In this document: positions 1 to 64,000 of the stretch, one piece after another | Layout of the letters: each line of letters begins with the position of its first letter | Position numbering within the stretch: the first letter of the stretch is position 1 | DNA from: Candidatus Poribacteria bacterium | GTDB taxonomy: Bacteria > Poribacteria > WGA-4E > WGA-3G | DNA: 64,000 nt | Direction: 5' to 3' | Assembly (NCBI GenBank): GCA_022394755.1 | Contig: JAGFCA010000005.1 | Span: 1 to 64,000 of the forward strand | Translations under genes and position numbers: made by a program | The notes under the pieces: generated by a model | Seen by the model: the letters and a program-made list of their open reading frames with translations, nothing else | Database searches by the model: none | What the model was told of the DNA's origin: nothing

Positions 1-782
1 GCATGGCAAAACAGAAGAAATGAAAAACAGACCAAAACAAGTTGGAGGTTTACTACAGATGATGCACGTATAAAACTAAAACGACTATACCCATCGATTA
101 TCACTTGACTAAGCACTACGTAGTCATTGTATTGTTTATGGGAAATTGTGAAATCATCAATGTGTTGATCATTCTGGCCTTCAATTGGCAGAACTTGAAA
201 CAATTTCCACCGCTCAGGTTCAGCATGCTTTATAAATGAGGTAAAATCTTCATCCCATGTCACAGAGGTAACTACTGTATTGATTTTCAAACGAATCTTA
301 TACTGTTTGATAACTTCAACAACATCCAAATAATTGTCTTCTGACATAGGAAATTTTCCTGCACGAGCTCGCCCCAGTCGTTTTAACTTTTCTGGATCTA
401 CGGTATCAATACTCAACCCAATCCAATCGAGGCTTCCATCTAAACCATCAAGCCATTGCTTTGTGATTTTTGACCCGTTTGTCACAATTGAGGTAACCAT
501 TCCATGTTTCTTTGCTCTGATAATCAAATTCGGTAACCATGGACATAGGGTAGGTTCACCACCAGCAAAATTAATCTTTTCAAAACCGATTCCAGCCATT
601 TCGTCAACGACTGAAATTGACTCTATCTCTGGTAGATGTCCTTTAGGTAGGTTCATATCCTTCTTAACATCTTGAAATGTAGCAAAACAGAAGTGACACT
701 TATAGTTGCAGGGTTCCCATAAGTGATAGTTGACGGCAGGAATTATACTCTTATTCTTAGGCTGTCTGTTTAATAATTTCAT
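1..782 (-). CDS. Viperin-like radical SAM enzyme, 3' end cut by window edge
   Basis: The minus-strand frame opens at an ATG at 782, with GGAGAAT just upstream, and stays open to base 1. It is therefore a partial gene of 260 visible codons. Residues 25-32 read CNYKCHFC, the CxxxCxxC cluster that binds the [4Fe-4S] of radical SAM enzymes. NFAGGEPTL (about 71-79) is the SAM-contacting GGEP motif. NYHLWEPCNYKC, PKGHLP, TNGSKIT, WIGLSID, LKINTVV and WKLFQVLPIEGQND follow in the order I know from prokaryotic viperins (pVips). Those enzymes make 3'-deoxy-3',4'-didehydro nucleotides that terminate viral RNA synthesis. Up to about residue 215 the match is strong. The last roughly 45 codons do not show the family's usual C-terminal pattern, so the gene may be frameshifted or divergent there. 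No nucleotide kinase partner is visible on this side. Specificity (CTP, GTP or UTP) cannot be read from the sequence. Confidence 0.82.
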   Translation of the reverse strand, partial: MKLLNRQPKNKSIIPAVNYHLWEPCNYKCHFCFATFQDVKKDMNLPKGHLPEIESISVVDEMAGIGFEKINFAGGEPTLCPWLPNLIIRAKKHGMVTSIVTNGSKITKQWLDGLDGSLDWIGLSIDTVDPEKLKRLGRARAGKFPMSEDNYLDVVEVIKQYKIRLKINTVVTSVTWDEDFTSFIKHAEPERWKLFQVLPIEGQNDQHIDDFTISHKQYNDYVVLSQVIIDGYSRFSFIRASSVVNLQLVLVCFSFLLFCH

Positions 783-1045
783 ATTCTATTCTCCAATTAT
801 GATTGTATTCAATCTTAGGAAAACGCGTCAACGCACAATTCCAATATGGAATCAATAAATAAGGATAAAAATCCTCAAAGTGCTCGCATTAATTTCTTAT
901 TACTTTACATGAGTTAATGAAGTTAACCGCCATTAACTCTGATTAATTACAGAACATTTATACAGTTCAAACATGACTATAGAGTCATAAAAAAATAATC
1001 CAAACGGATTTATGATACAGGTAAAATATAATCAATCTACTATTT

Positions 1046-1183
1046 TCATTTCTTGGCAGGTGCATTATCGCGTCCTTTGCCTGATTTATTTCCTGTTGTA
1101 CTTGGCTTACCTCCAGGACCTTTAACTTTGCCAGATTGTTTATTCGGGTTACCGCTTAGACGTTTATTTTTTGATTTTACCAT
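1046..1183 (-). CDS. Small Lys/Gly-rich basic protein (45 aa)
   Basis: A 45-residue frame starting MVKSKNKRLSGNPNK is preceded by AAGGAAG eight bases before the ATG at 1183, so I prefer this start over upstream in-frame codons. About a third of the residues are Lys or Arg. Gly, Asn, Pro and Ser make up most of the rest, with no hydrophobic core, so it should be disordered and might bind nucleic acid. I do not recognise a family. It lies between the viperin-like gene and the unknown 602-residue gene, all on the same strand. Confidence 0.5.
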   Translation of the reverse strand: MVKSKNKRLSGNPNKQSGKVKGPGGKPSTTGNKSGKGRDNAPAKK

Positions 1184-1338
1184 TGTAATCACTTCCTTTT
1201 TATAAGAAATATAGGCTAAATATAGGAACATTAGGTTCCACAAATTCTATCAACTTAATCAATAGAGATATCAGAAAAGAAAAGGATAGAAAAAATTCAA
1301 ACTATTCTGTTTTATTCTAAATTATAGATACTGTTTAA

Positions 1339-3147
1339 CTAATCATCAAAATCATCATCATCATCTAAACCAAAGATACTTACTAAACTATCATATTTTT
1401 TTCTATCGTCTTTTTCTCTTGTTCGATGCAACTCTGTTCTACGAGTACGCATTGCCCCATCAGCATCAATAGGGATTCCAAGAGTAAGGAGATGTGCTTG
1501 TCGTAACCACCAAAATGCTTCGAACAATGGTCTACGCGGAGAAGCTCCTTTATCTAAATTGGGTTTATCTCTATCAAGATGGCGTACTTGTCTATGCGCA
1601 TTCTTTGCCTTTTCTCGGACAGTTTCATCGGGATCGTTGTTTAATAGCCAGAAGAGTGCTTTATGTCCTCGTCCACCCGGATTTACACGTAATGCTTTTA
1701 AAGCTTGAACATAACATTGCCGCCACGCTGGACGCGGTTCGACAAAATCTTCATTATTATATTCTTTAGTATCATTTCTCTCTTTCGTTCTTAGACGTCC
1801 AAGACAGAACTTTCCAAATTCCTCACGTAATTCTTGTAGGTATGGGTCCCGCTCAATTTCATTTTTTAGATTGTGAGGATACATTGCAACCTCAATCCAA
1901 TTAGAGACACGAGAATATATTGGTGGGGGGTTATCCTTACTATCAAGTTCTTTCCATGTTCGCAAGTCGCTCGCTACTGATTGTTTAGTCATTTTCGTAA
2001 ATACAAGCAAGAGAGTCTTTATACGTTTCCACGGACGGTCAAAAAATAATAAGACATAGAATGCCATGTTATAGAATTCGTAATTACTATTATCTTCGAA
2101 TTTCTCAGGCGTATCCCTTAATATAGATCCTAAAATACCGATATGTCTTGAAGCACTCTCAATCAGTCGATTTCTCAAATCTTCAGATAATTCTGACTCT
2201 AAACCTCCCACACTCCAAGAAAAAGTATGATGTGACAAATGCCACCATGCTTTCAAGAGTGATGACGGTTTTTCAATTGATTCAGGATTTCGACTATCAA
2301 GGAGTTTTATAAATGGTAATAACTCAGACGCAACAGTCTTCCAACCGCCATATTGATCTATAAGTTCCCCAACCACCAACGAGGAAGGACCATACCCCAG
2401 AAGATCACTAAGCACATTCATGAGTCCAAGTGTTTTTTCACCAAGTACATCATTAGAGTAATCTGAAAAGGCTGGCAACAATCTCTCTAATCTAATTTTT
2501 TCACTACGGTTAACGTTATCCGTAAATCGCCACCTAAGCCAAAAATCAAGTTGTGAAAAATCAATTATATCGTTAGTAGACCTACTGTGACGTGGTTTTG
2601 GATTCAAACGTTCCAGATCAACAAGTTCATCATATGCAATATCATCCGGGAACAAGTATAACAGTAAGTTGTCAAGAAGTGTCTCTTTATAAAGAATTTC
2701 CAAATCCAATTCTTGAACTTGAAAATTCGAATGCTTTAGAAACTTTTTGATCCATTGAACGTTATCTGGTCTATCAGTACCCTCTGTCGCTTGGAAACAA
2801 GTAGGGAAACCTCCTATAATGCCAAGACCAGTCATACAACTAAAAAGAAGTGCTAAACGGGTTTGTCTCTGCTTAACAATTTCAATAGTTTCAGCGTCTA
2901 ATTTTTCACGAATTTTAGGGAAAAAGAGTATAAATGAACCTGTAAAATTCGCTCTGAATTTAGAATCTGTAGATGGATCTCCAAAGCAGTCTGGCATTTT
3001 GAAAACGTCAAATAACCAATTTGAGTCATCCGCAGAAAAACCGGCATCCTGAAGATGTTCCTTTATGTCAAGTGTATCTTTATTTATATTTAGAGGATAC
3101 TCATCTGGGTCTACAAGTTGTTTTGATTTAATTTCAGCATTGTTCAT
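1339..3147 (-). CDS. Unknown 602-aa soluble protein
   Basis: A long frame with AAGGAGCG seven bases before the ATG, so start and strand are secure. No signal peptide or clear transmembrane segment is visible. The protein is rich in Trp, Leu and charged residues and looks alpha-helical. Around residues 480-530, YVQALKALRVNP...ALFWLLNNDPDETVREKAKN resembles one or two HEAT-like repeats. The C-terminus is an acidic run, GLDDDDDFDD. I cannot assign a function. It is co-oriented with the viperin-like gene and could belong to the same accessory (possibly defence) locus, but that rests on position only. Confidence 0.7.
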   Translation of the reverse strand: MNNAEIKSKQLVDPDEYPLNINKDTLDIKEHLQDAGFSADDSNWLFDVFKMPDCFGDPSTDSKFRANFTGSFILFFPKIREKLDAETIEIVKQRQTRLALLFSCMTGLGIIGGFPTCFQATEGTDRPDNVQWIKKFLKHSNFQVQELDLEILYKETLLDNLLLYLFPDDIAYDELVDLERLNPKPRHSRSTNDIIDFSQLDFWLRWRFTDNVNRSEKIRLERLLPAFSDYSNDVLGEKTLGLMNVLSDLLGYGPSSLVVGELIDQYGGWKTVASELLPFIKLLDSRNPESIEKPSSLLKAWWHLSHHTFSWSVGGLESELSEDLRNRLIESASRHIGILGSILRDTPEKFEDNSNYEFYNMAFYVLLFFDRPWKRIKTLLLVFTKMTKQSVASDLRTWKELDSKDNPPPIYSRVSNWIEVAMYPHNLKNEIERDPYLQELREEFGKFCLGRLRTKERNDTKEYNNEDFVEPRPAWRQCYVQALKALRVNPGGRGHKALFWLLNNDPDETVREKAKNAHRQVRHLDRDKPNLDKGASPRRPLFEAFWWLRQAHLLTLGIPIDADGAMRTRRTELHRTREKDDRKKYDSLVSIFGLDDDDDFDD

Positions 3148-3493
3148 GAAACGCTCCTTATTAGTTTAGAAGGTTACAAGCTATATCCATATGTAAATCT
3201 GATAAATTTCAGATTACCAACCTGTTGGATTCCTGAGTGTAGAAACACCAAGGACCGGGAGAAAGGCAGAATGCCTTAAGGCGTCGAGATTGGATTTTTC
3301 GGAACGAAATCTAATTTATTAATTGTTTTACCTTTAGCACCTTAATGGAACACTATATCAATGTAAAAAAACAAGGTCAAAAAATTAAATCAGGTAAAGT
3401 ATAATCAACAAATAAAAATAAATCGTCTACTCTTTATAAGAGTAACATTTAAAATTTATGAATGTCAAATTAAAATTGTTTTTACCAAATAGA
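3148..3493. other. Non-coding spacer with a GC-richer patch
   Basis: No convincing gene is seen. Most of it is AT-rich, but 3218-3300 is noticeably richer in G+C and contains short nested palindromes (GGCAGAATGCC, CCTTAAGG, GTGTAGAAACACC). On the minus strand a short frame through this patch ends at 3209. It could be the last codons of a lost gene, for example an IS605-type OrfB tail. This is only a suspicion. Confidence 0.35.
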
Positions 3494-3536
3494 AATCCCG
3501 TGAGAATAAATTGGGACAATTTATTCTCACGGGATT
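3494..3536 (-). terminator. 20-bp perfect hairpin downstream of the sigma-like gene
   Basis: AATCCCGTGAGAATAAATTG at 3494-3513 is followed by GGA and then its exact reverse complement at 3517-3536. It begins 29 bases past the stop of the gene ending at 3566 and is well placed as that gene's terminator. The U-tract is weak, so a dispersed palindromic element is also possible. Confidence 0.55.
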
Positions 3537-3565
3537 AATACTTCTGTTATAATTCTATCGGTAAA

Positions 3566-3940
3566 CTACGGATACTGTATTCCCATTTTGCGGCACACTT
3601 TTCGGATTTTATTTATTGCACCGCCGACCTTTCTCCCATCTCGGGTTACTCCAAATAAATGTTGGCTTACCACTCGGCGAGATATTCCGAGTTGGTCCCC
3701 TATTTCATCCTGTGTTTTCCCTTCAAAGAAATAAAGTTGAACACAATCATTCTGACGGGGTGTGAGTTCCTTAGTAATTATCTGATGAAGTAGTTGCAAA
3801 ACCTTTTTTCTTTTTCTATTACGCGTACCCTTTATCTCATCAGATGATACTTGATGCCAGAGGTGGTCTTCCGTAGTAAGTTGTTCAAAATATTCCGGCG
3901 GGACCGGAATTTCCCAAAAGTCCGGATTAAAATTGGACAT
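3566..3940 (-). CDS. Sigma-70 region 4-like HTH protein (124 aa)
   Basis: Residues about 55-90 (LTPRQNDCVQLYFFEGKTQD, then EIGDQLGISRRVVSQH) form the classic sigma-70 region 4 / LuxR-like helix-turn-helix. LTPRQ opens the first helix and TQDEIGDQLGIS the turn. There is no region 2, so it is not a complete sigma factor. It may be a sigma-like regulator that acts with other proteins or a phage-type late activator. GAGGAGTCG lies about 15 bases before the ATG, a rather long spacing. A short translatable frame sits immediately upstream (3986-4069). Confidence 0.7.
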   Translation of the reverse strand: MSNFNPDFWEIPVPPEYFEQLTTEDHLWHQVSSDEIKGTRNRKRKKVLQLLHQIITKELTPRQNDCVQLYFFEGKTQDEIGDQLGISRRVVSQHLFGVTRDGRKVGGAINKIRKVCRKMGIQYP

Positions 3941-3985
3941 AGATAACGACTCCTCATGTGAGACGTGATACCTATGCCATTCAAA

Positions 3986-4069
3986 TTAATGTCTTGAGAA
4001 TGGACAGAGGCACCATCGTCTTGAACGCAATAAGTTCAGATTACGTGTGGTGTTTTGAAGTTCTAACAT
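3986..4069 (-). CDS. Possible 27-codon leader peptide upstream of the HTH gene
   Basis: An ATG at 4069 is preceded by a strong AGGAGG nine bases earlier and opens a 27-codon frame (MLELQNTTRN...) ending in TAA, 45 bases before the HTH gene. The strong ribosome site in front of such a short frame suggests either a leader peptide or the remnant of a longer gene. No Trp/His/Leu codon run typical of attenuators is obvious. The remaining spacer (4070-4288) looks empty. Confidence 0.3.
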   Translation of the reverse strand: MLELQNTTRNLNLLRSRRWCLCPFSRH

Positions 4070-4288
4070 GAACCGGTACCTCCTATATTTCTTGTTGTTT
4101 GGTTGGTTATGAAATACCTTAACAGCATTTCGTTTTCAATTACATGATTATCCTGAAACAATATACACTAAATATAAATTATTAGCAATATCTACTATAA
4201 CGTAATTTCGGATGCACTTTTACTTTTCTATTAAGAAGAATAGAATCAAAAAACGATATAAAGCTAACTAATACCTCTTAATCCTTCC

Positions 4289-5065
4289 CTAGCTTGTAGT
4301 TAACTTCTCTTGTGGATCAACACTGGCTGCGGTTTGTAATCCATTCTCTCGAAGTGCATTAATTTGATCTGCATCCAAATCCGTGCTAAAGATTGCCAGT
4401 TCATCCAGATAGCCAAACAGGAATTTATGCCCTGTTAATCGTGCTCCGATGTTAATCTCTTGGGTATCACCGTCTGAGTCCATTTCAACATCATTCCCAA
4501 TTTTTTCTTGTAGTACGCCATCTACATAAAGATGATGATCTTTAACAGAGTCCGAGTCTGCGGGAAATACTAAGGCACAATGATGCCATTCACCATCACA
4601 AATATCATCATTTCCGTAATTTTGACCACCATTCACTTCAATTCTTAAGAAGCACTGCTCTCCTGATGGGTGTGCTCGTATATAATATTTTCTACCTCTC
4701 ACATTTTCACCCCATTTTACAAATGAATGATCTCTTGTTTCGGATGATTTAAACCAGAATAGAATTGTCCGTGGTTCAGTACCACCTATTCCAGCATAAC
4801 CTGTTACGATGAGATTATCATCAACACCATCATACTGTAGAGCGGTTCCAAAGACACCATCTGTGTATGTAGCTCCAGTAATGGCACCATCACGACCTTG
4901 CAGTGAATTATCATTAGCTACTTCACCTTCACCTTCATCAAATAGGTAGAGTACTTCAATTGTATCCTGATCAATCAAAGCTGCATTCGTGAAATTGATT
5001 GCTACAAAAGTAAAAAGAATCAGAGTGAAATAAACTATAAGTGATTGATGTAAACTATATTTCAT
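4289..5065 (-). CDS. Secreted LamG-domain protein, tail cut by a TAG
   Basis: The N-terminus (MKYSLHQSLIVYFTLILFTF...TNA) is a signal peptide. Residues about 35-245 are a concanavalin A-like LamG domain: VLYLFDEGEGEVANDNS, LQYDGVDDNLIV, FWFKSSE, WHHCALVF, HHLYVDGVLQEK, INIGARLTG and GYLDELAIFSTDLDADQINAL. The frame ends KLTTS-stop. Reading through the TAG at 4289-4291 gives GRIKRY and a second stop at 4268. Two other secreted proteins in the window end VDPKQKLTTTWGTLK and VDPKAKLTTTWGSLK, so the TAG sits exactly where their Trp codon is. The last seven residues of a conserved tail are probably lost by a TGG-to-TAG change. The LamG fold itself is complete. Confidence 0.85.
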   Translation of the reverse strand: MKYSLHQSLIVYFTLILFTFVAINFTNAALIDQDTIEVLYLFDEGEGEVANDNSLQGRDGAITGATYTDGVFGTALQYDGVDDNLIVTGYAGIGGTEPRTILFWFKSSETRDHSFVKWGENVRGRKYYIRAHPSGEQCFLRIEVNGGQNYGNDDICDGEWHHCALVFPADSDSVKDHHLYVDGVLQEKIGNDVEMDSDGDTQEINIGARLTGHKFLFGYLDELAIFSTDLDADQINALRENGLQTAASVDPQEKLTTS

Positions 5066-5235
5066 TTTGTTCCTCCATTTTGATATATTAACAGTTGGAT
5101 TATATTGGGCTTATTTATTGTTAACATGAGCATAACCACAAAAGTTCTAAAAGTATATCTATTTTAATTAATTATTACAAGATAAATATAAGTGTGAGAA
5201 CTTCTATACTTTCACCACGTATTTACGTTAAATAA

Positions 5236-6099
5236 TTAAAAATGGATTTCTGCAGAAATGTAATGAGACACAAAACGAGGTTCATAAATTCGTGCATAAT
5301 GCAAGTACACATCAATGATCCTAATTCCGAATCCACCGGTAATATCACCGTTCGAACTTCCAACTCGGACCGAAAAGAATGAATACGGAGAATATTCTAC
5401 ACCGAGATAATATTCTATTTCTGCATCCTCAGTAGAAATCGCTATGTCCGCACTGAATAGGTACGAAGAATATATGTAAGCACTACCAAGTGTCACCCAC
5501 TGTATACTGCTACCTTCAAGGTTTTGTAATAAGCAACCAAACTTCAATTCTGGGCGTGGTTTAAAAAGTAAACCTAAATCATAAGATGTATGATACCCAA
5601 AGAACTGATAATAATCCGAGGGGTGTCTACGTTTGAATTTTAAACTGCCACCTGCAGCAAGATATGGTCCAAGTTTCCGAGCAATACTGTAATAATTAAA
5701 ATCTGGGACACCACTTGGTACATCAATAGCTATTTTATTTCCCCAATAGAGACTGGTACCACGCCAACTAAAACCAATTCCTTTAGGATCGAATCTATAA
5801 AAATGTCGATCATGGAGTTTGGTAACACCGAATAGTTTAACCCCTTCCCATTGAATCAATCCAGCAGGATTCCAAAATCCTGAAGTGGCATCATCTGCGA
5901 CTGCCGTGAAGGCATTTCCCATTGCTAATGCACGTGCACCTACATAATGCGGTCTTGCTACTTCAAATGGATATTCTATCTGTCCATATGTTGGAATTGT
6001 TAGGTAAAGAAGCGAACATACAATCAGAATTAGTGTGAAAACTATCTGCAAACTGAAATTATAGTTCTTGTGGTATGTAGGGGTGTTATGATTCGTCAC
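5236..6099 (-). CDS. PorV/UPF0164-like outer-membrane beta-barrel protein
   Basis: A signal peptide (LIVCSLLYLTIPTYG) is followed by ARALAMGNAFTAVADDATSG and FWNPAGL, the hallmark N-terminal motif of FadL/UPF0164/PorV-type outer-membrane proteins. Alternating aromatic and polar strands run to a C-terminal Phe (EIHF), as expected for a BAM-inserted barrel. At 287 residues it is near the usual size for UPF0164 members. It may be a structural or shuttle protein of an export system, as PorV is in Bacteroidetes, but nothing nearby names a partner. Confidence 0.65.
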   Translation of the reverse strand: MTNHNTPTYHKNYNFSLQIVFTLILIVCSLLYLTIPTYGQIEYPFEVARPHYVGARALAMGNAFTAVADDATSGFWNPAGLIQWEGVKLFGVTKLHDRHFYRFDPKGIGFSWRGTSLYWGNKIAIDVPSGVPDFNYYSIARKLGPYLAAGGSLKFKRRHPSDYYQFFGYHTSYDLGLLFKPRPELKFGCLLQNLEGSSIQWVTLGSAYIYSSYLFSADIAISTEDAEIEYYLGVEYSPYSFFSVRVGSSNGDITGGFGIRIIDVYLHYARIYEPRFVSHYISAEIHF

Positions 6100-6332
6100 A
6101 AACTTCGAGGATATTACCTATTGTTATTCCAATTGTATTAAATAGAATCTCATACCAAGAAATAGGAAATCATTGATTATTCATCAGTATATTGTGTATG
6201 ACTAACAGTGTCAAGCATATCGGTCGAATAGTACGTCTCCTATGCTTGCATCCTGACTCTTTCTCTGCTAAAATACTATCTCTATCAACATTTTCTAATC
6301 GACATAATCTCTCAGCAATCGTCTATAAATCA

Positions 6333-7034
6333 ATGTATTCACCTGAACCAGACTCCGGCACTCTATATCTTGTCAGTACACCCATCGGCAATTTAGAAGA
6401 CATTACTTTACGTGCCCTCCGCATTCTCAAAGAGGTTAATCTAATTGCAGCGGAAGATACACGTATTACACGACGTCTGCTAACACATTATGAAATCAAC
6501 ACTCCTGTTACCAGCTATTTTGAGGGAAATCAACATACGAAATCTGAAAAACTGATTGGGAGGTTAATTGAAGGAGAATCCATTGCATTGGTATCAGATG
6601 CAGGAACACCCACGATTTCTGATCCAGGATACCCACTTCTACAAGAATGTATCAAAGCTAATGTTTCTATTGTTCCGATTCCTGGAGCATCTGCCATTCT
6701 TGCTGCTGCTACTGTCTCAGGTCTACCGCTTCATAACTTTTCTTTTGAGGGTTTCTTATCACCAAAGTCTGGAAAAAGGAAAAGACAATTGACAGACTTC
6801 GCAGATGAAAAAAGAACAATTATTTTGTTCGAATCACCTTATCGGATTTGTCGTTTGTTAGAAGATGTATGTGAGGTGATGGGTGAACGTGATATCGTTA
6901 TCGCACGAGAACTTACGAAACGTTATGAAGAAATATTCCGGGGTAAGACAAGTCAAGCTTTAGAAAAGTTTCGTTCTTCTGATCCTAAAGGAGAATTTAC
7001 AGTCATTATTGGGTCTAAACATAATAAGGATTAA
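6333..7034 (+). CDS. rsmI: 16S rRNA (cytidine-1402-2'-O)-methyltransferase
   Basis: GTLYLVSTPIGNLEDITLRA at the N-terminus, AAEDTR, LVSDAGTPTISDPG, VPIPGASA, FEGFLSPKSGKRK and ARELTKRYEEI are the RsmI signature motifs of the tetrapyrrole-methylase fold. The enzyme methylates the 2'-OH of C1402 in the ribosomal P site using SAM. I place the start at the internal ATG at 6333 (MYSPEPDS), which begins just before the conserved domain and gives 233 residues. An upstream ATG at 6198 would add 45 residues with no family match. No strong Shine-Dalgarno is seen at either start. RsmI is housekeeping, so this region is probably core chromosome. Confidence 0.92.
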   Translation: MYSPEPDSGTLYLVSTPIGNLEDITLRALRILKEVNLIAAEDTRITRRLLTHYEINTPVTSYFEGNQHTKSEKLIGRLIEGESIALVSDAGTPTISDPGYPLLQECIKANVSIVPIPGASAILAAATVSGLPLHNFSFEGFLSPKSGKRKRQLTDFADEKRTIILFESPYRICRLLEDVCEVMGERDIVIARELTKRYEEIFRGKTSQALEKFRSSDPKGEFTVIIGSKHNKD

Positions 7035-7066
7035 TCATCAATACTATTGATAATATATCTGTGAAT

Positions 7067-8017
7067 ATGAAACATATAAAAATAGAAAATATCGCTGTTA
7101 TTGGTGCTGGTCTGATGGGACACGGTATCGCACAGGAATTTGCTTCTGCAGGTTACCCTGTTCAGCTACACGACATTACTGAAGAACAATTAAATAGTGC
7201 CCTTATACAAATTGAGAACAATCTTCAGATGCTTGCAGAAAATGAGATCATAAGTAATGATAACATACCGCAGACATTAGACCATATCCACACGACGACA
7301 GATCTCAAAAGTGCATCAGAAAATGCAGATTTTGTAATTGAAGCAGTAAGTGAAAACTTACCATTAAAACAGCAAATTTTTGAAGAATTAGATAACATCT
7401 GTCCACAACATACCATATTAGCAAGTAATACGACGGCTCTGATGCCCAGTCAGATTGGCGTGAATACGAACCGTAAAGAAAATATCCTCAACACACACTA
7501 TTTTAACCCACCTTACCTTATTCCACTTGTTGAGATTATCCGTAGTTCTGATACATCTGATGAAACTGTCTCTACTACCTTCGATTTATTTACAGCAATA
7601 GGCAAGACACCGGCAATTATTGAAAAGGAAGCACTTGGGTTTGTAGGACCAAGGCTACAGGCTGCGTTAATACGAGAGGCATTCTCAATAGTTGAACAAG
7701 GTATTGCAAGTGCTGAAACTGTTGATCTGGTTGTACGAAATAGTTTCGGAAGACGACTGAGTGTCGCCGGTCCTTTTGAAGTATTTGAACTTGCAGGGTG
7801 GGATTTGGTCGTGGCTGCATTTCAGGAACTCTACAAAGATCTAAATAGCTCATCAGATATTAATCCATTGCTACAAGAAATGGTGTCTACTGGTAAACTT
7901 GGTGTGAAATCCGGTGAAGGTTTCTATGAGTGGACTGAGGAAAAGCAAACAACCCTACGTAATCGAATGAGTCAAGCGTTAATAAAAGCAATGCAATCTG
8001 ATGGAGAATCTGAATAA
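7067..8017 (+). CDS. 3-hydroxyacyl-CoA dehydrogenase family protein
   Basis: IAVIGAGLMGHGIAQEFASA at the N-terminus is the NAD-binding Rossmann motif. EAVSENLPLKQQIF, ASNTTALMPSQI and THYFNPPYLIPLVEI carry the family's Ser/His/Asn catalytic region, and GFVGPRLQAALIREAF opens the C-terminal 3HCDH domain. At 316 residues it matches single-function enzymes such as 3-hydroxybutyryl-CoA, carnitine or gulonate dehydrogenases. The substrate cannot be fixed from sequence. The gene follows rsmI by 32 bases. A GTG at 7061 is an alternative start, and neither start has a clear ribosome site. Confidence 0.85.
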   Translation: MKHIKIENIAVIGAGLMGHGIAQEFASAGYPVQLHDITEEQLNSALIQIENNLQMLAENEIISNDNIPQTLDHIHTTTDLKSASENADFVIEAVSENLPLKQQIFEELDNICPQHTILASNTTALMPSQIGVNTNRKENILNTHYFNPPYLIPLVEIIRSSDTSDETVSTTFDLFTAIGKTPAIIEKEALGFVGPRLQAALIREAFSIVEQGIASAETVDLVVRNSFGRRLSVAGPFEVFELAGWDLVVAAFQELYKDLNSSSDINPLLQEMVSTGKLGVKSGEGFYEWTEEKQTTLRNRMSQALIKAMQSDGESE

Positions 8018-8105
8018 ATTAGTGGGAAAAGAAACTCTAAAAAACTAAAAGTGTCGGTACAAAGAATCAGTGATAGGAGACAGATTGTTTTAGATATAAG
8101 TTTTA

Positions 8106-8786
8106 ATGTTCAAAAGTAATTTACGATTAATCTTAATTCTCCTCGTCTGTATTGGCATAGCTTGTCTTATTTTATTCTTTAGAGAAGTTTCCTTATTCAT
8201 CATAGAACTCATTACCGCATTCAAAAGCATTGATTCTGCCCGTGATTACATATCGCAGTACGGTATATTTGCACCGCTCATCTCTGCGTTCCTCATGATT
8301 TTCCAAAGTATAATTGCTATTGTGCCTTTACCAGCGTTCTTCATTACAGTCGCAAATGGTGCATTGTTTGGATTCGGTTGGGGAATGTTGTTATCTTGGA
8401 CAAGTGCGATGCTGGGTGCTGGGGTCTGTTTTTACATTGCACGTTTTCTTGGGGCAAAACATGTTGCTCGTATTCTAAGCCAACCCATAGTTGATAAAAC
8501 TGATGATTTCCTTCAAAAATATGGTAGTCATGCAATTCTTATCGCACGATTGCTACCTTACATCCCTTTTGATGTTGTTAGTTATGTAGCAGGATTAACA
8601 CGGATACGTTTTATCAGTTTCTGGATTGCAACGGGAATAGGTCAACTCCCTGCCACTGCAGTCTACACATTCTTGGGAGATAAAATATCTATACATATTC
8701 AATTATTCCTTTTTGGTTTTGGCATTGCAATTTCTATTTCAATTATCTTATGGCTATTAAAAAGACGGAGAACTCTGAATGTATAA
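8106..8786 (+). CDS. TVP38/TMEM64 (SNARE-associated/DedA-like) membrane protein
   Basis: A polytopic membrane protein of 226 residues. The core GALFGFGWGMLLSWTSAMLG, CFYIARFLGAKHVARIL, YGSHAILIARLLPYIPFDVV and SYVAGLTRIRFISFWIATGI is the VTT/SNARE-associated domain with its conserved Gly, Arg and Pro residues. Family members are inner-membrane proteins linked to phospholipid scrambling or undecaprenyl-phosphate handling. The precise role is unknown here. It is co-oriented with the dehydrogenase 88 bases upstream. Confidence 0.85.
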   Translation: MFKSNLRLILILLVCIGIACLILFFREVSLFIIELITAFKSIDSARDYISQYGIFAPLISAFLMIFQSIIAIVPLPAFFITVANGALFGFGWGMLLSWTSAMLGAGVCFYIARFLGAKHVARILSQPIVDKTDDFLQKYGSHAILIARLLPYIPFDVVSYVAGLTRIRFISFWIATGIGQLPATAVYTFLGDKISIHIQLFLFGFGIAISISIILWLLKRRRTLNV

Positions 8787-8885
8787 ATAGTGATTGCCAG
8801 TGCCAATTAACCAATTGACAGTAACAATACATTAAGGTATATTCTACACAAACTGATCCTAACCCATTCTATAAAGGAAAAACAC

Positions 8886-9857
8886 ATGATACGTATTGGT
8901 GTTATCGGAGTTGGAGGCATGGGGGGTTCCCATTGTAACTCGCTCCCAAATGTAGAAAATTGTGAATTCGTAGGCGTTGCTGATTTACGACTTGACGCGG
9001 CAAAAGCCGTTGCCGAAAAACATGGTATACTTGCTTTTGAAGACTATAATGACCTGTTCCCTCTGGTTGATGGTGTTGTTGTTGCAACCCCACCTATTGC
9101 CCATACGAAAGTTATGATAGACGCTGCGGAAGCAGGTATTCACGCATTTTGTGAAAAACCTCTGACTCTTACACTTGAGGAATCGGACCAGATAATTGCA
9201 GCTGCGGATAAAGCTGGAATACACACTATGGTTGGACAGGTCCTCCGTTTTTATCCTGTTCACGAACTTGGTAGACAATTGGTTGATGATGGTGAGATAG
9301 GCGATATCGTCTATATTGAAACAGACTATACAGGTCCCTATAATGCCCCTCGCAACCGTCCGGAAAGTTGGTATGGAACTGTTGGAGGACTATTAGAGAA
9401 TGGTATCCATAAATCTGATCTTATCAACTGGTACGGTGGAAACCCTTTGACTGTTGCAGCAGAAGTGGGAAGTTTTTCTGGACACGACGATTGGGAAGAC
9501 TATACGGTTTCACTCATACGTTATGATACCGGTACTGTTGGTATCCTACGTTGGGGTGGTTTTCTGGGTGCTCGTGGAACTAATGAAACAATTATTGATG
9601 GTTCTGAAGGATCTCTCCGACTTGATATGGGTGCGGATCTCGCATATCTCAAAAAACGAGGGGACAGCGAATGGAAGGAGATTGTGCCTGACAGATCTGG
9701 ACCAAGCCATGTTGTCGGTGAACTTACCCATTTCGTAAACTGTATCCGAGATAACGAAACTCCAATGATTGATGCAAGGGGAGGCAAAGCTGCTGTTGCG
9801 GTTGTTTTGGCTACTTATGAATCCGCCCGTGATAAAACGAAGGTCTCCATAGAATAG
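8886..9857 (+). CDS. Gfo/Idh/MocA family NAD(P)-dependent oxidoreductase
   Basis: IGVIGVGGMGGSHCNSLPNV is the N-terminal Rossmann motif, ATPPIAHTKVMIDAAEAG and FCEKPLTLTLEES carry the family EKP lysine motif, and GGLLENGIHKSDLINWYGG corresponds to the catalytic GGxxxDxxxH-type segment of the C-terminal domain. AAGGA lies eight bases before the ATG. It probably oxidises a sugar or cyclitol; the substrate is unknown. It is a single gene, diverged from the five-gene paralog array at 28.6-35.1 kb, and a strong hairpin terminator follows it. Confidence 0.88.
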   Translation: MIRIGVIGVGGMGGSHCNSLPNVENCEFVGVADLRLDAAKAVAEKHGILAFEDYNDLFPLVDGVVVATPPIAHTKVMIDAAEAGIHAFCEKPLTLTLEESDQIIAAADKAGIHTMVGQVLRFYPVHELGRQLVDDGEIGDIVYIETDYTGPYNAPRNRPESWYGTVGGLLENGIHKSDLINWYGGNPLTVAAEVGSFSGHDDWEDYTVSLIRYDTGTVGILRWGGFLGARGTNETIIDGSEGSLRLDMGADLAYLKKRGDSEWKEIVPDRSGPSHVVGELTHFVNCIRDNETPMIDARGGKAAVAVVLATYESARDKTKVSIE

Positions 9858-9886
9858 ACGTTATTTCTTTGTCATTATATTTCTTA

Positions 9887-9923
9887 AAATCTACCTCATA
9901 CAGATTGCATGAGGTAGATTTTT
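9887..9923 (+). terminator. Bidirectional rho-independent terminator
   Basis: AAATCTACCTCAT at 9887-9899 pairs perfectly with ATGAGGTAGATTT at 9909-9921, closing a nine-base loop and followed by Ts. It separates the + strand oxidoreductase from the convergent radical SAM gene and can serve both strands. Confidence 0.85.
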
Positions 9924-9977
9924 CATATATAATCAGAGGCAAATATGATATCGGCGATATGAATTTGTTATCACAAA

Positions 9978-11381
9978 CTAAAAATGAATTGGAGCAAACT
10001 GCCCTTCGGTTGGTTCCGCTCAGCAGAACCAGGCTTCAGTGATTCGGGGCGCGGGTGAATGTCTTCTTTTATTTCTTTTCGGTCGAGATTTACCACTCAG
10101 ATCCATAGATACTTCCCAAATACTATAAAATGTATCCAACGGGTCTACATCTGTTATGTTATCATTTTCTACTAAACTATTAACCGTCTTTTGTAGTTCG
10201 TCCATACGTGCATCAGGATGAACCCAGACATAACTAAACGCTGTTTCATCAAGTGTAAGTGATAACGCTTTCGTCTCCGGACGGTTAAGTAAATAGGATC
10301 CGGGTGGAATTAACAGACGTACAGCAAACTGAACAGGATCAACATGATAGATGAGACCATGCATCTCAACGAATTCGAGGATTTCAAGATACGCATCTAA
10401 ACTTGTCCACGGTGTAAACGGAACCCATGTTGGTCGTAAGGCAATACCTGTTCCTTGAACAATATCTATTGCCTCTTCTACATCCGAACGAGTATGGTGT
10501 TTTTCTAAAATCGTTAACACTCTATCGCTTAATGATTCCACTGCAGAAATAACAAAACGACATCCAAGTTCTGCAAATTCTGGAAAGTGTTTTCTATGTT
10601 TCAGTATATGTTCAACTTTAGTCGTGAAGTCAAAGGTTAGATTAGGATAGGTGTCGTGCATTTCTCGTAGAACACGTAGACCATGCAGTGGACCATTCAG
10701 AAAATCAGGATCTCCAAATGTGATATGTGTAGCACCTTCCACTACCTGTTTATGTATCTCATTTAATACTGTTTCTTGTGGTACAGGAAAGAATTTTCCA
10801 TTATAGACTGGTGGAATTGGACAATGTGTACAGAGATGTTTACACCCATGTGTTGTTTCTGTATAACCGACGTGTCGTACCTCACCGTTATCCTCAAATT
10901 GTGCATACTTCTCTAAGTCGGGTAGTTTACCAATTGGCACATCTACTACGGGGAATTCTCGATCATCATCATTTAAAAGAGACTGTACCAATTGTACAAG
11001 TTGTTCAGAAACATCACCCCTACCTATACAGTAATTGACACCCAGTGAAAGTAGGTAGTCTGCATTCAGTCCTGCATAGAGACCATACATGCAAATTACA
11101 ACATCTGGATTGAGATCACGAATACGGGGGAGTAGATGAACACCAAGCCGTAGTGCAGTATGCATCGGAACAGAAATGCCGATAAACTTTGCCTGTTTAA
11201 CCTTTTCAACATCAAGTTGTTCAACCGCAATATCAATTGTATTCGGTAAGAAACCTGCAGTTCTAAATGAAGCAAGGGGACGCGTCAACCCAATTGGACG
11301 GTGTCCCAGTTCATAGCAGGATATCAGGAGAATAGCACCAGGTGTGATCATACGTGAGATTGTATAAGATTTCTTATCCAT
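9978..11381 (-). CDS. B12-binding radical SAM selenoprotein with Cys-Sec-Ala-Glu-Pro tail
   Basis: Residues about 15-150 form a cobalamin-binding-like Rossmann domain (GAILLISCYELG, AKFIGISVPMHTALRLG, VVICMYGLYAGLNADYLLSLG). A radical SAM domain follows, with CKHLCTHC as the CxxxCxxC cluster and THITFGDPDFLNGP. The open frame reaches WFC and then TGA at 10020-10022. Reading on gives AEPTEGQFAPIHF and a TAG at 9978, so the tail is C-U-A-E-P. I recall a named family, 'CUAEP/CCAEP-tail radical SAM (seleno)protein', defined by exactly this tail, so UGA is almost certainly Sec at residue 454 of 467. A hairpin able to act as SECIS follows directly. The gene starts nine bases after the sulfatase stop, so the two form an operon. 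A later ATG at 11351 is an alternative start. The reaction catalysed is unknown. Confidence 0.85.
9991..10022 (-). promoter_or_regulatory. Candidate bacterial SECIS hairpin at the in-frame UGA
   Basis: In the mRNA, GAGCGGA starting at the second base of the UGA can pair with UUUGCUC about 20 bases later (GAGC/GCUC plus two G-U and one A-U pairs), enclosing a small CCGAAGGG apical region. Size and position fit a bacterial SECIS, which must lie immediately 3' of the UGA. The fold was done by eye and its energy was not computed. Confidence 0.5.
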
Positions 11382-11390
11382 ATCGGTATA

Positions 11391-12839
11391 TCATAGATAA
11401 GAATAGGTTGCATTCGGATCATAATCTGGCAACAACGCTTTATGAGGTTTGCCTGCAATGAGTTCTTCCCCATCCGTAAAACCTTCAGGACGATCCTTTA
11501 AGATTTCAATCAGTCGATTTCGCCAAGGTGTTAATTGTGTATCAGCATCATCTTGTTTGGCTAAATCACGAGTTTCATGCGGATCATTCGCCAAATCAAA
11601 TAGATGCTCTTGCCCCGTCTGAGAATACCAGATATATTTATACTGCTCATCAACCAAATAGTGGTTCCCATGTCTATTTTCATAACAACCAGAATGCTCC
11701 CCGTGTAGATATTCCCGTACACCGTCAGACTCTCCCTTCATAATAGGGAGTAAACTTTTACCAGTACATGTATCTGGAATCTCAATATCTGCAGCATCCA
11801 GTATGGTCGGCATAATATCTTGTAAACCCACAGGACTATGACATATATTTTCCTGTGGATACCCCCATCGTCTTGGAGCTCGCATCAGGAAAGGCACACG
11901 TGCAGACGCTTCATAAGGGAAAGTCTTGCGGAACATGTTATGATCCCCTAACATCTCACCATGATCAGATGTGAAAATGACGAGACAGTCATTTAGATTC
12001 CCCATGTTTTGTAGCAATCGACCAACCTGATCATCAATAAAGTTAATCATCCCATAATAGGCAGCACGAGCACAGTTCATATCATAACTATCAAGACAGA
12101 TTTCCCAAGCATTTGGGTTCAATCCCTTCTCCGCACCTTCAAATTCTGGTGCCCAATCACCAACCACTGGTGTTGGTAGATCACGATTAATATAACGATC
12201 ATAAGAATGTATTGGTGGAGTCAACGGTGGGTGTGGATCTATAAAGGAAATGTTCAGAAAATACGGTACTGACCGATCACGTTTCTGTATGAATTTTAAT
12301 GCACGGTCAACACACCAGAAGGTGTGCATCTGTTCCTCCGGCAAATGGTGCGGACGTCCAACCCATCCATTCGCTGCAACTCCGTGTGCCATCCCAGGAT
12401 CATAATCATCCCTGCGATGGTATTGCTGCAACCATTCAACATAATCATTATTCGCAACTCCGTGTGTAGCATCCGATAATTGGACATGGTCAAAACCGTA
12501 TCGCTTACGCGGTGGACTCAGGTGAAGCTTTCCTATCATTTCTGTCTGATACCCCGCCGCAGACAATTCTCCAGCAAGTGTATGCGGAGGATTCCAGTCT
12601 GCCCCTGTATAGCCTACCATACCGTTGGCAGCAGGTGCTGTACCGGTCATGATACCACGCCGTGCCGGGATACAACTCGGACATTCAGCATATCCTCGGT
12701 GGAAATGAGTTCCGCTTCGACCAATCCAATCTAAGTTGGGTGTCTGTAAACAGTCAGGAGCATTCGGATCAATTCCTAAACTGTCTCCACGTTGTTGGTC
12801 AGTAGTAATTAACACGATATTCGGACGGTTATCAGACAT
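11391..12839 (-). CDS. Sulfatase (formylglycine-dependent, type I)
   Basis: RPNIVLITTDQQRGDSLG opens the alkaline-phosphatase-like sulfatase fold. CPSCIPARRG holds the C-x-P-x-R motif whose Cys becomes formylglycine. GKLHLSP, DPHPPLTPP and FTSDHGEMLGDHNMFRKTFP supply the metal and sulfate ligands. GGAGA precedes the second ATG (12839), so I start at MSDNRPN and not 12 bases upstream. There is no signal peptide, so the enzyme is probably cytoplasmic or exported by other means. It hydrolyses sulfate esters, possibly from sulfated polysaccharide. It is the first gene of an operon with the radical SAM selenoprotein. No formylglycine-generating enzyme is in the window. Confidence 0.92.
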   Translation of the reverse strand: MSDNRPNIVLITTDQQRGDSLGIDPNAPDCLQTPNLDWIGRSGTHFHRGYAECPSCIPARRGIMTGTAPAANGMVGYTGADWNPPHTLAGELSAAGYQTEMIGKLHLSPPRKRYGFDHVQLSDATHGVANNDYVEWLQQYHRRDDYDPGMAHGVAANGWVGRPHHLPEEQMHTFWCVDRALKFIQKRDRSVPYFLNISFIDPHPPLTPPIHSYDRYINRDLPTPVVGDWAPEFEGAEKGLNPNAWEICLDSYDMNCARAAYYGMINFIDDQVGRLLQNMGNLNDCLVIFTSDHGEMLGDHNMFRKTFPYEASARVPFLMRAPRRWGYPQENICHSPVGLQDIMPTILDAADIEIPDTCTGKSLLPIMKGESDGVREYLHGEHSGCYENRHGNHYLVDEQYKYIWYSQTGQEHLFDLANDPHETRDLAKQDDADTQLTPWRNRLIEILKDRPEGFTDGEELIAGKPHKALLPDYDPNATYSYL

Positions 12840-12875
12840 AAAATTCTCCATATTTAGTTGTATTCTAATTTAAAA

Positions 12876-13113
12876 TATAGTTTGGACAATTCATACTCAT
12901 GGGAAGTTGAGTATATCAGGATAAGTCAATTTTTCAAAAGTTTCTATTCAATGGTAATATACAAAATGCTGCACTCCAGCGGAGTGCTATGTCTATAGAA
13001 AAAATTATGCAGATTTACATGCACTCCAGCGGAGTGCTATGTGTCAGAATTTAGAACAGATAAAGTAAACCGCTTTCATATATTATTTTACACATGAAAG
13101 TGTCCAAACTATA
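12876..13113. repeat. 238-bp MITE-like element with terminal inverted repeats
   Basis: TATAGTTTGGACA at 12876-12888 is repeated as its exact reverse complement at 13101-13113. Inside are two direct copies of GCACTCCAGCGGAGTGCTAT (12971 and 13021), each a 7-bp hairpin with a 3-base loop. A related copy of the hairpin and right end occurs at 41.3 kb. No reading frame is present. This accounts for most of the gap between the sulfatase and the next gene. Confidence 0.6.
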
Positions 13114-13188
13114 GTAATTTAAAGCGGAATCTGTGTAAGCATAATTGAGATAATTCAAGTTATTACCATAGATTTCCTCAACGAAAAA

Positions 13189-14562
13189 TTACTGTGTTAA
13201 TCGTTTCAAGACATTATGTGTCATCGTTTCAACAACAGCATCACCACCTGCTAATCCATGCGACCAATCTGTCGTAGCAGCCGTAAAAACAGTTCCACCT
13301 TTCGTATACACTCCCATCGTTGCAGCACCAGTATATCCTTGTTCCCAGTGTTCATACCATTCACAATCATCTGGATGCCAACGGACTGGTGCAGTGGCAA
13401 GAATCGTGAATCCATCAGGTGTTCCATCTTTATAGGTCGGCACAGGTAATCCATCTTCAAGTGTGAATTCACATCCATCACATTCATACCCAACAATAGT
13501 ATTTTGTCCACCAAACTTCTCATCTCTGGATAAGTCTGTTCCTTCAAACACCCAGTGATCTGGACGATGTGCCGTGTATGCACCATCTCCATCCATAAAC
13601 TGTCCATGACTCAGATGATACCCACCTTGTAGAAAACCTACACCAGTCAGTTCATTTTCTGGACGTTTTACCAAATGGTGACTCCATAATGTACTCAAAG
13701 TGCTATAGTCATCAGTCTTGTAAACTGGATCTAAGTTAAAACTCTGTTTCCAACATACCAGTGCACGACCTTCGTCTTCTGAACGCACCTGCCAACAAAC
13801 TGAATTCCCACTAAAAAAAGCAGCATTACCACCATTAGCAATATAGGCTTCAAGATTATCTCGCATCGGGGCAGACCAGTACTCATCATGGCCAACACTC
13901 AATACAAGCTTGTAATTGTCTAATATCTCAGGATGAAATTCTAAATCGCTATTAGCAGCATAATCCAACGTATACCCATTCTGTTCTGCCCAAACAACAA
14001 AAGGATACTCCCATGTACTGAACATCCCTCCACTGGGTCTATTAAATGAAACTCGATTTCCTTGTAACGTATTTTGTCCGTGATACCCGTATAGGCTGAA
14101 CCCACCCCAATTATTATAGGCATTATAGGTGTTGGTAGAAAGTTGAAACAGAATAGGTGTCTTTGCTCCAGGATTTGCTGCACGAACTATAAAGTGCAAA
14201 GAACTTTCGGCTGATCGATGGTTTCTATAAATGATATCTCCTCCACCATCCGATGCACGAAGTGTCCCAACATAGAAACCACTCTCCCAACTATCAGGCA
14301 CTTCAAGGGTAAAAGTCGGTGTCCATCCACATCCATGTGATGACGCATTGATTGGAATCGGTTGTGCTTCACCGGGAATATCAGATTGTGTATGCACTAC
14401 CTCCCTCGTAGCACCAATCCGTGCAATCTCAATAGAATAGCTTCCAGCACTTGTGGATACATTAAACGCAATTTCCTCACCGGGGGCATAACTTAACTGA
14501 TCAGTATATCCATCAATATATAAAGGTCTAATACGATCTTCTGTTTGTGCTAATGTTGCCAT
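13189..14562 (-). CDS. N,N-dimethylformamidase beta-subunit-like protein
   Basis: An N-terminal beta-sandwich (about 10-130: SYAPGEEIAFNVSTSAGSY, SWESGFYVGTLRASDGG) is followed by TPILFQLSTNTYNAYNNWGG, SFNRPSG, EQNGYTLDYAANSDLE, LVLSVGHDEYWSAPMRDNLE and GGNAAFFSGNSVCWQVRSE. This is the layout of the dimethylformamidase large-subunit C-terminal domain, with a glutamine-amidotransferase-like fold. The domain is common in uncharacterised proteins of marine bacteria, so the substrate need not be DMF. There is no signal peptide. Expression is probably monocistronic or with the gene downstream at 14647-15465, which is transcribed first on this strand. Confidence 0.75.
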   Translation of the reverse strand: MATLAQTEDRIRPLYIDGYTDQLSYAPGEEIAFNVSTSAGSYSIEIARIGATREVVHTQSDIPGEAQPIPINASSHGCGWTPTFTLEVPDSWESGFYVGTLRASDGGGDIIYRNHRSAESSLHFIVRAANPGAKTPILFQLSTNTYNAYNNWGGFSLYGYHGQNTLQGNRVSFNRPSGGMFSTWEYPFVVWAEQNGYTLDYAANSDLEFHPEILDNYKLVLSVGHDEYWSAPMRDNLEAYIANGGNAAFFSGNSVCWQVRSEDEGRALVCWKQSFNLDPVYKTDDYSTLSTLWSHHLVKRPENELTGVGFLQGGYHLSHGQFMDGDGAYTAHRPDHWVFEGTDLSRDEKFGGQNTIVGYECDGCEFTLEDGLPVPTYKDGTPDGFTILATAPVRWHPDDCEWYEHWEQGYTGAATMGVYTKGGTVFTAATTDWSHGLAGGDAVVETMTHNVLKRLTQ

Positions 14563-14646
14563 ATTGTGTTCTCCTTTACGAATGTCGAGTATGAGTGTTT
14601 TAGTAAAATGTAATGGCCACTCAAAAGTATCTCTACCTATAAGAAT

Positions 14647-15465
14647 CTACAATGCCTGTATTTTTTCTCGTAAGAAATTACTACAATAACCAACTTGTTC
14701 TTCCGAAAGTCCATGCAAAACCACTGCCCCATCATAACCACATTTATCCAACAAACCGATATATTGATCATAATCCAACAAACCTGTCCCTGCCGCAAGG
14801 TGTCCTGCTTGTCCATCCTTATCTAAATCTTTCGCGTGTGCAAGTGCAATATCATCACCTAACAAATCGAACGCCTCATCAATTATTTCACGCATCTTAG
14901 GTAGTTCACCTTTATGAAATATATTCGCACCATCCATCACTACTTTCAGATATGGAGACTGCATTTCATCAAGGATTTGGCGTGCCTTCTTTGCTGAATC
15001 AACAACATTCGATACTTCAGGTTCAAATGCCAAGATTACGTTATATTCCTCTGCCACTCGAAGTGCTTTCTCCATAGATTCAACCATATCTTGCCAAGCT
15101 TCAGGTGTATTGTTATCTGGATGTGCACGCCACATGCTCTCTGGGTCGCGTGAACCGGTGCATAAGGTAATAACAGATGTACCCAACGGTTTACACTGTT
15201 CAGCAACAAAACGCAGCATTTGCAAACCCGCTTCTCTTTTTTCTAAATCCGGATCAACCATGTTGTATGTACCAGAAAGTGCTGATATCTGTATCCCACG
15301 GCTATCCATCTGTTTTCGAATTTCAGCAACCGATGGTCCAGATGCTGAGACATGATACTGTAAGTGATAAACTTTATGTTCTACAACAGCATCAAGAGTT
15401 GCCTCCAGTGTCTTCCGTCGAATTGTACCTTCCATTAACCCTACTTGCATGCGTTCTCCTAACAA
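14647..15465 (-). CDS. Sugar phosphate isomerase/epimerase-like TIM barrel
   Basis: A xylose-isomerase-like / AP-endonuclease-2 fold of 272 residues. Metal ligands are visible: ILAFEPEVSN (Glu), LKVVMDGANIFHKGE (Asp), ALAHAKDLD (His) and the final AVVLHGLSEEQ. LLDYDQYIGLLDKCGYDGAV is the typical last-barrel helix. Members isomerise or epimerise sugars or ketoses such as inosose. The product precedes the dimethylformamidase-like gene by 84 bases on the same strand. Confidence 0.85.
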   Translation of the reverse strand: MLGERMQVGLMEGTIRRKTLEATLDAVVEHKVYHLQYHVSASGPSVAEIRKQMDSRGIQISALSGTYNMVDPDLEKREAGLQMLRFVAEQCKPLGTSVITLCTGSRDPESMWRAHPDNNTPEAWQDMVESMEKALRVAEEYNVILAFEPEVSNVVDSAKKARQILDEMQSPYLKVVMDGANIFHKGELPKMREIIDEAFDLLGDDIALAHAKDLDKDGQAGHLAAGTGLLDYDQYIGLLDKCGYDGAVVLHGLSEEQVGYCSNFLREKIQAL

Positions 15466-15700
15466 TATATATTACGATAGAAATCTTGATGATATTTCGG
15501 TGATATTGTGATTATAGACTACAAAACTTTACGCTGCAAGAGAATTCATAGATATGGATTTTAGTTGCTGGTAGATTCCAAATTCACAGGATACAGTCTA
15601 AATTTTCAGAGTAAGTCAAAGCAGATGTGTATTGAATTTCTCTCTAAAGCCATACTACATATAGGATAAGGACAATATACAGCGTTAGCCGAATTCACAT

Positions 15701-16176
15701 TTTACTCTGAATACTCTGAAAATTACATTCTGTTGTATGTGAAATTACTAAGAATATATGCAACGATGTGATAGGCTATATATTATATTGTGATATATTA
15801 TATTACTGAAAGAAAAAATCTATAAACGGAATTTAATACCATGAATACCGTAGATTCATATCATGTTATAAATTAGTAAATGTGAAAATATATTTGACAA
15901 ATAAGTAATGTATATTGTATTATAAATTATCACATAATATCATATATTTTCATAAAGTAAAGTATAATATCAATTATAAAGGATAATAGACTTTAGATGT
16001 TGAAATGGTTTGGTTAGATTGTTCTATCACATATTACACTATGTGATTATAGAATATACAATACAATCATAAAATTGTGATTGACAATGAAAGTATGGTT
16101 ATTTATATAGATTAGTTTTGAATTGATTGTAGAAATACTATATGAAGAGTTAAATTTTCAGAGTATTCAGAGTAAA
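15701..16176. repeat. 476-bp AT-rich element bounded by 24-bp inverted repeats
   Basis: TTTACTCTGAATACTCTGAA(AATT) at 15701-15724 recurs as its exact reverse complement at 16153-16176. The interior is extremely AT-rich, with many short palindromes (e.g. ATCACATATTACACTATGTGAT), and has no coding potential. A further TTTACTCTGAAATT half-copy lies at 16262, next to the following gene. It could be a non-autonomous mobile element or a large regulatory/replication-type region. The rest of the spacer (15466-15700) shows only one partial AATTTTCAGAGTAA copy. Confidence 0.55.
16081..16109 (+). promoter_or_regulatory. Candidate sigma-70 promoter for the 16298 gene
   Basis: TTGACA at 16081-16086, a 17-base spacer and TATATA at 16104-16109 lie about 190 bases before the ATG at 16298. 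A second TTGACA-N18-TATTAT lies at 15894-15923. Both are inside the inverted-repeat element. Confidence 0.4.
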
Positions 16177-16297
16177 TCGGAATATGTTAGATTCGTAAAA
16201 TATGACCTAAACCCTGTGTAGGACAGGATTTATAATAAGTATTTAGTCATGTTGTTTTTTGTTTACTCTGAAATTATTAGACAACTGGAGGAACACA

Positions 16298-17260
16298 ATG
16301 TCAGATAACAAAACTGTAACTACATTACAAGATGCTCTACGCGGTGATTATTATAAAACAGCTATACATGATGTGAAAATGAGTGAGGAATTAGAATCAG
16401 ATTTAAATGACATGTTTCACAACCTACATGGTCATGAACTCGCGGAAAGCGTGGTCCTACGCATCCATCTTTATGCAACTCAAAATTCTAATTGGTCTAT
16501 AGAGGATGATTATCATGAAATAGGAGGAAAAGATTTGGATGATATTACGAATGTAATTAGAGATAGGTTAACGGGGTTGATTTCATCCTTTATTACTGAT
16601 GAACATCGCGAATTTATTGTACGTTCTCATGCTGGTAACATCTCTACTGTAGGAGCCGTTTCTGACTTGATACGGACAGACGCTGTATTCAATCGACTCG
16701 CAGATGATGACGCTCTTGGTATGCAAAAACTAAGTGATTTACTTGTTCATCGGTTATCCTACTTGAAACCTGGTACAGCACGTTGGCCAGAGAAAAAATA
16801 CGGTGCATTGTGGAATGAAGCAAGAGAAGAATATAAACAGTCTATCAATAATCTGCCATTTACTTCTACAGTGGAACAGACAGCTTTATTAGCAAAACAT
16901 GCAGAGTCCATAAGCAATATATTAGATAATAAGAATAGTATAACAATAAAGGATTTTCATTTGTTGACAAATACGTTAACCACGACAATAGCAAGTCTGC
17001 AAAAAATGACTGCTGTTCAAGAAACCGAATCTATACCAGTATCCACACCGCAGTTAGTCGCAGTATTAGAGAGATTAACTTTGGCACTGGATGTACCTGA
17101 ACAACTGGCATTGATTGGAGACTCTGAAGCATTCATTTCTGTCTTAGAACAGTTGTCATCGACACTGAAGAATTCTACCCAAAAAGCACTTACTGTGGAC
17201 AGTGATGAAGATATTCAAGATGTAGAGGTTGTTTCTAAGGATGGTGATGGCACGGCGTAA
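16298..17260 (+). CDS. Unknown 320-aa soluble protein
   Basis: GGAGGA sits seven bases before ATG 16298, so translation starts at MSDNKTVTTL and not at upstream in-frame codons. The protein is helical and charged, with no signal peptide or membrane segment. DDITNVIRDRLTGLISSFIT, ADDDALGMQKLSDLLVHRL and LVAVLERLTLALDVPEQLAL suggest helical bundles, possibly coiled coil. I do not recognise a family. It sits alone between an AT-rich inverted-repeat element and a convergent membrane-protein gene, an accessory-looking neighbourhood. Confidence 0.6.
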   Translation: MSDNKTVTTLQDALRGDYYKTAIHDVKMSEELESDLNDMFHNLHGHELAESVVLRIHLYATQNSNWSIEDDYHEIGGKDLDDITNVIRDRLTGLISSFITDEHREFIVRSHAGNISTVGAVSDLIRTDAVFNRLADDDALGMQKLSDLLVHRLSYLKPGTARWPEKKYGALWNEAREEYKQSINNLPFTSTVEQTALLAKHAESISNILDNKNSITIKDFHLLTNTLTTTIASLQKMTAVQETESIPVSTPQLVAVLERLTLALDVPEQLALIGDSEAFISVLEQLSSTLKNSTQKALTVDSDEDIQDVEVVSKDGDGTA

Positions 17261-17320
17261 AGTTTGAGTTGGGGAATGTCATCCAACCGAATCCTGTGGA
17301 TTTCAATAGTTGAGATTATG

Positions 17321-17728
17321 TCAGAAAAGATAGGCAATAGCACCTACAAATAGGAATTCTATAAAATAAAAAATTAGAAGTGTGATAGAGAATATAGAGG
17401 CTATCCAATTACATTTGGGTTCACCTTTGTGCTTACCAAGATCCATCTTGAAATTCGTATCGGATTGTTCTCGGATATCATCATAGACTTTCCGAAACAG
17501 ACGTTCCTGCCAGAGAAAATACCCATCCAGAATCCAAAAACCGACGATAGGTAGGAAAAGTGTGAGAACGAAATATCCGTCTTGGAGATTTTCTCTTGCG
17601 ACCAAGACCATGCCTGCCACAAGTATCGTCATACTGACAAATTTTAGAAGAATGGAGTTCCATGCAAGTCGATTAATAATACCTTGTACCAATTCTAAGT
17701 GTTTTACTACTTTTTCTGTGCCATTCAT
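17321..17728 (-). CDS. Small multi-pass membrane protein (135 aa), unknown role
   Basis: Hydrophobic segments at about 27-45 (LLKFVSMTILVAGMVLVA), 51-73 (GYFVLTLFLPIVGFWILDGY) and 106-135 (WIASIFSITLLIFYFIEFLF and on) flank a charged middle, FLWQERLFRKVYDDIREQSD. The pattern HLELVQGIINRLAWNSILLK plus FWILDGYFLWQERLFRKVYD belongs to a family I have seen only as hypothetical, often in accessory or defence-rich regions. That link is memory, not proof. No ribosome site stands out. It is convergent with the unknown 320-aa gene. Confidence 0.55.
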   Translation of the reverse strand: MNGTEKVVKHLELVQGIINRLAWNSILLKFVSMTILVAGMVLVARENLQDGYFVLTLFLPIVGFWILDGYFLWQERLFRKVYDDIREQSDTNFKMDLGKHKGEPKCNWIASIFSITLLIFYFIEFLFVGAIAYLF

Positions 17729-18428
17729 GGATTTAACTCCATCTATTTATGGTTAGGTATATAATTAACTGTAAAACCTATAAGATGATTTGTCAATAAA
17801 ATTCTATAGTTAACTTGGTGATTCCTGACTCTAACCCTCTACAGTATTTGTAAGGTTATAGTAATCTTTATTATCACTGATTTTTTCCGCTTTTTCAAGA
17901 TAAGTATCTTTATCCTCTATAAAAATCGCACCATTTTACTGAAACAATATAGGGGGAATCCCCAATGTAAGGTTGATTTGTCTGATGATTTCGACAATCA
18001 TACCAAAAATTCAAACTATTTCTAACCGAATTTTGTATCGTTAACGATATAAACATTATAGATCCCAACGGCTTGCCCAACGCCATCATCTCAATACGAT
18101 AAATATTAACAATTATTTACCAATCACTATCAAGACATCTAATTTTAGTAAGTATTTTATCTTTTTTGAAAGCTCCCATACGTTTGAAGCCTCAATTAGG
18201 AAATGGTTAGATTGAAGAAGGAATCTTTGATTGAATGATACTTCTGATAATTACTGGAATCCTAACTCATAGACAGTGTCCTACTTATACACATAACTTT
18301 ACATACCCCTCTTAAATGTATCGTTGAATAACATATAGATGTATGCTACAATTTAGTATAAGTAATTCTATAGGAAAAACCTAAAAACAATATACAAAGA
18401 ATAAAAAATAAAATTAAAAGGATTGTAA
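17729..18428. other. 700-bp spacer without recognisable genes
   Basis: AT-rich, with frequent stops in all frames. A slightly GC-richer patch at 18060-18100 (CCCAACGGCTTGCCCAACGCC) might be the remnant of a coding sequence but is too short to identify. The protease start at 18429 is preceded by AAAAGGATTG, a usable ribosome site. Confidence 0.4.
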
Positions 18429-19781
18429 ATGCATAGTATTATTGCTTTACCAAAAGAAATAAATGATCAGTCAACAAAATCAACTACACAATTAATAAAA
18501 GACACCGCAACAAAACAAACTAATAGTAACTTCCTCTCAAAAATACAATCTACTTTATCCAGTATAATACCAAAGTTAACCGGTTTAGGTTTTTTTGAAT
18601 TGTTATCTGAAGGGTTTATTGAACAAAAGCAAACAACAATTGATAATCAAAACGTTCATCAGACATCGACCTTAGATGAACAAGATTCCAGTTTTGAAAC
18701 TCTGGATTATCTGGGTGCTATTATTATCAATAGCGGGGACAATAGTAAAATTAAAAAAGCTCAAAAAACTTTGGATGATGCCGGATATGAAACTATACCA
18801 GATGTTCAACTTACTATGCAAAAACCTACATCCTTTGGTCAGGAATTTAGACGAAGGAAAACAAATCTTTTGCCAGAAGAAAGTGGTATTTCCGTTGCTC
18901 ATAATAACGGTATCACAGGACAAGGTGTGTTAGTTGGTGTACTTGACACTGGGTGTGATGCAGACCATATACAATTTCGTCGCAAACAAATTGAATTTCG
19001 GTATGTTCCACCTAATTACGATGAAAAACTACGAAATGTACGAGGGTTCGATGTTGATGGACACGGTACACATGTCTGTGGTATAATCGCAGGTGAAAAA
19101 ATTGGTGTTGCCCCAGATGTAGATCTTATGGTGGCATCTGTCATAGAAAGTGAATCCTATCGAACAAGTTTAAAACGTATTACTGTTGCATTGAACTGGA
19201 TGTTGTCTGAAATTCAAAGAGTTGAGAATCGTAATAAACCTATTATTATAAATATGTCCTTAGGGTTTAAACCTGAATTTATCTCAAAAGAGGACCACGA
19301 TTATTTGATGATTGGTATACAAGAACTAATTAGAAGATTAGTCGAAGTTTTTGATATTTTAGTTGTGGCTGCTATTGGAAATGACAGTTCAGGAAATATG
19401 TGCTTTCCTGGGTATATCCCAGAGACACTATCGGTCGGAGCAATTGATTTCAATAATAATGCAGCTTGTTTCAGTGGAGGAGGCACTTCACCAATTGACA
19501 ATGAAACTCAACCCAACATAGCAGGATACGGAGTGGATGTTTTTTCAAGCTTAGAACGGAATAGTAATAATAGAAGTATATATAAGCAATTGAGTGGAAC
19601 AAGTATGGCTTCCCCTTATGTTGCTGGTATTGCTGCCCTCTATGCTTCATCAAATTCTGAGTTATATGGAGAGAAACTAAGACAACATCTTCTCAAAACC
19701 GCGCTCCCTCTTAATGAAAATCAGGATAGAGTTGGAGCAGGACTTGCGAGGTATATACCAGATGGAAACGAAAAAATATAG
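18429..19781 (+). CDS. Subtilisin-like serine protease (S8)
   Basis: The catalytic triad is complete: Asp in VGVLDTGCDADH, His in DGHGTHVCGIIAG and Ser in LSGTSMASPYVAGIAALYAS, with the oxyanion Asn in VVAAIGNDSSGN. About 170 residues precede the catalytic domain. They have no evident signal peptide, and AIIINSGDNSKIKKAQKTLD followed by PDVQLTM may be an I9-like propeptide fold. The enzyme therefore looks intracellular or released otherwise. Its last 20 bases overlap the start of a small gene, so the two are translationally coupled. At 450 residues it is longer than subtilisin, mainly at the N-terminus. Confidence 0.9.
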   Translation: MHSIIALPKEINDQSTKSTTQLIKDTATKQTNSNFLSKIQSTLSSIIPKLTGLGFFELLSEGFIEQKQTTIDNQNVHQTSTLDEQDSSFETLDYLGAIIINSGDNSKIKKAQKTLDDAGYETIPDVQLTMQKPTSFGQEFRRRKTNLLPEESGISVAHNNGITGQGVLVGVLDTGCDADHIQFRRKQIEFRYVPPNYDEKLRNVRGFDVDGHGTHVCGIIAGEKIGVAPDVDLMVASVIESESYRTSLKRITVALNWMLSEIQRVENRNKPIIINMSLGFKPEFISKEDHDYLMIGIQELIRRLVEVFDILVVAAIGNDSSGNMCFPGYIPETLSVGAIDFNNNAACFSGGGTSPIDNETQPNIAGYGVDVFSSLERNSNNRSIYKQLSGTSMASPYVAGIAALYASSNSELYGEKLRQHLLKTALPLNENQDRVGAGLARYIPDGNEKI

Positions 19782-20109
19782 TAAAACATCAATTCGTTCA
19801 ATACCACCTTCTCACATGGTTGAATATTTGGTAAGGATTATTCATCCTTCATCTGAAAAATTAGCAGGTCTAAGTCGGGCAGATAAGTTTACACTCCTAA
19901 ATGATTATTCTGCCGACTGTAAAAATAAAATTGAAGAATGGATTCATGCTGAAGGATTGGAGTCTGAGGTTTTTAATATCGCTGAACCTACAGCCTTCAA
20001 CATGCTATTCATCACTTGTGCACCCGAAGTTGCTGAAAGACTGAAAAATACAGATGTTGTCTTGAGTGTTTCACGTAATCCAGACCTATATTTGGATTTG
20101 CCAAATTAA
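19762..20109 (+). CDS. Small protease-coupled protein, possible inhibitor or chaperone
   Basis: I choose the ATG at 19762 (METKKYSKTS), which overlaps the 3' end of the protease gene by 20 bases. An upstream ATG at 19714 is buried deeper in that gene. The 115-residue product has no membrane segment. VEYLVRIIHPSSEKLAGLSR, KIEEWIHAEGLESEVFNIAE and FITCAPEVAERLKNTDVVLS suggest a compact beta-alpha-beta-beta-alpha-beta fold like the I9 inhibitor/propeptide domain of subtilases, ending VLSVSRNPD. The likely role is cognate regulator of the protease. This is inference from position and apparent fold. Confidence 0.65.
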   Translation: METKKYSKTSIRSIPPSHMVEYLVRIIHPSSEKLAGLSRADKFTLLNDYSADCKNKIEEWIHAEGLESEVFNIAEPTAFNMLFITCAPEVAERLKNTDVVLSVSRNPDLYLDLPN

Positions 20110-20183
20110 GTCTGCTTTTAAGATTTTTAATCCAAGACATCTCATTACAGGAAAGCAACGCTAAGCCAAACTTCAAACTGAAA

Positions 20184-20220
20184 TAACGCCGATTACTATA
20201 TTCGTATTCGGCGTTAATTT
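20184..20220 (+). terminator. Rho-independent terminator after the protease pair
   Basis: TAACGCCGA at 20184-20192 pairs with TCGGCGTTA at 20208-20216, followed by ATTTGC. The loop is 15 bases. Confidence 0.6.
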
Positions 20221-20341
20221 GCTATTAGAATGTACTATTTATATATATCGAAACCTAATGTTCTTATGACATACGTGACTTGACCAAATATAGTGATTGT
20301 GATACCTTGTTAACATCACCACATTATTAAGGAAGCAGTCG

Positions 20342-21775
20342 ATGAACTCAGAAGTAATTCTTACAAAAATCTGTAATGCAATTGATCTGCTGATCCAACG
20401 TAGTACCGAATACAAAGGATTATTTCCATCAATTCTTCATCCTGAAACAGGTGAGATGTTGATGGATAAACCTCCTAAGATTCCTGGACAACGAAATGGG
20501 GATCGCGCACATCTTGGATGTAATTTAATTCACGATGAACCCCTGCTCCAGACAATGATTGCACTCGCTGAAACACAATCCAATCCAGCTTATGCCTATG
20601 CAGTTGATCGCTACTTAAATCACTTTGCAAGAAATTGTACAAATACTACTACAGGACTGTTTCCATGGGGTGAACACTCATTTTGGCAAGTCATAGATGA
20701 ACGGGTTGGCTGTTCGCGGAATCCTGAGGGCGGTGAAGCAATTCATGATCATCTCCGCCAGGTTCCACATTGGCTATGGGTAAAGTTGAATCAATATAAC
20801 CCTACATCCGTTCAATACTTCGCAGATGGACTGGATTATCACTGGACAGAAGGTGATGGATTAGAATATATCCGTCATGCAAATATTGAGGTTGACGCAC
20901 AACTTGAACGTGGAGCACGCTCATGTGATTTTCCTCGACATTCAGGTTTTTATATCTTTGATCTGTCGTTTGCATACTCACAAAGCCAACGACCTGAAAC
21001 ATTAAAGCAGATTGAGAATTACCTCGAATATTGGTGGGAGAAACAGGGTGAAAAAGGACTACTTCTAATTGAAAGCAGGTCCCCTAAAGATGATGAACGT
21101 TTTTATGCAAATAATGCACCTACACAAACACTATCGTTAGGCATCAGCTTATTGGAATCTGCTGAATTGATTGAAAGCCTTTTACCTGACTTAGCAGATA
21201 AGATGATACGATACGGTTCAGTTTATATTGATGGTTTTTTTAATGCACCCCACAATATTGATGAACGTATCTTCGTGAGCTTATCCCAAAGTGAAACTGA
21301 CAAGGTAGTTGAAAAAATGTCTGTCTGGGGAAGTGTTTATGGTGCGGGAACTTCTTGCAGTACTGGGGTGTTATGTCTCGGAGGATGGCGATTAACACAC
21401 GATGAAAGATTCATGGAATTTGCTCGGGCAATTGGTGAAACTTACCTTGATGAAGATTTTCCTGTTGAACGGGTTCAAACAGAAGAATTCAAAATTCCTG
21501 CATCAGATATCGGATTAGCACTTGAACTCCTTGCTGATCTATATGACATCACCGAAGAAGATAAATGGTTAGAAGGCGCATACAAACTATCACAAACAGC
21601 ATTAGACATCTATTTTCAAAAAACACTTCCTTATGGAGCCTCAGGAATTGACTGGTACGATTCACAAATTGGACCAGCCTTCATGATACACGGTTTAGCA
21701 AGAACGGCACTGGTAGAATTGTATAAGACATCTACTAATAGTTGTCCACTACCACCAAATTACACCGCACGATAG
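20342..21775 (+). CDS. Predicted alpha/alpha-barrel glycosidase- or lyase-like protein
   Basis: AAGGAAGCAG precedes the ATG. The 477-residue protein has no signal peptide. Repeated helical pairs with aromatic and acidic residues (YLNHFARNCTNTTTGLFPWG, HDHLRQVPHWLWVKLNQYNP, FPRHSGFYIFDLSFAYSQSQ, YLEYWWEKQGEKGLLLIESR, YANNAPTQTLSLGISLLESA) are typical of six-hairpin alpha/alpha toroid enzymes such as unsaturated glucuronidases, pectate lyases or epimerases. I cannot pick a family. The two TIM-barrel isomerase-like genes that follow support a sugar catabolic role. Confidence 0.55.
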   Translation: MNSEVILTKICNAIDLLIQRSTEYKGLFPSILHPETGEMLMDKPPKIPGQRNGDRAHLGCNLIHDEPLLQTMIALAETQSNPAYAYAVDRYLNHFARNCTNTTTGLFPWGEHSFWQVIDERVGCSRNPEGGEAIHDHLRQVPHWLWVKLNQYNPTSVQYFADGLDYHWTEGDGLEYIRHANIEVDAQLERGARSCDFPRHSGFYIFDLSFAYSQSQRPETLKQIENYLEYWWEKQGEKGLLLIESRSPKDDERFYANNAPTQTLSLGISLLESAELIESLLPDLADKMIRYGSVYIDGFFNAPHNIDERIFVSLSQSETDKVVEKMSVWGSVYGAGTSCSTGVLCLGGWRLTHDERFMEFARAIGETYLDEDFPVERVQTEEFKIPASDIGLALELLADLYDITEEDKWLEGAYKLSQTALDIYFQKTLPYGASGIDWYDSQIGPAFMIHGLARTALVELYKTSTNSCPLPPNYTAR

Positions 21776-21870
21776 GTGTTCAAAAATTATATGGTTGACT
21801 AACCTATTACCATATTAACAAACTAATTGATAGAAGTAGTTTTATCAGAAATTAAAATGAAAGGTGAATT

Positions 21871-22647
21871 ATGGCAAGAATACCAATTGGTTTAGAGTTA
21901 TTTTCAGTTCGAAATGAATTATCAGAAGACGCACGCGGCACTATAAAAGCAGTTGCTGAAATGGGGTATGAAGGAGTAGAATTCGCAGGTCCTCCACAAC
22001 ATTCAGCAGAAGAGTTGAAAGGATATCTGGATGAATTCAACTTAGTCTGTTGTGGTTGGCATACACCATTTAACATGGTACAAGAAGACTCTCTTGAAGA
22101 TACAATCGAATTCAACAAAATTCTGGAAAACAAGTATATTATAATCCCCGGTATTCCAGGAGAACTTCGTCAATCCCGCGCAGATTGGTTAAAATTGGCT
22201 GATTTCTTTAATGATCTTGCGGACAAACTTGCTCCACACGATATGGTAACAGGTTACCATAACCACCACGTCGAATTCACCCCGTTGGATGGTGAAGTCC
22301 CATGGGATACCTTCTTTGGAAATACAAGCGAAGGTGTTGTCATGCAACTTGATATGGGGAACGCCATGTCTGGTGGCGCGGATCTGGTTGATATACTTAA
22401 AAGATATCCCGGACGTGGGGGAACAGTTCACCTAAAACCTTATACTATATCTGAAAATGAAGATGAAGGACACAACGCATTCCGTCCCATAATCGGAGAA
22501 GATAGTGTACCATGGTCAGAGATTTTCGACATATGTGAAACAACAGGTGGAACAAAATGGTATATAGTTGAATATGAAAGTGATGCTTACCCACCATTAG
22601 AAGCTGTTGAACGTTGCCTGAATGCGTTAAAGGATATGGGTAAATAG
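21871..22647 (+). CDS. Sugar phosphate isomerase/epimerase-like TIM barrel
   Basis: IPIGLELFSVRNELSEDARG is the typical first strand. GYHNHHVEFTPLDG, MQLDMGNAMSGGADLVD, GTVHLKPY and WYIVEYES supply the His/Glu/Asp metal sites of the xylose-isomerase-like fold. The protein has 258 residues, a normal length. AAAGGTGA precedes the ATG. It follows the predicted alpha/alpha-barrel gene by about 95 bases and probably belongs to the same catabolic group. Confidence 0.85.
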   Translation: MARIPIGLELFSVRNELSEDARGTIKAVAEMGYEGVEFAGPPQHSAEELKGYLDEFNLVCCGWHTPFNMVQEDSLEDTIEFNKILENKYIIIPGIPGELRQSRADWLKLADFFNDLADKLAPHDMVTGYHNHHVEFTPLDGEVPWDTFFGNTSEGVVMQLDMGNAMSGGADLVDILKRYPGRGGTVHLKPYTISENEDEGHNAFRPIIGEDSVPWSEIFDICETTGGTKWYIVEYESDAYPPLEAVERCLNALKDMGK

Positions 22648-22813
22648 ACATCAGCAATCAGGAATCTGCAGAGTCATTCTGTACATATATTCTCAAGTTA
22701 ACAAACAAAACTGGTTGGTAGCATAAAAATAAATTTTCCTTACATCAAATTTATGTTTGTATTACATGCTAATTACCCAATAGTTTTGTTGTCTCACAAC
22801 TGTTCATATTCTG

Positions 22814-22868
22814 TAGGAGCGATCTCCGATTCGCGACCTGTTTGTAGTCGGAAATCGGAGTTTCCTCC
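22814..22868. repeat. Dispersed hairpin repeat in a 350-bp spacer
   Basis: AGGAGCGATCTCCGATTCGC GAC and GTCGGAAATCGGAGTTTCCT form an interrupted hairpin. A variant, TAGGAGGGATCTCCGAATCC, occurs at 38519. The rest of the 22648-22997 spacer shows nothing coding. Confidence 0.5.
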
Positions 22869-22997
22869 AACCATTGAAGTAAGTAGATTTTAGAAAGTTG
22901 AAAATTCGATACAAACTAACATGTGAAATGTAAAATACCATATTTTAACTATCATAAACCGTTGCGTTAGAATAGCCAGATTCAATCGGAGTAGATT

Positions 22998-23756
22998 ATG
23001 AGAACATATTGTGCAAGCACACTTCCATTTTCTCCTTATCCATTAACAGAGTTTGTCGGAGAATTAGCCAAAGGTGGAATTACTGCTATTGAACTTGCAC
23101 ATACCCATTATTCGGATGTAGAACCACGCACTATCATCGAACTTCGTGAAAAAACGGGTGTAAAGTTTAAGTCATTACTCAGCACAGTAGCTGTTGATTC
23201 CTCCGATGGTCTTGAATCCTTAATATCAATTCTCGATAAAGCACAGAGACTTTCTATCCCGATTGTTAGTATTGCCAGTGGTGGCAAAGAAGATGCGACT
23301 GATGAGGAGATTCATACAATTATTGATCTTCTTAGAACTGTTACTACAGAAGCGGAGAATCGAAACATCACACTTGCTTTATATGCACATGAGGGAAGTT
23401 TGGCTTACAACCTTGAACATACAAAGCAACTTCTTGATGCTATCCCATCAGATAGGTTCACATTTTACTATAGTCCTTTCCATTTTCACCTTGCTGGAGA
23501 TGATCCGGTAACAGCCTTACAAACATTATCCGAAAGGCTTTCAAGTGTCTATTTCAACTGTGGAGTGGATTCAAAAACAGGTAGCGAACCGTTTTGGGGA
23601 CCAGAAATGGATTTTTCGGCAATATGTAAAGAAATAGAACGAGTCGGTTACACTGATGAGATTATGTTGATTTATCTGGGATTGAATGCGGAAACACCTC
23701 AACCAATTATTCAAGGTGTATTGAACGCAAGGGAAAAATTAGAATCCTATTTCTAA
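22998..23756 (+). CDS. TIM-barrel isomerase-like protein with altered metal site
   Basis: MRTYCASTLPFSPYPLTEFV, GITAIELAHTHYSDVEPRTI and ITLALYAHEGSLAYNLEHTK follow the xylose-isomerase-like barrel. The Asp of the usual DxGN/H metal segment is replaced by FTFYYSPFHFHLAGDDP, and the distal His region reads SVYFNCGVDS. It may bind metal differently or be non-catalytic. GGAG lies nine bases before the ATG. Its TAA stop is the first triplet of an inverted-repeat element. Confidence 0.7.
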   Translation: MRTYCASTLPFSPYPLTEFVGELAKGGITAIELAHTHYSDVEPRTIIELREKTGVKFKSLLSTVAVDSSDGLESLISILDKAQRLSIPIVSIASGGKEDATDEEIHTIIDLLRTVTTEAENRNITLALYAHEGSLAYNLEHTKQLLDAIPSDRFTFYYSPFHFHLAGDDPVTALQTLSERLSSVYFNCGVDSKTGSEPFWGPEMDFSAICKEIERVGYTDEIMLIYLGLNAETPQPIIQGVLNAREKLESYF

Positions 23757-23944
23757 TACCATTTCTATATGATATTATTCTATTATTTCATAGATAGGTG
23801 GAAGTCGTGGTGCCCCCACCTATTAGATAGAATTTAGGTGAAATAACGTGATCCAAACCGGTAGGGATGGTTTCTTATCCGCACGGTAACAAAATCTTGA
23901 TTTATCAAACTCACGTTAGGATAATCAGTTTAGAAATGGTATTA
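23754..23944. mobile_element. 191-bp MITE-like element between two convergent genes
   Basis: TAATACCATTTCT at 23754-23766 is repeated exactly in reverse complement at 23932-23944. The TAA at each end is the stop codon of the flanking gene (22998-23756 on + and 23942-25180 on -). Inside are the hairpin GATAGGTGG...CCACCTATT and a stretch, ACCGGTAGGGATGGTTTC...AACTCACGTTAGGAT, shared with elements at 38.6 and 58.1 kb. Confidence 0.65.
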
Positions 23945-25180
23945 TGAATTATTCAACTCTCTTAATAGATCGGTAATTTCTTCTCGTATCTGTACTTCGA
24001 CTGATGGGTGTAACGCCAACCTATAAGGTCCACCTAATGCATGATTACGGGGACCTGCTTCATATCCACCCTTTAATCCCAGTTCATAATCCTTTTTGGT
24101 AGCAATATAAACCTCACTACCATTTGTATATCCAAACATGAAGGTATGTGAGAAAGGAGAGGTGTCATCTACAAATAGTTGATATTCTGCAAAAAGTTCG
24201 TGTGAAACCGATAATATGCAAAATGACTTACCTATACCAAATGCACGCATTGGAAAAGGTAGGAAACGTTCTTCATTACTCTTAGCAACTTCTAATAACG
24301 CTACATACCGATTATCATCCGGATATTCTGCAATTAGCTGCTCACACTCCGCTATGGAGGGTGGATCTTGGAATGGCAATTTTACCATGACCGATTGGGT
24401 ATTTAATGGTGCTGCAGGTATCACTTCTGCAATCCTTAATGCTTGATATGTAGCAAAAGCAAGAGATAATCCTGCTACATCACACGCCTCAAAACCACCG
24501 CGTAACGGATAACCGTTGATGTTTGCTGCACATCCTTGGGCAAATAATAAGACACTTGAAGTCTTCAAATCTAAGAAGTTGCGAAGGTGTTCAACAGCGT
24601 ATCCAGGAAAATCTGCACCAATCTCCTCACTGGACCAATGAACAATCACCGGATGGGCTGCGTGGGAGAAAAGAACTGCTATGACTCCTCCTGATGAATC
24701 GTAAACTCCCAATACATCAACCCACGGAACAACTGCCCCTTCTGGATTGGGTGCCATTATGATGTGACCATCTTCACGCATCAATCGTCTGTTGTAACCA
24801 ATTTGTACCGGTGCGCGTCCGACACACAATGTCGCAGGTTCAAGAGAGTCTACTGCCTTTTTTACCAATCCAGCAAGACAAGTCGCTAACCATACCTCAG
24901 ATTCTTCAGATATCCATCTTCCATCAACACCTGGGGCATTATGGGTATGACTGCAGTTGATAATTATGTGTTCAGTAGGAATATTTGTGGTTTGCTCAAT
25001 GGCATCAAGAAGAACTTGATTATATTTAAGCGGGAATTGTCCAAAGTCTACAGTAACGATAGCAAGTTGTATGTTATTATCTGAGAGTACCAATACACGA
25101 GCGTATATTTCAGCATAGACATCAGGATTGTCTTTGATAGAGGTTATCGGTGTTTCTGCAGCAGCTGCCGATAATTGCAT
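23942..25180 (-). CDS. Neutral/alkaline ceramidase-like N-terminal domain protein
   Basis: VYAEIYARVLVLSDNNIQLA, IVTVDFGQFP, HIIINCSHTHNAPGVDGRW, IAVLFSHAAHPVI and LLFAQGCAANINGYPLRGGF follow the neutral ceramidase N-terminal domain, including the SHTH zinc-ligand motif and the AAHP segment. The C-terminal ceramidase domain is absent, as in many short bacterial relatives acting on unknown amides. I start at the ATG at 25180 (MQLSAAAAET) with AAGGAAAG upstream. A longer frame would run 63 bases into the upstream gene. The gene is coupled to the luciferase-like gene, with a 29-base gap. Confidence 0.72.
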   Translation of the reverse strand: MQLSAAAAETPITSIKDNPDVYAEIYARVLVLSDNNIQLAIVTVDFGQFPLKYNQVLLDAIEQTTNIPTEHIIINCSHTHNAPGVDGRWISEESEVWLATCLAGLVKKAVDSLEPATLCVGRAPVQIGYNRRLMREDGHIIMAPNPEGAVVPWVDVLGVYDSSGGVIAVLFSHAAHPVIVHWSSEEIGADFPGYAVEHLRNFLDLKTSSVLLFAQGCAANINGYPLRGGFEACDVAGLSLAFATYQALRIAEVIPAAPLNTQSVMVKLPFQDPPSIAECEQLIAEYPDDNRYVALLEVAKSNEERFLPFPMRAFGIGKSFCILSVSHELFAEYQLFVDDTSPFSHTFMFGYTNGSEVYIATKKDYELGLKGGYEAGPRNHALGGPYRLALHPSVEVQIREEITDLLRELNNS

Positions 25181-25209
25181 ACTCAAGATACTTTCCTTAC
25201 CAATCGTAA

Positions 25210-26268
25210 TTAATTCAAATCCGTAAGTTGTGGCATTACTTCGTTCTTGAGAAGATCCATTGAATGAAGCCACTGTTCCTTAGGATCCCATTCGTGTCCC
25301 ATTGCCAATAAAACGCCAAAGCCACCTACATCGTCATAAAGTTGCCGTAATCTGTTAGCCACATGGTCAGGACTTCCGACAATCCATAAGGTATCCAATA
25401 AGTTCTCTAAACATGCTTCTACATCTGGTATATCGTCGTTCATTTTGAATCTTTCCCATCCCCAAAGTCGAAACCAATAATCCCTAAAATCACGTCCAAG
25501 TGTACCTTCAATGGCTTCTTTCCGGGCTTGTTCATTGGTATCAGCAACATAAACTTCACGTGCAATACGCCATGTAGATCTGGATGGGGTTAGACCTGTC
25601 TTCTCAGCTCCTTCTTCAACCGCATCCCAATGTGTTTTGATGACTGAAACTGGTGCCAAATTTATGCTCATAGGAATCCATCCGCGTTCACCCGCTAAAA
25701 TAAGTGTGTCCGATTTTGTCGAAGAACCTGCCAAGGCTATCGGTGGATGTGGTTTCTGGTACGGTTTCATATGTATGCTAACGATATCTGGATGTCCATC
25801 AGGGATTTTAAATTCCCAAAAATCACTCTTATAATGTCCGGGTTTGGGATCTGTCCAGATTTTTAGTACAGCCTCAATACCTTCTCGAGTAGCCTTCCTT
25901 CTATCCTCTCCCACCATAAACATCTCTGCATCACTCGGAGTAGAACTTGAGCCAACTCCCCAATGAAACCGTCCATGTGCGAGATGGTCTAACTGTGCAA
26001 TACGATGGGCTACAACTGCGGGATTGTGGATCGGCATACACGTTATGCCTGTACCAAACGTAATATTCTCTGTCATTGCAAGAGCTTTGGCAATAAACAG
26101 ATCAGGTGAAGGGATATTCTCCCAAGTGAAGGTAAAGTGTTCCCCAACGTAGGCTTCATTATACCCCATTTTGTCAAGGACTACCATCTGTTCGAGATCG
26201 TCATCAAGTGTCTTTGTTGTGTCGCTGCCGGGTGGGTGCAAAGGCATTGTGAAAAAACCGAGTTCCAT
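25210..26268 (-). CDS. LLM-class flavin-dependent oxidoreductase
   Basis: MELGFFTMPLHPPGSDTTKT, YVGEHFTFTWENIPSPDLFI, ENITFGTGITCMPIHNPAVV and GRFHWGVGSSSTPSDAEMFM are bacterial-luciferase-like (alpha/beta barrel) motifs for FMN- or F420-dependent monooxygenases. The closest style is the alkanal/limonene monooxygenase branch. AAAGGAG precedes the ATG by eight bases. It is the first gene of a pair with the ceramidase-like gene. The substrate is unknown. Confidence 0.85.
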   Translation of the reverse strand: MELGFFTMPLHPPGSDTTKTLDDDLEQMVVLDKMGYNEAYVGEHFTFTWENIPSPDLFIAKALAMTENITFGTGITCMPIHNPAVVAHRIAQLDHLAHGRFHWGVGSSSTPSDAEMFMVGEDRRKATREGIEAVLKIWTDPKPGHYKSDFWEFKIPDGHPDIVSIHMKPYQKPHPPIALAGSSTKSDTLILAGERGWIPMSINLAPVSVIKTHWDAVEEGAEKTGLTPSRSTWRIAREVYVADTNEQARKEAIEGTLGRDFRDYWFRLWGWERFKMNDDIPDVEACLENLLDTLWIVGSPDHVANRLRQLYDDVGGFGVLLAMGHEWDPKEQWLHSMDLLKNEVMPQLTDLN

Positions 26269-26599
26269 GAATTAGCTCCTTTGAACATAGAATGAACAGA
26301 GTAAAGACATACTTTTATGTATTAAGTTGGGTGTGTGGTATTTTTGATTAGACAGATATGCATATAAGAAGTCTACAGTTTGACAAGTTCAATGGAATCT
26401 GTTATTGTTATCAAATGTCTATAGAGAGCATGGACACGTTATCATAATATTATATTTTATTCAAGCATTTCACAGGTAATAAGTTCTAAATAACTGAGAA
26501 GGAACCCTTAAAATTCATCATCCCGTCAAAAATCTTGTAATTTTGGTAATTTAGGATGGAAAGGTGGAGCACTATTAACCCATTGAACTGTAACAATTG
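26269..26599. other. Divergent intergenic region, no gene seen
   Basis: About 330 bases between divergent genes. AT-rich, no coding potential. A TTGACA at 26380 may be part of a promoter for the HAD gene, but no good -10 at standard spacing was found. Confidence 0.3.
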
Positions 26600-27388
26600 A
26601 TGAAGACTATGCAGAAAATATCACCAACGCGGCCAAAGGCTTTTTTGATTGATTTAGACGGAACACTTTATTTTAAAGGTGAACCTTACCCCGGTGCAAT
26701 CGAAACTGTCGACTATCTACGTCGTGAAGGATATCAACTCCGATTTTTAACAAACACAACAGCCAAAACCCCGAAGATGCTACACGAACAGATGCATGTA
26801 TTAGGATTTACCCTCTATGAAGATGAAATTTTTAATGCAACTTATGCATGTCTACAATACCTACGCTCACAACCCAAAGTACACTGCCACTTCATGGTTG
26901 ATGATGCTGTCAAAGCGTTTTTCCAGGAGATACCGATAGATGACGATGCTCCTGATTTTGTCGTTGTTGGAGATTACGGTGAAGGGTTTGACTTTCGCGC
27001 TTTAAATCATGCCTTTCGCCTACTCATAAACGGGGCTGAATTAATAGCATTACAGAAAGGACTCTATTGGTTCTCTTCAGATGGAATGTTCTTAGATTGT
27101 GGGGCATTCGTGACCCTTCTGGAAACGGCTGCGGGTAAAACCGCCAAGGTTATGGGTAAACCGAGTGAGACGTTTTTCAATCTCGCTCTTGAGAGTCTTC
27201 AGTGTTCGCTTAGTGAAGTTATCATGGTTGGCGACGACATCACCTCTGATATAGTTGGAGCGCAAACAATGAAGATGCAGAGTGTTCTCGTCAAAACTGG
27301 AAAGTTTAAATCTGAACAATTGGAAGCTCCTGTTGCAGAGCCAACATGGGTACTTAAGGACGTCTCAGAGTTAGCACAACTATTTTAA
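26600..27388 (+). CDS. HAD-superfamily phosphatase (LHPP/HDHD2-like, class IIA)
   Basis: FLIDLDGTLYFKGEPYPGAI is HAD motif I. RFLTNTTAKTP is motif II with the class-IIA spacing, and VMGKPSETFFNLAL and IMVGDDITSDIVGAQ are motifs III and IV. The 263-residue size and the FVVVGDYGEGFDFRALNHAF cap match the LHPP/HDHD2 or NagD-like branch, which dephosphorylates small phospho-compounds. The ATG at 26600 is preferred over a TTG three bases earlier. The gene is 48 bases upstream of a Gfo/Idh/MocA gene and is probably co-transcribed with it. Confidence 0.85.
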   Translation: MKTMQKISPTRPKAFLIDLDGTLYFKGEPYPGAIETVDYLRREGYQLRFLTNTTAKTPKMLHEQMHVLGFTLYEDEIFNATYACLQYLRSQPKVHCHFMVDDAVKAFFQEIPIDDDAPDFVVVGDYGEGFDFRALNHAFRLLINGAELIALQKGLYWFSSDGMFLDCGAFVTLLETAAGKTAKVMGKPSETFFNLALESLQCSLSEVIMVGDDITSDIVGAQTMKMQSVLVKTGKFKSEQLEAPVAEPTWVLKDVSELAQLF

Positions 27389-27436
27389 ACACAAATTTTC
27401 ACATACTTTTACATATTAGTATTGGAGGCAACACCT

Positions 27437-28471
27437 ATGGCAAACGAACTTACACAGCTTGGTGTCGTTGGTTGTGGATGGGCAGGACGTCAAGCAATCG
27501 CTTCAGCTAATGCAACTTCTCGACTACACGTCATCGCAATCGCAGAACGTGATCCTACTCGTAGAGATGAAGCAGGAGATGAACATTCTGTACCAAATCG
27601 ATATACGGATTATAATGATCTTCTTAATGATTCAAGAGTCGAGGCTGTTTATCTTGCTACCTCTCCAGATGTTCGGCTACAGCAGGTCTTGGATACACTT
27701 GCTGCTGGAAAACATGTGTTGGTTCAAAAACCACATGCGCTCCGAGCACCAGAGATATTAGAGATGCAAGAAGCAGCACAAAAAGCTGATAAGACGATTC
27801 AATTCTGTTATTTTATGCGACATTTTCCGGTTAACAGGCAAATACGAAATGCTATAGCAAATGGGGCAATTGGTGAGCCATACCATGCACGGGTTTTTGG
27901 GAAATTCAATTTCCTACCACCACTTGATACAAACAATCGATGGTTACATGTATATGGTCAGAAGGGTGGTTCATTAGGACAACACTTTTCACACGAACTC
28001 AATCTTACTTGGTGGTGGATGGGATGTCCAAAACCTGAGTGGGCTTTCGGTGTGAAACATGTTCTATATCCAAAATATGATGGTCCGGAAGGGGCAGCTG
28101 AAGACTATTTCTCAGGTGTCATCGGATGTGAGGGTGGAAAAACCATACAAATTGACTGTACACGGATGGGACATACAGAATCAGGAGATATAATTGAATT
28201 TTACGGTACAACCGGGGCAATTACAAACGGTGGTATCTCTCGTTTCAAAGATGGTGAATATGTACGAGAGACAATTGATACACCGAATGAAATTGATCAT
28301 GGACAGATTCCTGAGAATGTACCTGTATTCTATTATGAACTCAATCATTTTGCTATGGCGATAGCAGGGGAAGTTGAACCAGATGTCTCTGCCGAGAACG
28401 CTTATACCTATATGCAGATTTTGGATGCATTATATGATAGTGCTAAGAGTGGTGAGAAGGTTTATATTTGA
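27437..28471 (+). CDS. Gfo/Idh/MocA family oxidoreductase
   Basis: LGVVGCGWAGRQAIASANAT is the Rossmann motif. LATSPDVRLQQVLDTLAAGK and VLVQKPHALRAPEILEM carry the motif as QKP instead of EKP, with Lys retained. GGSLGQHFSHELNLTWWWMG is the active-site segment with His in place of the usual DxxxH arrangement. GGAGG lies ten bases before the ATG at 27437, so I do not use the frame's earlier codon at 27422. It is only distantly related to the five tandem paralogs downstream. Confidence 0.87.
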   Translation: MANELTQLGVVGCGWAGRQAIASANATSRLHVIAIAERDPTRRDEAGDEHSVPNRYTDYNDLLNDSRVEAVYLATSPDVRLQQVLDTLAAGKHVLVQKPHALRAPEILEMQEAAQKADKTIQFCYFMRHFPVNRQIRNAIANGAIGEPYHARVFGKFNFLPPLDTNNRWLHVYGQKGGSLGQHFSHELNLTWWWMGCPKPEWAFGVKHVLYPKYDGPEGAAEDYFSGVIGCEGGKTIQIDCTRMGHTESGDIIEFYGTTGAITNGGISRFKDGEYVRETIDTPNEIDHGQIPENVPVFYYELNHFAMAIAGEVEPDVSAENAYTYMQILDALYDSAKSGEKVYI

Positions 28472-28577
28472 CAAATATACCTCTATCTGTTAGTCTATGA
28501 AAACGAAATAATTGAACTAAATTAACCTATTTGCAGACGCAATTACAACTAATATATTCCTGATTTAGGAGAATTAA

Positions 28578-29615
28578 ATGTACAAAAGTGCTATGTTAGG
28601 GTGCGGAGGACGCGCCCGAGGACATGCAAACGCATATCGCCATGTTAAGAGTGGTAAACTCGCTGCGATTTGTGATATGAACCAAGAACTACTCAATAAG
28701 TTCGGTGATGATTTTGATATCTCTTCTCGTTATACTGACTTAGACGAGATGCTTGAAAAAGAAAAACCGGATGTACTCCACATTGTCACGGCTCCAGTTC
28801 TTCGTGGTTCAAATGAACGTATTCGATATTCTTTGATGAAACAGACTTCTGATCATGGTGTACCTGCTGCAATCATTGAAAAACCTATCGCTGTTGAAAG
28901 TGAAGATTGGAGACAGATCGCTGGATTGGCTGAAGAGACAAAAACCAAATTTGTCGTTAATACACAGCTCAATTTCCATCCTAAAAACCTTGAACTAAAA
29001 CGCGATGTCGCCGATGGCAAAATTGGTGAGATAAAGTTCATTGATGCCAGTGCAAGAAGTACACCTGTTGATCAAGGTCCGCACGTCTTACAGTTAGTTT
29101 CATCATATATTGATAACTCACGACCTCAGCGCGTTATGGGACAAATTGCAGGAAGGGATCATCTGGAATCTGCTCAACCGTCCCCAATGCATGCTGCAGC
29201 ACAAGTAATTTATGAAAACGGTCTACACGTGTCCTTAGCATTCGGTCAAGGTATGGGGACTATGGCATCCGATGATCAAGGTATTTATTGCCATAAACGG
29301 GTACTTGTTGTTGGTACGAAAGGGTTTGTACATTGGCGTTTTAGTAGTTGGGAACGTTCAACTCATGATGGTGGTTATGAAGGTGGTCCTCTCAGTTATG
29401 GGGAACAGGATGTAATTGCACAAGGCAATCTTACTGAGGCTGTCTTCGATTGGCTCGGTGATGAGAAAAAGGAACATCCTACACATCTGAAACAATCACT
29501 TGCTGAGTTTAATCTATTGTTAGGAATGTATTATAGTGGAATCACAAATGAAATGATTGATCTACCGTTTGATCCGCCAGATGGATTAATGGATATGCTT
29601 AGAGAAAAGTTGTAA
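28578..29615 (+). CDS. Gfo/Idh/MocA oxidoreductase, tandem paralog 1 of 5
   Basis: MYKSAMLGCGGRARGHANAY replaces the usual GxGxxG with GCGGRAR. IIEKPIAVE is the EKP motif. NTQLNFHPKNLELKRDVADG and DASARSTPVDQGPHVLQLVS form the catalytic-domain entry. GEQDVIAQGNLTEAVFDWL and HPTHLKQSLAEFNLLLGMYY are conserved in all five paralogs. AGGAGAAT precedes the ATG. The protein has 345 residues with no signal peptide. The substrate is unknown; the array suggests variants on one substrate class. Confidence 0.87.
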   Translation: MYKSAMLGCGGRARGHANAYRHVKSGKLAAICDMNQELLNKFGDDFDISSRYTDLDEMLEKEKPDVLHIVTAPVLRGSNERIRYSLMKQTSDHGVPAAIIEKPIAVESEDWRQIAGLAEETKTKFVVNTQLNFHPKNLELKRDVADGKIGEIKFIDASARSTPVDQGPHVLQLVSSYIDNSRPQRVMGQIAGRDHLESAQPSPMHAAAQVIYENGLHVSLAFGQGMGTMASDDQGIYCHKRVLVVGTKGFVHWRFSSWERSTHDGGYEGGPLSYGEQDVIAQGNLTEAVFDWLGDEKKEHPTHLKQSLAEFNLLLGMYYSGITNEMIDLPFDPPDGLMDMLREKL

Positions 29616-29643
29616 ATCGAATTAAAATCATTAAGCATTTTGA

Positions 29644-29683
29644 ATTAGCGGTAGTAGCGAATTTGTTTGCAACTACCGCTAAT
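29644..29683 (+). terminator. Terminator between paralogs 1 and 2
   Basis: ATTAGCGGTAGT at 29644-29655 pairs perfectly with ACTACCGCTAAT at 29672-29683, followed by a T-rich stretch (TGTTATATATTT). It suggests paralog 1 is transcribed separately. Confidence 0.75.
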
Positions 29684-29715
29684 TGTTATATATTTACTGT
29701 AAAGGAGACATATAC

Positions 29716-30753
29716 ATGTATAAAAGTGCATTCTTAGGATGTGGTGGTCGTGCTCGTGCCCACGCAAGTGCTTACAAATTTGTAAAGGGTGGGAAAATCG
29801 GTGCTATCTGTGATATGAACGAGGAACTTCTGAACAGTTTTGGTGATCAGTTTGATGTATCTGCACGATATACTGATTTCGATGAGATGCTTGAAAAGGA
29901 AAAACCTGACCTTCTTCATATTGTCACTGCTCCAGTATTACGCGGTACAAATCAACGCATCCGCTATTCGCTAATGAAACAAGCTTCTGACCATAATGTA
30001 CCAGCCGCAATTGTGGAAAAACCTATTGCTGTAGAAAGTGAAGACTGGAAACAGATCGCAGGATTGGCTGAAGAGACAAGCACGAAGTTTATTGTCAATA
30101 CACAGCTTAATTTTCATCCTAAAAACCTTGAATTAAAACAAGATGTCGCTGATGGTAAGATCGGTGAAATCAAGTTTATTGATGCAAGTGCACGCAGCAC
30201 ACCAGTTGACCAAGCACCTCATGTCTTGCAGCTCGTATCCTCATATATAGACAACTCGCGTCCAACTCGTGTGTTAGGTCAGATTGCCGGTAAAGAACAA
30301 TTAGATTCTGCACAACCATCTCCAATGCATGCCGCCGCACAAGCCATTTATGATAATGGTCTGCATGTATCACTCGCTTTTGGTACAGGTATGGGAACTT
30401 TGGCGTCTGAGGGTGGTGGTACTGTAACGCATAAACGTGTTTTTGTTGTTGGTACAAAAGGATTCGTTCATTGGCGGTTTAGCAGTTGGGAACGCTCCAC
30501 ACATGATGGTGGGTATGAAGGTGGTCCACTCAACTATGGTGAACAGGATATTCAAGCACAAGGTAATCTAACTGAAGCTGCCTTTGATTGGCTTGATGAC
30601 GAAAACAAGGTTCACCCCACACATCTCAAACAATCCCTCGCTGAATTCAATCTACTGTTAGGGATATACTATAGTGGAATTACTAACGAGATTATCGATC
30701 TACCGTTTGATCCACCAGACGGTTTAATGGCATCTCTCAAAGAGAGCTTGTAA
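29716..30753 (+). CDS. Gfo/Idh/MocA oxidoreductase, tandem paralog 2 of 5
   Basis: Starts at MYKSAFLGCGGRARAHASAY (ATG 29716, AAAGGAGA eight bases before); upstream in-frame codons lack a ribosome site. It carries the paralog hallmarks AIVEKPIAVE, FHPKNLELKQDVADGKIGEI and STPVDQAPHVLQLVSSYIDN. Differences from paralog 1 cluster in the substrate-facing segment around residues 190-240 (GTGMGTLASEGGGTVTHKRV). It is bounded by hairpin terminators on both sides. Confidence 0.87.
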   Translation: MYKSAFLGCGGRARAHASAYKFVKGGKIGAICDMNEELLNSFGDQFDVSARYTDFDEMLEKEKPDLLHIVTAPVLRGTNQRIRYSLMKQASDHNVPAAIVEKPIAVESEDWKQIAGLAEETSTKFIVNTQLNFHPKNLELKQDVADGKIGEIKFIDASARSTPVDQAPHVLQLVSSYIDNSRPTRVLGQIAGKEQLDSAQPSPMHAAAQAIYDNGLHVSLAFGTGMGTLASEGGGTVTHKRVFVVGTKGFVHWRFSSWERSTHDGGYEGGPLNYGEQDIQAQGNLTEAAFDWLDDENKVHPTHLKQSLAEFNLLLGIYYSGITNEIIDLPFDPPDGLMASLKESL

Positions 30754-30763
30754 GTTGGTAAGT

Positions 30764-30795
30764 GGCGTAGAGAAAGGTATAACATTTTCTACGCC
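30764..30795 (+). terminator. Terminator after paralog 2
   Basis: GGCGTAGA at 30764-30771 pairs with TCTACGCC at 30788-30795. A/T extensions lengthen the stem imperfectly. Confidence 0.55.
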
Positions 30796-30808
30796 AACTC
30801 CTCTGTTA

Positions 30809-30838
30809 TTGGCATATTGTCAAAACGCATGCTATAAT
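30809..30838 (+). promoter_or_regulatory. Sigma-70-type promoter for the Rpn-like gene
   Basis: TTGGCA at 30809-30814, an 18-base spacer and a perfect TATAAT at 30833-30838, 43 bases upstream of the ATG at 30881. Confidence 0.5.
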
Positions 30839-30880
30839 GTCAGTCAACCCAATATGGTAAATCAACTGTTAAGGAATTAG

Positions 30881-31786
30881 ATGGCGAGTTTTGATACAGC
30901 TTCAAAAAAACAGGTTGAGACTAACCCGCAAGATTTCGTAGATCTTTGTTTCAAATTTGGAAATGGGAATGTCAGCGTATTGGAGGTAGTTACTCCAGAA
31001 CAACCAACCGTGGAAATGCATCAAGCAGATATACTAATCAAGGCACTATCTGATGATACAGAAGTATTGGTGCATTTTGAGTTTCAAACCTCGGATAGTT
31101 TCGATCCAGAGATGCCACTACGTATGGCAGGCTATATTATTAGAGCAATTGAAACTTATCGTCTACCTGTGTATTCTAATGTAATTTATCTTCGTCCTGA
31201 TTCGATGAGAAAGGATCCTGGAATATTCATTCAAGATTTGGAAAATCACCGTATTTCCATTGAGTATCAGGTGTTTCGGTTAATCGAGATTGATGGACAA
31301 CAGATACTTGATCTAAAACCTGTGGGATTGGTGCCTTTCACTCCGTTAATGAAACGACCGAAAGGTATGAATTCCGCCCAATGGTTTCGTCAATGTATAC
31401 AGGTTGCTGATAGCATTGATGTAGCTAACAAACCTGAATACCTTGCAAGTCTCGTTATTTTAGGGAATTTAGTTTACGATTCACAAACCATGATAGATAT
31501 TATTTCGGAGGAAACCATGCATCAGTCCTCAGTTGTTGAATATGTCGCCCCTGAAGCACGCAAACAAGGAATAGAACAAGGAATAGAACAAGGTGCTCAG
31601 CAGATGGCACGCGAGAATATCCTGGAGTTACTTAACAATCGTCTTGAAACCGTTGATGTAAAAGATTTAGAATCTGCATTGTCTAAGATTTCTGATTTAA
31701 ATCAACTCAAGGAACTATTCCAAATTGCAATGCAGGTGGAAAATCTGGATGATTTTAAAAAAGCGTTAGAAGAGAATCAGGAGTAA
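30881..31786 (+). CDS. Rpn/PD-(D/E)XK transposase-like nuclease family protein
   Basis: HQADILIKALSDDTEVLVHF followed by EFQTSDSFDPEMPLRMAGYI is the PD-(D/E)xK core (Asp...ExQ) of the Rpn/YhgA-like family, with RAIETYRLPVYSNVIYLRPD and LVILGNLVYDSQTM downstream. The repeated RKQGIEQGIEQGAQQ linker before the C-terminal helices is typical. Family members promote recombination or act as phage-defence toxins. It lies inside the oxidoreductase array with its own promoter, between a terminator and the next paralog. It probably inserted there. Confidence 0.8.
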   Translation: MASFDTASKKQVETNPQDFVDLCFKFGNGNVSVLEVVTPEQPTVEMHQADILIKALSDDTEVLVHFEFQTSDSFDPEMPLRMAGYIIRAIETYRLPVYSNVIYLRPDSMRKDPGIFIQDLENHRISIEYQVFRLIEIDGQQILDLKPVGLVPFTPLMKRPKGMNSAQWFRQCIQVADSIDVANKPEYLASLVILGNLVYDSQTMIDIISEETMHQSSVVEYVAPEARKQGIEQGIEQGAQQMARENILELLNNRLETVDVKDLESALSKISDLNQLKELFQIAMQVENLDDFKKALEENQE

Positions 31787-31856
31787 GAGAATACTCATAA
31801 TTTGACATTAAATTCATTAGTCCTACTTGAGGCATGTTTCCAAAGGCTACATTATT

Positions 31857-32909
31857 GTGTATAAAACAGCGATGTTAGGGTGTGGTGGACGGGCACGTGG
31901 ACATGCTGATGCCTATCGCTTCATCAATAGGGGTAAGCTTTCAGCAATCTGTGATTTGAATGAGGAATTACTGAAGAGTTTCGGTCAGGACTTTGGTATT
32001 TCCTCCAGATACTCTGATCTGGATGAGATGCTCGAAAAAGAGAAACCTGATGTCCTCCACATCGTCACCACTCCCGTTATTCCCAGTAGTAATGAACGTA
32101 TCCGTTATCCGTTAATGAAACAGGCTGCCGACCAGGGTGTACCTGTAGTGGTTGTTGAAAAACCACTCGCTGTTGAAGGCGAGGATTGGAAGCAAATCGC
32201 TGGGTTAGCGGAAGATACAAAAACGAAATTCGTTGTCAACACCCAGCTCGAATTCCATCCAAAGAATCTGGAGCTTAAAACTGATGTCGCAGAAGGACGG
32301 ATCGGTGAGATTAGGTTTATCGATGCCAGTGCACGCAGTAGAGTCTCCGAACAGGGTGGACATATACTTCAGTTGGTGTCCTCTTACATAGACAACTCTC
32401 ATCCAATACGTATTCTTGGTCAAATATCTGGCACAGAGAATGAAAATTCTGCTCCTGGACATCCGGGTCCATTGCACGCTGTTGGACATGTTTTATATGA
32501 GAACGGTGTCCACGTTTCTCTTGCATTTGGAACAGAATTTGGACAAATGGTATCTGATGATACGGGTGTCTACGGACACAAACGTGTGTTTATTGCCGGT
32601 ACAAACGGCTTCGTTCATTGGCGTTTCAGCAGTTGGGAACGTTCAACATTGACTGGAGGTTATGAGAACGGTCCGCTTAATTATGGTGAACAAGATGTCA
32701 TTGCACAGGTTAACTTCACAAATGCTATCTTTGATTGGTTAGACGATGAGACTAATGTCCATCCGACACATCTCAAACAGTCCCTAATTGAGTCCAACCT
32801 TATCTTAGGTATGTATTACAGTGGGATAACAAATCAGGTTATTGACCTTCCGTTTGAACCACCCGATGGCTTACTTGATGACATTGAGAGAAATTGTAAT
32901 CTAAAATGA
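31857..32909 (+). CDS. Gfo/Idh/MocA oxidoreductase, tandem paralog 3 of 5 (most diverged)
   Basis: The start by alignment with its paralogs is the GTG at 31857 (V/M-YKTAMLGCGGRARGHAD), with AAAGG upstream; the frame remains open before it. It keeps VVEKPLAVEGEDWKQIAGLA and FHPKNLELKTDVAEGRIGEI. The motif that reads STPVDQGPHVLQL in the others is SRVSEQGGHILQL here, and TAPVLRGSNERIR is TTPVIPSSNERIR, so its substrate may differ. It has a lysine-containing C-terminal extension, IERNCNLK, unlike the RE(K/R)L end of its relatives. Confidence 0.85.
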   Translation: MYKTAMLGCGGRARGHADAYRFINRGKLSAICDLNEELLKSFGQDFGISSRYSDLDEMLEKEKPDVLHIVTTPVIPSSNERIRYPLMKQAADQGVPVVVVEKPLAVEGEDWKQIAGLAEDTKTKFVVNTQLEFHPKNLELKTDVAEGRIGEIRFIDASARSRVSEQGGHILQLVSSYIDNSHPIRILGQISGTENENSAPGHPGPLHAVGHVLYENGVHVSLAFGTEFGQMVSDDTGVYGHKRVFIAGTNGFVHWRFSSWERSTLTGGYENGPLNYGEQDVIAQVNFTNAIFDWLDDETNVHPTHLKQSLIESNLILGMYYSGITNQVIDLPFEPPDGLLDDIERNCNLK

Positions 32910-32918
32910 TATTATGTT

Positions 32919-32944
32919 GTATGCAAGTATCCAATCTTGCATAC
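32919..32944 (+). terminator. Hairpin after paralog 3
   Basis: GTATGCAAG at 32919-32927 pairs with CTTGCATAC at 32936-32944. There is no clean U-tract, so it may be an attenuating or RNA-stabilising hairpin and not a full terminator. Confidence 0.45.
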
Positions 32945-33001
32945 GCTACGTTTTGGTACGCTGCTGGCGTACTATTTAAATGACTTGATAGGAGATACCT
33001 C

Positions 33002-34045
33002 ATGTATAAGACCGCAATGTTAGGGTGTGGTGGACGTGCACGTGCACATGCTGATGCATATCGTTTCGTCAAAAACGGTAAACTCTCAGCAATCTGCGAT
33101 ATGAACGAGGATTTACTTAAGAGTTTCGGGGACGACTTTGGTATTTCATCACGATACACTAACTTAGATGAGATGCTTGAAAAAGAGAAACCGGATGTAC
33201 TACACATCGTCACGGCACCAGTGTTACGTGGGACAAATGAACGGATCCGTTATTCTCTGATGAAACAAGCTTCAGACCATAAGGTACCAGCTGCAATTGT
33301 GGAGAAACCAATTGCTGTTGAAAGTGAGGATTGGAAACAGCTTGCAGCCTTAGCTGATGAAACACAGACGAAGTTCGTTGTTAACACCCAACTTAATTTC
33401 CATCCACAGAATCTTGAACTGAAAAAGGATGTCGCTGAAGGGAGAATCGGTGAAATAAAGTTTATTGATGCCAGTGCCCGTAGTACACCTGTAGATCAAG
33501 CACCCCATGTATTACAACTTGTTTCATCCTACATTGACAACTCACGACCTGTCCGTGTCCTTGGACAGATTTCTGGTGGTCAAGATCTGAATTCTACACA
33601 GCCGTCCCCCATGCATGCTGCCGCTCAGGTAATTTATGACAACGGACTGCATGTGTCTCTTGCTTTTGGTGCAAGTATAGGGCAGAAAGTGCCTAAAGAA
33701 CCGGATAGTGGTAACCATACCCACAAACGTGTCTTTGTCATAGGGACAAAAGGTTTTGTACACTGGAGATTTAGCAGTTGGGAGCGTTCTACACCAGACG
33801 GCGGGTACGAGAGTGGACCACTTGACTATGGTGAACAAGATGTCATTGCACAAGGAAATCTCACTGAAGCAGTATTTGATTGGCTTGATGATGAAAAAAA
33901 TGTACATCCGACTCACCTTAAACAGTCTCTCGCAGAATTCAATCTTCTTCTCGGTATTTATTACAGCGGGGTTACAAATGAGATAATTGAACTGCCATTC
34001 GATCCTCCAGACGGTATAATTGATATATTACGAGAAAAATTATAA
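33002..34045 (+). CDS. Gfo/Idh/MocA oxidoreductase, tandem paralog 4 of 5
   Basis: MYKTAMLGCGGRARAHADAY with TAGGAGAT ten bases before the ATG. AIVEKPIAVESEDWKQLAAL, FHPQNLELKKDVAEGRIGEI and STPVDQAPHVLQLVSSYIDN match paralogs 2 and 5. The variable segment is GASIGQKVPKEPDSGNHTHK, slightly longer than in its relatives. It lies 41 bases upstream of paralog 5 with no terminator, so the two are probably one transcript. Confidence 0.87.
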   Translation: MYKTAMLGCGGRARAHADAYRFVKNGKLSAICDMNEDLLKSFGDDFGISSRYTNLDEMLEKEKPDVLHIVTAPVLRGTNERIRYSLMKQASDHKVPAAIVEKPIAVESEDWKQLAALADETQTKFVVNTQLNFHPQNLELKKDVAEGRIGEIKFIDASARSTPVDQAPHVLQLVSSYIDNSRPVRVLGQISGGQDLNSTQPSPMHAAAQVIYDNGLHVSLAFGASIGQKVPKEPDSGNHTHKRVFVIGTKGFVHWRFSSWERSTPDGGYESGPLDYGEQDVIAQGNLTEAVFDWLDDEKNVHPTHLKQSLAEFNLLLGIYYSGVTNEIIELPFDPPDGIIDILREKL

Positions 34046-34086
34046 ACAAAAATCCAGATATCTAAGACTATATTAGGAGACATTTT

Positions 34087-35124
34087 ATGTATAAAACAGC
34101 GATGTTGGGATGTGGCGGAAGAGCACGCGCCCATGCTGATGCCTATCGTTTTGTAAAAAACGGTAAACTCTCTGCAGTTTGTGATATGAACCAAGAATTG
34201 CTCAATAAATTCGGTGATGATTTCGGCATATCTGCACGTTATACTGACTTAGACGAAATGCTTGAAAAGGAGAAACCGGATGTACTTCACATTGTCACTG
34301 CACCGGTCCTTAGGGGAAGTAATGAACGTATTCGTTATCCACTAATGAAACAAGCTTCCGATGCAGGTGTACCAGCTGCAATTGTAGAGAAACCGATTGC
34401 TGTTGAGAGTGAGGATTCAAAACAAATTGCTCAGTTAGCCGAAGAAACAAATACAAAGTTTGTTGTGAATACGCAACTCAACTTTCATCCACAAAACCTT
34501 GAGTTGAAAAAAGATGTTGCTGAAGGAAGAATTGGGGAAATCAAATTCATTGATGCCAGTGCCAGAAGCACACCCGTAGACCAAGGTCCACATGTACTTC
34601 AATTGGTATCCTCATATATTGATAATTCACGTCCAGTGCGAGTACTCGGACAGGTTTCTGGTGGAGCACAATTAGATTCTGCACAACCCTCACCGCAATA
34701 TGCAGCGGCACGTGTTCAATATGACAACGGACTCCATGTCTCAGTCGCATTCGGAACTGCTATTGCACCATCTGCTTCAGATGATCAGACCGTTTTCTTT
34801 CATAAACGCGTTTTCGTAATTGGCACGGATGGTTTTGTACATTGGCGTTTTAGTAGCTGGGAACGTTCTACACGAGATGATGGATATGAAGGTGGTCCAC
34901 TTAGTTACGGTGAGCAAGATGTTATCGCACAAGGCAACCTTACAGAAGCTGTTTTTGATTGGCTTGACGATGAAAATAAGGTACATCCAACCCATCTAAA
35001 ACAATCACTCGCTGAATTTAACCTACTATTAGGCATCTATTATAGTGGTATTACGAATGAGGTAATTGAACTACCGTTCGATCCACCAAATGGATTGATG
35101 GATATGTTAAGGGAACGTTTGTAA
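34087..35124 (+). CDS. Gfo/Idh/MocA oxidoreductase, tandem paralog 5 of 5
   Basis: MYKTAMLGCGGRARAHADAY, identical to paralog 4 over the first 20 residues, with TAGGAGAC upstream. It has AIVEKPIAVESEDSKQIAQL and FHPQNLELKKDVAEGRIGEI. QPSPQYAAARVQYDNGLHVS replaces the MHAAAQVIYDNG of other copies, and the variable segment is GTAIAPSASDDQTVFFHKRV. It is followed by a strong bidirectional terminator. Confidence 0.87.
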   Translation: MYKTAMLGCGGRARAHADAYRFVKNGKLSAVCDMNQELLNKFGDDFGISARYTDLDEMLEKEKPDVLHIVTAPVLRGSNERIRYPLMKQASDAGVPAAIVEKPIAVESEDSKQIAQLAEETNTKFVVNTQLNFHPQNLELKKDVAEGRIGEIKFIDASARSTPVDQGPHVLQLVSSYIDNSRPVRVLGQVSGGAQLDSAQPSPQYAAARVQYDNGLHVSVAFGTAIAPSASDDQTVFFHKRVFVIGTDGFVHWRFSSWERSTRDDGYEGGPLSYGEQDVIAQGNLTEAVFDWLDDENKVHPTHLKQSLAEFNLLLGIYYSGITNEVIELPFDPPNGLMDMLRERL

Positions 35125-35188
35125 GTATTTAGTTGCGTTGATTGGTTATAGAGAAAATAACCTTTATTTAAGAAATCATAAATGAAAC

Positions 35189-35225
35189 AAAAAAGCCTTC
35201 AACAATGAATGTCGAAGGCTTTTTT
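35189..35225. terminator. Bidirectional terminator at the end of the paralog array
   Basis: AAAAAAGCCTTC at 35189-35200 and GAAGGCTTTTTT at 35214-35225 form a perfect 12-bp stem with poly-A/poly-T flanks on both strands, between convergent genes. Confidence 0.92.
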
Positions 35226-35244
35226 ATTTATATAAGCTATTGGA

Positions 35245-35889
35245 TTAACGAGTGTTTTTTAGTGAACCCCAAGTAGTAGTTAATTTCGCCTTGGGATCAA
35301 CTGCTGTTGTTGCACTTTCTACTGCTTCAAGGGCACTAAACATTGCGTTGAGATCACCCGCACCAGTTTCAGCGTTTCCAGCAAAATCAAAATCAAGAGT
35401 ACCATCAGAAACTTCAATTGCTGAATATTTCTTGATATCAATTTCGTCTTTTCCAGGGGTAACATAAAGTGCTTCAACAATCTCATCTTCAATGATAATG
35501 TCAAAACCGCGATTGTTTGGAGACCAGTGTTCACCGACAAGATATGTCACATCAAACAGACCATTCCCAGTCTTGAATTGATACTTTACAGTTGCAGGAA
35601 ATGAAGCCCAACTCACTGAATAGAAGAGTTCTTCATCGTAACCAGCCTCTTTTGCCTGTGCCTTTGCAGCATCAGTCAAATTCGCAACTTCTGCAGTTTT
35701 TGGAGCTAATTCAATCCATCCACCCCAAGATTGGTTTTCCTTTTGAGCGCCATTCCATACGCGACCTTGTGAATCTGTGAAGTCGTCAGTTTTACCGCCG
35801 CGGACACGGAATTCTTCTGCTGACAATAAACACGGAACTGCAAAGACACATATAAATAGAATGAGCGTTGTAATACTTAATAACTTCAT
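35245..35889 (-). CDS. Secreted malectin-like protein with conserved WG tail (copy 1)
   Basis: I start at ATG 35889 (MKLLSITTLILFICVFAVPC), with GGAGG eight bases upstream; an earlier in-frame ATG overlaps the neighbouring gene. A signal peptide ends near LLSAEE. EFRVRGGKTDDFTDSQGRVW, NGAQKENQSWGGWIELAPKT, LFDVTYLVGEHWSPNNRGFD and IIIEDEIVEALYVTPGKDEI resemble malectin-type carbohydrate-binding beta-sandwiches. The protein ends VDPKAKLTTTWGSLKNTR, a tail shared with its neighbour and, before truncation, with the LamG protein at 4.3 kb. The function is unknown; cell-surface glycan binding is a guess. Confidence 0.72.
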   Translation of the reverse strand: MKLLSITTLILFICVFAVPCLLSAEEFRVRGGKTDDFTDSQGRVWNGAQKENQSWGGWIELAPKTAEVANLTDAAKAQAKEAGYDEELFYSVSWASFPATVKYQFKTGNGLFDVTYLVGEHWSPNNRGFDIIIEDEIVEALYVTPGKDEIDIKKYSAIEVSDGTLDFDFAGNAETGAGDLNAMFSALEAVESATTAVDPKAKLTTTWGSLKNTR

Positions 35890-35905
35890 ATATCCTCCAT
35901 TAGAT

Positions 35906-36556
35906 TTAGTCACGACGGTTATCCTTGAGAGTTCCCCAAGTTGTCGTTAATTTCTGTTTTGGATCGACTGCTAATTTTGATGGAACTACTTCAATTCCAC
36001 TAAACATTGCATTCAGATCACCTTTTCCAGTCTTGGCGTTCCCTGCAAATATAAAATTCATCACTGTATCCTTAACTTCAATTGCTTCATACCTCTTTAT
36101 ATCAATCTCATCTTTACCAGGTGTGACGTAAAGAGGTTCAACAATCTCATCTTCAATAATAATATCAAAGCCACGGTTATTTGGAGACCAATGTTCACCG
36201 ACAAGGTAGGTTACATCAAAAACGCCTTTTCCAGTATTGAGATCAACCTTAACGACATCGGGATTTGCTGCCCAACTCACAGCATAGAAAAGTTCTTCGT
36301 CATAGCCTTCTTGTTTAGCTAATTTCTTTGCATCGGCTGTGAGATTTCTCACCTCTGCTGTTAGTGGCAACTTCTCAATCCAGCCACCCCAATCCTGTTT
36401 TTCCTTTTGACCACCATACCACACGCGTCCGTCTGAATCAGTAAAATCATCCACTTTACCACCCCAGACACGGATCTCTTTTTTGGCAGGTATTGCATCA
36501 AGAACAAAGCCTGCTACAAATACCATACATAAGAACAATATTAAAGTTCGTTGCAT
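35906..36556 (-). CDS. Secreted malectin-like protein with conserved WG tail (copy 2)
   Basis: Tandem paralog of the gene downstream, about 60% alike by eye. ATG 36556 (MQRTLILFLCMVFVAGFVLD) is preceded by GGAGG. It has a signal peptide, then EIRVWGGKVDDFTDSDGRVW, YGGQKEKQDWGGWIEKLPLT and VFDVTYLVGEHWSPNNRGFD. It ends VDPKQKLTTTWGTLKDNRRD. With a 16-base gap to the next ATG, the pair is one transcript. Confidence 0.72.
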   Translation of the reverse strand: MQRTLILFLCMVFVAGFVLDAIPAKKEIRVWGGKVDDFTDSDGRVWYGGQKEKQDWGGWIEKLPLTAEVRNLTADAKKLAKQEGYDEELFYAVSWAANPDVVKVDLNTGKGVFDVTYLVGEHWSPNNRGFDIIIEDEIVEPLYVTPGKDEIDIKRYEAIEVKDTVMNFIFAGNAKTGKGDLNAMFSGIEVVPSKLAVDPKQKLTTTWGTLKDNRRD

Positions 36557-36711
36557 TACATACCTCCATGACAACGGTCATAATAACAAATTATCAGTAT
36601 TCAACCAAAGGAATCTCCTAAGATTGTGGGATAATTATACGAAATTTTATATTTAAATACAATTTATTAATCTCTTTTATTTACATTACACCAATACAAA
36701 ATCTACGATCT

Positions 36712-38331
36712 TCATTCACTCCCGTTTTCCTTTACTACAAGCTTTTGATTTACTGCGATATTGTGAAAGATCTGCACGATTCCACTTGACCACTGAATAA
36801 TAATCTTATCAACTATGTTATGGTTTCCAAGTCCAAATTCCACCTCAGAACTGTTCTGTGAGAGATAACTGCTACCCGCAGAAACTTCACGAATTTGCTC
36901 TGAATTACCAGAAAATACTTTAATCAGGGTACCAATTCCATCCCGATTACTCTCAACACCAACTGTGCGAATATATAGCCAATTGTTCTTATTACCACCA
37001 TCATTCCGGAGAAGTCTCGGTTTTTCTCCACTGTTAACTATCAATAGATCCACATCCCCATCCGCGTCATAGTCGGCAGCGGCTACACCTCTACCAACAC
37101 CTGGAGAATCGAATTCTCTAAGACCTACTTCTTCAGAAATATCTATAAATGTGCCATCTCCATTGTTTCGTAATAGCACATCTTGTTGTCCATGGTTTTC
37201 CCAAGTCGCAGGGTCAATGTGTCCAGCAGAGAAAAAGAGATCTAAGTCTGTATCGTTATCCATATCAAAGAACACTGCACCCCAACATGTTTTTCCAAGT
37301 CCAGACTCAAAAACACCGCTCTGTGCTGATACATCGGTGAATGTGCCATCTCCATTGTTCTTATAAAGCACATTGTTTTCGTCAAGCCAATTTGTAACAA
37401 ATAGGTCTAACGCACCATCATTGTCGTAATCACCCCATGCAATTCCCATTCCTCCGCGAATATCCCCCGTCCGACTTCTGTCATCCGGATGATTGGTATT
37501 CAAAAAAGTCATCTCACCATCATTACGATACAGGATATTCTGGTCACTATCGTTAGCCAGATAAATATCTAAATCTCCATCATTGTCATAATCTGCTGCA
37601 GCAACACCGAGCGTCAAATGAAATCCACCGTTTATCTTTGAGACATTTGTTACATCAATAAACCCACCATCCCCTTTGTTGAGATAGAGTACATTATTTT
37701 GTCCGAAAAAATCGTATGGAAAGAATACCTCATCCCCTTGGGGAACTTTAGTATACTCAATATAGTTTCCAATATATAGTTCCAGATATCCGTCATTATT
37801 ATAATCTCCCCAAGATACCCCTGATCCGAATCCTGTATGACCAATCCCTCCGGCTCCTGAAGTGTAACGTTTAAAGGTTCCATCACCTTTGTTGAGATAG
37901 AATACATTAGCTTTGTAGTTTGTTACATAAAGATCAGCATCACCATCATTGTCATAATCAGCAAAAGCACATCCCATACCCCATCCAGTATCACCAACAC
38001 CAGCGAAATCTGTCACCTCAGTGAATGTTCCATCTCCGTTATTCCGATATAGTGCATTTTTTGGTAGAATTGTGTCTGGTTCCGGTCTAACCGCTGTGCT
38101 ATTTACGATATAGAGATCTAATGTGCCATTGTTATCATAGTCGCACCATGCTGCACCTGAACCAACAAGCGCGGGCACTACACGTAGATCAATACCACCG
38201 GCATGTTTGAAATGAATACCTGCTTCTTCAGTAATATCTACAAACTTGATCTCTGATGCAACTATATTTCGATAGTATACAGTAGTGAAAATTAGAAGAA
38301 GTATTGTAGTAAAAATATGCTTGTATTTCAT
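36712..38331 (-). CDS. Secreted FG-GAP/VCBS repeat protein with ASPIC/UnbV domain
   Basis: The signal peptide MKYKHIFTTILLLIFTTVYY is followed by FVDITEEAGIHFKHAGG, the opening of CRTAC1-like proteins. At least seven blade motifs of the form DYDNDGDxDLYxxN (ADYDNDGDADLYVTN, ADYDNDGDLDIYLAND and others) make an integrin-alpha-like, Ca-binding beta-propeller. The C-terminus (GIGTLIKVFSGNSEQIREVS, EVEFGLGNHNIVDKIIIQWS) is the ASPIC/UnbV domain. It is expected outside the cell or on the surface. The physiological ligand is unknown. Confidence 0.9.
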   Translation of the reverse strand: MKYKHIFTTILLLIFTTVYYRNIVASEIKFVDITEEAGIHFKHAGGIDLRVVPALVGSGAAWCDYDNNGTLDLYIVNSTAVRPEPDTILPKNALYRNNGDGTFTEVTDFAGVGDTGWGMGCAFADYDNDGDADLYVTNYKANVFYLNKGDGTFKRYTSGAGGIGHTGFGSGVSWGDYNNDGYLELYIGNYIEYTKVPQGDEVFFPYDFFGQNNVLYLNKGDGGFIDVTNVSKINGGFHLTLGVAAADYDNDGDLDIYLANDSDQNILYRNDGEMTFLNTNHPDDRSRTGDIRGGMGIAWGDYDNDGALDLFVTNWLDENNVLYKNNGDGTFTDVSAQSGVFESGLGKTCWGAVFFDMDNDTDLDLFFSAGHIDPATWENHGQQDVLLRNNGDGTFIDISEEVGLREFDSPGVGRGVAAADYDADGDVDLLIVNSGEKPRLLRNDGGNKNNWLYIRTVGVESNRDGIGTLIKVFSGNSEQIREVSAGSSYLSQNSSEVEFGLGNHNIVDKIIIQWSSGIVQIFHNIAVNQKLVVKENGSE

Positions 38332-38458
38332 CTGGATATTTTGCTTGGTTAGAGATTAATTATTCTTTTTTAAAGTATCATATATGTGAATTATAATCAA
38401 TCCTGGAACAGGGAACGGATGCAAAATATCACAGTAACATGAGATGATAATAGCGATG

Positions 38459-38700
38459 TAATACCATTTTCAATTGACTTATTTCATTATGACTTTATTT
38501 CGTTTTCTGTTCTTTGGTAGGAGGGATCTCCGAATCCCGACTCTTTTAATGAGACATTACTTATTAAAAATGGTATAAACTTCATTTCACCATAAATTCT
38601 ACACATATAGATCCGGTCTAATCGGTTGCATAACCGAATATAGAATCTGACTTTCCAAACTCACGTTACATTAGAAATATTGGTTAGTTTACACTTTAAT
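38459..38700. repeat. Nested dispersed repeats in the 38332-38720 spacer
   Basis: TAATACCATTTTC at 38459 and AAAAATGGTATA ending at 38576 bound an inserted element containing GGAGGGATCTCCGAATCCCG. It interrupts a longer repeat: GATAATAGCGATGT before it and TTCACCATAAATTCTACACA after it are contiguous (reverse complement) in the copy at 58.1 kb. CCAAACTCACGTTA further on is also shared. No gene is seen here. Confidence 0.6.
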
Positions 38701-38720
38701 ATTCGGTAGGAGATGAGAAT

Positions 38721-39437
38721 ATGATTAAGGCAGTATTTTTTGATCTTGATGGTACGCTTTGCGACTCTGATTCCGCATGGGATTTAGCAGTTAAGGAGAC
38801 ATTTCAAGTCTTTCACAAGAAAGCGATGAATATATCCAATAATGCTCTTCTTAACGGTTGGGAAACTGTTCATGAGAAATTATTTCAGCGACTTGATGCG
38901 GGTAGATGTTCTATGGCTGAAGTAAGAGATTCCCGTTTTCACTGTTTGTTCAACGAACTAAATTTGCCGTCAAGTGAATTGCCTGATGAACTGAACGATT
39001 TTCTATCTACACGTTATATTTCTAATCTAAAACTCTACGACGATGCTGCTGTGCTTGATGAAATTACCACACTTCATGTAGGTATCATTACTAACGGTGC
39101 CCATGATAAAAATACAGATAGTCAGCTATCTAAAGTCAACCAATTAGGACTAAGAGAACGTATTCAGTCATTGACAATATCGGATGAAATTGGTGTCAGG
39201 AAACCACATTCCAAAATATTCAAATTAGCATGTGAAAAGGCAGGTGTCTTACTAACAGAATCAATTATGGTCGGTGACTCCATTGGTAATGACATCGTAG
39301 GTGCGAACCGAGTCAATATGACAAGCATACATATCAATCGAAATTCAGACACCTCACTTCCAGATATTACTGATGGTCAACCTGACTATTCAGTTTCAAA
39401 TCTATTCGACATCTTACCTTATTTGACAATTAAATAA
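38721..39437 (+). CDS. HAD-superfamily hydrolase (YjjG/phosphoglycolate phosphatase-like)
   Basis: VFFDLDGTLCDSDSAWDLAV is HAD motif I, VGIITNGAHDKNTDSQLSKV motif II, IGVRKPHSKIFKLACEKAGV motif III and IMVGDSIGNDIVGANRVNMT motif IV, with a helical C1 cap between I and II. At 238 residues it matches small nucleotidases or phosphatases; the substrate is open. GGAGATGAG precedes the ATG. Its last 19 bases overlap the convergent lipoprotein gene. Confidence 0.88.
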   Translation: MIKAVFFDLDGTLCDSDSAWDLAVKETFQVFHKKAMNISNNALLNGWETVHEKLFQRLDAGRCSMAEVRDSRFHCLFNELNLPSSELPDELNDFLSTRYISNLKLYDDAAVLDEITTLHVGIITNGAHDKNTDSQLSKVNQLGLRERIQSLTISDEIGVRKPHSKIFKLACEKAGVLLTESIMVGDSIGNDIVGANRVNMTSIHINRNSDTSLPDITDGQPDYSVSNLFDILPYLTIK

Positions 39438-40246
39438 TTGCTGATTATTTCAGAGGCGACTTCAGCTTTCGGATTATTTTGATTTTGTGTATGATACACA
39501 ATAGCTATTCTGCCACGATTTCCATCACGAACAATAATGGGATCAGCTACAGTTGCCTTAGCATTTCCAGTATCAGTTGCAAAGATCTTTTCTGCATACC
39601 AATCATCTTCGAGTTGGTCCAATGGGAACGGTCTGTCAGATTCAAATCTTGTTAGACTTGGACATATAATCCCTGCAGATTCTGATACAACCATGATTGT
39701 ATCATGTGTATAGACATCAATTTCAATATCTTCAATGTCCATCAGGTTTTGTAATGCCCCACGTTCATTTGCTTTGCCTTCTGTAGTGTTGTATCCTAAA
39801 TAATCTGCCTGGTTCAAAATCGTATCCCCATCGGTTGATTCAATCCATTTTTCAGCAATAGATCCGTCAGGTTGAGTATTCCCCGCTGGATATATTGCTG
39901 TAGGTAATACACCGTTAAGGATGCAGACATTTACTGAATTGTTTGCGGTTGTTTGTAACATCCAGTCTCTTAAGGATTCCTCATTACCAGTAATCCCTAC
40001 TTGTATACCTTTAGCTTCTAATAATTCTTTTGTCAGTTCTGCTTCAGTTCTGGCATTCTCAGGCGAAATCCACCATGTTTTACCAATAAAAATTAGTACA
40101 TCCTCAGGTGATTCATACACTACTATTTCTGAAGGCTCTATTTCTACTATTACTGTTTCTTGTATCTGTTGTGTCTTATTACAATTGCCAAAGATGAAAA
40201 TACTCCCTATTAGAGCAACAACAATCAGCCATCTGTTCTTTTGCAT
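39419..40246 (-). CDS. Secreted ThuA/amidotransferase-like protein, paralog A
   Basis: AGGAGAA precedes the ATG. A signal peptide (WLIVVALIGSIFIFGNC) is followed by an atypical lipobox. DVLIFIGKTWWISPENARTE, ELTKELLEAKGIQVGITGNE, VNVCILNGVLPTAIYPAGNT and EKWIESTDGDTILNQADYLG resemble a Rossmann-like or class-I amidotransferase/ThuA-type fold, but no Cys/His/Glu triad is evident. It is a clear paralog of the next gene. The function is unknown. Confidence 0.65.
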   Translation of the reverse strand: MQKNRWLIVVALIGSIFIFGNCNKTQQIQETVIVEIEPSEIVVYESPEDVLIFIGKTWWISPENARTEAELTKELLEAKGIQVGITGNEESLRDWMLQTTANNSVNVCILNGVLPTAIYPAGNTQPDGSIAEKWIESTDGDTILNQADYLGYNTTEGKANERGALQNLMDIEDIEIDVYTHDTIMVVSESAGIICPSLTRFESDRPFPLDQLEDDWYAEKIFATDTGNAKATVADPIIVRDGNRGRIAIVYHTQNQNNPKAEVASEIISNYLIVK

Positions 40247-40301
40247 TTACTTTTCTCCTGAAGTATAACGGTATAAGATGATAATCAATTTAACACCAAG
40301 T

Positions 40302-41108
40302 CTATTTTGCCAAGAGATAATTGATGATAATCTCTGCTGCAACAACACCTTTCGGATTATGTTTATGATGTGTTTGGTGAACCATAGCGAGTCTACCTCG
40401 ATTTCCATCTCTAAGAATTAGGGGGTCTGCGGATTTTGGATTTATGTCTCCAGTATCGCTTGCAAATATCTTTTCAGGGTACCACTCACCATCAAGTTGT
40501 TCTAATGGGAATGGTCTGTCAGATTTAAACTCCACTAAACTTGGTGTTAGAGTTATTCCCTGCGCAGTAGGATACATTGTAAGTTCTTCGAAAAATTCCA
40601 CATTAATATCCAATTCTGGAAGATCCATAAGGTTTTGTAAAGGTGCTTTGTTGTTAGCAGTTCCATCTGAACTGTAATATCCTAAATAGTCTGCTTGATT
40701 CAATATCGTATCACCATCCGTTGATTCAATCCATAATTCAGCAATAGATCCTTCAGGTTGTGTATTACCAACAGCATATATGGTATGAGGTAATATTCCA
40801 TAAACGATGCAGACATTTTTTTCTCCATTGGCAGTTGTTTTAGACATCCAATTCCTGAGATATTCCTCGCTTGCAGTGATTTCTACTCTGATTCCATTGG
40901 CATTCAAAAGTGTTCTTGTATTCTGAGCTTCTTCTGCTGCATTTTCATACGTGATCCAAGAAGTACTACCTGTATAAATCAATACATCTGGATCTTTAGA
41001 CTGTATTTCAGATGGCACAATGTATATTTTTTCTTTTTGAACTTTAGTACAACCTATAAATAATGTAAAACAACAAATGATAGGAATCATCCATAGATAT
41101 TTCCGCAT
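40302..41108 (-). CDS. Lipoprotein, ThuA/amidotransferase-like, paralog B
   Basis: MRKYLWMIPIICCFTLFIGC has an FIGC lipobox, so a lipoprotein is likely. DVLIYTGSTSWITYENAAEE, RTLLNANGIRVEITASEEYL, NVCIVYGILPHTIYAVGNTQ, PEGSIAELWIESTDGDTILN and NRGRLAMVHQTHHKHNPKGV align along the whole length with paralog A. The genes are 55 bases apart on one strand, an old tandem duplication. GGAG lies nine bases before the ATG. Confidence 0.7.
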   Translation of the reverse strand: MRKYLWMIPIICCFTLFIGCTKVQKEKIYIVPSEIQSKDPDVLIYTGSTSWITYENAAEEAQNTRTLLNANGIRVEITASEEYLRNWMSKTTANGEKNVCIVYGILPHTIYAVGNTQPEGSIAELWIESTDGDTILNQADYLGYYSSDGTANNKAPLQNLMDLPELDINVEFFEELTMYPTAQGITLTPSLVEFKSDRPFPLEQLDGEWYPEKIFASDTGDINPKSADPLILRDGNRGRLAMVHQTHHKHNPKGVVAAEIIINYLLAK

Positions 41109-41284
41109 TAATAGTCTCCATAAGTATTGTGTGTATTTAATTAGTAATGTAGTTCTGTTTAACCCATAAGTGTATTGGTTTTATGTCTCAATATAATTAA
41201 CACGTGATTAAATCAAGATAGGTTTCTAAATCATACTGTTGATTCCTCGATTCGCGGATGAAATGTGTATCACATAAAACTGGT

Positions 41285-41391
41285 CAAACTATACTATATC
41301 ACTCGAATCCTTCAAAATACCGCACTCCATCGGAGTGCTATGTACTGATTTCCTATATTGAGGTTAAGCATGAAAACAGTCCATACTATAC
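41285..41391. repeat. Second copy of the GCACTCC..GGAGTGC element family
   Basis: GCACTCCATCGGAGTGCTAT at 41322 matches the hairpins at 12971 and 13021. The right flank CATGAAAACAGTCCATACTA resembles the right end of the 12.9-kb element. The left end is degenerate (GGTCAAACTATACTA). The rest of the 41109-41580 spacer shows no gene. Confidence 0.5.
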
Positions 41392-41580
41392 AAAGTCTAA
41401 TTGAAATAATAAGAAATAGTTTGATTTTTATTGATATGTTATAATTAGGTTATTTGATTATAACTAAATCAATAATTAGTTTATGCAAATTACTGATTAT
41501 TGTGCCTTTAATTTGTTAGTACTCTCTATAAGAGGTAATATTTGTGAATTATTCACAGAAAATATGAAGGAGGAAAAAAT

Positions 41581-41719
41581 GAATAAATATAAGACCTTTT
41601 CAATCCCAGCAATACTTGTAGTATTCGTCTTATTTTGCTTTATCAATAATAGCGAAGCTGCTAATATAACGTCGCTGAGTGTAACTGCGAATACAGATTA
41701 TGGCAGTGGCGGAGACTAA
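41581..41719 (+). CDS. Signal-peptide fragment, probably a truncated secreted protein
   Basis: AAGGAGGAAAAA precedes ATG 41581. The 46-residue product (MNKYKTFSIPAILVVFVLFC, then FINNSEAANITSLSVTANTD) is a signal peptide plus the first beta-strand of what looks like an Ig- or LamG-type surface protein, ending in two consecutive TAA stops. Next to the decayed gene at 41808 it is probably a remnant, though a short secreted peptide cannot be excluded. Confidence 0.45.
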
Positions 41720-41807
41720 TAATACGTTTACTCATTTAGACAAACGATAACCCTATTCTAACGGCAGAGGATACACGCCTTTGCGGTTACTTTCAAGGAA
41801 TATAGTT

Positions 41808-42826
41808 ATGTCACTACAAAAAGTCAGTTTGCTTTTTTTGATTTTCCTACTTTTCAGTGAAGCGGTAGATGCTAAAATCGTTTTGGGTTCCAGGCGCAAC
41901 GATGTGCATGGTGTTTACGTGATGGATGATGATGGCAGCAACCAGACTCTACTCGTTGAAGAAGGTGAACGATGGCATCCTTTCCCTGATCGCTGGTCAC
42001 CAGACGGTAAAAAGATACTCTTTAAAAATCGTTTTGGTCAATTTTTGATGAACCCTGATGGTACAAACTTTCAAAAACTCAATACTCCAAACGGACGTAT
42101 TGGTGCAATGTCGTTTTCTCCAGATAGTAAATCTATCGTTTTTAACATGATTGTGAATATAGATATCAAAGAGATAAAGACTGTCAATGTGTTCCATATA
42201 GAAACGGGTGAGGTAAAAAAAATAGCAGATGTCGTTGCCAGCACATGTGATTGGGCACCCGATGGCAAACATATTGTGTTCGCAGAGCAAGGAGTTGTCG
42301 GTGGTGTGGGTGGAACACTTTGGATAATGGGTTCCGATGGCCATAATCCACGAAAACCACTCAAACCCCCTATACTCGGAAGATTCAAAGATCCACGCTG
42401 AACCCCCGATAGCAATCAGATCGTCTATATTCATGACGAGTATGTCTGGGAGCCATGGGAGGGACACGCCGGAATAGCCATAGTCTATAAGGCACATAGG
42501 TATCTCATTTGTGATCGTAACGGTGAAAATATCAAACAACTACGTATACCTAAGGACTATCGACCTTAGGAAATTGACTGGATGGATGATGGAGAATCTG
42601 TTGTTTTCTGCGCGCATGTCGGAATCCCTCTAAATGAACCAGGTCCCTTACACATCTGTTACCACCCAGCAATATCTATAAGTATCATATACCAACTGGT
42701 GAGATAACACAACTAACAGACCATCCGGGTATGGATATCACAATTGATTGGATTAGCGATGATGTGTTATCGGTTTCACCAGTCGGCAAAAAAAGTAACG
42801 TGTGGAAAGTTAAAAAAATAAAGTGA
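41808..42826 (+). pseudogene. Decayed secreted TolB/WD40-like (PD40) protein gene
   Basis: ATG 41808 (MSLQKVSLLFLIFLLFSEAV) begins a signal peptide, then PD40 motifs: GVYVMDDDGSNQTLLVEEGE, DRWSPDGKKILFKNR, MSFSPDSKSIVFNM and CDWAPDGKHIVFAEQ. The frame stops with TGA at 42399, but the motif continues beyond it (TPDSNQIVYIHDEYVWEPWE), so the TGA replaces the Trp of a WTPDS motif. A TAG at 42567 likewise replaces Trp (RP-stop-EIDWMDDGES). A later frameshift near 42660-42690 restores IPTGEITQLTDHPGMDIT...VWKVKKIK with a stop at 42826. Three lesions make it non-functional. Confidence 0.82.
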
Positions 42827-42915
42827 GATTGAAAAACAGAATTTTGTACTTCGGAGCAGTTAGAAAGCCCTCCTACCGGGTATTTTGGCGGGTAATTTTC
42901 ATTATATGATATTGT

Positions 42916-44265
42916 CTATTTAATGATAATACGTTTGATCTGTCCGTTTTCTCCACCGATAGCAATGCTACTATCAGTAGGATGAATATTCAACGAGTAT
43001 GCCCAACCCTCAATGCCAACAATCTCATCAGTGATTTCTACTGAATCAGGATCAATCATCCGAACACTACCGTCTATACAAGATGTTACGACTTTAGATC
43101 CATCGTTCAACCATACGAGGTTTAAAGGTACTACGTTGAGTCTGGCAAATTTCACCATTCTGCCAATAGTCGGCTGCCAGAGTCGAACAGTACGATCATC
43201 GCTTACAGAAGCAATCATCGGAAGACTTGTTGCATTCGGTCTGAGTGCTAAGTTATGAACAGTATGAGTATGATTGTTCATACTGCGGATTAATTCGCCG
43301 GTTGTCACATCCCATACGCGGACATTTTGATCTATTCCCGTACTAATAAGCAGTTTTTTATCTTGCATGAAACAGAGAGAGGACACCCCACGAGAATGTC
43401 CTTTAAGACGACGAATTTCTGTACCATCCGATACATTCCAGAGGATAATGTTACGATCCATACTTCCAGATGCAATGGATGACGCATCACGCCAAGTGAC
43501 AGTCATCACAGAATCGAGATGTCCTTTAAGGATACTGTGAGATACACCTTCTTGCCAAGAAAGGATTTCTACGATCCCTTCTACTGAAGGATTTCCGCCA
43601 CCCACTGCCAACCATTTATTATCTGGAGAAAAAGCAAGATCATGGATATTTCGAGGGGTTACAGATATTGTTCTCTTTAGGGAGAGCGTTGACCATTCAT
43701 AAACCTGTAATCCGACTTGTGACCCTGCAACAACATATTTACCATCGTTAGTAAAAGCAAGAGTTGTAATCGGAGGCATAACTGTAGGATTGTGAGGAAT
43801 TACATCAATCTGATGTGTCTGCTGGATTTGAATTCCCACCCAATCTCCATAGTTTGCTCCTTCTTCAATCCATTTTCTGATAAGATCGGTTTCTGGTTTT
43901 GTCAAAGGTTTACCTGTGCCCAGTGGTGGCATTATACCATTCTCGTTTTCAGATAATGTGATCCGTTGATAAAGTAGGGAATCCTCAGGTTCAGCTGCAA
44001 CAATTACTTCTCCATATAGACTCTCTTTAATACCCTTAACACTGTCCAGTTGGACGCCTCCCTTAGGTTTACTAACGGAACCATTCCCTTCAACCTTCGA
44101 TGCACTATGGCAACTGAAACAACTATTTTGGAATATAGGTAAGATCTGTTTCTCAAAGTCAACTTTCGCTTCTGTATCCGCAAATAATGGAGATCCGACA
44201 ACTATCATTATGCAAATACAACTGATAAAAAGCAGTATGAAGTATGACTTACATTTTAGTTTCAT
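42916..44265 (-). CDS. Planctomycete-type cytochrome c (PSCyt1) plus WD40 propeller
   Basis: After a signal peptide, FEKQILPIFQNSCFSCHSAS carries one CxxCH haem site, followed by GGVQLDS and IMPPLGTGKPLTKPETDLIRKW, the PSCyt1 pattern. Residues about 160-449 hold seven WD40-like blades (LAFSPDNKWLAVGGG, SVMTVTWRDASSIASGSMDR, VRVWDVTTGELIRSM). The signal peptide indicates a periplasmic or outer-surface location. It lies 19 bases downstream of the DUF1549/DUF1553 gene, in the order usual for these clusters, and probably takes part in an unknown respiratory or degradative complex. Confidence 0.88.
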   Translation of the reverse strand: MKLKCKSYFILLFISCICIMIVVGSPLFADTEAKVDFEKQILPIFQNSCFSCHSASKVEGNGSVSKPKGGVQLDSVKGIKESLYGEVIVAAEPEDSLLYQRITLSENENGIMPPLGTGKPLTKPETDLIRKWIEEGANYGDWVGIQIQQTHQIDVIPHNPTVMPPITTLAFTNDGKYVVAGSQVGLQVYEWSTLSLKRTISVTPRNIHDLAFSPDNKWLAVGGGNPSVEGIVEILSWQEGVSHSILKGHLDSVMTVTWRDASSIASGSMDRNIILWNVSDGTEIRRLKGHSRGVSSLCFMQDKKLLISTGIDQNVRVWDVTTGELIRSMNNHTHTVHNLALRPNATSLPMIASVSDDRTVRLWQPTIGRMVKFARLNVVPLNLVWLNDGSKVVTSCIDGSVRMIDPDSVEITDEIVGIEGWAYSLNIHPTDSSIAIGGENGQIKRIIIK

Positions 44266-44284
44266 CTGACATTCACCTAAATTC

Positions 44285-46513
44285 CTAATGGTTCATCACA
44301 AATTCGTTGCATGTAAGTAGACTCCACACCATATCCTCAAGCACACGTTGTTGGGAGCCTGCGGATGCGTAAATGTCAATATGTTGTTGCCAAAATAAGC
44401 GTTCCGTTTCTGTAGGAAGTCTATTCAACGCAGCCAGATAGAATACCTCAATAATCTCCTTCGGTAATTTATTGGATTCAATTAATTTATCCAGACGACC
44501 ACCAATGACACCGATACGTGCATTGAGAAGTTCTCCGTTAAATAGATGGAGTTTGCGTTTTAGTCCATCAGTAGATGCGTTTGTCGTTTCACATGACGAT
44601 TCGCGTCCACATCTTCCCAGGATATCAAGTGCTTCTGATTGAGTATCAGGATCAATTAGAGCAACAGCACGTGTTCCTTCAGGTTCATCACCGTATAGAT
44701 CTGGAACATCAAGCACATCTGAAATAGCATCTGCCAAGACCTCAGGTGGTAGGGGTTTCTTTAGTGCGTGTGAATAGAATCGATCATCATTCACATTTTC
44801 AGGGAGTGAATTGGAACTCCGTGCGTATGCATCACTCAAAGCGATACGTTTGAGTGTGTGTCGTAGATCGTACCCGTGTAAAACAAAATCATCGGCTAAT
44901 TCTATTAACAGTTCCGGATGTGTGGCAGGATTCGTAGATCGAAAATCGTCAACAGGTTCAACTAAACCGCGTCCCATCATCGCTTTCCACAAGCGATTAA
45001 CAAAGGCTTTGGCAAAGTATGGGTTGTCTCCATCTGTCAACCAGTTCACCAATTCAGCACGTCCATCAACATCAGATACCAAATACCGGTCACCAGGTAT
45101 TCGGGGTAAAGCTGTTTCAAGAGTAGCAGGATGGATAACTTCAGCATTTTGTTTTACTTTCACAACCTGTTCATTTCCGTCTACTTTCGTAAGGATAGCG
45201 GTTAACCCATGGTAGTCATCCTGTGTCCACTTATCAAGTGGATGGTTATGGCAATTGGCACATCGTAGACGCGCACCCATAAAGAGTTCACTCAGGAATT
45301 CAGCCTGTTCACCTGCACTTCTATTCGTACGGTAGAAATTCGCTGGACCGACTTGATGTGAATCACCTGTAGCCAGAATAACAGATCGGGCAATTTGGTC
45401 ATACCCTATACCATCTTCAATTTGTTGTTCAAGCCACTTATGATAGACTAATGTACCTTGTGAGTTCCCATTCTGTCCACCAATCCGAAGTAGCTTCGCC
45501 AACTGTAATGTCCAGTATTCATTGAATTCCTCAGACTGTAGGAGTGTATCTACCAATGTTTCTCGTTTACCAGTGTCTTTATTTTCAAGAAAATTAATTA
45601 CTTGATCTGGAACAGGAAGACGACCAGTTAGATCAAGCGTTATCCTGCGTAAAAATGTCGCATCATCCGCAGTAGAGGATGCAGGTAACCTTAAGATAGA
45701 AAGTAATTTCTGAATTTCACCATCAATAACTGTGTCACCCGTTTTAGATGAAAGTTGATTTAAATCAGTATTATCAATAGGAGTGGTGTTCAGGGGTGCT
45801 ATGAATTCAATCGGAACAACCTCAGTGAGATAACGAGCAAGAATAATATGCCGACCGGGACGCACCATCTTGGCGGTGGAAGTATCAGCGTCAATTTCAA
45901 TTGCGGAGGTATCCTCAGGGGTAAAGACTGTCCATTGAGTGACATCCATCGTTGTACCATCAGAAAAATGAGCAATTGCCTGAAGTTGTATAGAGTTATC
46001 AAGATCTCGTATTATCTGTTGTACTGGAGTTATTTCAACACGAACCAATTCACTCTGTGTTTCGTAACGTGCACCTTGTTTGATCCAGTTTAGGAGTAAT
46101 TTGACTGCTTCTTCATTCTCATTCAGGACCTGTCCCCCACCATGTTTAGTTTGTGCTGTCGGTTTCAATATCACAAGGCTTTCATCAGGATATATTAGGT
46201 TAATCCGACGACCTGAAAATTGTCGGACAATTGCTTGGTAGTCGGCTTGGGGATTACCTCCGAAGAGTGAGAGATTTAACTCTCCTCTACCTGCAGCTGA
46301 ACCGTGGCATGCACCTGCATTACACCCAAACTTGGTGAAAATAGGGATTAAGTCATTTTCAAAATCTATTACTTCATTGGAGTCTGAAGTGTATAATCCA
46401 GATTTTCTTTCAGATGATTGTTCGCCTGTATAGGATAATTTTGGTAGTATTAAACAATGCAGGAACAGTATTATATTTACTGATATAATTTGCACTAACA
46501 GTCTTTTTTTCAT
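44285..46513 (-). CDS. DUF1549/DUF1553 (PSCyt2/PSD1) protein with cytochrome-like region
   Basis: The signal peptide is followed by FTKFGCNAGACHGSAAGRGE (a C-x4-CH variant), an Ig-like insert around 150-240 (LQAIAHFSDGTTMDVTQWTV) and DUF1549 (FLRRITLDLTGRLPVPDQVI). Next comes RLRCANCHNHPLDKWTQDDY with a proper CxxCH haem site, then DUF1553 (FVNRLWKAMMGRGLVEPVDD, SDAYARSSNSLPENVNDDRF). This is the standard planctomycete/Poribacteria architecture. The biochemical role is unknown but consistently tied to DUF1501 partners. It is part of the minus-strand cluster running from 53.9 to 42.9 kb. Confidence 0.9.
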   Translation of the reverse strand: MKKRLLVQIISVNIILFLHCLILPKLSYTGEQSSERKSGLYTSDSNEVIDFENDLIPIFTKFGCNAGACHGSAAGRGELNLSLFGGNPQADYQAIVRQFSGRRINLIYPDESLVILKPTAQTKHGGGQVLNENEEAVKLLLNWIKQGARYETQSELVRVEITPVQQIIRDLDNSIQLQAIAHFSDGTTMDVTQWTVFTPEDTSAIEIDADTSTAKMVRPGRHIILARYLTEVVPIEFIAPLNTTPIDNTDLNQLSSKTGDTVIDGEIQKLLSILRLPASSTADDATFLRRITLDLTGRLPVPDQVINFLENKDTGKRETLVDTLLQSEEFNEYWTLQLAKLLRIGGQNGNSQGTLVYHKWLEQQIEDGIGYDQIARSVILATGDSHQVGPANFYRTNRSAGEQAEFLSELFMGARLRCANCHNHPLDKWTQDDYHGLTAILTKVDGNEQVVKVKQNAEVIHPATLETALPRIPGDRYLVSDVDGRAELVNWLTDGDNPYFAKAFVNRLWKAMMGRGLVEPVDDFRSTNPATHPELLIELADDFVLHGYDLRHTLKRIALSDAYARSSNSLPENVNDDRFYSHALKKPLPPEVLADAISDVLDVPDLYGDEPEGTRAVALIDPDTQSEALDILGRCGRESSCETTNASTDGLKRKLHLFNGELLNARIGVIGGRLDKLIESNKLPKEIIEVFYLAALNRLPTETERLFWQQHIDIYASAGSQQRVLEDMVWSLLTCNEFVMNH

Positions 46514-46532
46514 TCTGAATTGTCCCTAAGTG

Positions 46533-47870
46533 TTAAGATTTATCTTCAATACAATATAGATGTGTCTCAGAACGTAATATGAGAGCATTATCGGCTACAG
46601 CACCAGATGCAATGAACCCATCAGAGAACTCATTCCTTGAAAGTATTTTAAACTCACGATCAGCAGGAATAACAGTTACTCGTCCATCAGTATTGAAAAA
46701 GTAGATGTTCCCATCAACATATAACGGGGATGCCCAATACTTTCCACCGATACGATTTCGCCAGACAAGATTACCACTTTCTGCCTCAACACATAGTACG
46801 ATTCCACCCTCATTAATCATAAAAATCAGGTCATCTATTATTAGTGGAGATGGTATTTCAGGAGCACCTTTACGAATCTTCCAAACAACATGAGTATCGC
46901 TGACATCACCTGTTCCTGAAGGATCAACTGCCAATAACAATTTCTCTATACCTGTTGTAAAATAGACCCGATCGTGAGAAAATATTGGTCTGCATGCAAC
47001 ATTCCATCCCCACCCTTCATGACGAACACGCCACAGTTCATCGCCTGTAGCTGGATCATAGGAAATTGTTACCTCTGCGGCAGGACTGATCAGCTGCTTC
47101 TTACCTTGATAAGTAATAATGGTGGGTGTGGCGTATGATTTTCTATTGTCATTAGGTTTCTCTTTTTTCGTTTTTTCAGTATCCTTAATCCCTTTTGCCT
47201 TAAGGACATCCTCAAAATTAGAATCAACATTTCTATGTTTCAACCACAAAGTGTCTCCGTTGTTCTTATTCAATGCAGCAATGAACTGTACATCAACACC
47301 ATCGAATGTAAGGAATAACCGGTTCTCATCGATAATCGGAGATGAAGCTGGTCGTACCCGGTGATCACAATTTAGATTTCTACGTTCCCAAAGTATATCG
47401 CCAGTTTGTGTATCCAAACATGCTGTGCCATAAGTGCCGTAGTGGACGTAGACGCGTCCTTCTTCTACAATTGGAGTTGGGGAAGCATGACTGTTAAGAC
47501 CAGGATGTTCGATTTGCGGTTCTGTCACATCAAACACTTTTAAATCATGTATTATGTTTCCACTCATTAAGTCAACACAGATTGCAAAGAGTTCCTTCCC
47601 ATCCTCACGCGCAGTCGTAACCCAAATCTGGTTTCCCCAAACAACTGGTGATGAATATCCCTGATCATGAATGGGTATTTTCCATCGGACGTTTTCCGTT
47701 TCACTAAATTCGATAGGGATCTTTGTGGCAAGTGCTTTACCATCCCCATTTGGACCCCGGAACTGATTCCAATAAGTCGCTTCATTATTGTCTTGAGCAT
47801 ACAAAGAAAAAGATAAGATTGTCTCAACGATAAATAGAATAGTTAAAATCGTTGTATATCTATGTTTCAT
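46533..47870 (-). CDS. Secreted PQQ-like (quinoprotein-type) beta-propeller protein
   Basis: I start at ATG 47870 (MKHRYTTILTILFIVETILS), with AAGGGA upstream and a clear signal peptide; the frame extends further but without a ribosome site. WNQFRGPNGDGKALATKIPI, YGTACLDTQTGDILWERRNL, ISYDPATGDELWRVRHEGWG and LCVEAESGNLVWRNRIGGKY are PQQ-propeller blades of the PQQ_2/PQQ_3 type, usually without bound cofactor. It sits inside the DUF1501/DUF1549 cluster. Confidence 0.88.
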   Translation of the reverse strand: MKHRYTTILTILFIVETILSFSLYAQDNNEATYWNQFRGPNGDGKALATKIPIEFSETENVRWKIPIHDQGYSSPVVWGNQIWVTTAREDGKELFAICVDLMSGNIIHDLKVFDVTEPQIEHPGLNSHASPTPIVEEGRVYVHYGTYGTACLDTQTGDILWERRNLNCDHRVRPASSPIIDENRLFLTFDGVDVQFIAALNKNNGDTLWLKHRNVDSNFEDVLKAKGIKDTEKTKKEKPNDNRKSYATPTIITYQGKKQLISPAAEVTISYDPATGDELWRVRHEGWGWNVACRPIFSHDRVYFTTGIEKLLLAVDPSGTGDVSDTHVVWKIRKGAPEIPSPLIIDDLIFMINEGGIVLCVEAESGNLVWRNRIGGKYWASPLYVDGNIYFFNTDGRVTVIPADREFKILSRNEFSDGFIASGAVADNALILRSETHLYCIEDKS

Positions 47871-48037
47871 AAATAATCCCTTGTGTTTTGAATTAACCTG
47901 AAAATCCTTTATAAATTGTGTGTTTGTGATAGTAAACATTTGTATATGATTTTTTGTGAAGTATGGGTTTTGTGATAACAACACTCAGTAATTAGATAAT
48001 TCCGTGGTTGTTCATCCACACTACATACATCAAACAT

Positions 48038-48064
48038 AGCCATGATGAGAAGCAACTCATGGCT
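48038..48064 (-). terminator. Hairpin between the DUF1501 and PQQ genes
   Basis: AGCCATGA at 48038-48045 pairs with TCATGGCT at 48057-48064, 28 bases past the DUF1501 stop on the minus strand. It has no strong T-run, so it may be partial attenuation within the cluster. Confidence 0.45.
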
Positions 48065-48091
48065 TTCATAGATATTCTATATCAAATTGGA

Positions 48092-49462
48092 TTAAGCGAA
48101 TAATTCTGAGACAACCTTCGCCCCGTCAGGTGAAACACGAACCGGACGTCCGTCACTCGTATGAAGTTCCAAACTTGGATCAATACCGAGTAAAGTATAG
48201 ATTGTCGCTGATAGATCAGAAGGTGTTACAGGACGTTCTTTCGGAAATTCACCAAGTGAATCACTGCTTCCGATAATTTGTCCAGCTTGTACCCCGCCAC
48301 CAGCCAACATCACACTAAATACATTAGGCCAATGATCACGACCCCCTTGTGAATTGATTTTCGGGGTACGACCAAATTCACCCATAACGATGACCAGTGT
48401 TTCATCTAACATTCTCAGGTGACTAAGATCTTGAATTAATGAGCTTAAAGCACGATCAAGTGAAGGTAGATGTGCATTTCGATCAGTAGGATAACGTTCT
48501 TTCAGTCCGAAGATATTTTGATGGGTATCCCAACCAGTATGATTCACTGTCACGAATGGAACACCACGTTCTACCAACCTTCGTGCAAGTAAACAACTAT
48601 GTCCAATTCCATTCACTCCACCTAATCCATATCGATTTCTAACATCTCGAGGTTCATCAGAAAGATTGAATGCTCCCTTTGCTTCAGGAGAAGTTATTAG
48701 ATTGTATGCCCGTTCTAATTCTGGATCCGATACCGATTCTGAACCAGCATCTTTCGCGTTGCTAAACTCATTGAGTGCATTCACAAATTCTCTACGTCGT
48801 GTGAGTCGATCAATGTCAAGACCTTGATAAAAATCAAGATCTCGAACCCTTAAGTTTCCTCTATTTTCTTTATCGGAATTACCAGCCACAGAAAACGGAG
48901 TTGTAGATGACGGTAAGTATCCATTACCTGATAATTCACCTGTGAAGTTTGGTACTGCAATGTTTGGTGGTAATGCTGATAAGACATCCCCTGAACCATC
49001 CTTACTATTTTGTGATTTGACATAGGTAACCGTTGCACCATAAGTTGGATACTCAAGTGCAGGAGTGGGTTTGTAACCTGTCATCAGATATTGTGTACCG
49101 AGACTATGTTCACCAAGCGGAGAGGTCATTGATCGGATAATGGCAATCTTATCCATCATCTGTGCAGTTTTCTCAAAACATTCACTAATGTGTATACCGG
49201 AGATATTCGTGGAAATTGTACTCAAAGGACCACGGACTTCCTGTGGTGCATCTGGTTTTGGATCGAATGTTTCCAGATGACTTGGTCCACCATCAAGCCA
49301 TATTAAAATGCATGATTTTGCTTTTGCTGTAGGTGGATTAGTGTTGGCAATCGCACGTTGCAAGTGGAAAAAATTACCTAATCCTAATCCAAGTGCTGAC
49401 AATCCACCGACGCGTAGGAAATCGCGGCGACTAATACCATCACAACGTTTTGTTATGTTCAT
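48092..49462 (-). CDS. DUF1501 family protein, Tat-exported
   Basis: SRRDFLRVGGLSALGLGLGN is a twin-arginine signal. CILIWLDGGPSHLETFDPKP, IRSMTSPLGEHSLGTQYLMT, GWDTHQNIFGLKERYPTDRN, LVIVMGEFGRTPKINSQGGR and DHWPNVFSVMLAGGGVQAGQ are the DUF1501 (sulfatase/phosphatase-like fold) motifs. Metal-binding Asp/His residues are present. Family members accompany DUF1549/DUF1553 cytochrome proteins, as here. It begins 20 bases after the M56 fusion gene ends. Confidence 0.93.
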   Translation of the reverse strand: MNITKRCDGISRRDFLRVGGLSALGLGLGNFFHLQRAIANTNPPTAKAKSCILIWLDGGPSHLETFDPKPDAPQEVRGPLSTISTNISGIHISECFEKTAQMMDKIAIIRSMTSPLGEHSLGTQYLMTGYKPTPALEYPTYGATVTYVKSQNSKDGSGDVLSALPPNIAVPNFTGELSGNGYLPSSTTPFSVAGNSDKENRGNLRVRDLDFYQGLDIDRLTRRREFVNALNEFSNAKDAGSESVSDPELERAYNLITSPEAKGAFNLSDEPRDVRNRYGLGGVNGIGHSCLLARRLVERGVPFVTVNHTGWDTHQNIFGLKERYPTDRNAHLPSLDRALSSLIQDLSHLRMLDETLVIVMGEFGRTPKINSQGGRDHWPNVFSVMLAGGGVQAGQIIGSSDSLGEFPKERPVTPSDLSATIYTLLGIDPSLELHTSDGRPVRVSPDGAKVVSELFA

Positions 49463-49482
49463 TATGTTTCTCCTCTTCTAAC

Positions 49483-52400
49483 CTAATTGGAATCCTTGTT
49501 ACGTTGTACAATGGCAAAACGAATTTTTTCAATACCTGCTTCTTCTACGATCTCCATTACCTTTACAATTTGCTCATGTAATACTTCTCGTTCTGCTTGG
49601 ATAAGAATCATAGATTTTGACTCTTTAGGAACGGCACGGAGAAGTGTGTGCAATCCATCAAATTGTACAACGGTTTCATCTAATTCCACAACAGTTCCGT
49701 TTAATACAAACGATCCCTTTAAGAGCATTTCACCATTTTTTCCTTTCTCAGAAGGAGTTTTAATCTTGATTATAGGATTTTCCCCGTTTAACCAAATTTT
49801 CATCTGAGCAGGCTTTTCTTGAATTAACTCGCTAATTGCACCAAGGACATACGGATCTGGTGATAGCATAGGTTGTGCTAAAGGGAAGTTCTGTAACACT
49901 ATTCCATTTTGGGCAATAATTACCGTTTGTGCAATGTTACGATTCAAACCGTAACTACCCGGTCCTTCACGACCGTCAGGAGAAACACCGAGAAGTATAT
50001 TTTCTGGTATATGGGGTACAATCTTACTTGCCTGTTGTAATAATGCTTCTGGTGAATCCCCTAAAAACACTACCTGTATCTGAAAATATTGTCCGGTTGC
50101 TTGGGATATTTTTTCTAATATACGAGTGAAAGCAACTAATCCACGCAAACCGAGTGGTGTTTCATCCTGTAAGATCAGAATGTGTGATTTTCCATCTGCC
50201 TTTTCAATGAAATCAATGGTCTTCCCTTCTTCATCACCGTTAATCACAGTAGCCATTAGAGCGGGTAGTGTTTCAGATGGTTGTGGTCCAGAATATATGA
50301 TTTTTTCTCTATTCTTTTTAAATTCATCTGGATCTTTTACATCTACCTTCCGTCTACTTCTTGGATTCTGGTTTTGACGGCTATTCAACAAACGTCGAAC
50401 CGTCATCATTTCCTCTTCGTTAAGCATTCCATCTTTGTCTTTTTCAAATAATCTAAGAAGCAATTCTGGGGAGATAGCAGGATCTTTTACACGTTCCTCT
50501 GTTCGGTCCATCCTTCTTGCTTCAGGATCTTCTTCACGTCTGGCTTTTTCTTCAGGAGAAGGATTTCGTTCTTGGTCGCCTTCTCGTTCCATTCGTCTGT
50601 TTTCAGGATCTCGTTCTTTTCTAAGACGTTCTTCCGACGAGGGATCACGTTTTCTATCTTGTATTCCTTCACGGTTCATCTGTTGTCTATCGCGTTGCAT
50701 ATGTGTACGTTCAGCAGCTTGTTCGTTAAGCCAATTCTCTGCAGTAGATGTATCTACTCCAAGTGTTTGTGCAATTGCCCCAAGAACATGTGAATCAGCA
50801 TAAACAGATGGTTGGGTGATAGCAAAGTTATGCAGAACTTTACCTTCCTTGGCAATAATGATAGTTTGTGATACATTTCGATTCAGACCATAACTACCCG
50901 GACCTTCTCGACCATCTGGAGATATACCAAATAAAAGGTGTTCTGGACCATTTTCTAATAAACCTTTGGCTACCCCACTTACTCTTTGACGTAACTGCTC
51001 AGTGTCATCACCAAGAAATACGACGTTCATATATAATTTCTGTTTTGATTTGTTGGTAATTGTAGAAATCATTCGTGAAGTGTCATATAGTCCACGTAAA
51101 CCAGCACCATCACCATCTTGCAAGAACAGTATAATGGGTTGTTTTCCTGCTGTTGATATGAAATCATAGGTCGTATTTTTGGATTTACCGGCTATACTTG
51201 TAGCATTAAGGGGTGGAAGTATTTCACCAGGTTGTGGTCCGGAGAATATCTGCTTTTCATTAGATTTCTTAAAATCTGCAGGATCAGATAATTCGATTTC
51301 CCGTTCAGATCGGTATTGCCTTCTGTCCATCTTTTGAGGGGAATCTGAGTCAATATTGGGATGTAAACCCTTCAATATAGCATCCAGCTCCTTTTTAACT
51401 GTTTCAAAATCTTTCCTTGTTTGTTCTAATAGTGCTCCTGCATCATTTCTGTTCATCTTTTGAGGGGAATCTGAGTCGATCTTGGGATGTAAACCCTTCA
51501 ATATAGTTTCCAACTCTTTTCTCGTTCTTTCTACGTCCTTTATTACTCTCTCTAATTGCAACCTTGTGTCATTTTTATCCAACTTTTGAGATGAATCCTT
51601 GGTCTGATTGATTATTCTTGCTGCTTTTTCTGGATTGACTCCAAGATCCTCAAGCTTTAATATTGCATCCTCCCTTGAAATATTTCCTTTCATGAGTGCT
51701 TTTTTAATCTCTGACACGTAATATTCAGGAGACTTTCCACCAGCATCCATTTTCATATTTTGCTTAGCCGATTTCTCATTCAGCCATTTTTCCATTTCTG
51801 ATGGTTCAACACCAATGGCTTGTGAAACAGCGCCCAAAACATAGGGATCTGTGTATAACATGGGTTGTGTGAAAGCGAAATTGTGAACTACTTTTCCATC
51901 GTTAGCAATCAAGATTGTCTGTGCGACATTCCGATTCAACCCGTAACTCCCCGGTCCCTCACGACCGTCAGGAGACATACATACCATTATCCTATTATCA
52001 GGCCAATCTTCAATCATGTTCCCTGACCAATCAGGAAGATCACTATCATCATTTACGAGAAACACAACACCTACTTGAAGTGATTGATTGGCGTTTCCAG
52101 TAGTGAGTGTTTGTTGATTCTGGTATTCAGCGATCATAGATAACTGGTTGATAGCCATATCAATCCCTTTTATTCCAACTCCATTGGCATCCTGTATGAA
52201 GAGGATGAGTGGTTGACGGTCTGTAGAAGTAATATCAAATGTCTTACCTTCAATTTCTCCATACATACCAGTAACATTAAACGGAGGTAAACTTTCTCCG
52301 ACTTGTGGTCCAGAGAAGATTCTCTCTTTTTCAGAACTCACAGCAAGTTTTGGATCTTTGACTTCAATTCCTGTCTTGTCTTTGTAAACTTTTTTCTGCT

Positions 52401-53529
52401 TTGTTTTGGCTTCCGTTTTCTCCATTTTCTTGTTTTTTATGGATTCATTTTTTGGCTTTTCTGTTTCTTCAGAAGTTTGACCAAAAAGTGATACCGGAAC
52501 AGTTTTCAAAGGTAACAGTTGTGCCATTGATAATAATGGAAGACAGGTAATCATTAAAGAGGCTGCTAAAATAAGAAAACGAGGTTTCGTATGTAAGTCT
52601 AATCGACGATTCTGTTTCAGGATGGAGTCAATTCGTGATTCTAACCAAGAAGGTTTATTGAGTGCCAATACAAGAGGCAGAGTATTATCGTCGTATCGTA
52701 CCAAATCTAACAAACATTGTGCATACTTTTTTCTTTTTCCAGTTATTTGGATCACCCAATCATCACAGATTTGCTCACGTAAATGTATTAACTGTTTGTT
52801 TAATAGATGATAAATTGGATGGAAGAAGAATACCGCACCAATAATATGTGAAAACAAATTTGTCAACCAATCGAGCCGTTGAACATGTGCTAATTCGTGT
52901 GCTGCAACCAATTCAAACTGATCTAATGTCAATTCTCGCGGAATAAGAATATGCGGAGCTAACCAACCGAATGAAATAGGCGAGGACACATAATCAGAAT
53001 AACAAACAGTGACATGTCGTTTAATGTGGAGCTGTTTTGCTAACCTATTACAAATCAACTGATATGTGCCATCTGTCGGTGTAGTACTCTTCCGAAGCCA
53101 GTGAATTCTATATAAGCCAATTGCAACCTTCATTAACAAAATAAGTGTACCAATTCCCCATATTCCAAGAATTATATGTGTAATTGACCAATTGCTGTAA
53201 AACGGACTTTTCGAGGTCAGATTCTGATTAGATTGTATCTCCGGTTCAATCAACCCACTCATTATTGGATTCGACTCTTGAAGGTAAATACTTGATACCT
53301 GTATTGGTTCTGTGCCAATTAATTCAGATTCGGATTTTACTATAGAGATACCTGGTATAAATTGATTAAATACGAAAAGAATTGGTAAACTGATCAAAAA
53401 CAGCAACCAGAGTAAATGAACTCTATTATTTGACTGATGGAAACGTCTGGTAATAAGCCATGTTAAACCGCCTAATATACCCCATTGCCATGAACAGTTG
53501 AGTAATGTTTGTAGGATTTGATGCGTCAT
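49483..53529 (-). CDS. BlaR1-like M56 metallopeptidase fused to redoxin-like triplets, EF-hand and ExbD/TolR tail
   Basis: Residues 1-330: membrane helices and an M56 domain with zinc motif VAAHELAHVQRLDWL (His-Glu near 211) and LREQICDDWVIQITGKRKKY, then a further helix (ILAASLMITCLPLLSMAQLL). Residues about 404-590, 761-930 and 1077-1230 are three repeats opening FSGPQ(V/P)GExLPP and containing CMSPDGREGPGSYGLNRNVA and QTILIANDGKVVHNFAFTQP. These look like redoxin/thioredoxin folds without catalytic cysteines. A helical direct repeat (ELETILKGLHPKIDSDSPQK) lies around 640-740, and an EF-hand (EKDKDGMLNEEEMM) near 1030. The last 110 residues (MILIQAEREVLHEQIVKVME, IVEEAGIEKIRFAIVQR) match the periplasmic ExbD/TolR domain. 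Its ATG overlaps the BlaI-type repressor stop by four bases. It is probably a signal-transducing sensor protease. Confidence 0.85.
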   Translation of the reverse strand: MTHQILQTLLNCSWQWGILGGLTWLITRRFHQSNNRVHLLWLLFLISLPILFVFNQFIPGISIVKSESELIGTEPIQVSSIYLQESNPIMSGLIEPEIQSNQNLTSKSPFYSNWSITHIILGIWGIGTLILLMKVAIGLYRIHWLRKSTTPTDGTYQLICNRLAKQLHIKRHVTVCYSDYVSSPISFGWLAPHILIPRELTLDQFELVAAHELAHVQRLDWLTNLFSHIIGAVFFFHPIYHLLNKQLIHLREQICDDWVIQITGKRKKYAQCLLDLVRYDDNTLPLVLALNKPSWLESRIDSILKQNRRLDLHTKPRFLILAASLMITCLPLLSMAQLLPLKTVPVSLFGQTSEETEKPKNESIKNKKMEKTEAKTKQKKVYKDKTGIEVKDPKLAVSSEKERIFSGPQVGESLPPFNVTGMYGEIEGKTFDITSTDRQPLILFIQDANGVGIKGIDMAINQLSMIAEYQNQQTLTTGNANQSLQVGVVFLVNDDSDLPDWSGNMIEDWPDNRIMVCMSPDGREGPGSYGLNRNVAQTILIANDGKVVHNFAFTQPMLYTDPYVLGAVSQAIGVEPSEMEKWLNEKSAKQNMKMDAGGKSPEYYVSEIKKALMKGNISREDAILKLEDLGVNPEKAARIINQTKDSSQKLDKNDTRLQLERVIKDVERTRKELETILKGLHPKIDSDSPQKMNRNDAGALLEQTRKDFETVKKELDAILKGLHPNIDSDSPQKMDRRQYRSEREIELSDPADFKKSNEKQIFSGPQPGEILPPLNATSIAGKSKNTTYDFISTAGKQPIILFLQDGDGAGLRGLYDTSRMISTITNKSKQKLYMNVVFLGDDTEQLRQRVSGVAKGLLENGPEHLLFGISPDGREGPGSYGLNRNVSQTIIIAKEGKVLHNFAITQPSVYADSHVLGAIAQTLGVDTSTAENWLNEQAAERTHMQRDRQQMNREGIQDRKRDPSSEERLRKERDPENRRMEREGDQERNPSPEEKARREEDPEARRMDRTEERVKDPAISPELLLRLFEKDKDGMLNEEEMMTVRRLLNSRQNQNPRSRRKVDVKDPDEFKKNREKIIYSGPQPSETLPALMATVINGDEEGKTIDFIEKADGKSHILILQDETPLGLRGLVAFTRILEKISQATGQYFQIQVVFLGDSPEALLQQASKIVPHIPENILLGVSPDGREGPGSYGLNRNIAQTVIIAQNGIVLQNFPLAQPMLSPDPYVLGAISELIQEKPAQMKIWLNGENPIIKIKTPSEKGKNGEMLLKGSFVLNGTVVELDETVVQFDGLHTLLRAVPKESKSMILIQAEREVLHEQIVKVMEIVEEAGIEKIRFAIVQRNKDSN

Positions 53530-53921
53530 CTGTCACTCCTTGATGGTATTTCTTTTTCCGGTTGATAGTCATTGATAAGTTGTTGTAAGCGGTTTAATTC
53601 ATCAGAGTTTGTTGGACGAACTTCAAGAAGTGTATTCACAAGTTTTTCTGCAGAATTGTCAAAAAGACGCTCAAGTAAATCTGTCAACATTGTATGTGTA
53701 ATCTCTGTTTCTTTAACTAACGGTTGGTAAACAAACGTTCTACCTTCAACTTGATGGGATAGAAAACCTTTTTTCTCAAGACTTTTCATGGTGGTCGCGA
53801 TAGTAGTGTAGGCTATTTTACGGTCAATACCATCAAGCACATCATTAACGGTAGCACTCTCAAGTTTCCAAACTGCTTTCATTACTTCAAGCTCTAAATG
53901 GTGTAATTTTTTGGATTTCAT
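53526..53921 (-). CDS. BlaI/MecI/CopY-type transcriptional repressor
   Basis: LHHLELEVMKAVWKLESATV, VNDVLDGIDRKIAYTTIATT and MKSLEKKGFLSHQVEGRTFV form the BlaI winged helix, and EITHTMLTDLLERLFDNSAE is the dimerisation/cleavage region. The 131-residue size is normal. I use ATG 53921, with TGAGG ten bases upstream; an ATG 15 bases earlier is possible. The ATGA overlap with the M56 gene is typical of BlaI/BlaR1 pairs. It probably represses this operon until the M56 partner triggers its cleavage. Confidence 0.92.
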   Translation of the reverse strand: MKSKKLHHLELEVMKAVWKLESATVNDVLDGIDRKIAYTTIATTMKSLEKKGFLSHQVEGRTFVYQPLVKETEITHTMLTDLLERLFDNSAEKLVNTLLEVRPTNSDELNRLQQLINDYQPEKEIPSRSDR

Positions 53922-54041
53922 CTCTTTAATCCTCATTTAAGATCAATAAAGGTTTATATTATCAAACTTTGGAATTGGGGTGAATTCTTTTGAATTACAA
54001 TAAGTCAAGATTGATATCAATACTATATATAATACGGAATT

Positions 54042-54077
54042 AAAATACTAATTCTAAATACGGAGTGATAGTATTTT
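54042..54077. promoter_or_regulatory. Candidate BlaI-type operator
   Basis: AAAATACT at 54042-54049 and AGTATTTT at 54070-54077 form an 8-bp inverted repeat about 120 bases upstream of the repressor gene. The TAGTATTTTAATGTAGTATG context gives further partial dyads. Position favours autoregulation; no consensus match was tested. Confidence 0.35.
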
Positions 54078-54368
54078 AATGTAGTATGAACTATTTGTCA
54101 AGTCAAAATGGTAAAAGTTCGTATTTTTAATGTATTTTTATGAATTGGTTAGAATTTACCAGAACCGCACAATTTCTTCAAAAGGGTGTGTAATGTATTT
54201 GGCCTAAATATCGCATTTTCTTTGTGTAAGGTATAAAACAGACATTTAATCCTAAATACTCATATTGAATTTACAGTTTACAGATAATTTTGTATGACGA
54301 TCTCAAAACCATCTGTGAAGCTGCAAATATTGCAAGACAAAATTGCCACTGTAGAAGGTTTGGTAATT

Positions 54369-55060
54369 CCCAAAATGTTACGAAATCGTAACATTTTTCT
54401 GTAACCCCAATTTCGTTATATCTTCAAAAACCCTGTTCCTGTCTGTGTTTATAGACGATTTTTAGAATGTTACGATTTTTAAAAAAAGTTAATCCTCGAA
54501 TTCTAATTTGGTTGATATTCTTATAATTTTTAGTTGATTCACCAAGATGTATCTATTTTAGTTTTCAGTTATTACTACTATTTCCAATTAATGATTTATC
54601 ATTTAGGAACTATTTATTCAGATATGGTGTTCCTAAGGAGTTTTGAAAAACCGAATTGGTAAACCGCCGAAAATGTTACGAAATCGTAACATTTTTCTGT
54701 AACCCAATTTTAGTCATATCTTCCAAATCTCTGTCCCTGTCTGCGTTTATAGACGATTTATAGAATGTTACGGTTTTTATAAAAAGTTAATCCTCGAATT
54801 TTAACTTGGTTGATATTTCTATAATTTTGAGTTGATTCCCGAGATCTATCTATTTAGTTTTCAGTTAATGAAATTCTAAGAAATGGCATTTAGTGTTTTT
54901 CTAACAAAATTTTACAGATGGTTTTTGAATATGCTCTTAACCCATTGACAGTAAGCGTTTAAGCAATTATTTAAATCATTGATCTTTTAAAGTGTTAGAA
55001 AAATCAATTTTTACATTTTTATTCATGTGTGTCCTCATCTCTGTCCAGTCTTGGGTTTAT
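54369..55060. repeat. Tandem ~298-bp direct repeat with palindromic heads in a 1.5-kb non-coding region
   Basis: Two copies, 54369-54572 and 54667-54867, are roughly 85% alike over 200 bases with a 298-base period. Each begins with AAAATGTTACGA-AA-TCGTAACATTTT, a perfect 12-bp inverted repeat, and carries a second ATGTTACG about 95 bases on (AGAATGTTACG). A third, decayed copy is visible near 55036-55060 (TCTCTGTCCAGTC..GGGTTTATCG). No coding potential exists between 53937 and 55425. It could be a structured RNA pair, iterons, or a regulator-binding array. Confidence 0.7.
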
Positions 55061-55425
55061 CGGTACACTTAATTATAAAAGATTGAAAAAGTTGTTAGAG
55101 AAGTCATCTCTTATTATAAAGAACAACATATTTTGCTTTAGATAAATTTAATAATTACATACGTGATTTGCTATCATATCTATATTCTCACGTATGTAAC
55201 TTTAGATGTGATTCGTTATTTATTTCTTCAATATTTTTAGGATTTTCACAAAGTCATGTTATGATGTGCTATTAATGACTGAAAGGCGTATCTTAAGTGG
55301 GTGTAGCCTTCTTGAAAATTGGAAATACCATTGTATAGATATTGACATTCTGTTAAATTGGTGGTTGAATGTCGATGCAATTTTTTACTTTTAAAAACGG
55401 GATAGACGATTACAGGTAATCAATA

Positions 55426-55610
55426 ATGAAAGTTAGAGAGGTAATCAGATTACTTACAGAAGATGGTTGGTATCTTCACAGGACAAAATGTAGCCATAGA
55501 CATTATCAACATCCTACTAAACTCGGTAAAGTAACAGTTCCAGGAAAATGAGTAAAGATATTCACCCTTGTACATTGAATTTTATTCTCAGACAAGCTGC
55601 TCTAAAATAA
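55426..55610 (+). pseudogene. hicA: HicA-type mRNA interferase toxin gene with a frameshift
   Basis: ATG 55426 gives MKVREVIRLLTEDGWYLHRT, KCSHRHYQHPTKLGKVTVPG and K, the HicA dsRBD-like fold with the catalytic His (SHRHYQHP). TGA then follows at 55549. The family's C-terminus continues one frame away (ATG 55548: MSKDIHPCTLNFILRQAALK, stop 55610). Loss of one A from an A-run in GGAAAATGAG explains it. The gene is immediately upstream of hicB. It could be real inactivation, a sequencing error in a homopolymer, or -1 frameshifting. Confidence 0.8.
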
Positions 55611-55624
55611 GGAAACTTTAGCCA

Positions 55625-55945
55625 ATGCATTATCTTGTAATATTTGAACATGGTGATATGAATTATAGTGCCTATGTTCCAGATCTTCCTGTATGTGTAG
55701 CAGTAGGTGATACGCTTGAAGAAACTCGTCAAGAAATCGCTGAAGTTATGAAATTTCATGTTGAGTGTCTCCAAGAAGATGGAGAGGTAATTCCAAAACT
55801 TACTTCAAAGATGGCAGAACACACATCTTCAGGTGTGATTTCAGAATTTGTTGAGATTGAATTAGATAGCCCAAGTATAATAAAGCATTCCAATTTTCCT
55901 TTTCTTTCAAGTATTATGTCCCGCATTAAAAGGAAACGTGTGTAG
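55625..55945 (+). CDS. hicB: HicB-type antitoxin
   Basis: MHYLVIFEHGDMNYSAYVPD, LPVCVAVGDTLEETRQEIAE and VMKFHVECLQEDGEVIPKLT form the RNase-H-like HicB fold, with 'YSAYVPDLPVCVAVGDT' as its hallmark. No C-terminal ribbon-helix-helix or HTH domain is evident in the 106 residues; the tail is basic (SRIKRKRV). It is 14 bases after the hicA reading, so co-transcribed. It may now be an orphan antitoxin if hicA is dead. Confidence 0.85.
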   Translation: MHYLVIFEHGDMNYSAYVPDLPVCVAVGDTLEETRQEIAEVMKFHVECLQEDGEVIPKLTSKMAEHTSSGVISEFVEIELDSPSIIKHSNFPFLSSIMSRIKRKRV

Positions 55946-55950
55946 AATTC

Positions 55951-55981
55951 AACGCACCATTTCTTACGAAAATGCGTTTTT
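55951..55981. terminator. Terminator between hicB and the convergent barrel gene
   Basis: AACGCA at 55951-55956 pairs with TGCGTT at 55973-55978, with an inner TTTC/GAAA stem and a following T-run. It serves hicB and possibly the opposite gene. Confidence 0.55.
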
Positions 55982-55996
55982 ATCCAAAAGCACAAG

Positions 55997-57970
55997 CTAA
56001 AACTTACCAAAGACCCGCACAAATATTTCCATATAATTTTGGTCGTTAACATCTCCGATTGCGCGTTGGTCAATGTATCTGGCTCCGATATGGAGAAACA
56101 TCTGCTTTCGATAGGCGACAAAACTCTTTTCCATTTCTGCCAACAATGCTTGACGAACAAAGTCATTATCATCTTTCAATAAATCATTAAACAGGAGTAA
56201 TTGTCCACCACCTGTTAGTTTAATAGTCTTCGTAAACTGATAGACTATTTTAAGAATTAACGCTGGTGTCATATCTCGGACATGTGCTTGATCAATTTGA
56301 CGTAGTCTCAAATCCAGTGTGACATCTCTCCCATCAATTTCTCCACTTAATTTTTGGTAGTCAATACGATCTTCTGCCATGCGGAAACCGTTCCGTATGG
56401 TATACTTAAACATAGGACTGATTTCAAGAGATTTTGAGGGACGGAGTCTGTATAAAGTTTTAAAGATACCCACTTCGTAGTGTTCATTATCATTGTCAAA
56501 ATCTATATCATACTGTATTTTCGCACGTGCTGTCGTAACCATCCGTCTAATTCCCAAATACTCCCATGTAAGTTTAGCAGTGTTGATCAGGTCATTCTGC
56601 ATCAGAAGTGGGTCTATTCTGCGTTTTTCGACTTCTGTCCCACCGTCAACATAAAAGAACTGTAAATCATTCGCTTCTAACATTTCTCGAAACTGTGGTT
56701 GTCTTCTAAATAGTTCTTCATCCTGTCTCCTTAAGAAACCTGCATAATACCAAGTCTCATCAGGTATTTCATCTTTCACAAGTTTGAGTTCATTCTCAAG
56801 TATAAAGGTAGAGGAACGAGCAAGCTGTCTTTTGTATACCATGTTACCGTATGCTTTACTTGATCTTGGGATATTACGAAATCTATGGTTTTCTTCTATT
56901 TGCATGCCAAGGTCTAAGTCAATGACGCTCTGTTTATGGTATATCTTCCGATTCAAAAAGAATCGTAACCCTTGTAATCCAACATCAAATTCGTAATTAG
57001 GATCTTTATCGTTTTCCTCTTCGTCTCTTATTCCGTTGTTGTTTTGATCACTTTCGTCAAGAAAATCCTCATCAACATCAAACAGGAGAATATCGTCTTC
57101 ATAATCAAAAGTACCGTTATTGTTTTTATCAAGGTCCCCAGGAATAATTAGGGAAGGTGGGTCAGGAAAAGTATTGTCTGAATATCTATCTTGATCATCA
57201 TTATCTCCAACTGAACGAGACGCATCAAAACGGGAACCGACCCGATAAGCTTCTGCTTGTAAAAGGGTATCACCGACAGTTCGAAAAGCTTTGAAGACGG
57301 TTGTCATAGCATCAAAACGTGAATTCAGGTCTTTATACAAAGCACTTTTTGGGGTTACAGCTATCTCTGCTTTTATTCCATAGTTTGCGAAGTTCGTTTC
57401 AAGGTCTATTGCCCAAACAGGTGTTTCACGGAAATACCAAGAAAAACCAAGTTGCGATTTGCCAAATTTGGTTACCTCACGTAATCCCATTCCTGAACCC
57501 TCTATTCGTCTTCCTTGTCCACTTAACCGGTTCAGAGTTCCCGGCACCATCAGGATAGTCCAATCGGTACGGTTTGAACGGACTTCCCATCGGACACCAC
57601 TCATATCAATCTGATCAAAGGTGAATTTCGTGAAGGTTGTTGGAACTTCACCAAGACTCAAGATATTATTTACGTTACCAGCTGTTTCTTCTATAACCAG
57701 TACACTATGAAAACCACGACGGAATAGACGATCAAAATCAAAATTATCTTGTCTGACACGTTCATCTTCTGTATCTGCCAGAAAGTTACGTCTATTGGTA
57801 AAATCGTATTCTACACGTCCAGATAGGAAGAGTTTGCCGAAAAGACTGTATACGTCCTCTGCATTGGCATTGAAGAATGGAACACATAATAATAGTATAA
57901 TGACGGATAATAGAATAGCTTTAAAAACAGAACGGAGGACTATCAGGACTCTTCGGAAGGTATTTTCCAT
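55997..57970 (-). CDS. Predicted outer-membrane beta-barrel with Ca-binding acidic insert
   Basis: A signal peptide (AILLSVIILLLCVPFFNANA) opens a 657-residue protein of alternating strands ending in VRVFGKF, a BAM-type C-terminal Phe. Around residues 270-325, DLDKNNNGTFDYEDD and ESDQNNNGIRDEEEND form thrombospondin-type-3/EF-like calcium loops. I recognise no family. A surface or outer-membrane location is likely, and the function is unknown. It is convergent with hicB. Confidence 0.6.
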   Translation of the reverse strand: MENTFRRVLIVLRSVFKAILLSVIILLLCVPFFNANAEDVYSLFGKLFLSGRVEYDFTNRRNFLADTEDERVRQDNFDFDRLFRRGFHSVLVIEETAGNVNNILSLGEVPTTFTKFTFDQIDMSGVRWEVRSNRTDWTILMVPGTLNRLSGQGRRIEGSGMGLREVTKFGKSQLGFSWYFRETPVWAIDLETNFANYGIKAEIAVTPKSALYKDLNSRFDAMTTVFKAFRTVGDTLLQAEAYRVGSRFDASRSVGDNDDQDRYSDNTFPDPPSLIIPGDLDKNNNGTFDYEDDILLFDVDEDFLDESDQNNNGIRDEEENDKDPNYEFDVGLQGLRFFLNRKIYHKQSVIDLDLGMQIEENHRFRNIPRSSKAYGNMVYKRQLARSSTFILENELKLVKDEIPDETWYYAGFLRRQDEELFRRQPQFREMLEANDLQFFYVDGGTEVEKRRIDPLLMQNDLINTAKLTWEYLGIRRMVTTARAKIQYDIDFDNDNEHYEVGIFKTLYRLRPSKSLEISPMFKYTIRNGFRMAEDRIDYQKLSGEIDGRDVTLDLRLRQIDQAHVRDMTPALILKIVYQFTKTIKLTGGGQLLLFNDLLKDDNDFVRQALLAEMEKSFVAYRKQMFLHIGARYIDQRAIGDVNDQNYMEIFVRVFGKF

Positions 57971-58041
57971 ATTGAATGTTTTGTTGCTGATGGTAGATAT
58001 TCTGTATTATGTATTGGCGTTAATTTTGTATATTTTCTAAT

Positions 58042-58171
58042 TGATTTCAATCTTAACGTGGGTTTGAAAATTTACTCATTTTTTGTTCGGTAAGGAAACC
58101 GGTCCTACCGGGTCTATATATGTGTAGAATTTATGGTGAAAAGAATATCACATCGCTATTATAAACTCACA
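58042..58171. repeat. Dispersed repeat, uninterrupted copy
   Basis: The reverse complement contains TTCACCATAAATTCTACACA, CCGGTAGGACCGGTTTCCTT and TTCAAACCCACGTTAAGATT. It matches the 38.6-kb copy without that copy's inserted element, and partly the 23.75-kb element. Confidence 0.55.
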
Positions 58172-61100
58172 TTATCTTAGTATATCTTCAGGACCGTAGG
58201 CTTCTGTGAATGTTGTCCAGATTCCCGATCTTTTATCAAAACGGCTTAATCCTCTATACGTACCGAACCAGACATACGTGTTGTCAATAGACAGTGATAG
58301 AATACCGTTATGTGATAAACCTTCATCTCTGGTGTATGTTTTCCAAGTATCTTCCAACTGATCAAAACGACTTACTCCAGCATTGTATGTGCCGATCCAT
58401 ACATCATTACCATCTACCCCAATAGTTGTTATTTTATTACTTATTAGTCCGTTATCAGTATTATAGATACGCCAATCTTCTGCATCTTCATTATACAGTG
58501 CAACACCTCGGTCACTACCGAACCAAACACGAGTTCCATCAATTGCAATACAACTAATTTCGTTACTAACCAGACCATCCTCTTCAGTGATAGTCTTCCA
58601 GATATCACGTGCAATGTCGTATTTACTCACACCTCGACGTGTTCCCACCCAAACATTCTTTTTGCTTGCTGTTATAGTCCATATTTCATCAGTAACCAAT
58701 GACTCAGCAAACTCTTTAGATACTGCAGAGGGTTGAATTTCACTACCAGAAGTATAGGCAATCCAAGCATTCAGGTCGTCAGCAGTACGAGGATATTTTC
58801 CAATACCTGAATTTGTTCCAACCCAGATATTATTTCCGTCTGTACTTACAGAAGTAACATTATTTGCTGGTAAACCGTGTTCAGTTTTATATTGATCCCA
58901 TCGGAGTGCGATCTTATCAAACCTGTTTGCTCCATCTCTTGTACCTACCCACACATATTGTTCATCAACGACAATAGAACTCACTGCATTATCCGAGAGC
59001 ATCCCCCGCGATTTTGGTCTATGACGGTGCCAATGTCCATCGTGTGTCGCAATTTCTTCGGAACCACCTGTCTGTCTATAATTCTTCCAAGTGCCATATC
59101 CTTTATCGTACCGAGATACACCATTGTCTGTTCCGATCCAGACAAACCTTTCATCAGAATCAACTGTACGTACAGTACGGCCAGATAGGGTTGGTAAAGG
59201 AGTGAAAGGTGTCCATGATTCCTTTTGTTTGTCATAACGGGATAGACCGCGTATCGTTCCCACCCAGACATAATCTTTATCAACTGCCAATCCATATTCA
59301 CCGACATGATTATGTAATAGACCTTCAATATCTTTGAATGCTGACCACGTTCCAGAAGCAAAATGGAATCGTCTGAGACCGTTATTGGGAACGGCTAACC
59401 AGAGGTAATCATCATCCGCTGCAAGTTCAAGCGTACCCCGTTCAGATTTGATTGTCGTCCACTCTTGATTGAGTTTATCATAACGTGTTACAGCATTATC
59501 CCAAGGTCTGTACTGAATCCATACATCGTTCTTTGTAGATATAATCCGTTTTATAGTTTTATGTGCAAGTACATCATTAGTTGAAAAGGTGTCCCATTTT
59601 TCTGTTTTTTTATTATATCGGGATAGTGGACGATTACTATGCCTATCCCATTCCGAACGAGCAACCCAAACAAAATCTTCATCAATTGTAATCCATTCAG
59701 CACCCCTGCCAGCTAACCCATCCTTTGGCCTATAACTTTTCCATTCTTCTGTATCTTCATTATACCGTACCAAAGCATCTCCGGTACCGAACCAAACTTT
59801 TGATCCATCAACAGCAATCCCTCTGAGTCTTTCTCTTTCATCTCTACGATCCGGTTGTCTGACAATTTTCCATGTACCGGTTTCCTTGTCGTAACGATTC
59901 AATTCCTGACCCGTCATGGCAATTATCCACACTGCCTTTTCGCTAACATCAATCTTATCTAAATCGTCTGAAGCTAATCCGTCCTTCATAGTAAAATGTT
60001 GCCATATATCTTTTACTTTATCGTACCTTAGCACCCCGTAGTCTGATGTGAACCAAACTGCATCATCATCTACATAAGTCCAGCGTAAAACTGTCATTGT
60101 CTTTTTCAATGTAGACTTAAAGATGTCTAAACGTGTGAAACGTTGCCATGTTTTTGATGGACGATGAAACCGTAGAATACCGCCATTTCGAGATGATCGC
60201 CAGTTAGAAAACCAGATATAATCTCCATCAAACTTAATCTGAGTGACATACGTTTCAAGTAAAGGTTCACGTACTGGACGCGACTGATGTAAAACTTGTT
60301 CTCCATTTTGGAGTTTGTGTTCAATCAGACCGGTATTAGTTCCAATCCAAAGCCTATCTTGCTCACAAATGATATCACGAACATTGTAAATTTTCTCATT
60401 AGGTAGCCATTCATCTGTGCCAATTGTGTAACTTCCAATTCCTTGGGGTGTACCAATCCAAAGAATACCATTTTGATAATCTATTGCAGTAATATTTAGT
60501 GTGGAACTTTTTCCATCTGTTTTGTTTTTTAACGGTATTGGTTTCCAGTGTTGTGATATATTATCAAATTTTGCCAAACCTGTTTGAGTTCCTGCCCAGA
60601 TAGTATTTTCTGCAGATACAAGTACGTTAACATGGAGATTTTCAAGTCCATCGTTAAGACGAGACATGTTCTTATCCGATATTGTATATCGCCATACACC
60701 TTCTATCCCTGTAAACCATACATATTCTTTCTGAATAAAGACAGATAAAATCAGCGGATTCTCTGGAGTATCAGGAAGAGTAAGTTGGGTCCACTGTTTT
60801 GTTTCCACATCGAACATTGCAGGACCAGCATTCGTACCGAGCCAAATTCTATCCGTAATTCCAGCATTATCAGAAGACATTCCTTGTGAAGCAACAGAGG
60901 TAACAAAAGCTTCTCCTTCAGGTGGTCTATAAAAAGTCCATTCTTCACCGAGTTTTTTACAGAAACCTAATCCTCTACCAGTTCCAATCCAAATTGGACC
61001 TACACCATTTTGAGTATTTAAGGTCTTAGTTAATTCCGTTTGTTCTGTTTTGGTTTTCTGGGAGGCTATATCAACTGACATAATGTAAGGAGTAGGGAGT

Positions 61101-62395
61101 CCATCTTCTTTAGAGATTACCTCCCACGCTCTCGTTACTGGTGAATATATTGAGAGTCCAGCAACTGTCGCAACCCAAAGGTTACCGTCTGAATCATGGG
61201 TTATGTCTCTTACATCATTATCTGCAAGAAAGTCGGCTTGCTTAAAGTTTGTCCATTCACCATTGACTTTATCGAATCGACTTACACCATCTTCTTTACT
61301 GGCAAACCAAACATCATTACCTTGTGTTGTAATCCAACTCACATTATTACTTGTAAGACCATCTGCCTTTGTATAATGTACCCATGTATTTACCGGTTTG
61401 ATGAAACGATGTACCCCTGAATTAGCAGTTCCAAACCATACCTGAAATCCATCAGTCCGGATTGAAGTGATGAAATTACTCTTTAGTAGATCTGTTTTGG
61501 TATAGGTCTTGATAAATGTCTGGTCTACCTGATTATATTGACTTACACCTCTGTGTTGTGTGCCAAACCAAACACTGTCGTCATCCACTGCAATTGTTGC
61601 AATTTCATTGTCAATTAAGCCATCGGATTTGGTATAGTTATTCCATGAATCTGTGTCTCGGTGATAACGACTTACACCACCTCTGCTAAACCTTGGGTCT
61701 TCATCCCATCCATGCGGATCAGGATTTATCTCTCTATCAGTTCCCACCCACACATATTCGGGTTCAACAGCAATTGTTGTAATTATCCTGCTAACTAAAC
61801 CATCTTTCCGTGTCCGAACCGCCCAACTATCAATCCTCTTGTCATAACGATTCAAACCGTTTGATGTGCCGAACCATACATAGTTCCCATCAACTGCAAT
61901 GGATGATACCTTATCACTTGCAAGACCATCAATAGTGCGAAAAGTAGAAAATGTACTTGTTTCAGTGTTGAATCTACTGACACCTTCATTTGTTGCAAAC
62001 CAAACAGATTTTCCCTCAATGGCAACAGCATTTACCATATCATTTGCCAAGCCATCCTCCATCGTATAGTGTAGCCATTTATCTTGAGTTCGAATCCAAC
62101 GTGAGACTCCTTTCGCTGTTGCAATCCATACATTTTCTGTATCGGCAGCAATACAATTCACCTCATTACTGATAAGTGTCCGTTTAACTGTCCATGTCTT
62201 TTTCGGTTTTGCATTTGGATTTGATTCACCATACGGAGAATCGGCTTCAGGATCGTGTGTGCCTAACGGACCACATCCAGATATGAAGACAGGTATTACA
62301 TATAAGCTACATATTAATATTAGGAAATAGACATATTTGTTATCCGTAATAAAGGAGGGCATAATTGTTTTTTGCTTATGCATAGGAATTAACAT
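58172..62395 (-). CDS. Giant two-component-regulator-type propeller (Reg_prop) lipoprotein
   Basis: A signal segment YFLILICSLYVIPVFISGCG has the lipobox ISGC, so the mature protein is probably lipid-anchored. The remainder consists of roughly 25-30 repeats of VWFGTxxGVSRYDK...W followed by DGLASDxVxxIAVD, the Reg_prop/YVTN-like blade found in hybrid sensor periplasmic domains, enough for three or four 7- to 8-bladed propellers. No kinase, GGDEF or HTH domain follows, so it is a stand-alone sensor or scaffold. The exact start is uncertain: ATGs at 62395, 62383 and 62362, none with a clear ribosome site. Confidence 0.85.
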   Translation of the reverse strand: MLIPMHKQKTIMPSFITDNKYVYFLILICSLYVIPVFISGCGPLGTHDPEADSPYGESNPNAKPKKTWTVKRTLISNEVNCIAADTENVWIATAKGVSRWIRTQDKWLHYTMEDGLANDMVNAVAIEGKSVWFATNEGVSRFNTETSTFSTFRTIDGLASDKVSSIAVDGNYVWFGTSNGLNRYDKRIDSWAVRTRKDGLVSRIITTIAVEPEYVWVGTDREINPDPHGWDEDPRFSRGGVSRYHRDTDSWNNYTKSDGLIDNEIATIAVDDDSVWFGTQHRGVSQYNQVDQTFIKTYTKTDLLKSNFITSIRTDGFQVWFGTANSGVHRFIKPVNTWVHYTKADGLTSNNVSWITTQGNDVWFASKEDGVSRFDKVNGEWTNFKQADFLADNDVRDITHDSDGNLWVATVAGLSIYSPVTRAWEVISKEDGLPTPYIMSVDIASQKTKTEQTELTKTLNTQNGVGPIWIGTGRGLGFCKKLGEEWTFYRPPEGEAFVTSVASQGMSSDNAGITDRIWLGTNAGPAMFDVETKQWTQLTLPDTPENPLILSVFIQKEYVWFTGIEGVWRYTISDKNMSRLNDGLENLHVNVLVSAENTIWAGTQTGLAKFDNISQHWKPIPLKNKTDGKSSTLNITAIDYQNGILWIGTPQGIGSYTIGTDEWLPNEKIYNVRDIICEQDRLWIGTNTGLIEHKLQNGEQVLHQSRPVREPLLETYVTQIKFDGDYIWFSNWRSSRNGGILRFHRPSKTWQRFTRLDIFKSTLKKTMTVLRWTYVDDDAVWFTSDYGVLRYDKVKDIWQHFTMKDGLASDDLDKIDVSEKAVWIIAMTGQELNRYDKETGTWKIVRQPDRRDERERLRGIAVDGSKVWFGTGDALVRYNEDTEEWKSYRPKDGLAGRGAEWITIDEDFVWVARSEWDRHSNRPLSRYNKKTEKWDTFSTNDVLAHKTIKRIISTKNDVWIQYRPWDNAVTRYDKLNQEWTTIKSERGTLELAADDDYLWLAVPNNGLRRFHFASGTWSAFKDIEGLLHNHVGEYGLAVDKDYVWVGTIRGLSRYDKQKESWTPFTPLPTLSGRTVRTVDSDERFVWIGTDNGVSRYDKGYGTWKNYRQTGGSEEIATHDGHWHRHRPKSRGMLSDNAVSSIVVDEQYVWVGTRDGANRFDKIALRWDQYKTEHGLPANNVTSVSTDGNNIWVGTNSGIGKYPRTADDLNAWIAYTSGSEIQPSAVSKEFAESLVTDEIWTITASKKNVWVGTRRGVSKYDIARDIWKTITEEDGLVSNEISCIAIDGTRVWFGSDRGVALYNEDAEDWRIYNTDNGLISNKITTIGVDGNDVWIGTYNAGVSRFDQLEDTWKTYTRDEGLSHNGILSLSIDNTYVWFGTYRGLSRFDKRSGIWTTFTEAYGPEDILR

Positions 62396-62444
62396 TCTTT
62401 ACAACCGTGTTGAATTCGTCATTGGTGTTATCTATTGGATTATA

Positions 62445-64000
62445 TCACTTATTTCTGGTTATGTTATACTTTATTTTTGCCTCATCTAATCCGATAAATC
62501 GGCTGTAGATTGCTATATTTTTTAATTTGCCTTCCCAACTTCTACCACCACCAACTTCATCACCAAAAAGGAGTACATAATCTTCCCAATTGCTAAAGTC
62601 CCCTTGAATACTATTTCCAGTATAGACTAATTCACCATCAATATAACAGTATGTATTACCTTCAAAATAACTTACTATTATATGTAAGGGTACACCTGTT
62701 TCAATTTTGCCAAAAGAGAATTCACCACCTAAACCATTTTCACCTGTGCGGGGTGTACGAATACGAACTGTAAGACAGTTGCCATCCTGTCCCAATGTGA
62801 AGTTTCGATGTGTAATGTCCTTGGAAAAAGTAATAATCCTTGCAGGACCAGATTGGTCCAAGTTTTCTGTAGTAATTAAACACTCAAGTGTAAATTGGTT
62901 GCTTGCTTGACACTCAGTCAGAAGGATTTCATTAACATTCTTTGGTACAATAGTCCCATCTGATACATCCAAATGACCATCCTCTGTAATGAAAGCTCCG
63001 TTTAAGAGTTCGATTTCATTACTATCCTCAAGTGTGCTGTTCCAGAAAAACACAAGTCCGTCACGTGAACAAGGAAATTCAGTATGAGTCCCTATGTCAG
63101 CAGGTGCTGCTGGTAACACATTTATATTGAGCGCTGTTGTTGATGAAGCACCTTCAGCGTCGGTCACTGTGAGTATCGCAGTGTATTGTCCAAGGTCCTG
63201 ATAGGTATGCGAGGGATTTGATTCAGTAGATGTTGTGCCATCACCAAAATCCCAGGTTGAAGTGAAGTTGCCTTCAGCAGAAAAGTTGACTGTAAGAGGA
63301 GCACTGCCTTGAACAATGTCTGCGTTTGCTTTTGCCTCAGGACGGATTTTTTCACCTTGACCATACGGCGTAAAACGATAAGCAAAATCGGTCTGAGGAG
63401 GAGTGAATGTATACTCACCAGGTTGTGCTGTACCGATAGGAAAGACTTTCATGTTCCATGTATCAATAGCATCAATTTTATAGGGTTGATCACCGGTTAG
63501 TTCTACTGTGATTTCGTGCGGTTCCGTTGTGTAGACGAGATAGTATTCCCCTTCTTTAGCAAGGATATATCGACCAGCATCATCACCAACCGGTTCAAGT
63601 GTATCAAAGGATGGGGCATCTGCTATGAATTCTTTTAGGAATGCAATTCGGGTTGGACTTTCTCCACGTAAAATACCACCTTTTGCCCACCATAGTAGGT
63701 CTTCCGGATGTTCATAAGTTTCACCATGACCAACATAGCATCCTGAAAGTGTTCCTGACCAAAAACGTTGTACCATTTGATGAGCATTGATGTTTCCCCA
63801 TCCATGTGGTATATTACCTTCATACTTACATTCATCATAGATTACAGGTTTACCGTATTGGCTACGATAACGTATGCCGTGTTCCATGTTTGATGTTTGA
63901 ATACTTGTATGTGTCACCCACGGTTTATTGTGATCGTACCAACCTCTACAGTTATGAATTCCTCGTAAGCGTTGATATGGGTCGTGTTCACGGATTATTT
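62445..64000 (-). CDS. Glycoside hydrolase-like (DUF4038/DUF5060 type) protein with PKD and LamG modules, 5' end outside window
   Basis: The frame is open to the last base of the window: upstream of 63917 it reads EHDPYQRLRGIHNCRGWYDH, NKPWVTHTSIQT, so the N-terminus is missing. GKPVIYDECKYEGNIPHGWG, QRFWSGTLSGCYVGHGETYE and WWAKGGILRGESPTRIAFLK are the C-terminal part of a TIM-barrel glycosidase of the DUF4038/DUF5060 group, with the nucleophile-like Glu in YDECKYEG. A PKD domain (STWDFGDGTTSTESNPSHTY) and a LamG domain (CYIDGELVYTGNSIQ, GKLKNIAIYSRFIGLDEAKI) follow. It is probably secreted and acts on polysaccharide. The LamG domain lacks the WG tail seen on other secreted proteins here. 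Confidence 0.85.
   Translation of the reverse strand, partial: IIREHDPYQRLRGIHNCRGWYDHNKPWVTHTSIQTSNMEHGIRYRSQYGKPVIYDECKYEGNIPHGWGNINAHQMVQRFWSGTLSGCYVGHGETYEHPEDLLWWAKGGILRGESPTRIAFLKEFIADAPSFDTLEPVGDDAGRYILAKEGEYYLVYTTEPHEITVELTGDQPYKIDAIDTWNMKVFPIGTAQPGEYTFTPPQTDFAYRFTPYGQGEKIRPEAKANADIVQGSAPLTVNFSAEGNFTSTWDFGDGTTSTESNPSHTYQDLGQYTAILTVTDAEGASSTTALNINVLPAAPADIGTHTEFPCSRDGLVFFWNSTLEDSNEIELLNGAFITEDGHLDVSDGTIVPKNVNEILLTECQASNQFTLECLITTENLDQSGPARIITFSKDITHRNFTLGQDGNCLTVRIRTPRTGENGLGGEFSFGKIETGVPLHIIVSYFEGNTYCYIDGELVYTGNSIQGDFSNWEDYVLLFGDEVGGGRSWEGKLKNIAIYSRFIGLDEAKIKYNITRNK

What the first reader, a model, noticed from the sequence alone, without database searches (positions are those of the whole stretch)
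9978..10060. In-frame UGA decoded as selenocysteine in a B12 radical SAM protein next to a sulfatase
The codons read TGC TGA GCG GAA CCA, i.e. C-U-A-E-P, then 10 more codons to a TAG. This is the tail that names the CUAEP/CCAEP radical SAM (seleno)protein family, and a foldable hairpin starts at the UGA. Standard gene calling ends the protein one residue too early and hides the selenoprotein. The nine-base gap to a sulfatase suggests the pair acts together, which to my knowledge is unexplained.
Basis: partly seen in the sequence, partly recalled or inferred. Interest (0 to 1): 0.75.

Follow-up and report, generated by a model that had tools for sequence, protein, structure and literature searches.

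The report
Selenocysteine-tailed radical SAM enzyme
The apparent stop codon near the end of this sponge-symbiont gene is almost certainly read as selenocysteine, making it a selenium form of a named but uncharacterised radical enzyme family, and genome comparisons tie it to an amino-acid ligase and a DUF169 protein rather than to the sulfatase beside it.

Summary
Window 10020-10022 (-) is an in-frame TGA; read through to a TAG it gives a 467-aa radical SAM protein ending ...TEAWFCUAEPTEGQFAPIHF, scoring 614 bits against NCBIfam NF040546 (CUAEP/CCAEP-tail radical SAM (seleno)protein; cut-off 500). The genome (Poribacteria-type) has selA, selB, tRNA-Sec (anticodon UCA) and a SelD that itself carries an in-frame TGA.

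All 53 Poribacterial copies read have TGA at this spot; all 61 other genome-contig homologs have Cys. Codons after the TGA evolve as coding sequence. A 4-bp hairpin 19 nt downstream is kept with compensatory changes (45 of 47 tails fully paired; 7.6 expected from synonymous resampling). Thermomicrobium roseum has its own TGA-plus-hairpin copy, truncated in its annotation.

The sulfatase partnership is not supported: it is adjacent in about a quarter of Poribacterial loci and no Cys-type locus, and 12 related genomes keep it without the enzyme. Better partners are an ATP-grasp amino-acid ligase (85 genomes: 49 both, 30 neither; usually adjacent in Cys-type lineages) and a DUF169 protein.

"B12" is only a fold resemblance. 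The nearest relative of known chemistry is ArsL (arsinothricin). New member of a known kind; substrate unknown.

The parts
9978..11381 (-). CUAEP-tail radical SAM selenoprotein gene, read through the UGA to TAG (467 aa; annotated frame would stop at 10020)
   Evidence: NF040546 614 bits, cut-off 500; Radical_SAM PF04055
10020..10022 (-). in-frame TGA predicted to encode Sec454
   Evidence: TGA in all 53 Poribacterial copies read, Cys codon in all 61 other genome-contig homologs; TGA also in Thermomicrobium roseum
9992..10004 (-). conserved SECIS-like hairpin: stem 10001-10004 with 9992-9995, loop AGUUU at 9996-10000, loop begins 19 nt after the UGA
9981..10019 (-). 13 codons after the UGA (AEPTEGQFAPIHF), under protein-level constraint
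   Evidence: pairwise differences pos1 0.051, pos2 0.075, pos3 0.481; after the real stop 0.72/0.73/0.70
10821..10844 (-). CX3CX2C [4Fe-4S]/SAM motif (GCKHLCTHC, C180/C184/C187)
   Evidence: invariant in 36 homologs
11391..12851 (-). upstream sulfatase (PRK13759-type arylsulfatase), 9 nt before the radical SAM start; neighbour, not a conserved partner
12642..12674 (-). sulfatase formylglycine motif C60-I-P-A-R-R-G-I-M-T-G
   Evidence: read directly from the translation
13189..14562 (-). DMFA2_C-domain protein; within 6 kb in 30 of 53 Poribacterial loci, local context only

Best explanation
The gene encodes a radical SAM selenoenzyme of the CUAEP/CCAEP-tail family: the UGA is decoded as selenocysteine by the genome's own SelA/SelB/SelC/SelD system with the help of a bacterial-type SECIS hairpin just downstream. 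Shown by sequence comparison: the recoding signal, coding constraint past the UGA, the Sec/Cys exchange across lineages, and the machinery. Strongly inferred from co-occurrence: the enzyme works in one small biosynthetic module with an ATP-grasp L-amino-acid ligase-like enzyme and a DUF169 protein, not with the neighbouring sulfatase. Weakly inferred (about 0.3): the chemistry resembles that of its sister family ArsL, i.e. SAM is cleaved to give a 3-amino-3-carboxypropyl or related radical that builds an unusual amino acid, which the ligase then couples to another amino acid; the C-terminal Cys-Sec pair would reach the active site and act as a soft ligand or redox pair for the heteroatom substrate.
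For: Family score 614 bits over a cut-off of 500. selB, selA, tRNA-Sec, selD over cut-off; tRNA-Sec anticodon tca directly behind selB; SelD itself reads CAGUASK through a TGA. TGA in every full Poribacterial copy (53 of 53 loci); Cys in 61 of 61 others. Codon constraint after the UGA. Hairpin with compensatory changes, absent from Cys homologs. T. roseum has TGA plus a GGACCC-GUC-GGGUCC hairpin in the same register. ATP-grasp within 6 kb in 44 of 61 Cys-type loci; in 85 Poribacteria-phylum genomes ATP-grasp is 49 both / 1 / 5 / 30 neither (p 1e-16) and DUF169 46 / 4 / 1 / 34 (p 4e-18) although the ligase is unlinked there. In the window's genome both DUF169 (C80) and the ligase (C190) lie on other contigs yet are present. 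The ligase carries a LAL_C2 domain. ArsL is the next-best family (304 bits), has a CC near its C-terminus aligning with CU, and two ArsL loci also carry an ATP-grasp gene.
Against: No protein-level proof of Sec. The conserved stem is only 4 bp, and in the window's own sequence a competing fold is slightly more stable. Fisher p values ignore shared ancestry; no species tree was made. Five genomes have the ligase without the enzyme and one the reverse, though four of these six are under 90% complete. DUF169 is absent or only about 33% identical in the other Poribacterial families. The ArsL ligases are only 21-25% identical to the CCAEP ligases, and no arsenic genes were seen among the scanned neighbours of Cys-type loci (only the 25 commonest families were listed).
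Confidence: 0.82

Rival explanations
1. The UGA is an ordinary stop codon: the protein ends at ...WFC and the downstream CUAEP-like codons are chance.
For: Gene callers end the frame there; the hairpin of the window alone is no better than shuffles.
Against: Downstream codons conserved as protein for 10-13 codons and free only at third positions; C[C/U]AEP in 114 of 114 loci; compensatory hairpin; complete Sec machinery.
Confidence: 0.02
2. The radical SAM enzyme and the adjacent sulfatase form a functional pair (for instance, it matures or feeds the sulfatase).
For: 9-nt gap, same strand; a sulfatase of the same cluster sits directly upstream in several relatives of the same genus.
Against: Adjacent in about a quarter of Poribacterial loci and no Cys-type locus; 12 family-f1 genomes keep the sulfatase without the enzyme; no sulfatase-maturase model matched the enzyme; the genome has 27 FGE-sulfatase-domain matches that could mature sulfatases.
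Confidence: 0.05
3. It is a cobalamin-dependent (class B) radical SAM methyltransferase or related enzyme, with the N-terminal Rossmann domain binding B12.
For: AlphaFold model (pLDDT 91.5) matches AprD4, OxsB, TsrM and MgmA best, TM 0.54-0.65; weak hits to B12/radical SAM families such as PhpK and TIGR04013.
Against: No Pfam B12-binding match; the top match AprD4 is, to my knowledge, an enzyme whose similar domain does not bind cobalamin; MiaB also matches.
Confidence: 0.3
4. It is a sulfur- or selenium-inserting enzyme of the MiaB/LipA kind that uses the Cys-Sec tail or a sacrificial cluster repaired by Nfu.
For: Nfu-type Fe-S proteins lie within 6 kb in 43 of 61 Cys-type loci and 9 of 53 Poribacterial loci; MiaB among structural matches; four Chloroflexi loci carry LipB-LipA next door.
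Against: No invariant cysteines other than the CX3CX2C triad and the tail pair; no NifU domain in the window's genome, so Nfu is not required.
Confidence: 0.12

Closest known systems
NCBIfam NF040546, CUAEP/CCAEP-tail radical SAM (seleno)protein
   Same: Full-length match over the equivalog cut-off; tail C-U-A-E-P; radical SAM triad.
   Different: Nothing that excludes membership. The name gives no function; partners and recoding element described here are not in the model name.
ArsL, arsinothricin biosynthesis radical SAM protein (NF040542, RCCLKC tail; PMC8552651)
   Same: Homologous over most of its length (32-37% identity to plasmid ArsL/RCCLKC proteins); tandem CC near the C-terminus; ATP-grasp gene nearby in two loci.
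   Different: 304 bits against a cut-off of 450; tail CUAEP rather than RCCLKC; 60-70 extra residues before the tail; no arsM/arsR neighbour seen.
Other radical SAM selenoproteins: TIGR04167 (GxxU) and TrsS NF045646 (PMC13188914 Table 1)
   Same: Radical SAM proteins with a predicted Sec.
   Different: Different families; neither was matched by this protein at E <= 0.001. NF040546 is not in that review's table of 119 families.
CU-motif selenoproteins SaoL, SaoC, HgcA (PMC13188914 Table 1)
   Same: Adjacent Cys-Sec pair, in systems tied to organometal chemistry.
   Different: Unrelated protein folds; comparison is of motif only.
Class B radical SAM enzymes AprD4, OxsB, TsrM, MgmA
   Same: Rossmann-like N-terminal domain plus radical SAM barrel.
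   Different: About 14-17% identity; cobalamin binding untested.

Membership tests
NF040546 CUAEP/CCAEP-tail radical SAM | score at or above the curated cut-off of 500 bits | tested here: met
   614.4 bits, residues 17-463
NF040546 CUAEP/CCAEP-tail radical SAM | C-terminal C-[U/C]-A-E-P tail | tested here: met
Radical SAM superfamily | CX3CX2C motif and PF04055 domain | tested here: met
   PF04055 46.6 bits; triad invariant
Bacterial selenoprotein (Sec/Cys pair) | UGA aligns with Cys in homologs, with conservation downstream | tested here: met
Bacterial selenoprotein (Sec machinery) | selA, selB, selC, selD in the genome | tested here: met
Bacterial SECIS model (PMC13188914 Fig. 2) | loop 3-9 nt, stem 4-16 bp, G in first two loop positions, 16-37 nt from UGA to loop | tested here: met
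   AGUUU loop, 4 bp, G at loop position 2, 19 nt
Bacterial SECIS model (PMC13188914 Fig. 2) | minimum free energy <= -7.5 kcal/mol | tested here: inconclusive
   window -8.6 for UGA to TAG but by a competing fold, -6.9 with the conserved stem; relatives -12.2 and -15.5
Bacterial selenoprotein | Sec present in the protein | not testable with these tools
   needs mass spectrometry or 75Se labelling
ArsL (NF040542) | score at or above 450 bits; RCCLKC tail | tested here: not met
   304.4 bits; tail is CUAEP
ArsL-like chemistry | 3-amino-3-carboxypropyl transfer from SAM | not testable with these tools
   reported for ArsL as predicted from product in PMC8552651; no assay here
Cobalamin-dependent radical SAM | B12-binding sequence family match | tested here: not met
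   no Pfam B12-binding match at E <= 0.001
Cobalamin-dependent radical SAM | class B fold | tested here: met
   AprD4, OxsB, TsrM as best structural matches, TM 0.57-0.65
Sulfatase-maturating radical SAM (anSME) | match to a maturase model | tested here: not met
   none among 12 NCBIfam families matched

The most novel reading that the evidence does not exclude
The CUAEP enzyme, its ATP-grasp ligase and DUF169 protein form an unreported pathway in sponge-associated Poribacteria that makes a small amino-acid or dipeptide product containing an unusual carbon-heteroatom bond (arsenic, selenium or similar), with a selenocysteine-cysteine tail handling the heteroatom.
Probability: 0.15. Interest if true: 0.8.

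Novelty: new member of a known kind. Interest (0 to 1): 0.42.

Why it matters
Radical SAM enzymes with selenocysteine are few, and none with this tail has a known reaction. The family is named in NCBIfam but does not appear in a 2026 table of 119 prokaryotic selenoprotein families, and its genes are truncated in at least one public annotation (T. roseum). Finding that the enzyme is gained and lost together with one ligase and one DUF169 protein gives experimenters a defined three-gene set to express and a way to find the product, and it corrects a misleading link to sulfatase biology. The paired Sec and Cys versions across phyla also offer a natural comparison of what selenium adds.

Tried and rejected
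Sulfatase as partner: rejected on adjacency and phyletic data. Sulfatase maturase reading: no model match, and FGE-domain genes are abundant. Single-sequence folding as proof of SECIS: not significant for the window, replaced by covariation and synonymous-codon nulls. Nfu as an obligate partner: no NifU domain in the window's genome. First gene calls on high-GC Actinobacterial loci produced antisense artefacts (clusters 10 and 19); redone with codon-position scoring. Rfam over 9-13 kb: no relevant match. tRNA-Sec on the T. roseum plasmid: not found over cut-off; the chromosome was not available. Literature: no paper held mentions CUAEP; the two most relevant papers by Haft and colleagues are not held, so they may already discuss this family. 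PDB sequence searches gave only radical SAM-domain level relatives.

Full report
WHAT IS THERE. On the minus strand the frame starting at 11381 reads 453 codons to a TGA at 10020-10022 and continues for 13 codons (AEPTEGQFAPIHF) to a TAG at 9978-9980. The 467-aa read-through product scores 614 bits against NF040546, CUAEP/CCAEP-tail radical SAM (seleno)protein, cut-off 500; the runner-up is ArsL at 304 bits, below its own cut-off of 450. Pfam sees only Radical_SAM. Nine bases separate the gene from an upstream sulfatase with an intact formylglycine motif.

IS THE UGA RECODED. The genome holding the window (5.19 Mb, 93.8% complete) has selA, selB, tRNA-Sec and selD over cut-off. The tRNA-Sec, anticodon tca, follows selB, and SelD itself reads ...KCAGUASK... 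through a TGA. Named relatives place the genome with Candidatus Poribacteria. In a scan of 85 genomes of the phylum, 49 have the family over cut-off, and every full copy has exactly one in-frame TGA. In 53 Poribacterial loci that were read, the codon is TGA in all; in 61 loci from Actinomycetota, Chloroflexota, Acidobacteriota, Nitrospirota and others it is TGC or TGT in all. Some of the 53 loci repeat genomes already present under another name; 48 distinct 48-nt tails remain.

CONSTRAINT AFTER THE UGA. Among 45 distinct Poribacterial segments, mean pairwise difference per site in the ten codons after the UGA is 0.051, 0.075 and 0.481 at codon positions 1, 2 and 3. Before the UGA it is 0.101, 0.037 and 0.460; after the true stop it is 0.72, 0.73 and 0.70. 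The ribosome evidently translates past the UGA in the lineages that shaped these sequences.

THE HAIRPIN. The conserved element is not the fold that a single-sequence program favours for the window. It is a 4-bp stem with an AGUUN loop starting 19 nt after the UGA. It meets the published geometric limits for bacterial SECIS (PMC13188914), while the energy limit is met only ambiguously in the window. In 36 distinct TGA sequences 98.6% of cells pair, 14 cells carry changes on both sides (shuffled 3.9 +/- 1.5), and no slid version exceeds 65%. Resampling synonymous codons leaves 7.6 +/- 2.4 of 47 tails fully paired, against 45 observed. These counts are of sequences, not independent events. In the Cys-type homologs, which need no SECIS, pairing at the same places is 39-68%. 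Thermomicrobium roseum, from another phylum, has a TGA there, with GGACCC-GUC-GGGUCC in the same register; its annotated protein stops at ...TESWFC. Its chromosome was not searched for Sec genes.

WHO ARE ITS PARTNERS. Neighbour scans over 114 loci give a sulfatase homolog within 6 kb in 14 Poribacterial loci and none of the 61 Cys-type loci. An ATP-grasp ligase occurs in 44 and an Nfu-type Fe-S protein in 43 of the Cys-type loci. A DUF169 protein occurs in 37 Poribacterial and 7 Cys-type loci. Some contigs are short, so these are lower bounds. A Pfam tally of flanking proteins agrees. The ligase has ATP-grasp_4 and LAL_C2 domains.

PHYLETIC TEST. In Poribacteria the ligase is not next to the enzyme, so co-occurrence is an independent test. 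Over 85 genomes: enzyme and ligase 49 both, 1 enzyme only, 5 ligase only, 30 neither (p 1e-16); enzyme and DUF169 46, 4, 1, 34 (p 4e-18); enzyme and sulfatase 44, 6, 21, 14 (p 4e-3). Within the window's own family of 59 genomes: ligase 38/1/5/15, DUF169 39/0/1/19, sulfatase 37/2/12/8. The one DUF169-only genome has that gene at a contig edge, where the enzyme would be cut off. These p values treat genomes as independent, which they are not; the absences do fall within more than one genus. selA is present in most genomes with or without the enzyme. In the window's genome the ligase is on contig 190 and DUF169 on contig 80.

WHAT IT WORKS LIKE. A high-confidence AlphaFold model (pLDDT 91.5) resembles AprD4, OxsB, TsrM and MgmA, then MiaB. 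This is the fold of cobalamin-type radical SAM enzymes, but fold does not show cobalamin use. The tree places two ArsL proteins next to the Poribacterial branch, on a long branch and with an arbitrary root. ArsL makes hydroxyarsinothricin, and transfer of the 3-amino-3-carboxypropyl group of SAM to As(III) is the proposed mechanism (PMC8552651). Two ArsL loci also carry an ATP-grasp gene, only distantly related to the CCAEP ligase. From this I infer, at about 0.3, an ArsL-like reaction making an unusual amino acid that the ligase couples onward, with the Cys-Sec tail as ligand or redox pair. The substrate, the metal or metalloid, and the role of DUF169 are not shown.

VERDICT. The reading as a selenoprotein is right and well supported short of protein data. 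The sulfatase link should be dropped. 'B12' should be written as 'B12-type fold'. Because NCBIfam already names the family as a selenoprotein family, this is a new member of a known kind; the partner set and the recoding element are the useful additions, and I could not check whether two papers not held here report them.

Noticed in passing
L169 5944-7440 (NC_011961.1, Thermomicrobium roseum): The annotated CUAEP/CCAEP protein stops at an in-frame TGA; read-through gives CUAEP and a strong hairpin follows, so the deposited protein is probably truncated.
   Followed up: partly
L032, L034, L037, L038 downstream of the CCAEP gene: Four Chloroflexota loci carry lipB and lipA near the CCAEP enzyme, with NfuA and the ATP-grasp ligase upstream.
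   Followed up: no
L170 430-1662 and L171 477-1700: ATP-grasp genes lie close to RCCLKC-tail (ArsL-type) radical SAM genes on Alicyclobacillus and Priestia plasmids; their role beside arsinothricin-type genes is unclear to me.
   Followed up: partly
L036 9467-10357 and relatives: A protein with no Pfam or NCBIfam match lies directly downstream of the CCAEP gene in 30 of 61 Cys-type loci.
   Followed up: partly
L172 6382-7332: A 316-aa protein with no Pfam match sits just upstream of the ATP-grasp ligase in the window's genome and in two relatives (L178, L179).
   Followed up: partly
window's genome, 27 places: 27 matches to the FGE-sulfatase domain, including a run on contig 7, suggest large expansion of this domain.
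   Followed up: no
window 49483-53529: A 1348-aa protein with an N-terminal BlaR1-type M56 peptidase domain, preceded by a 136-aa ORF; not studied.
   Followed up: no
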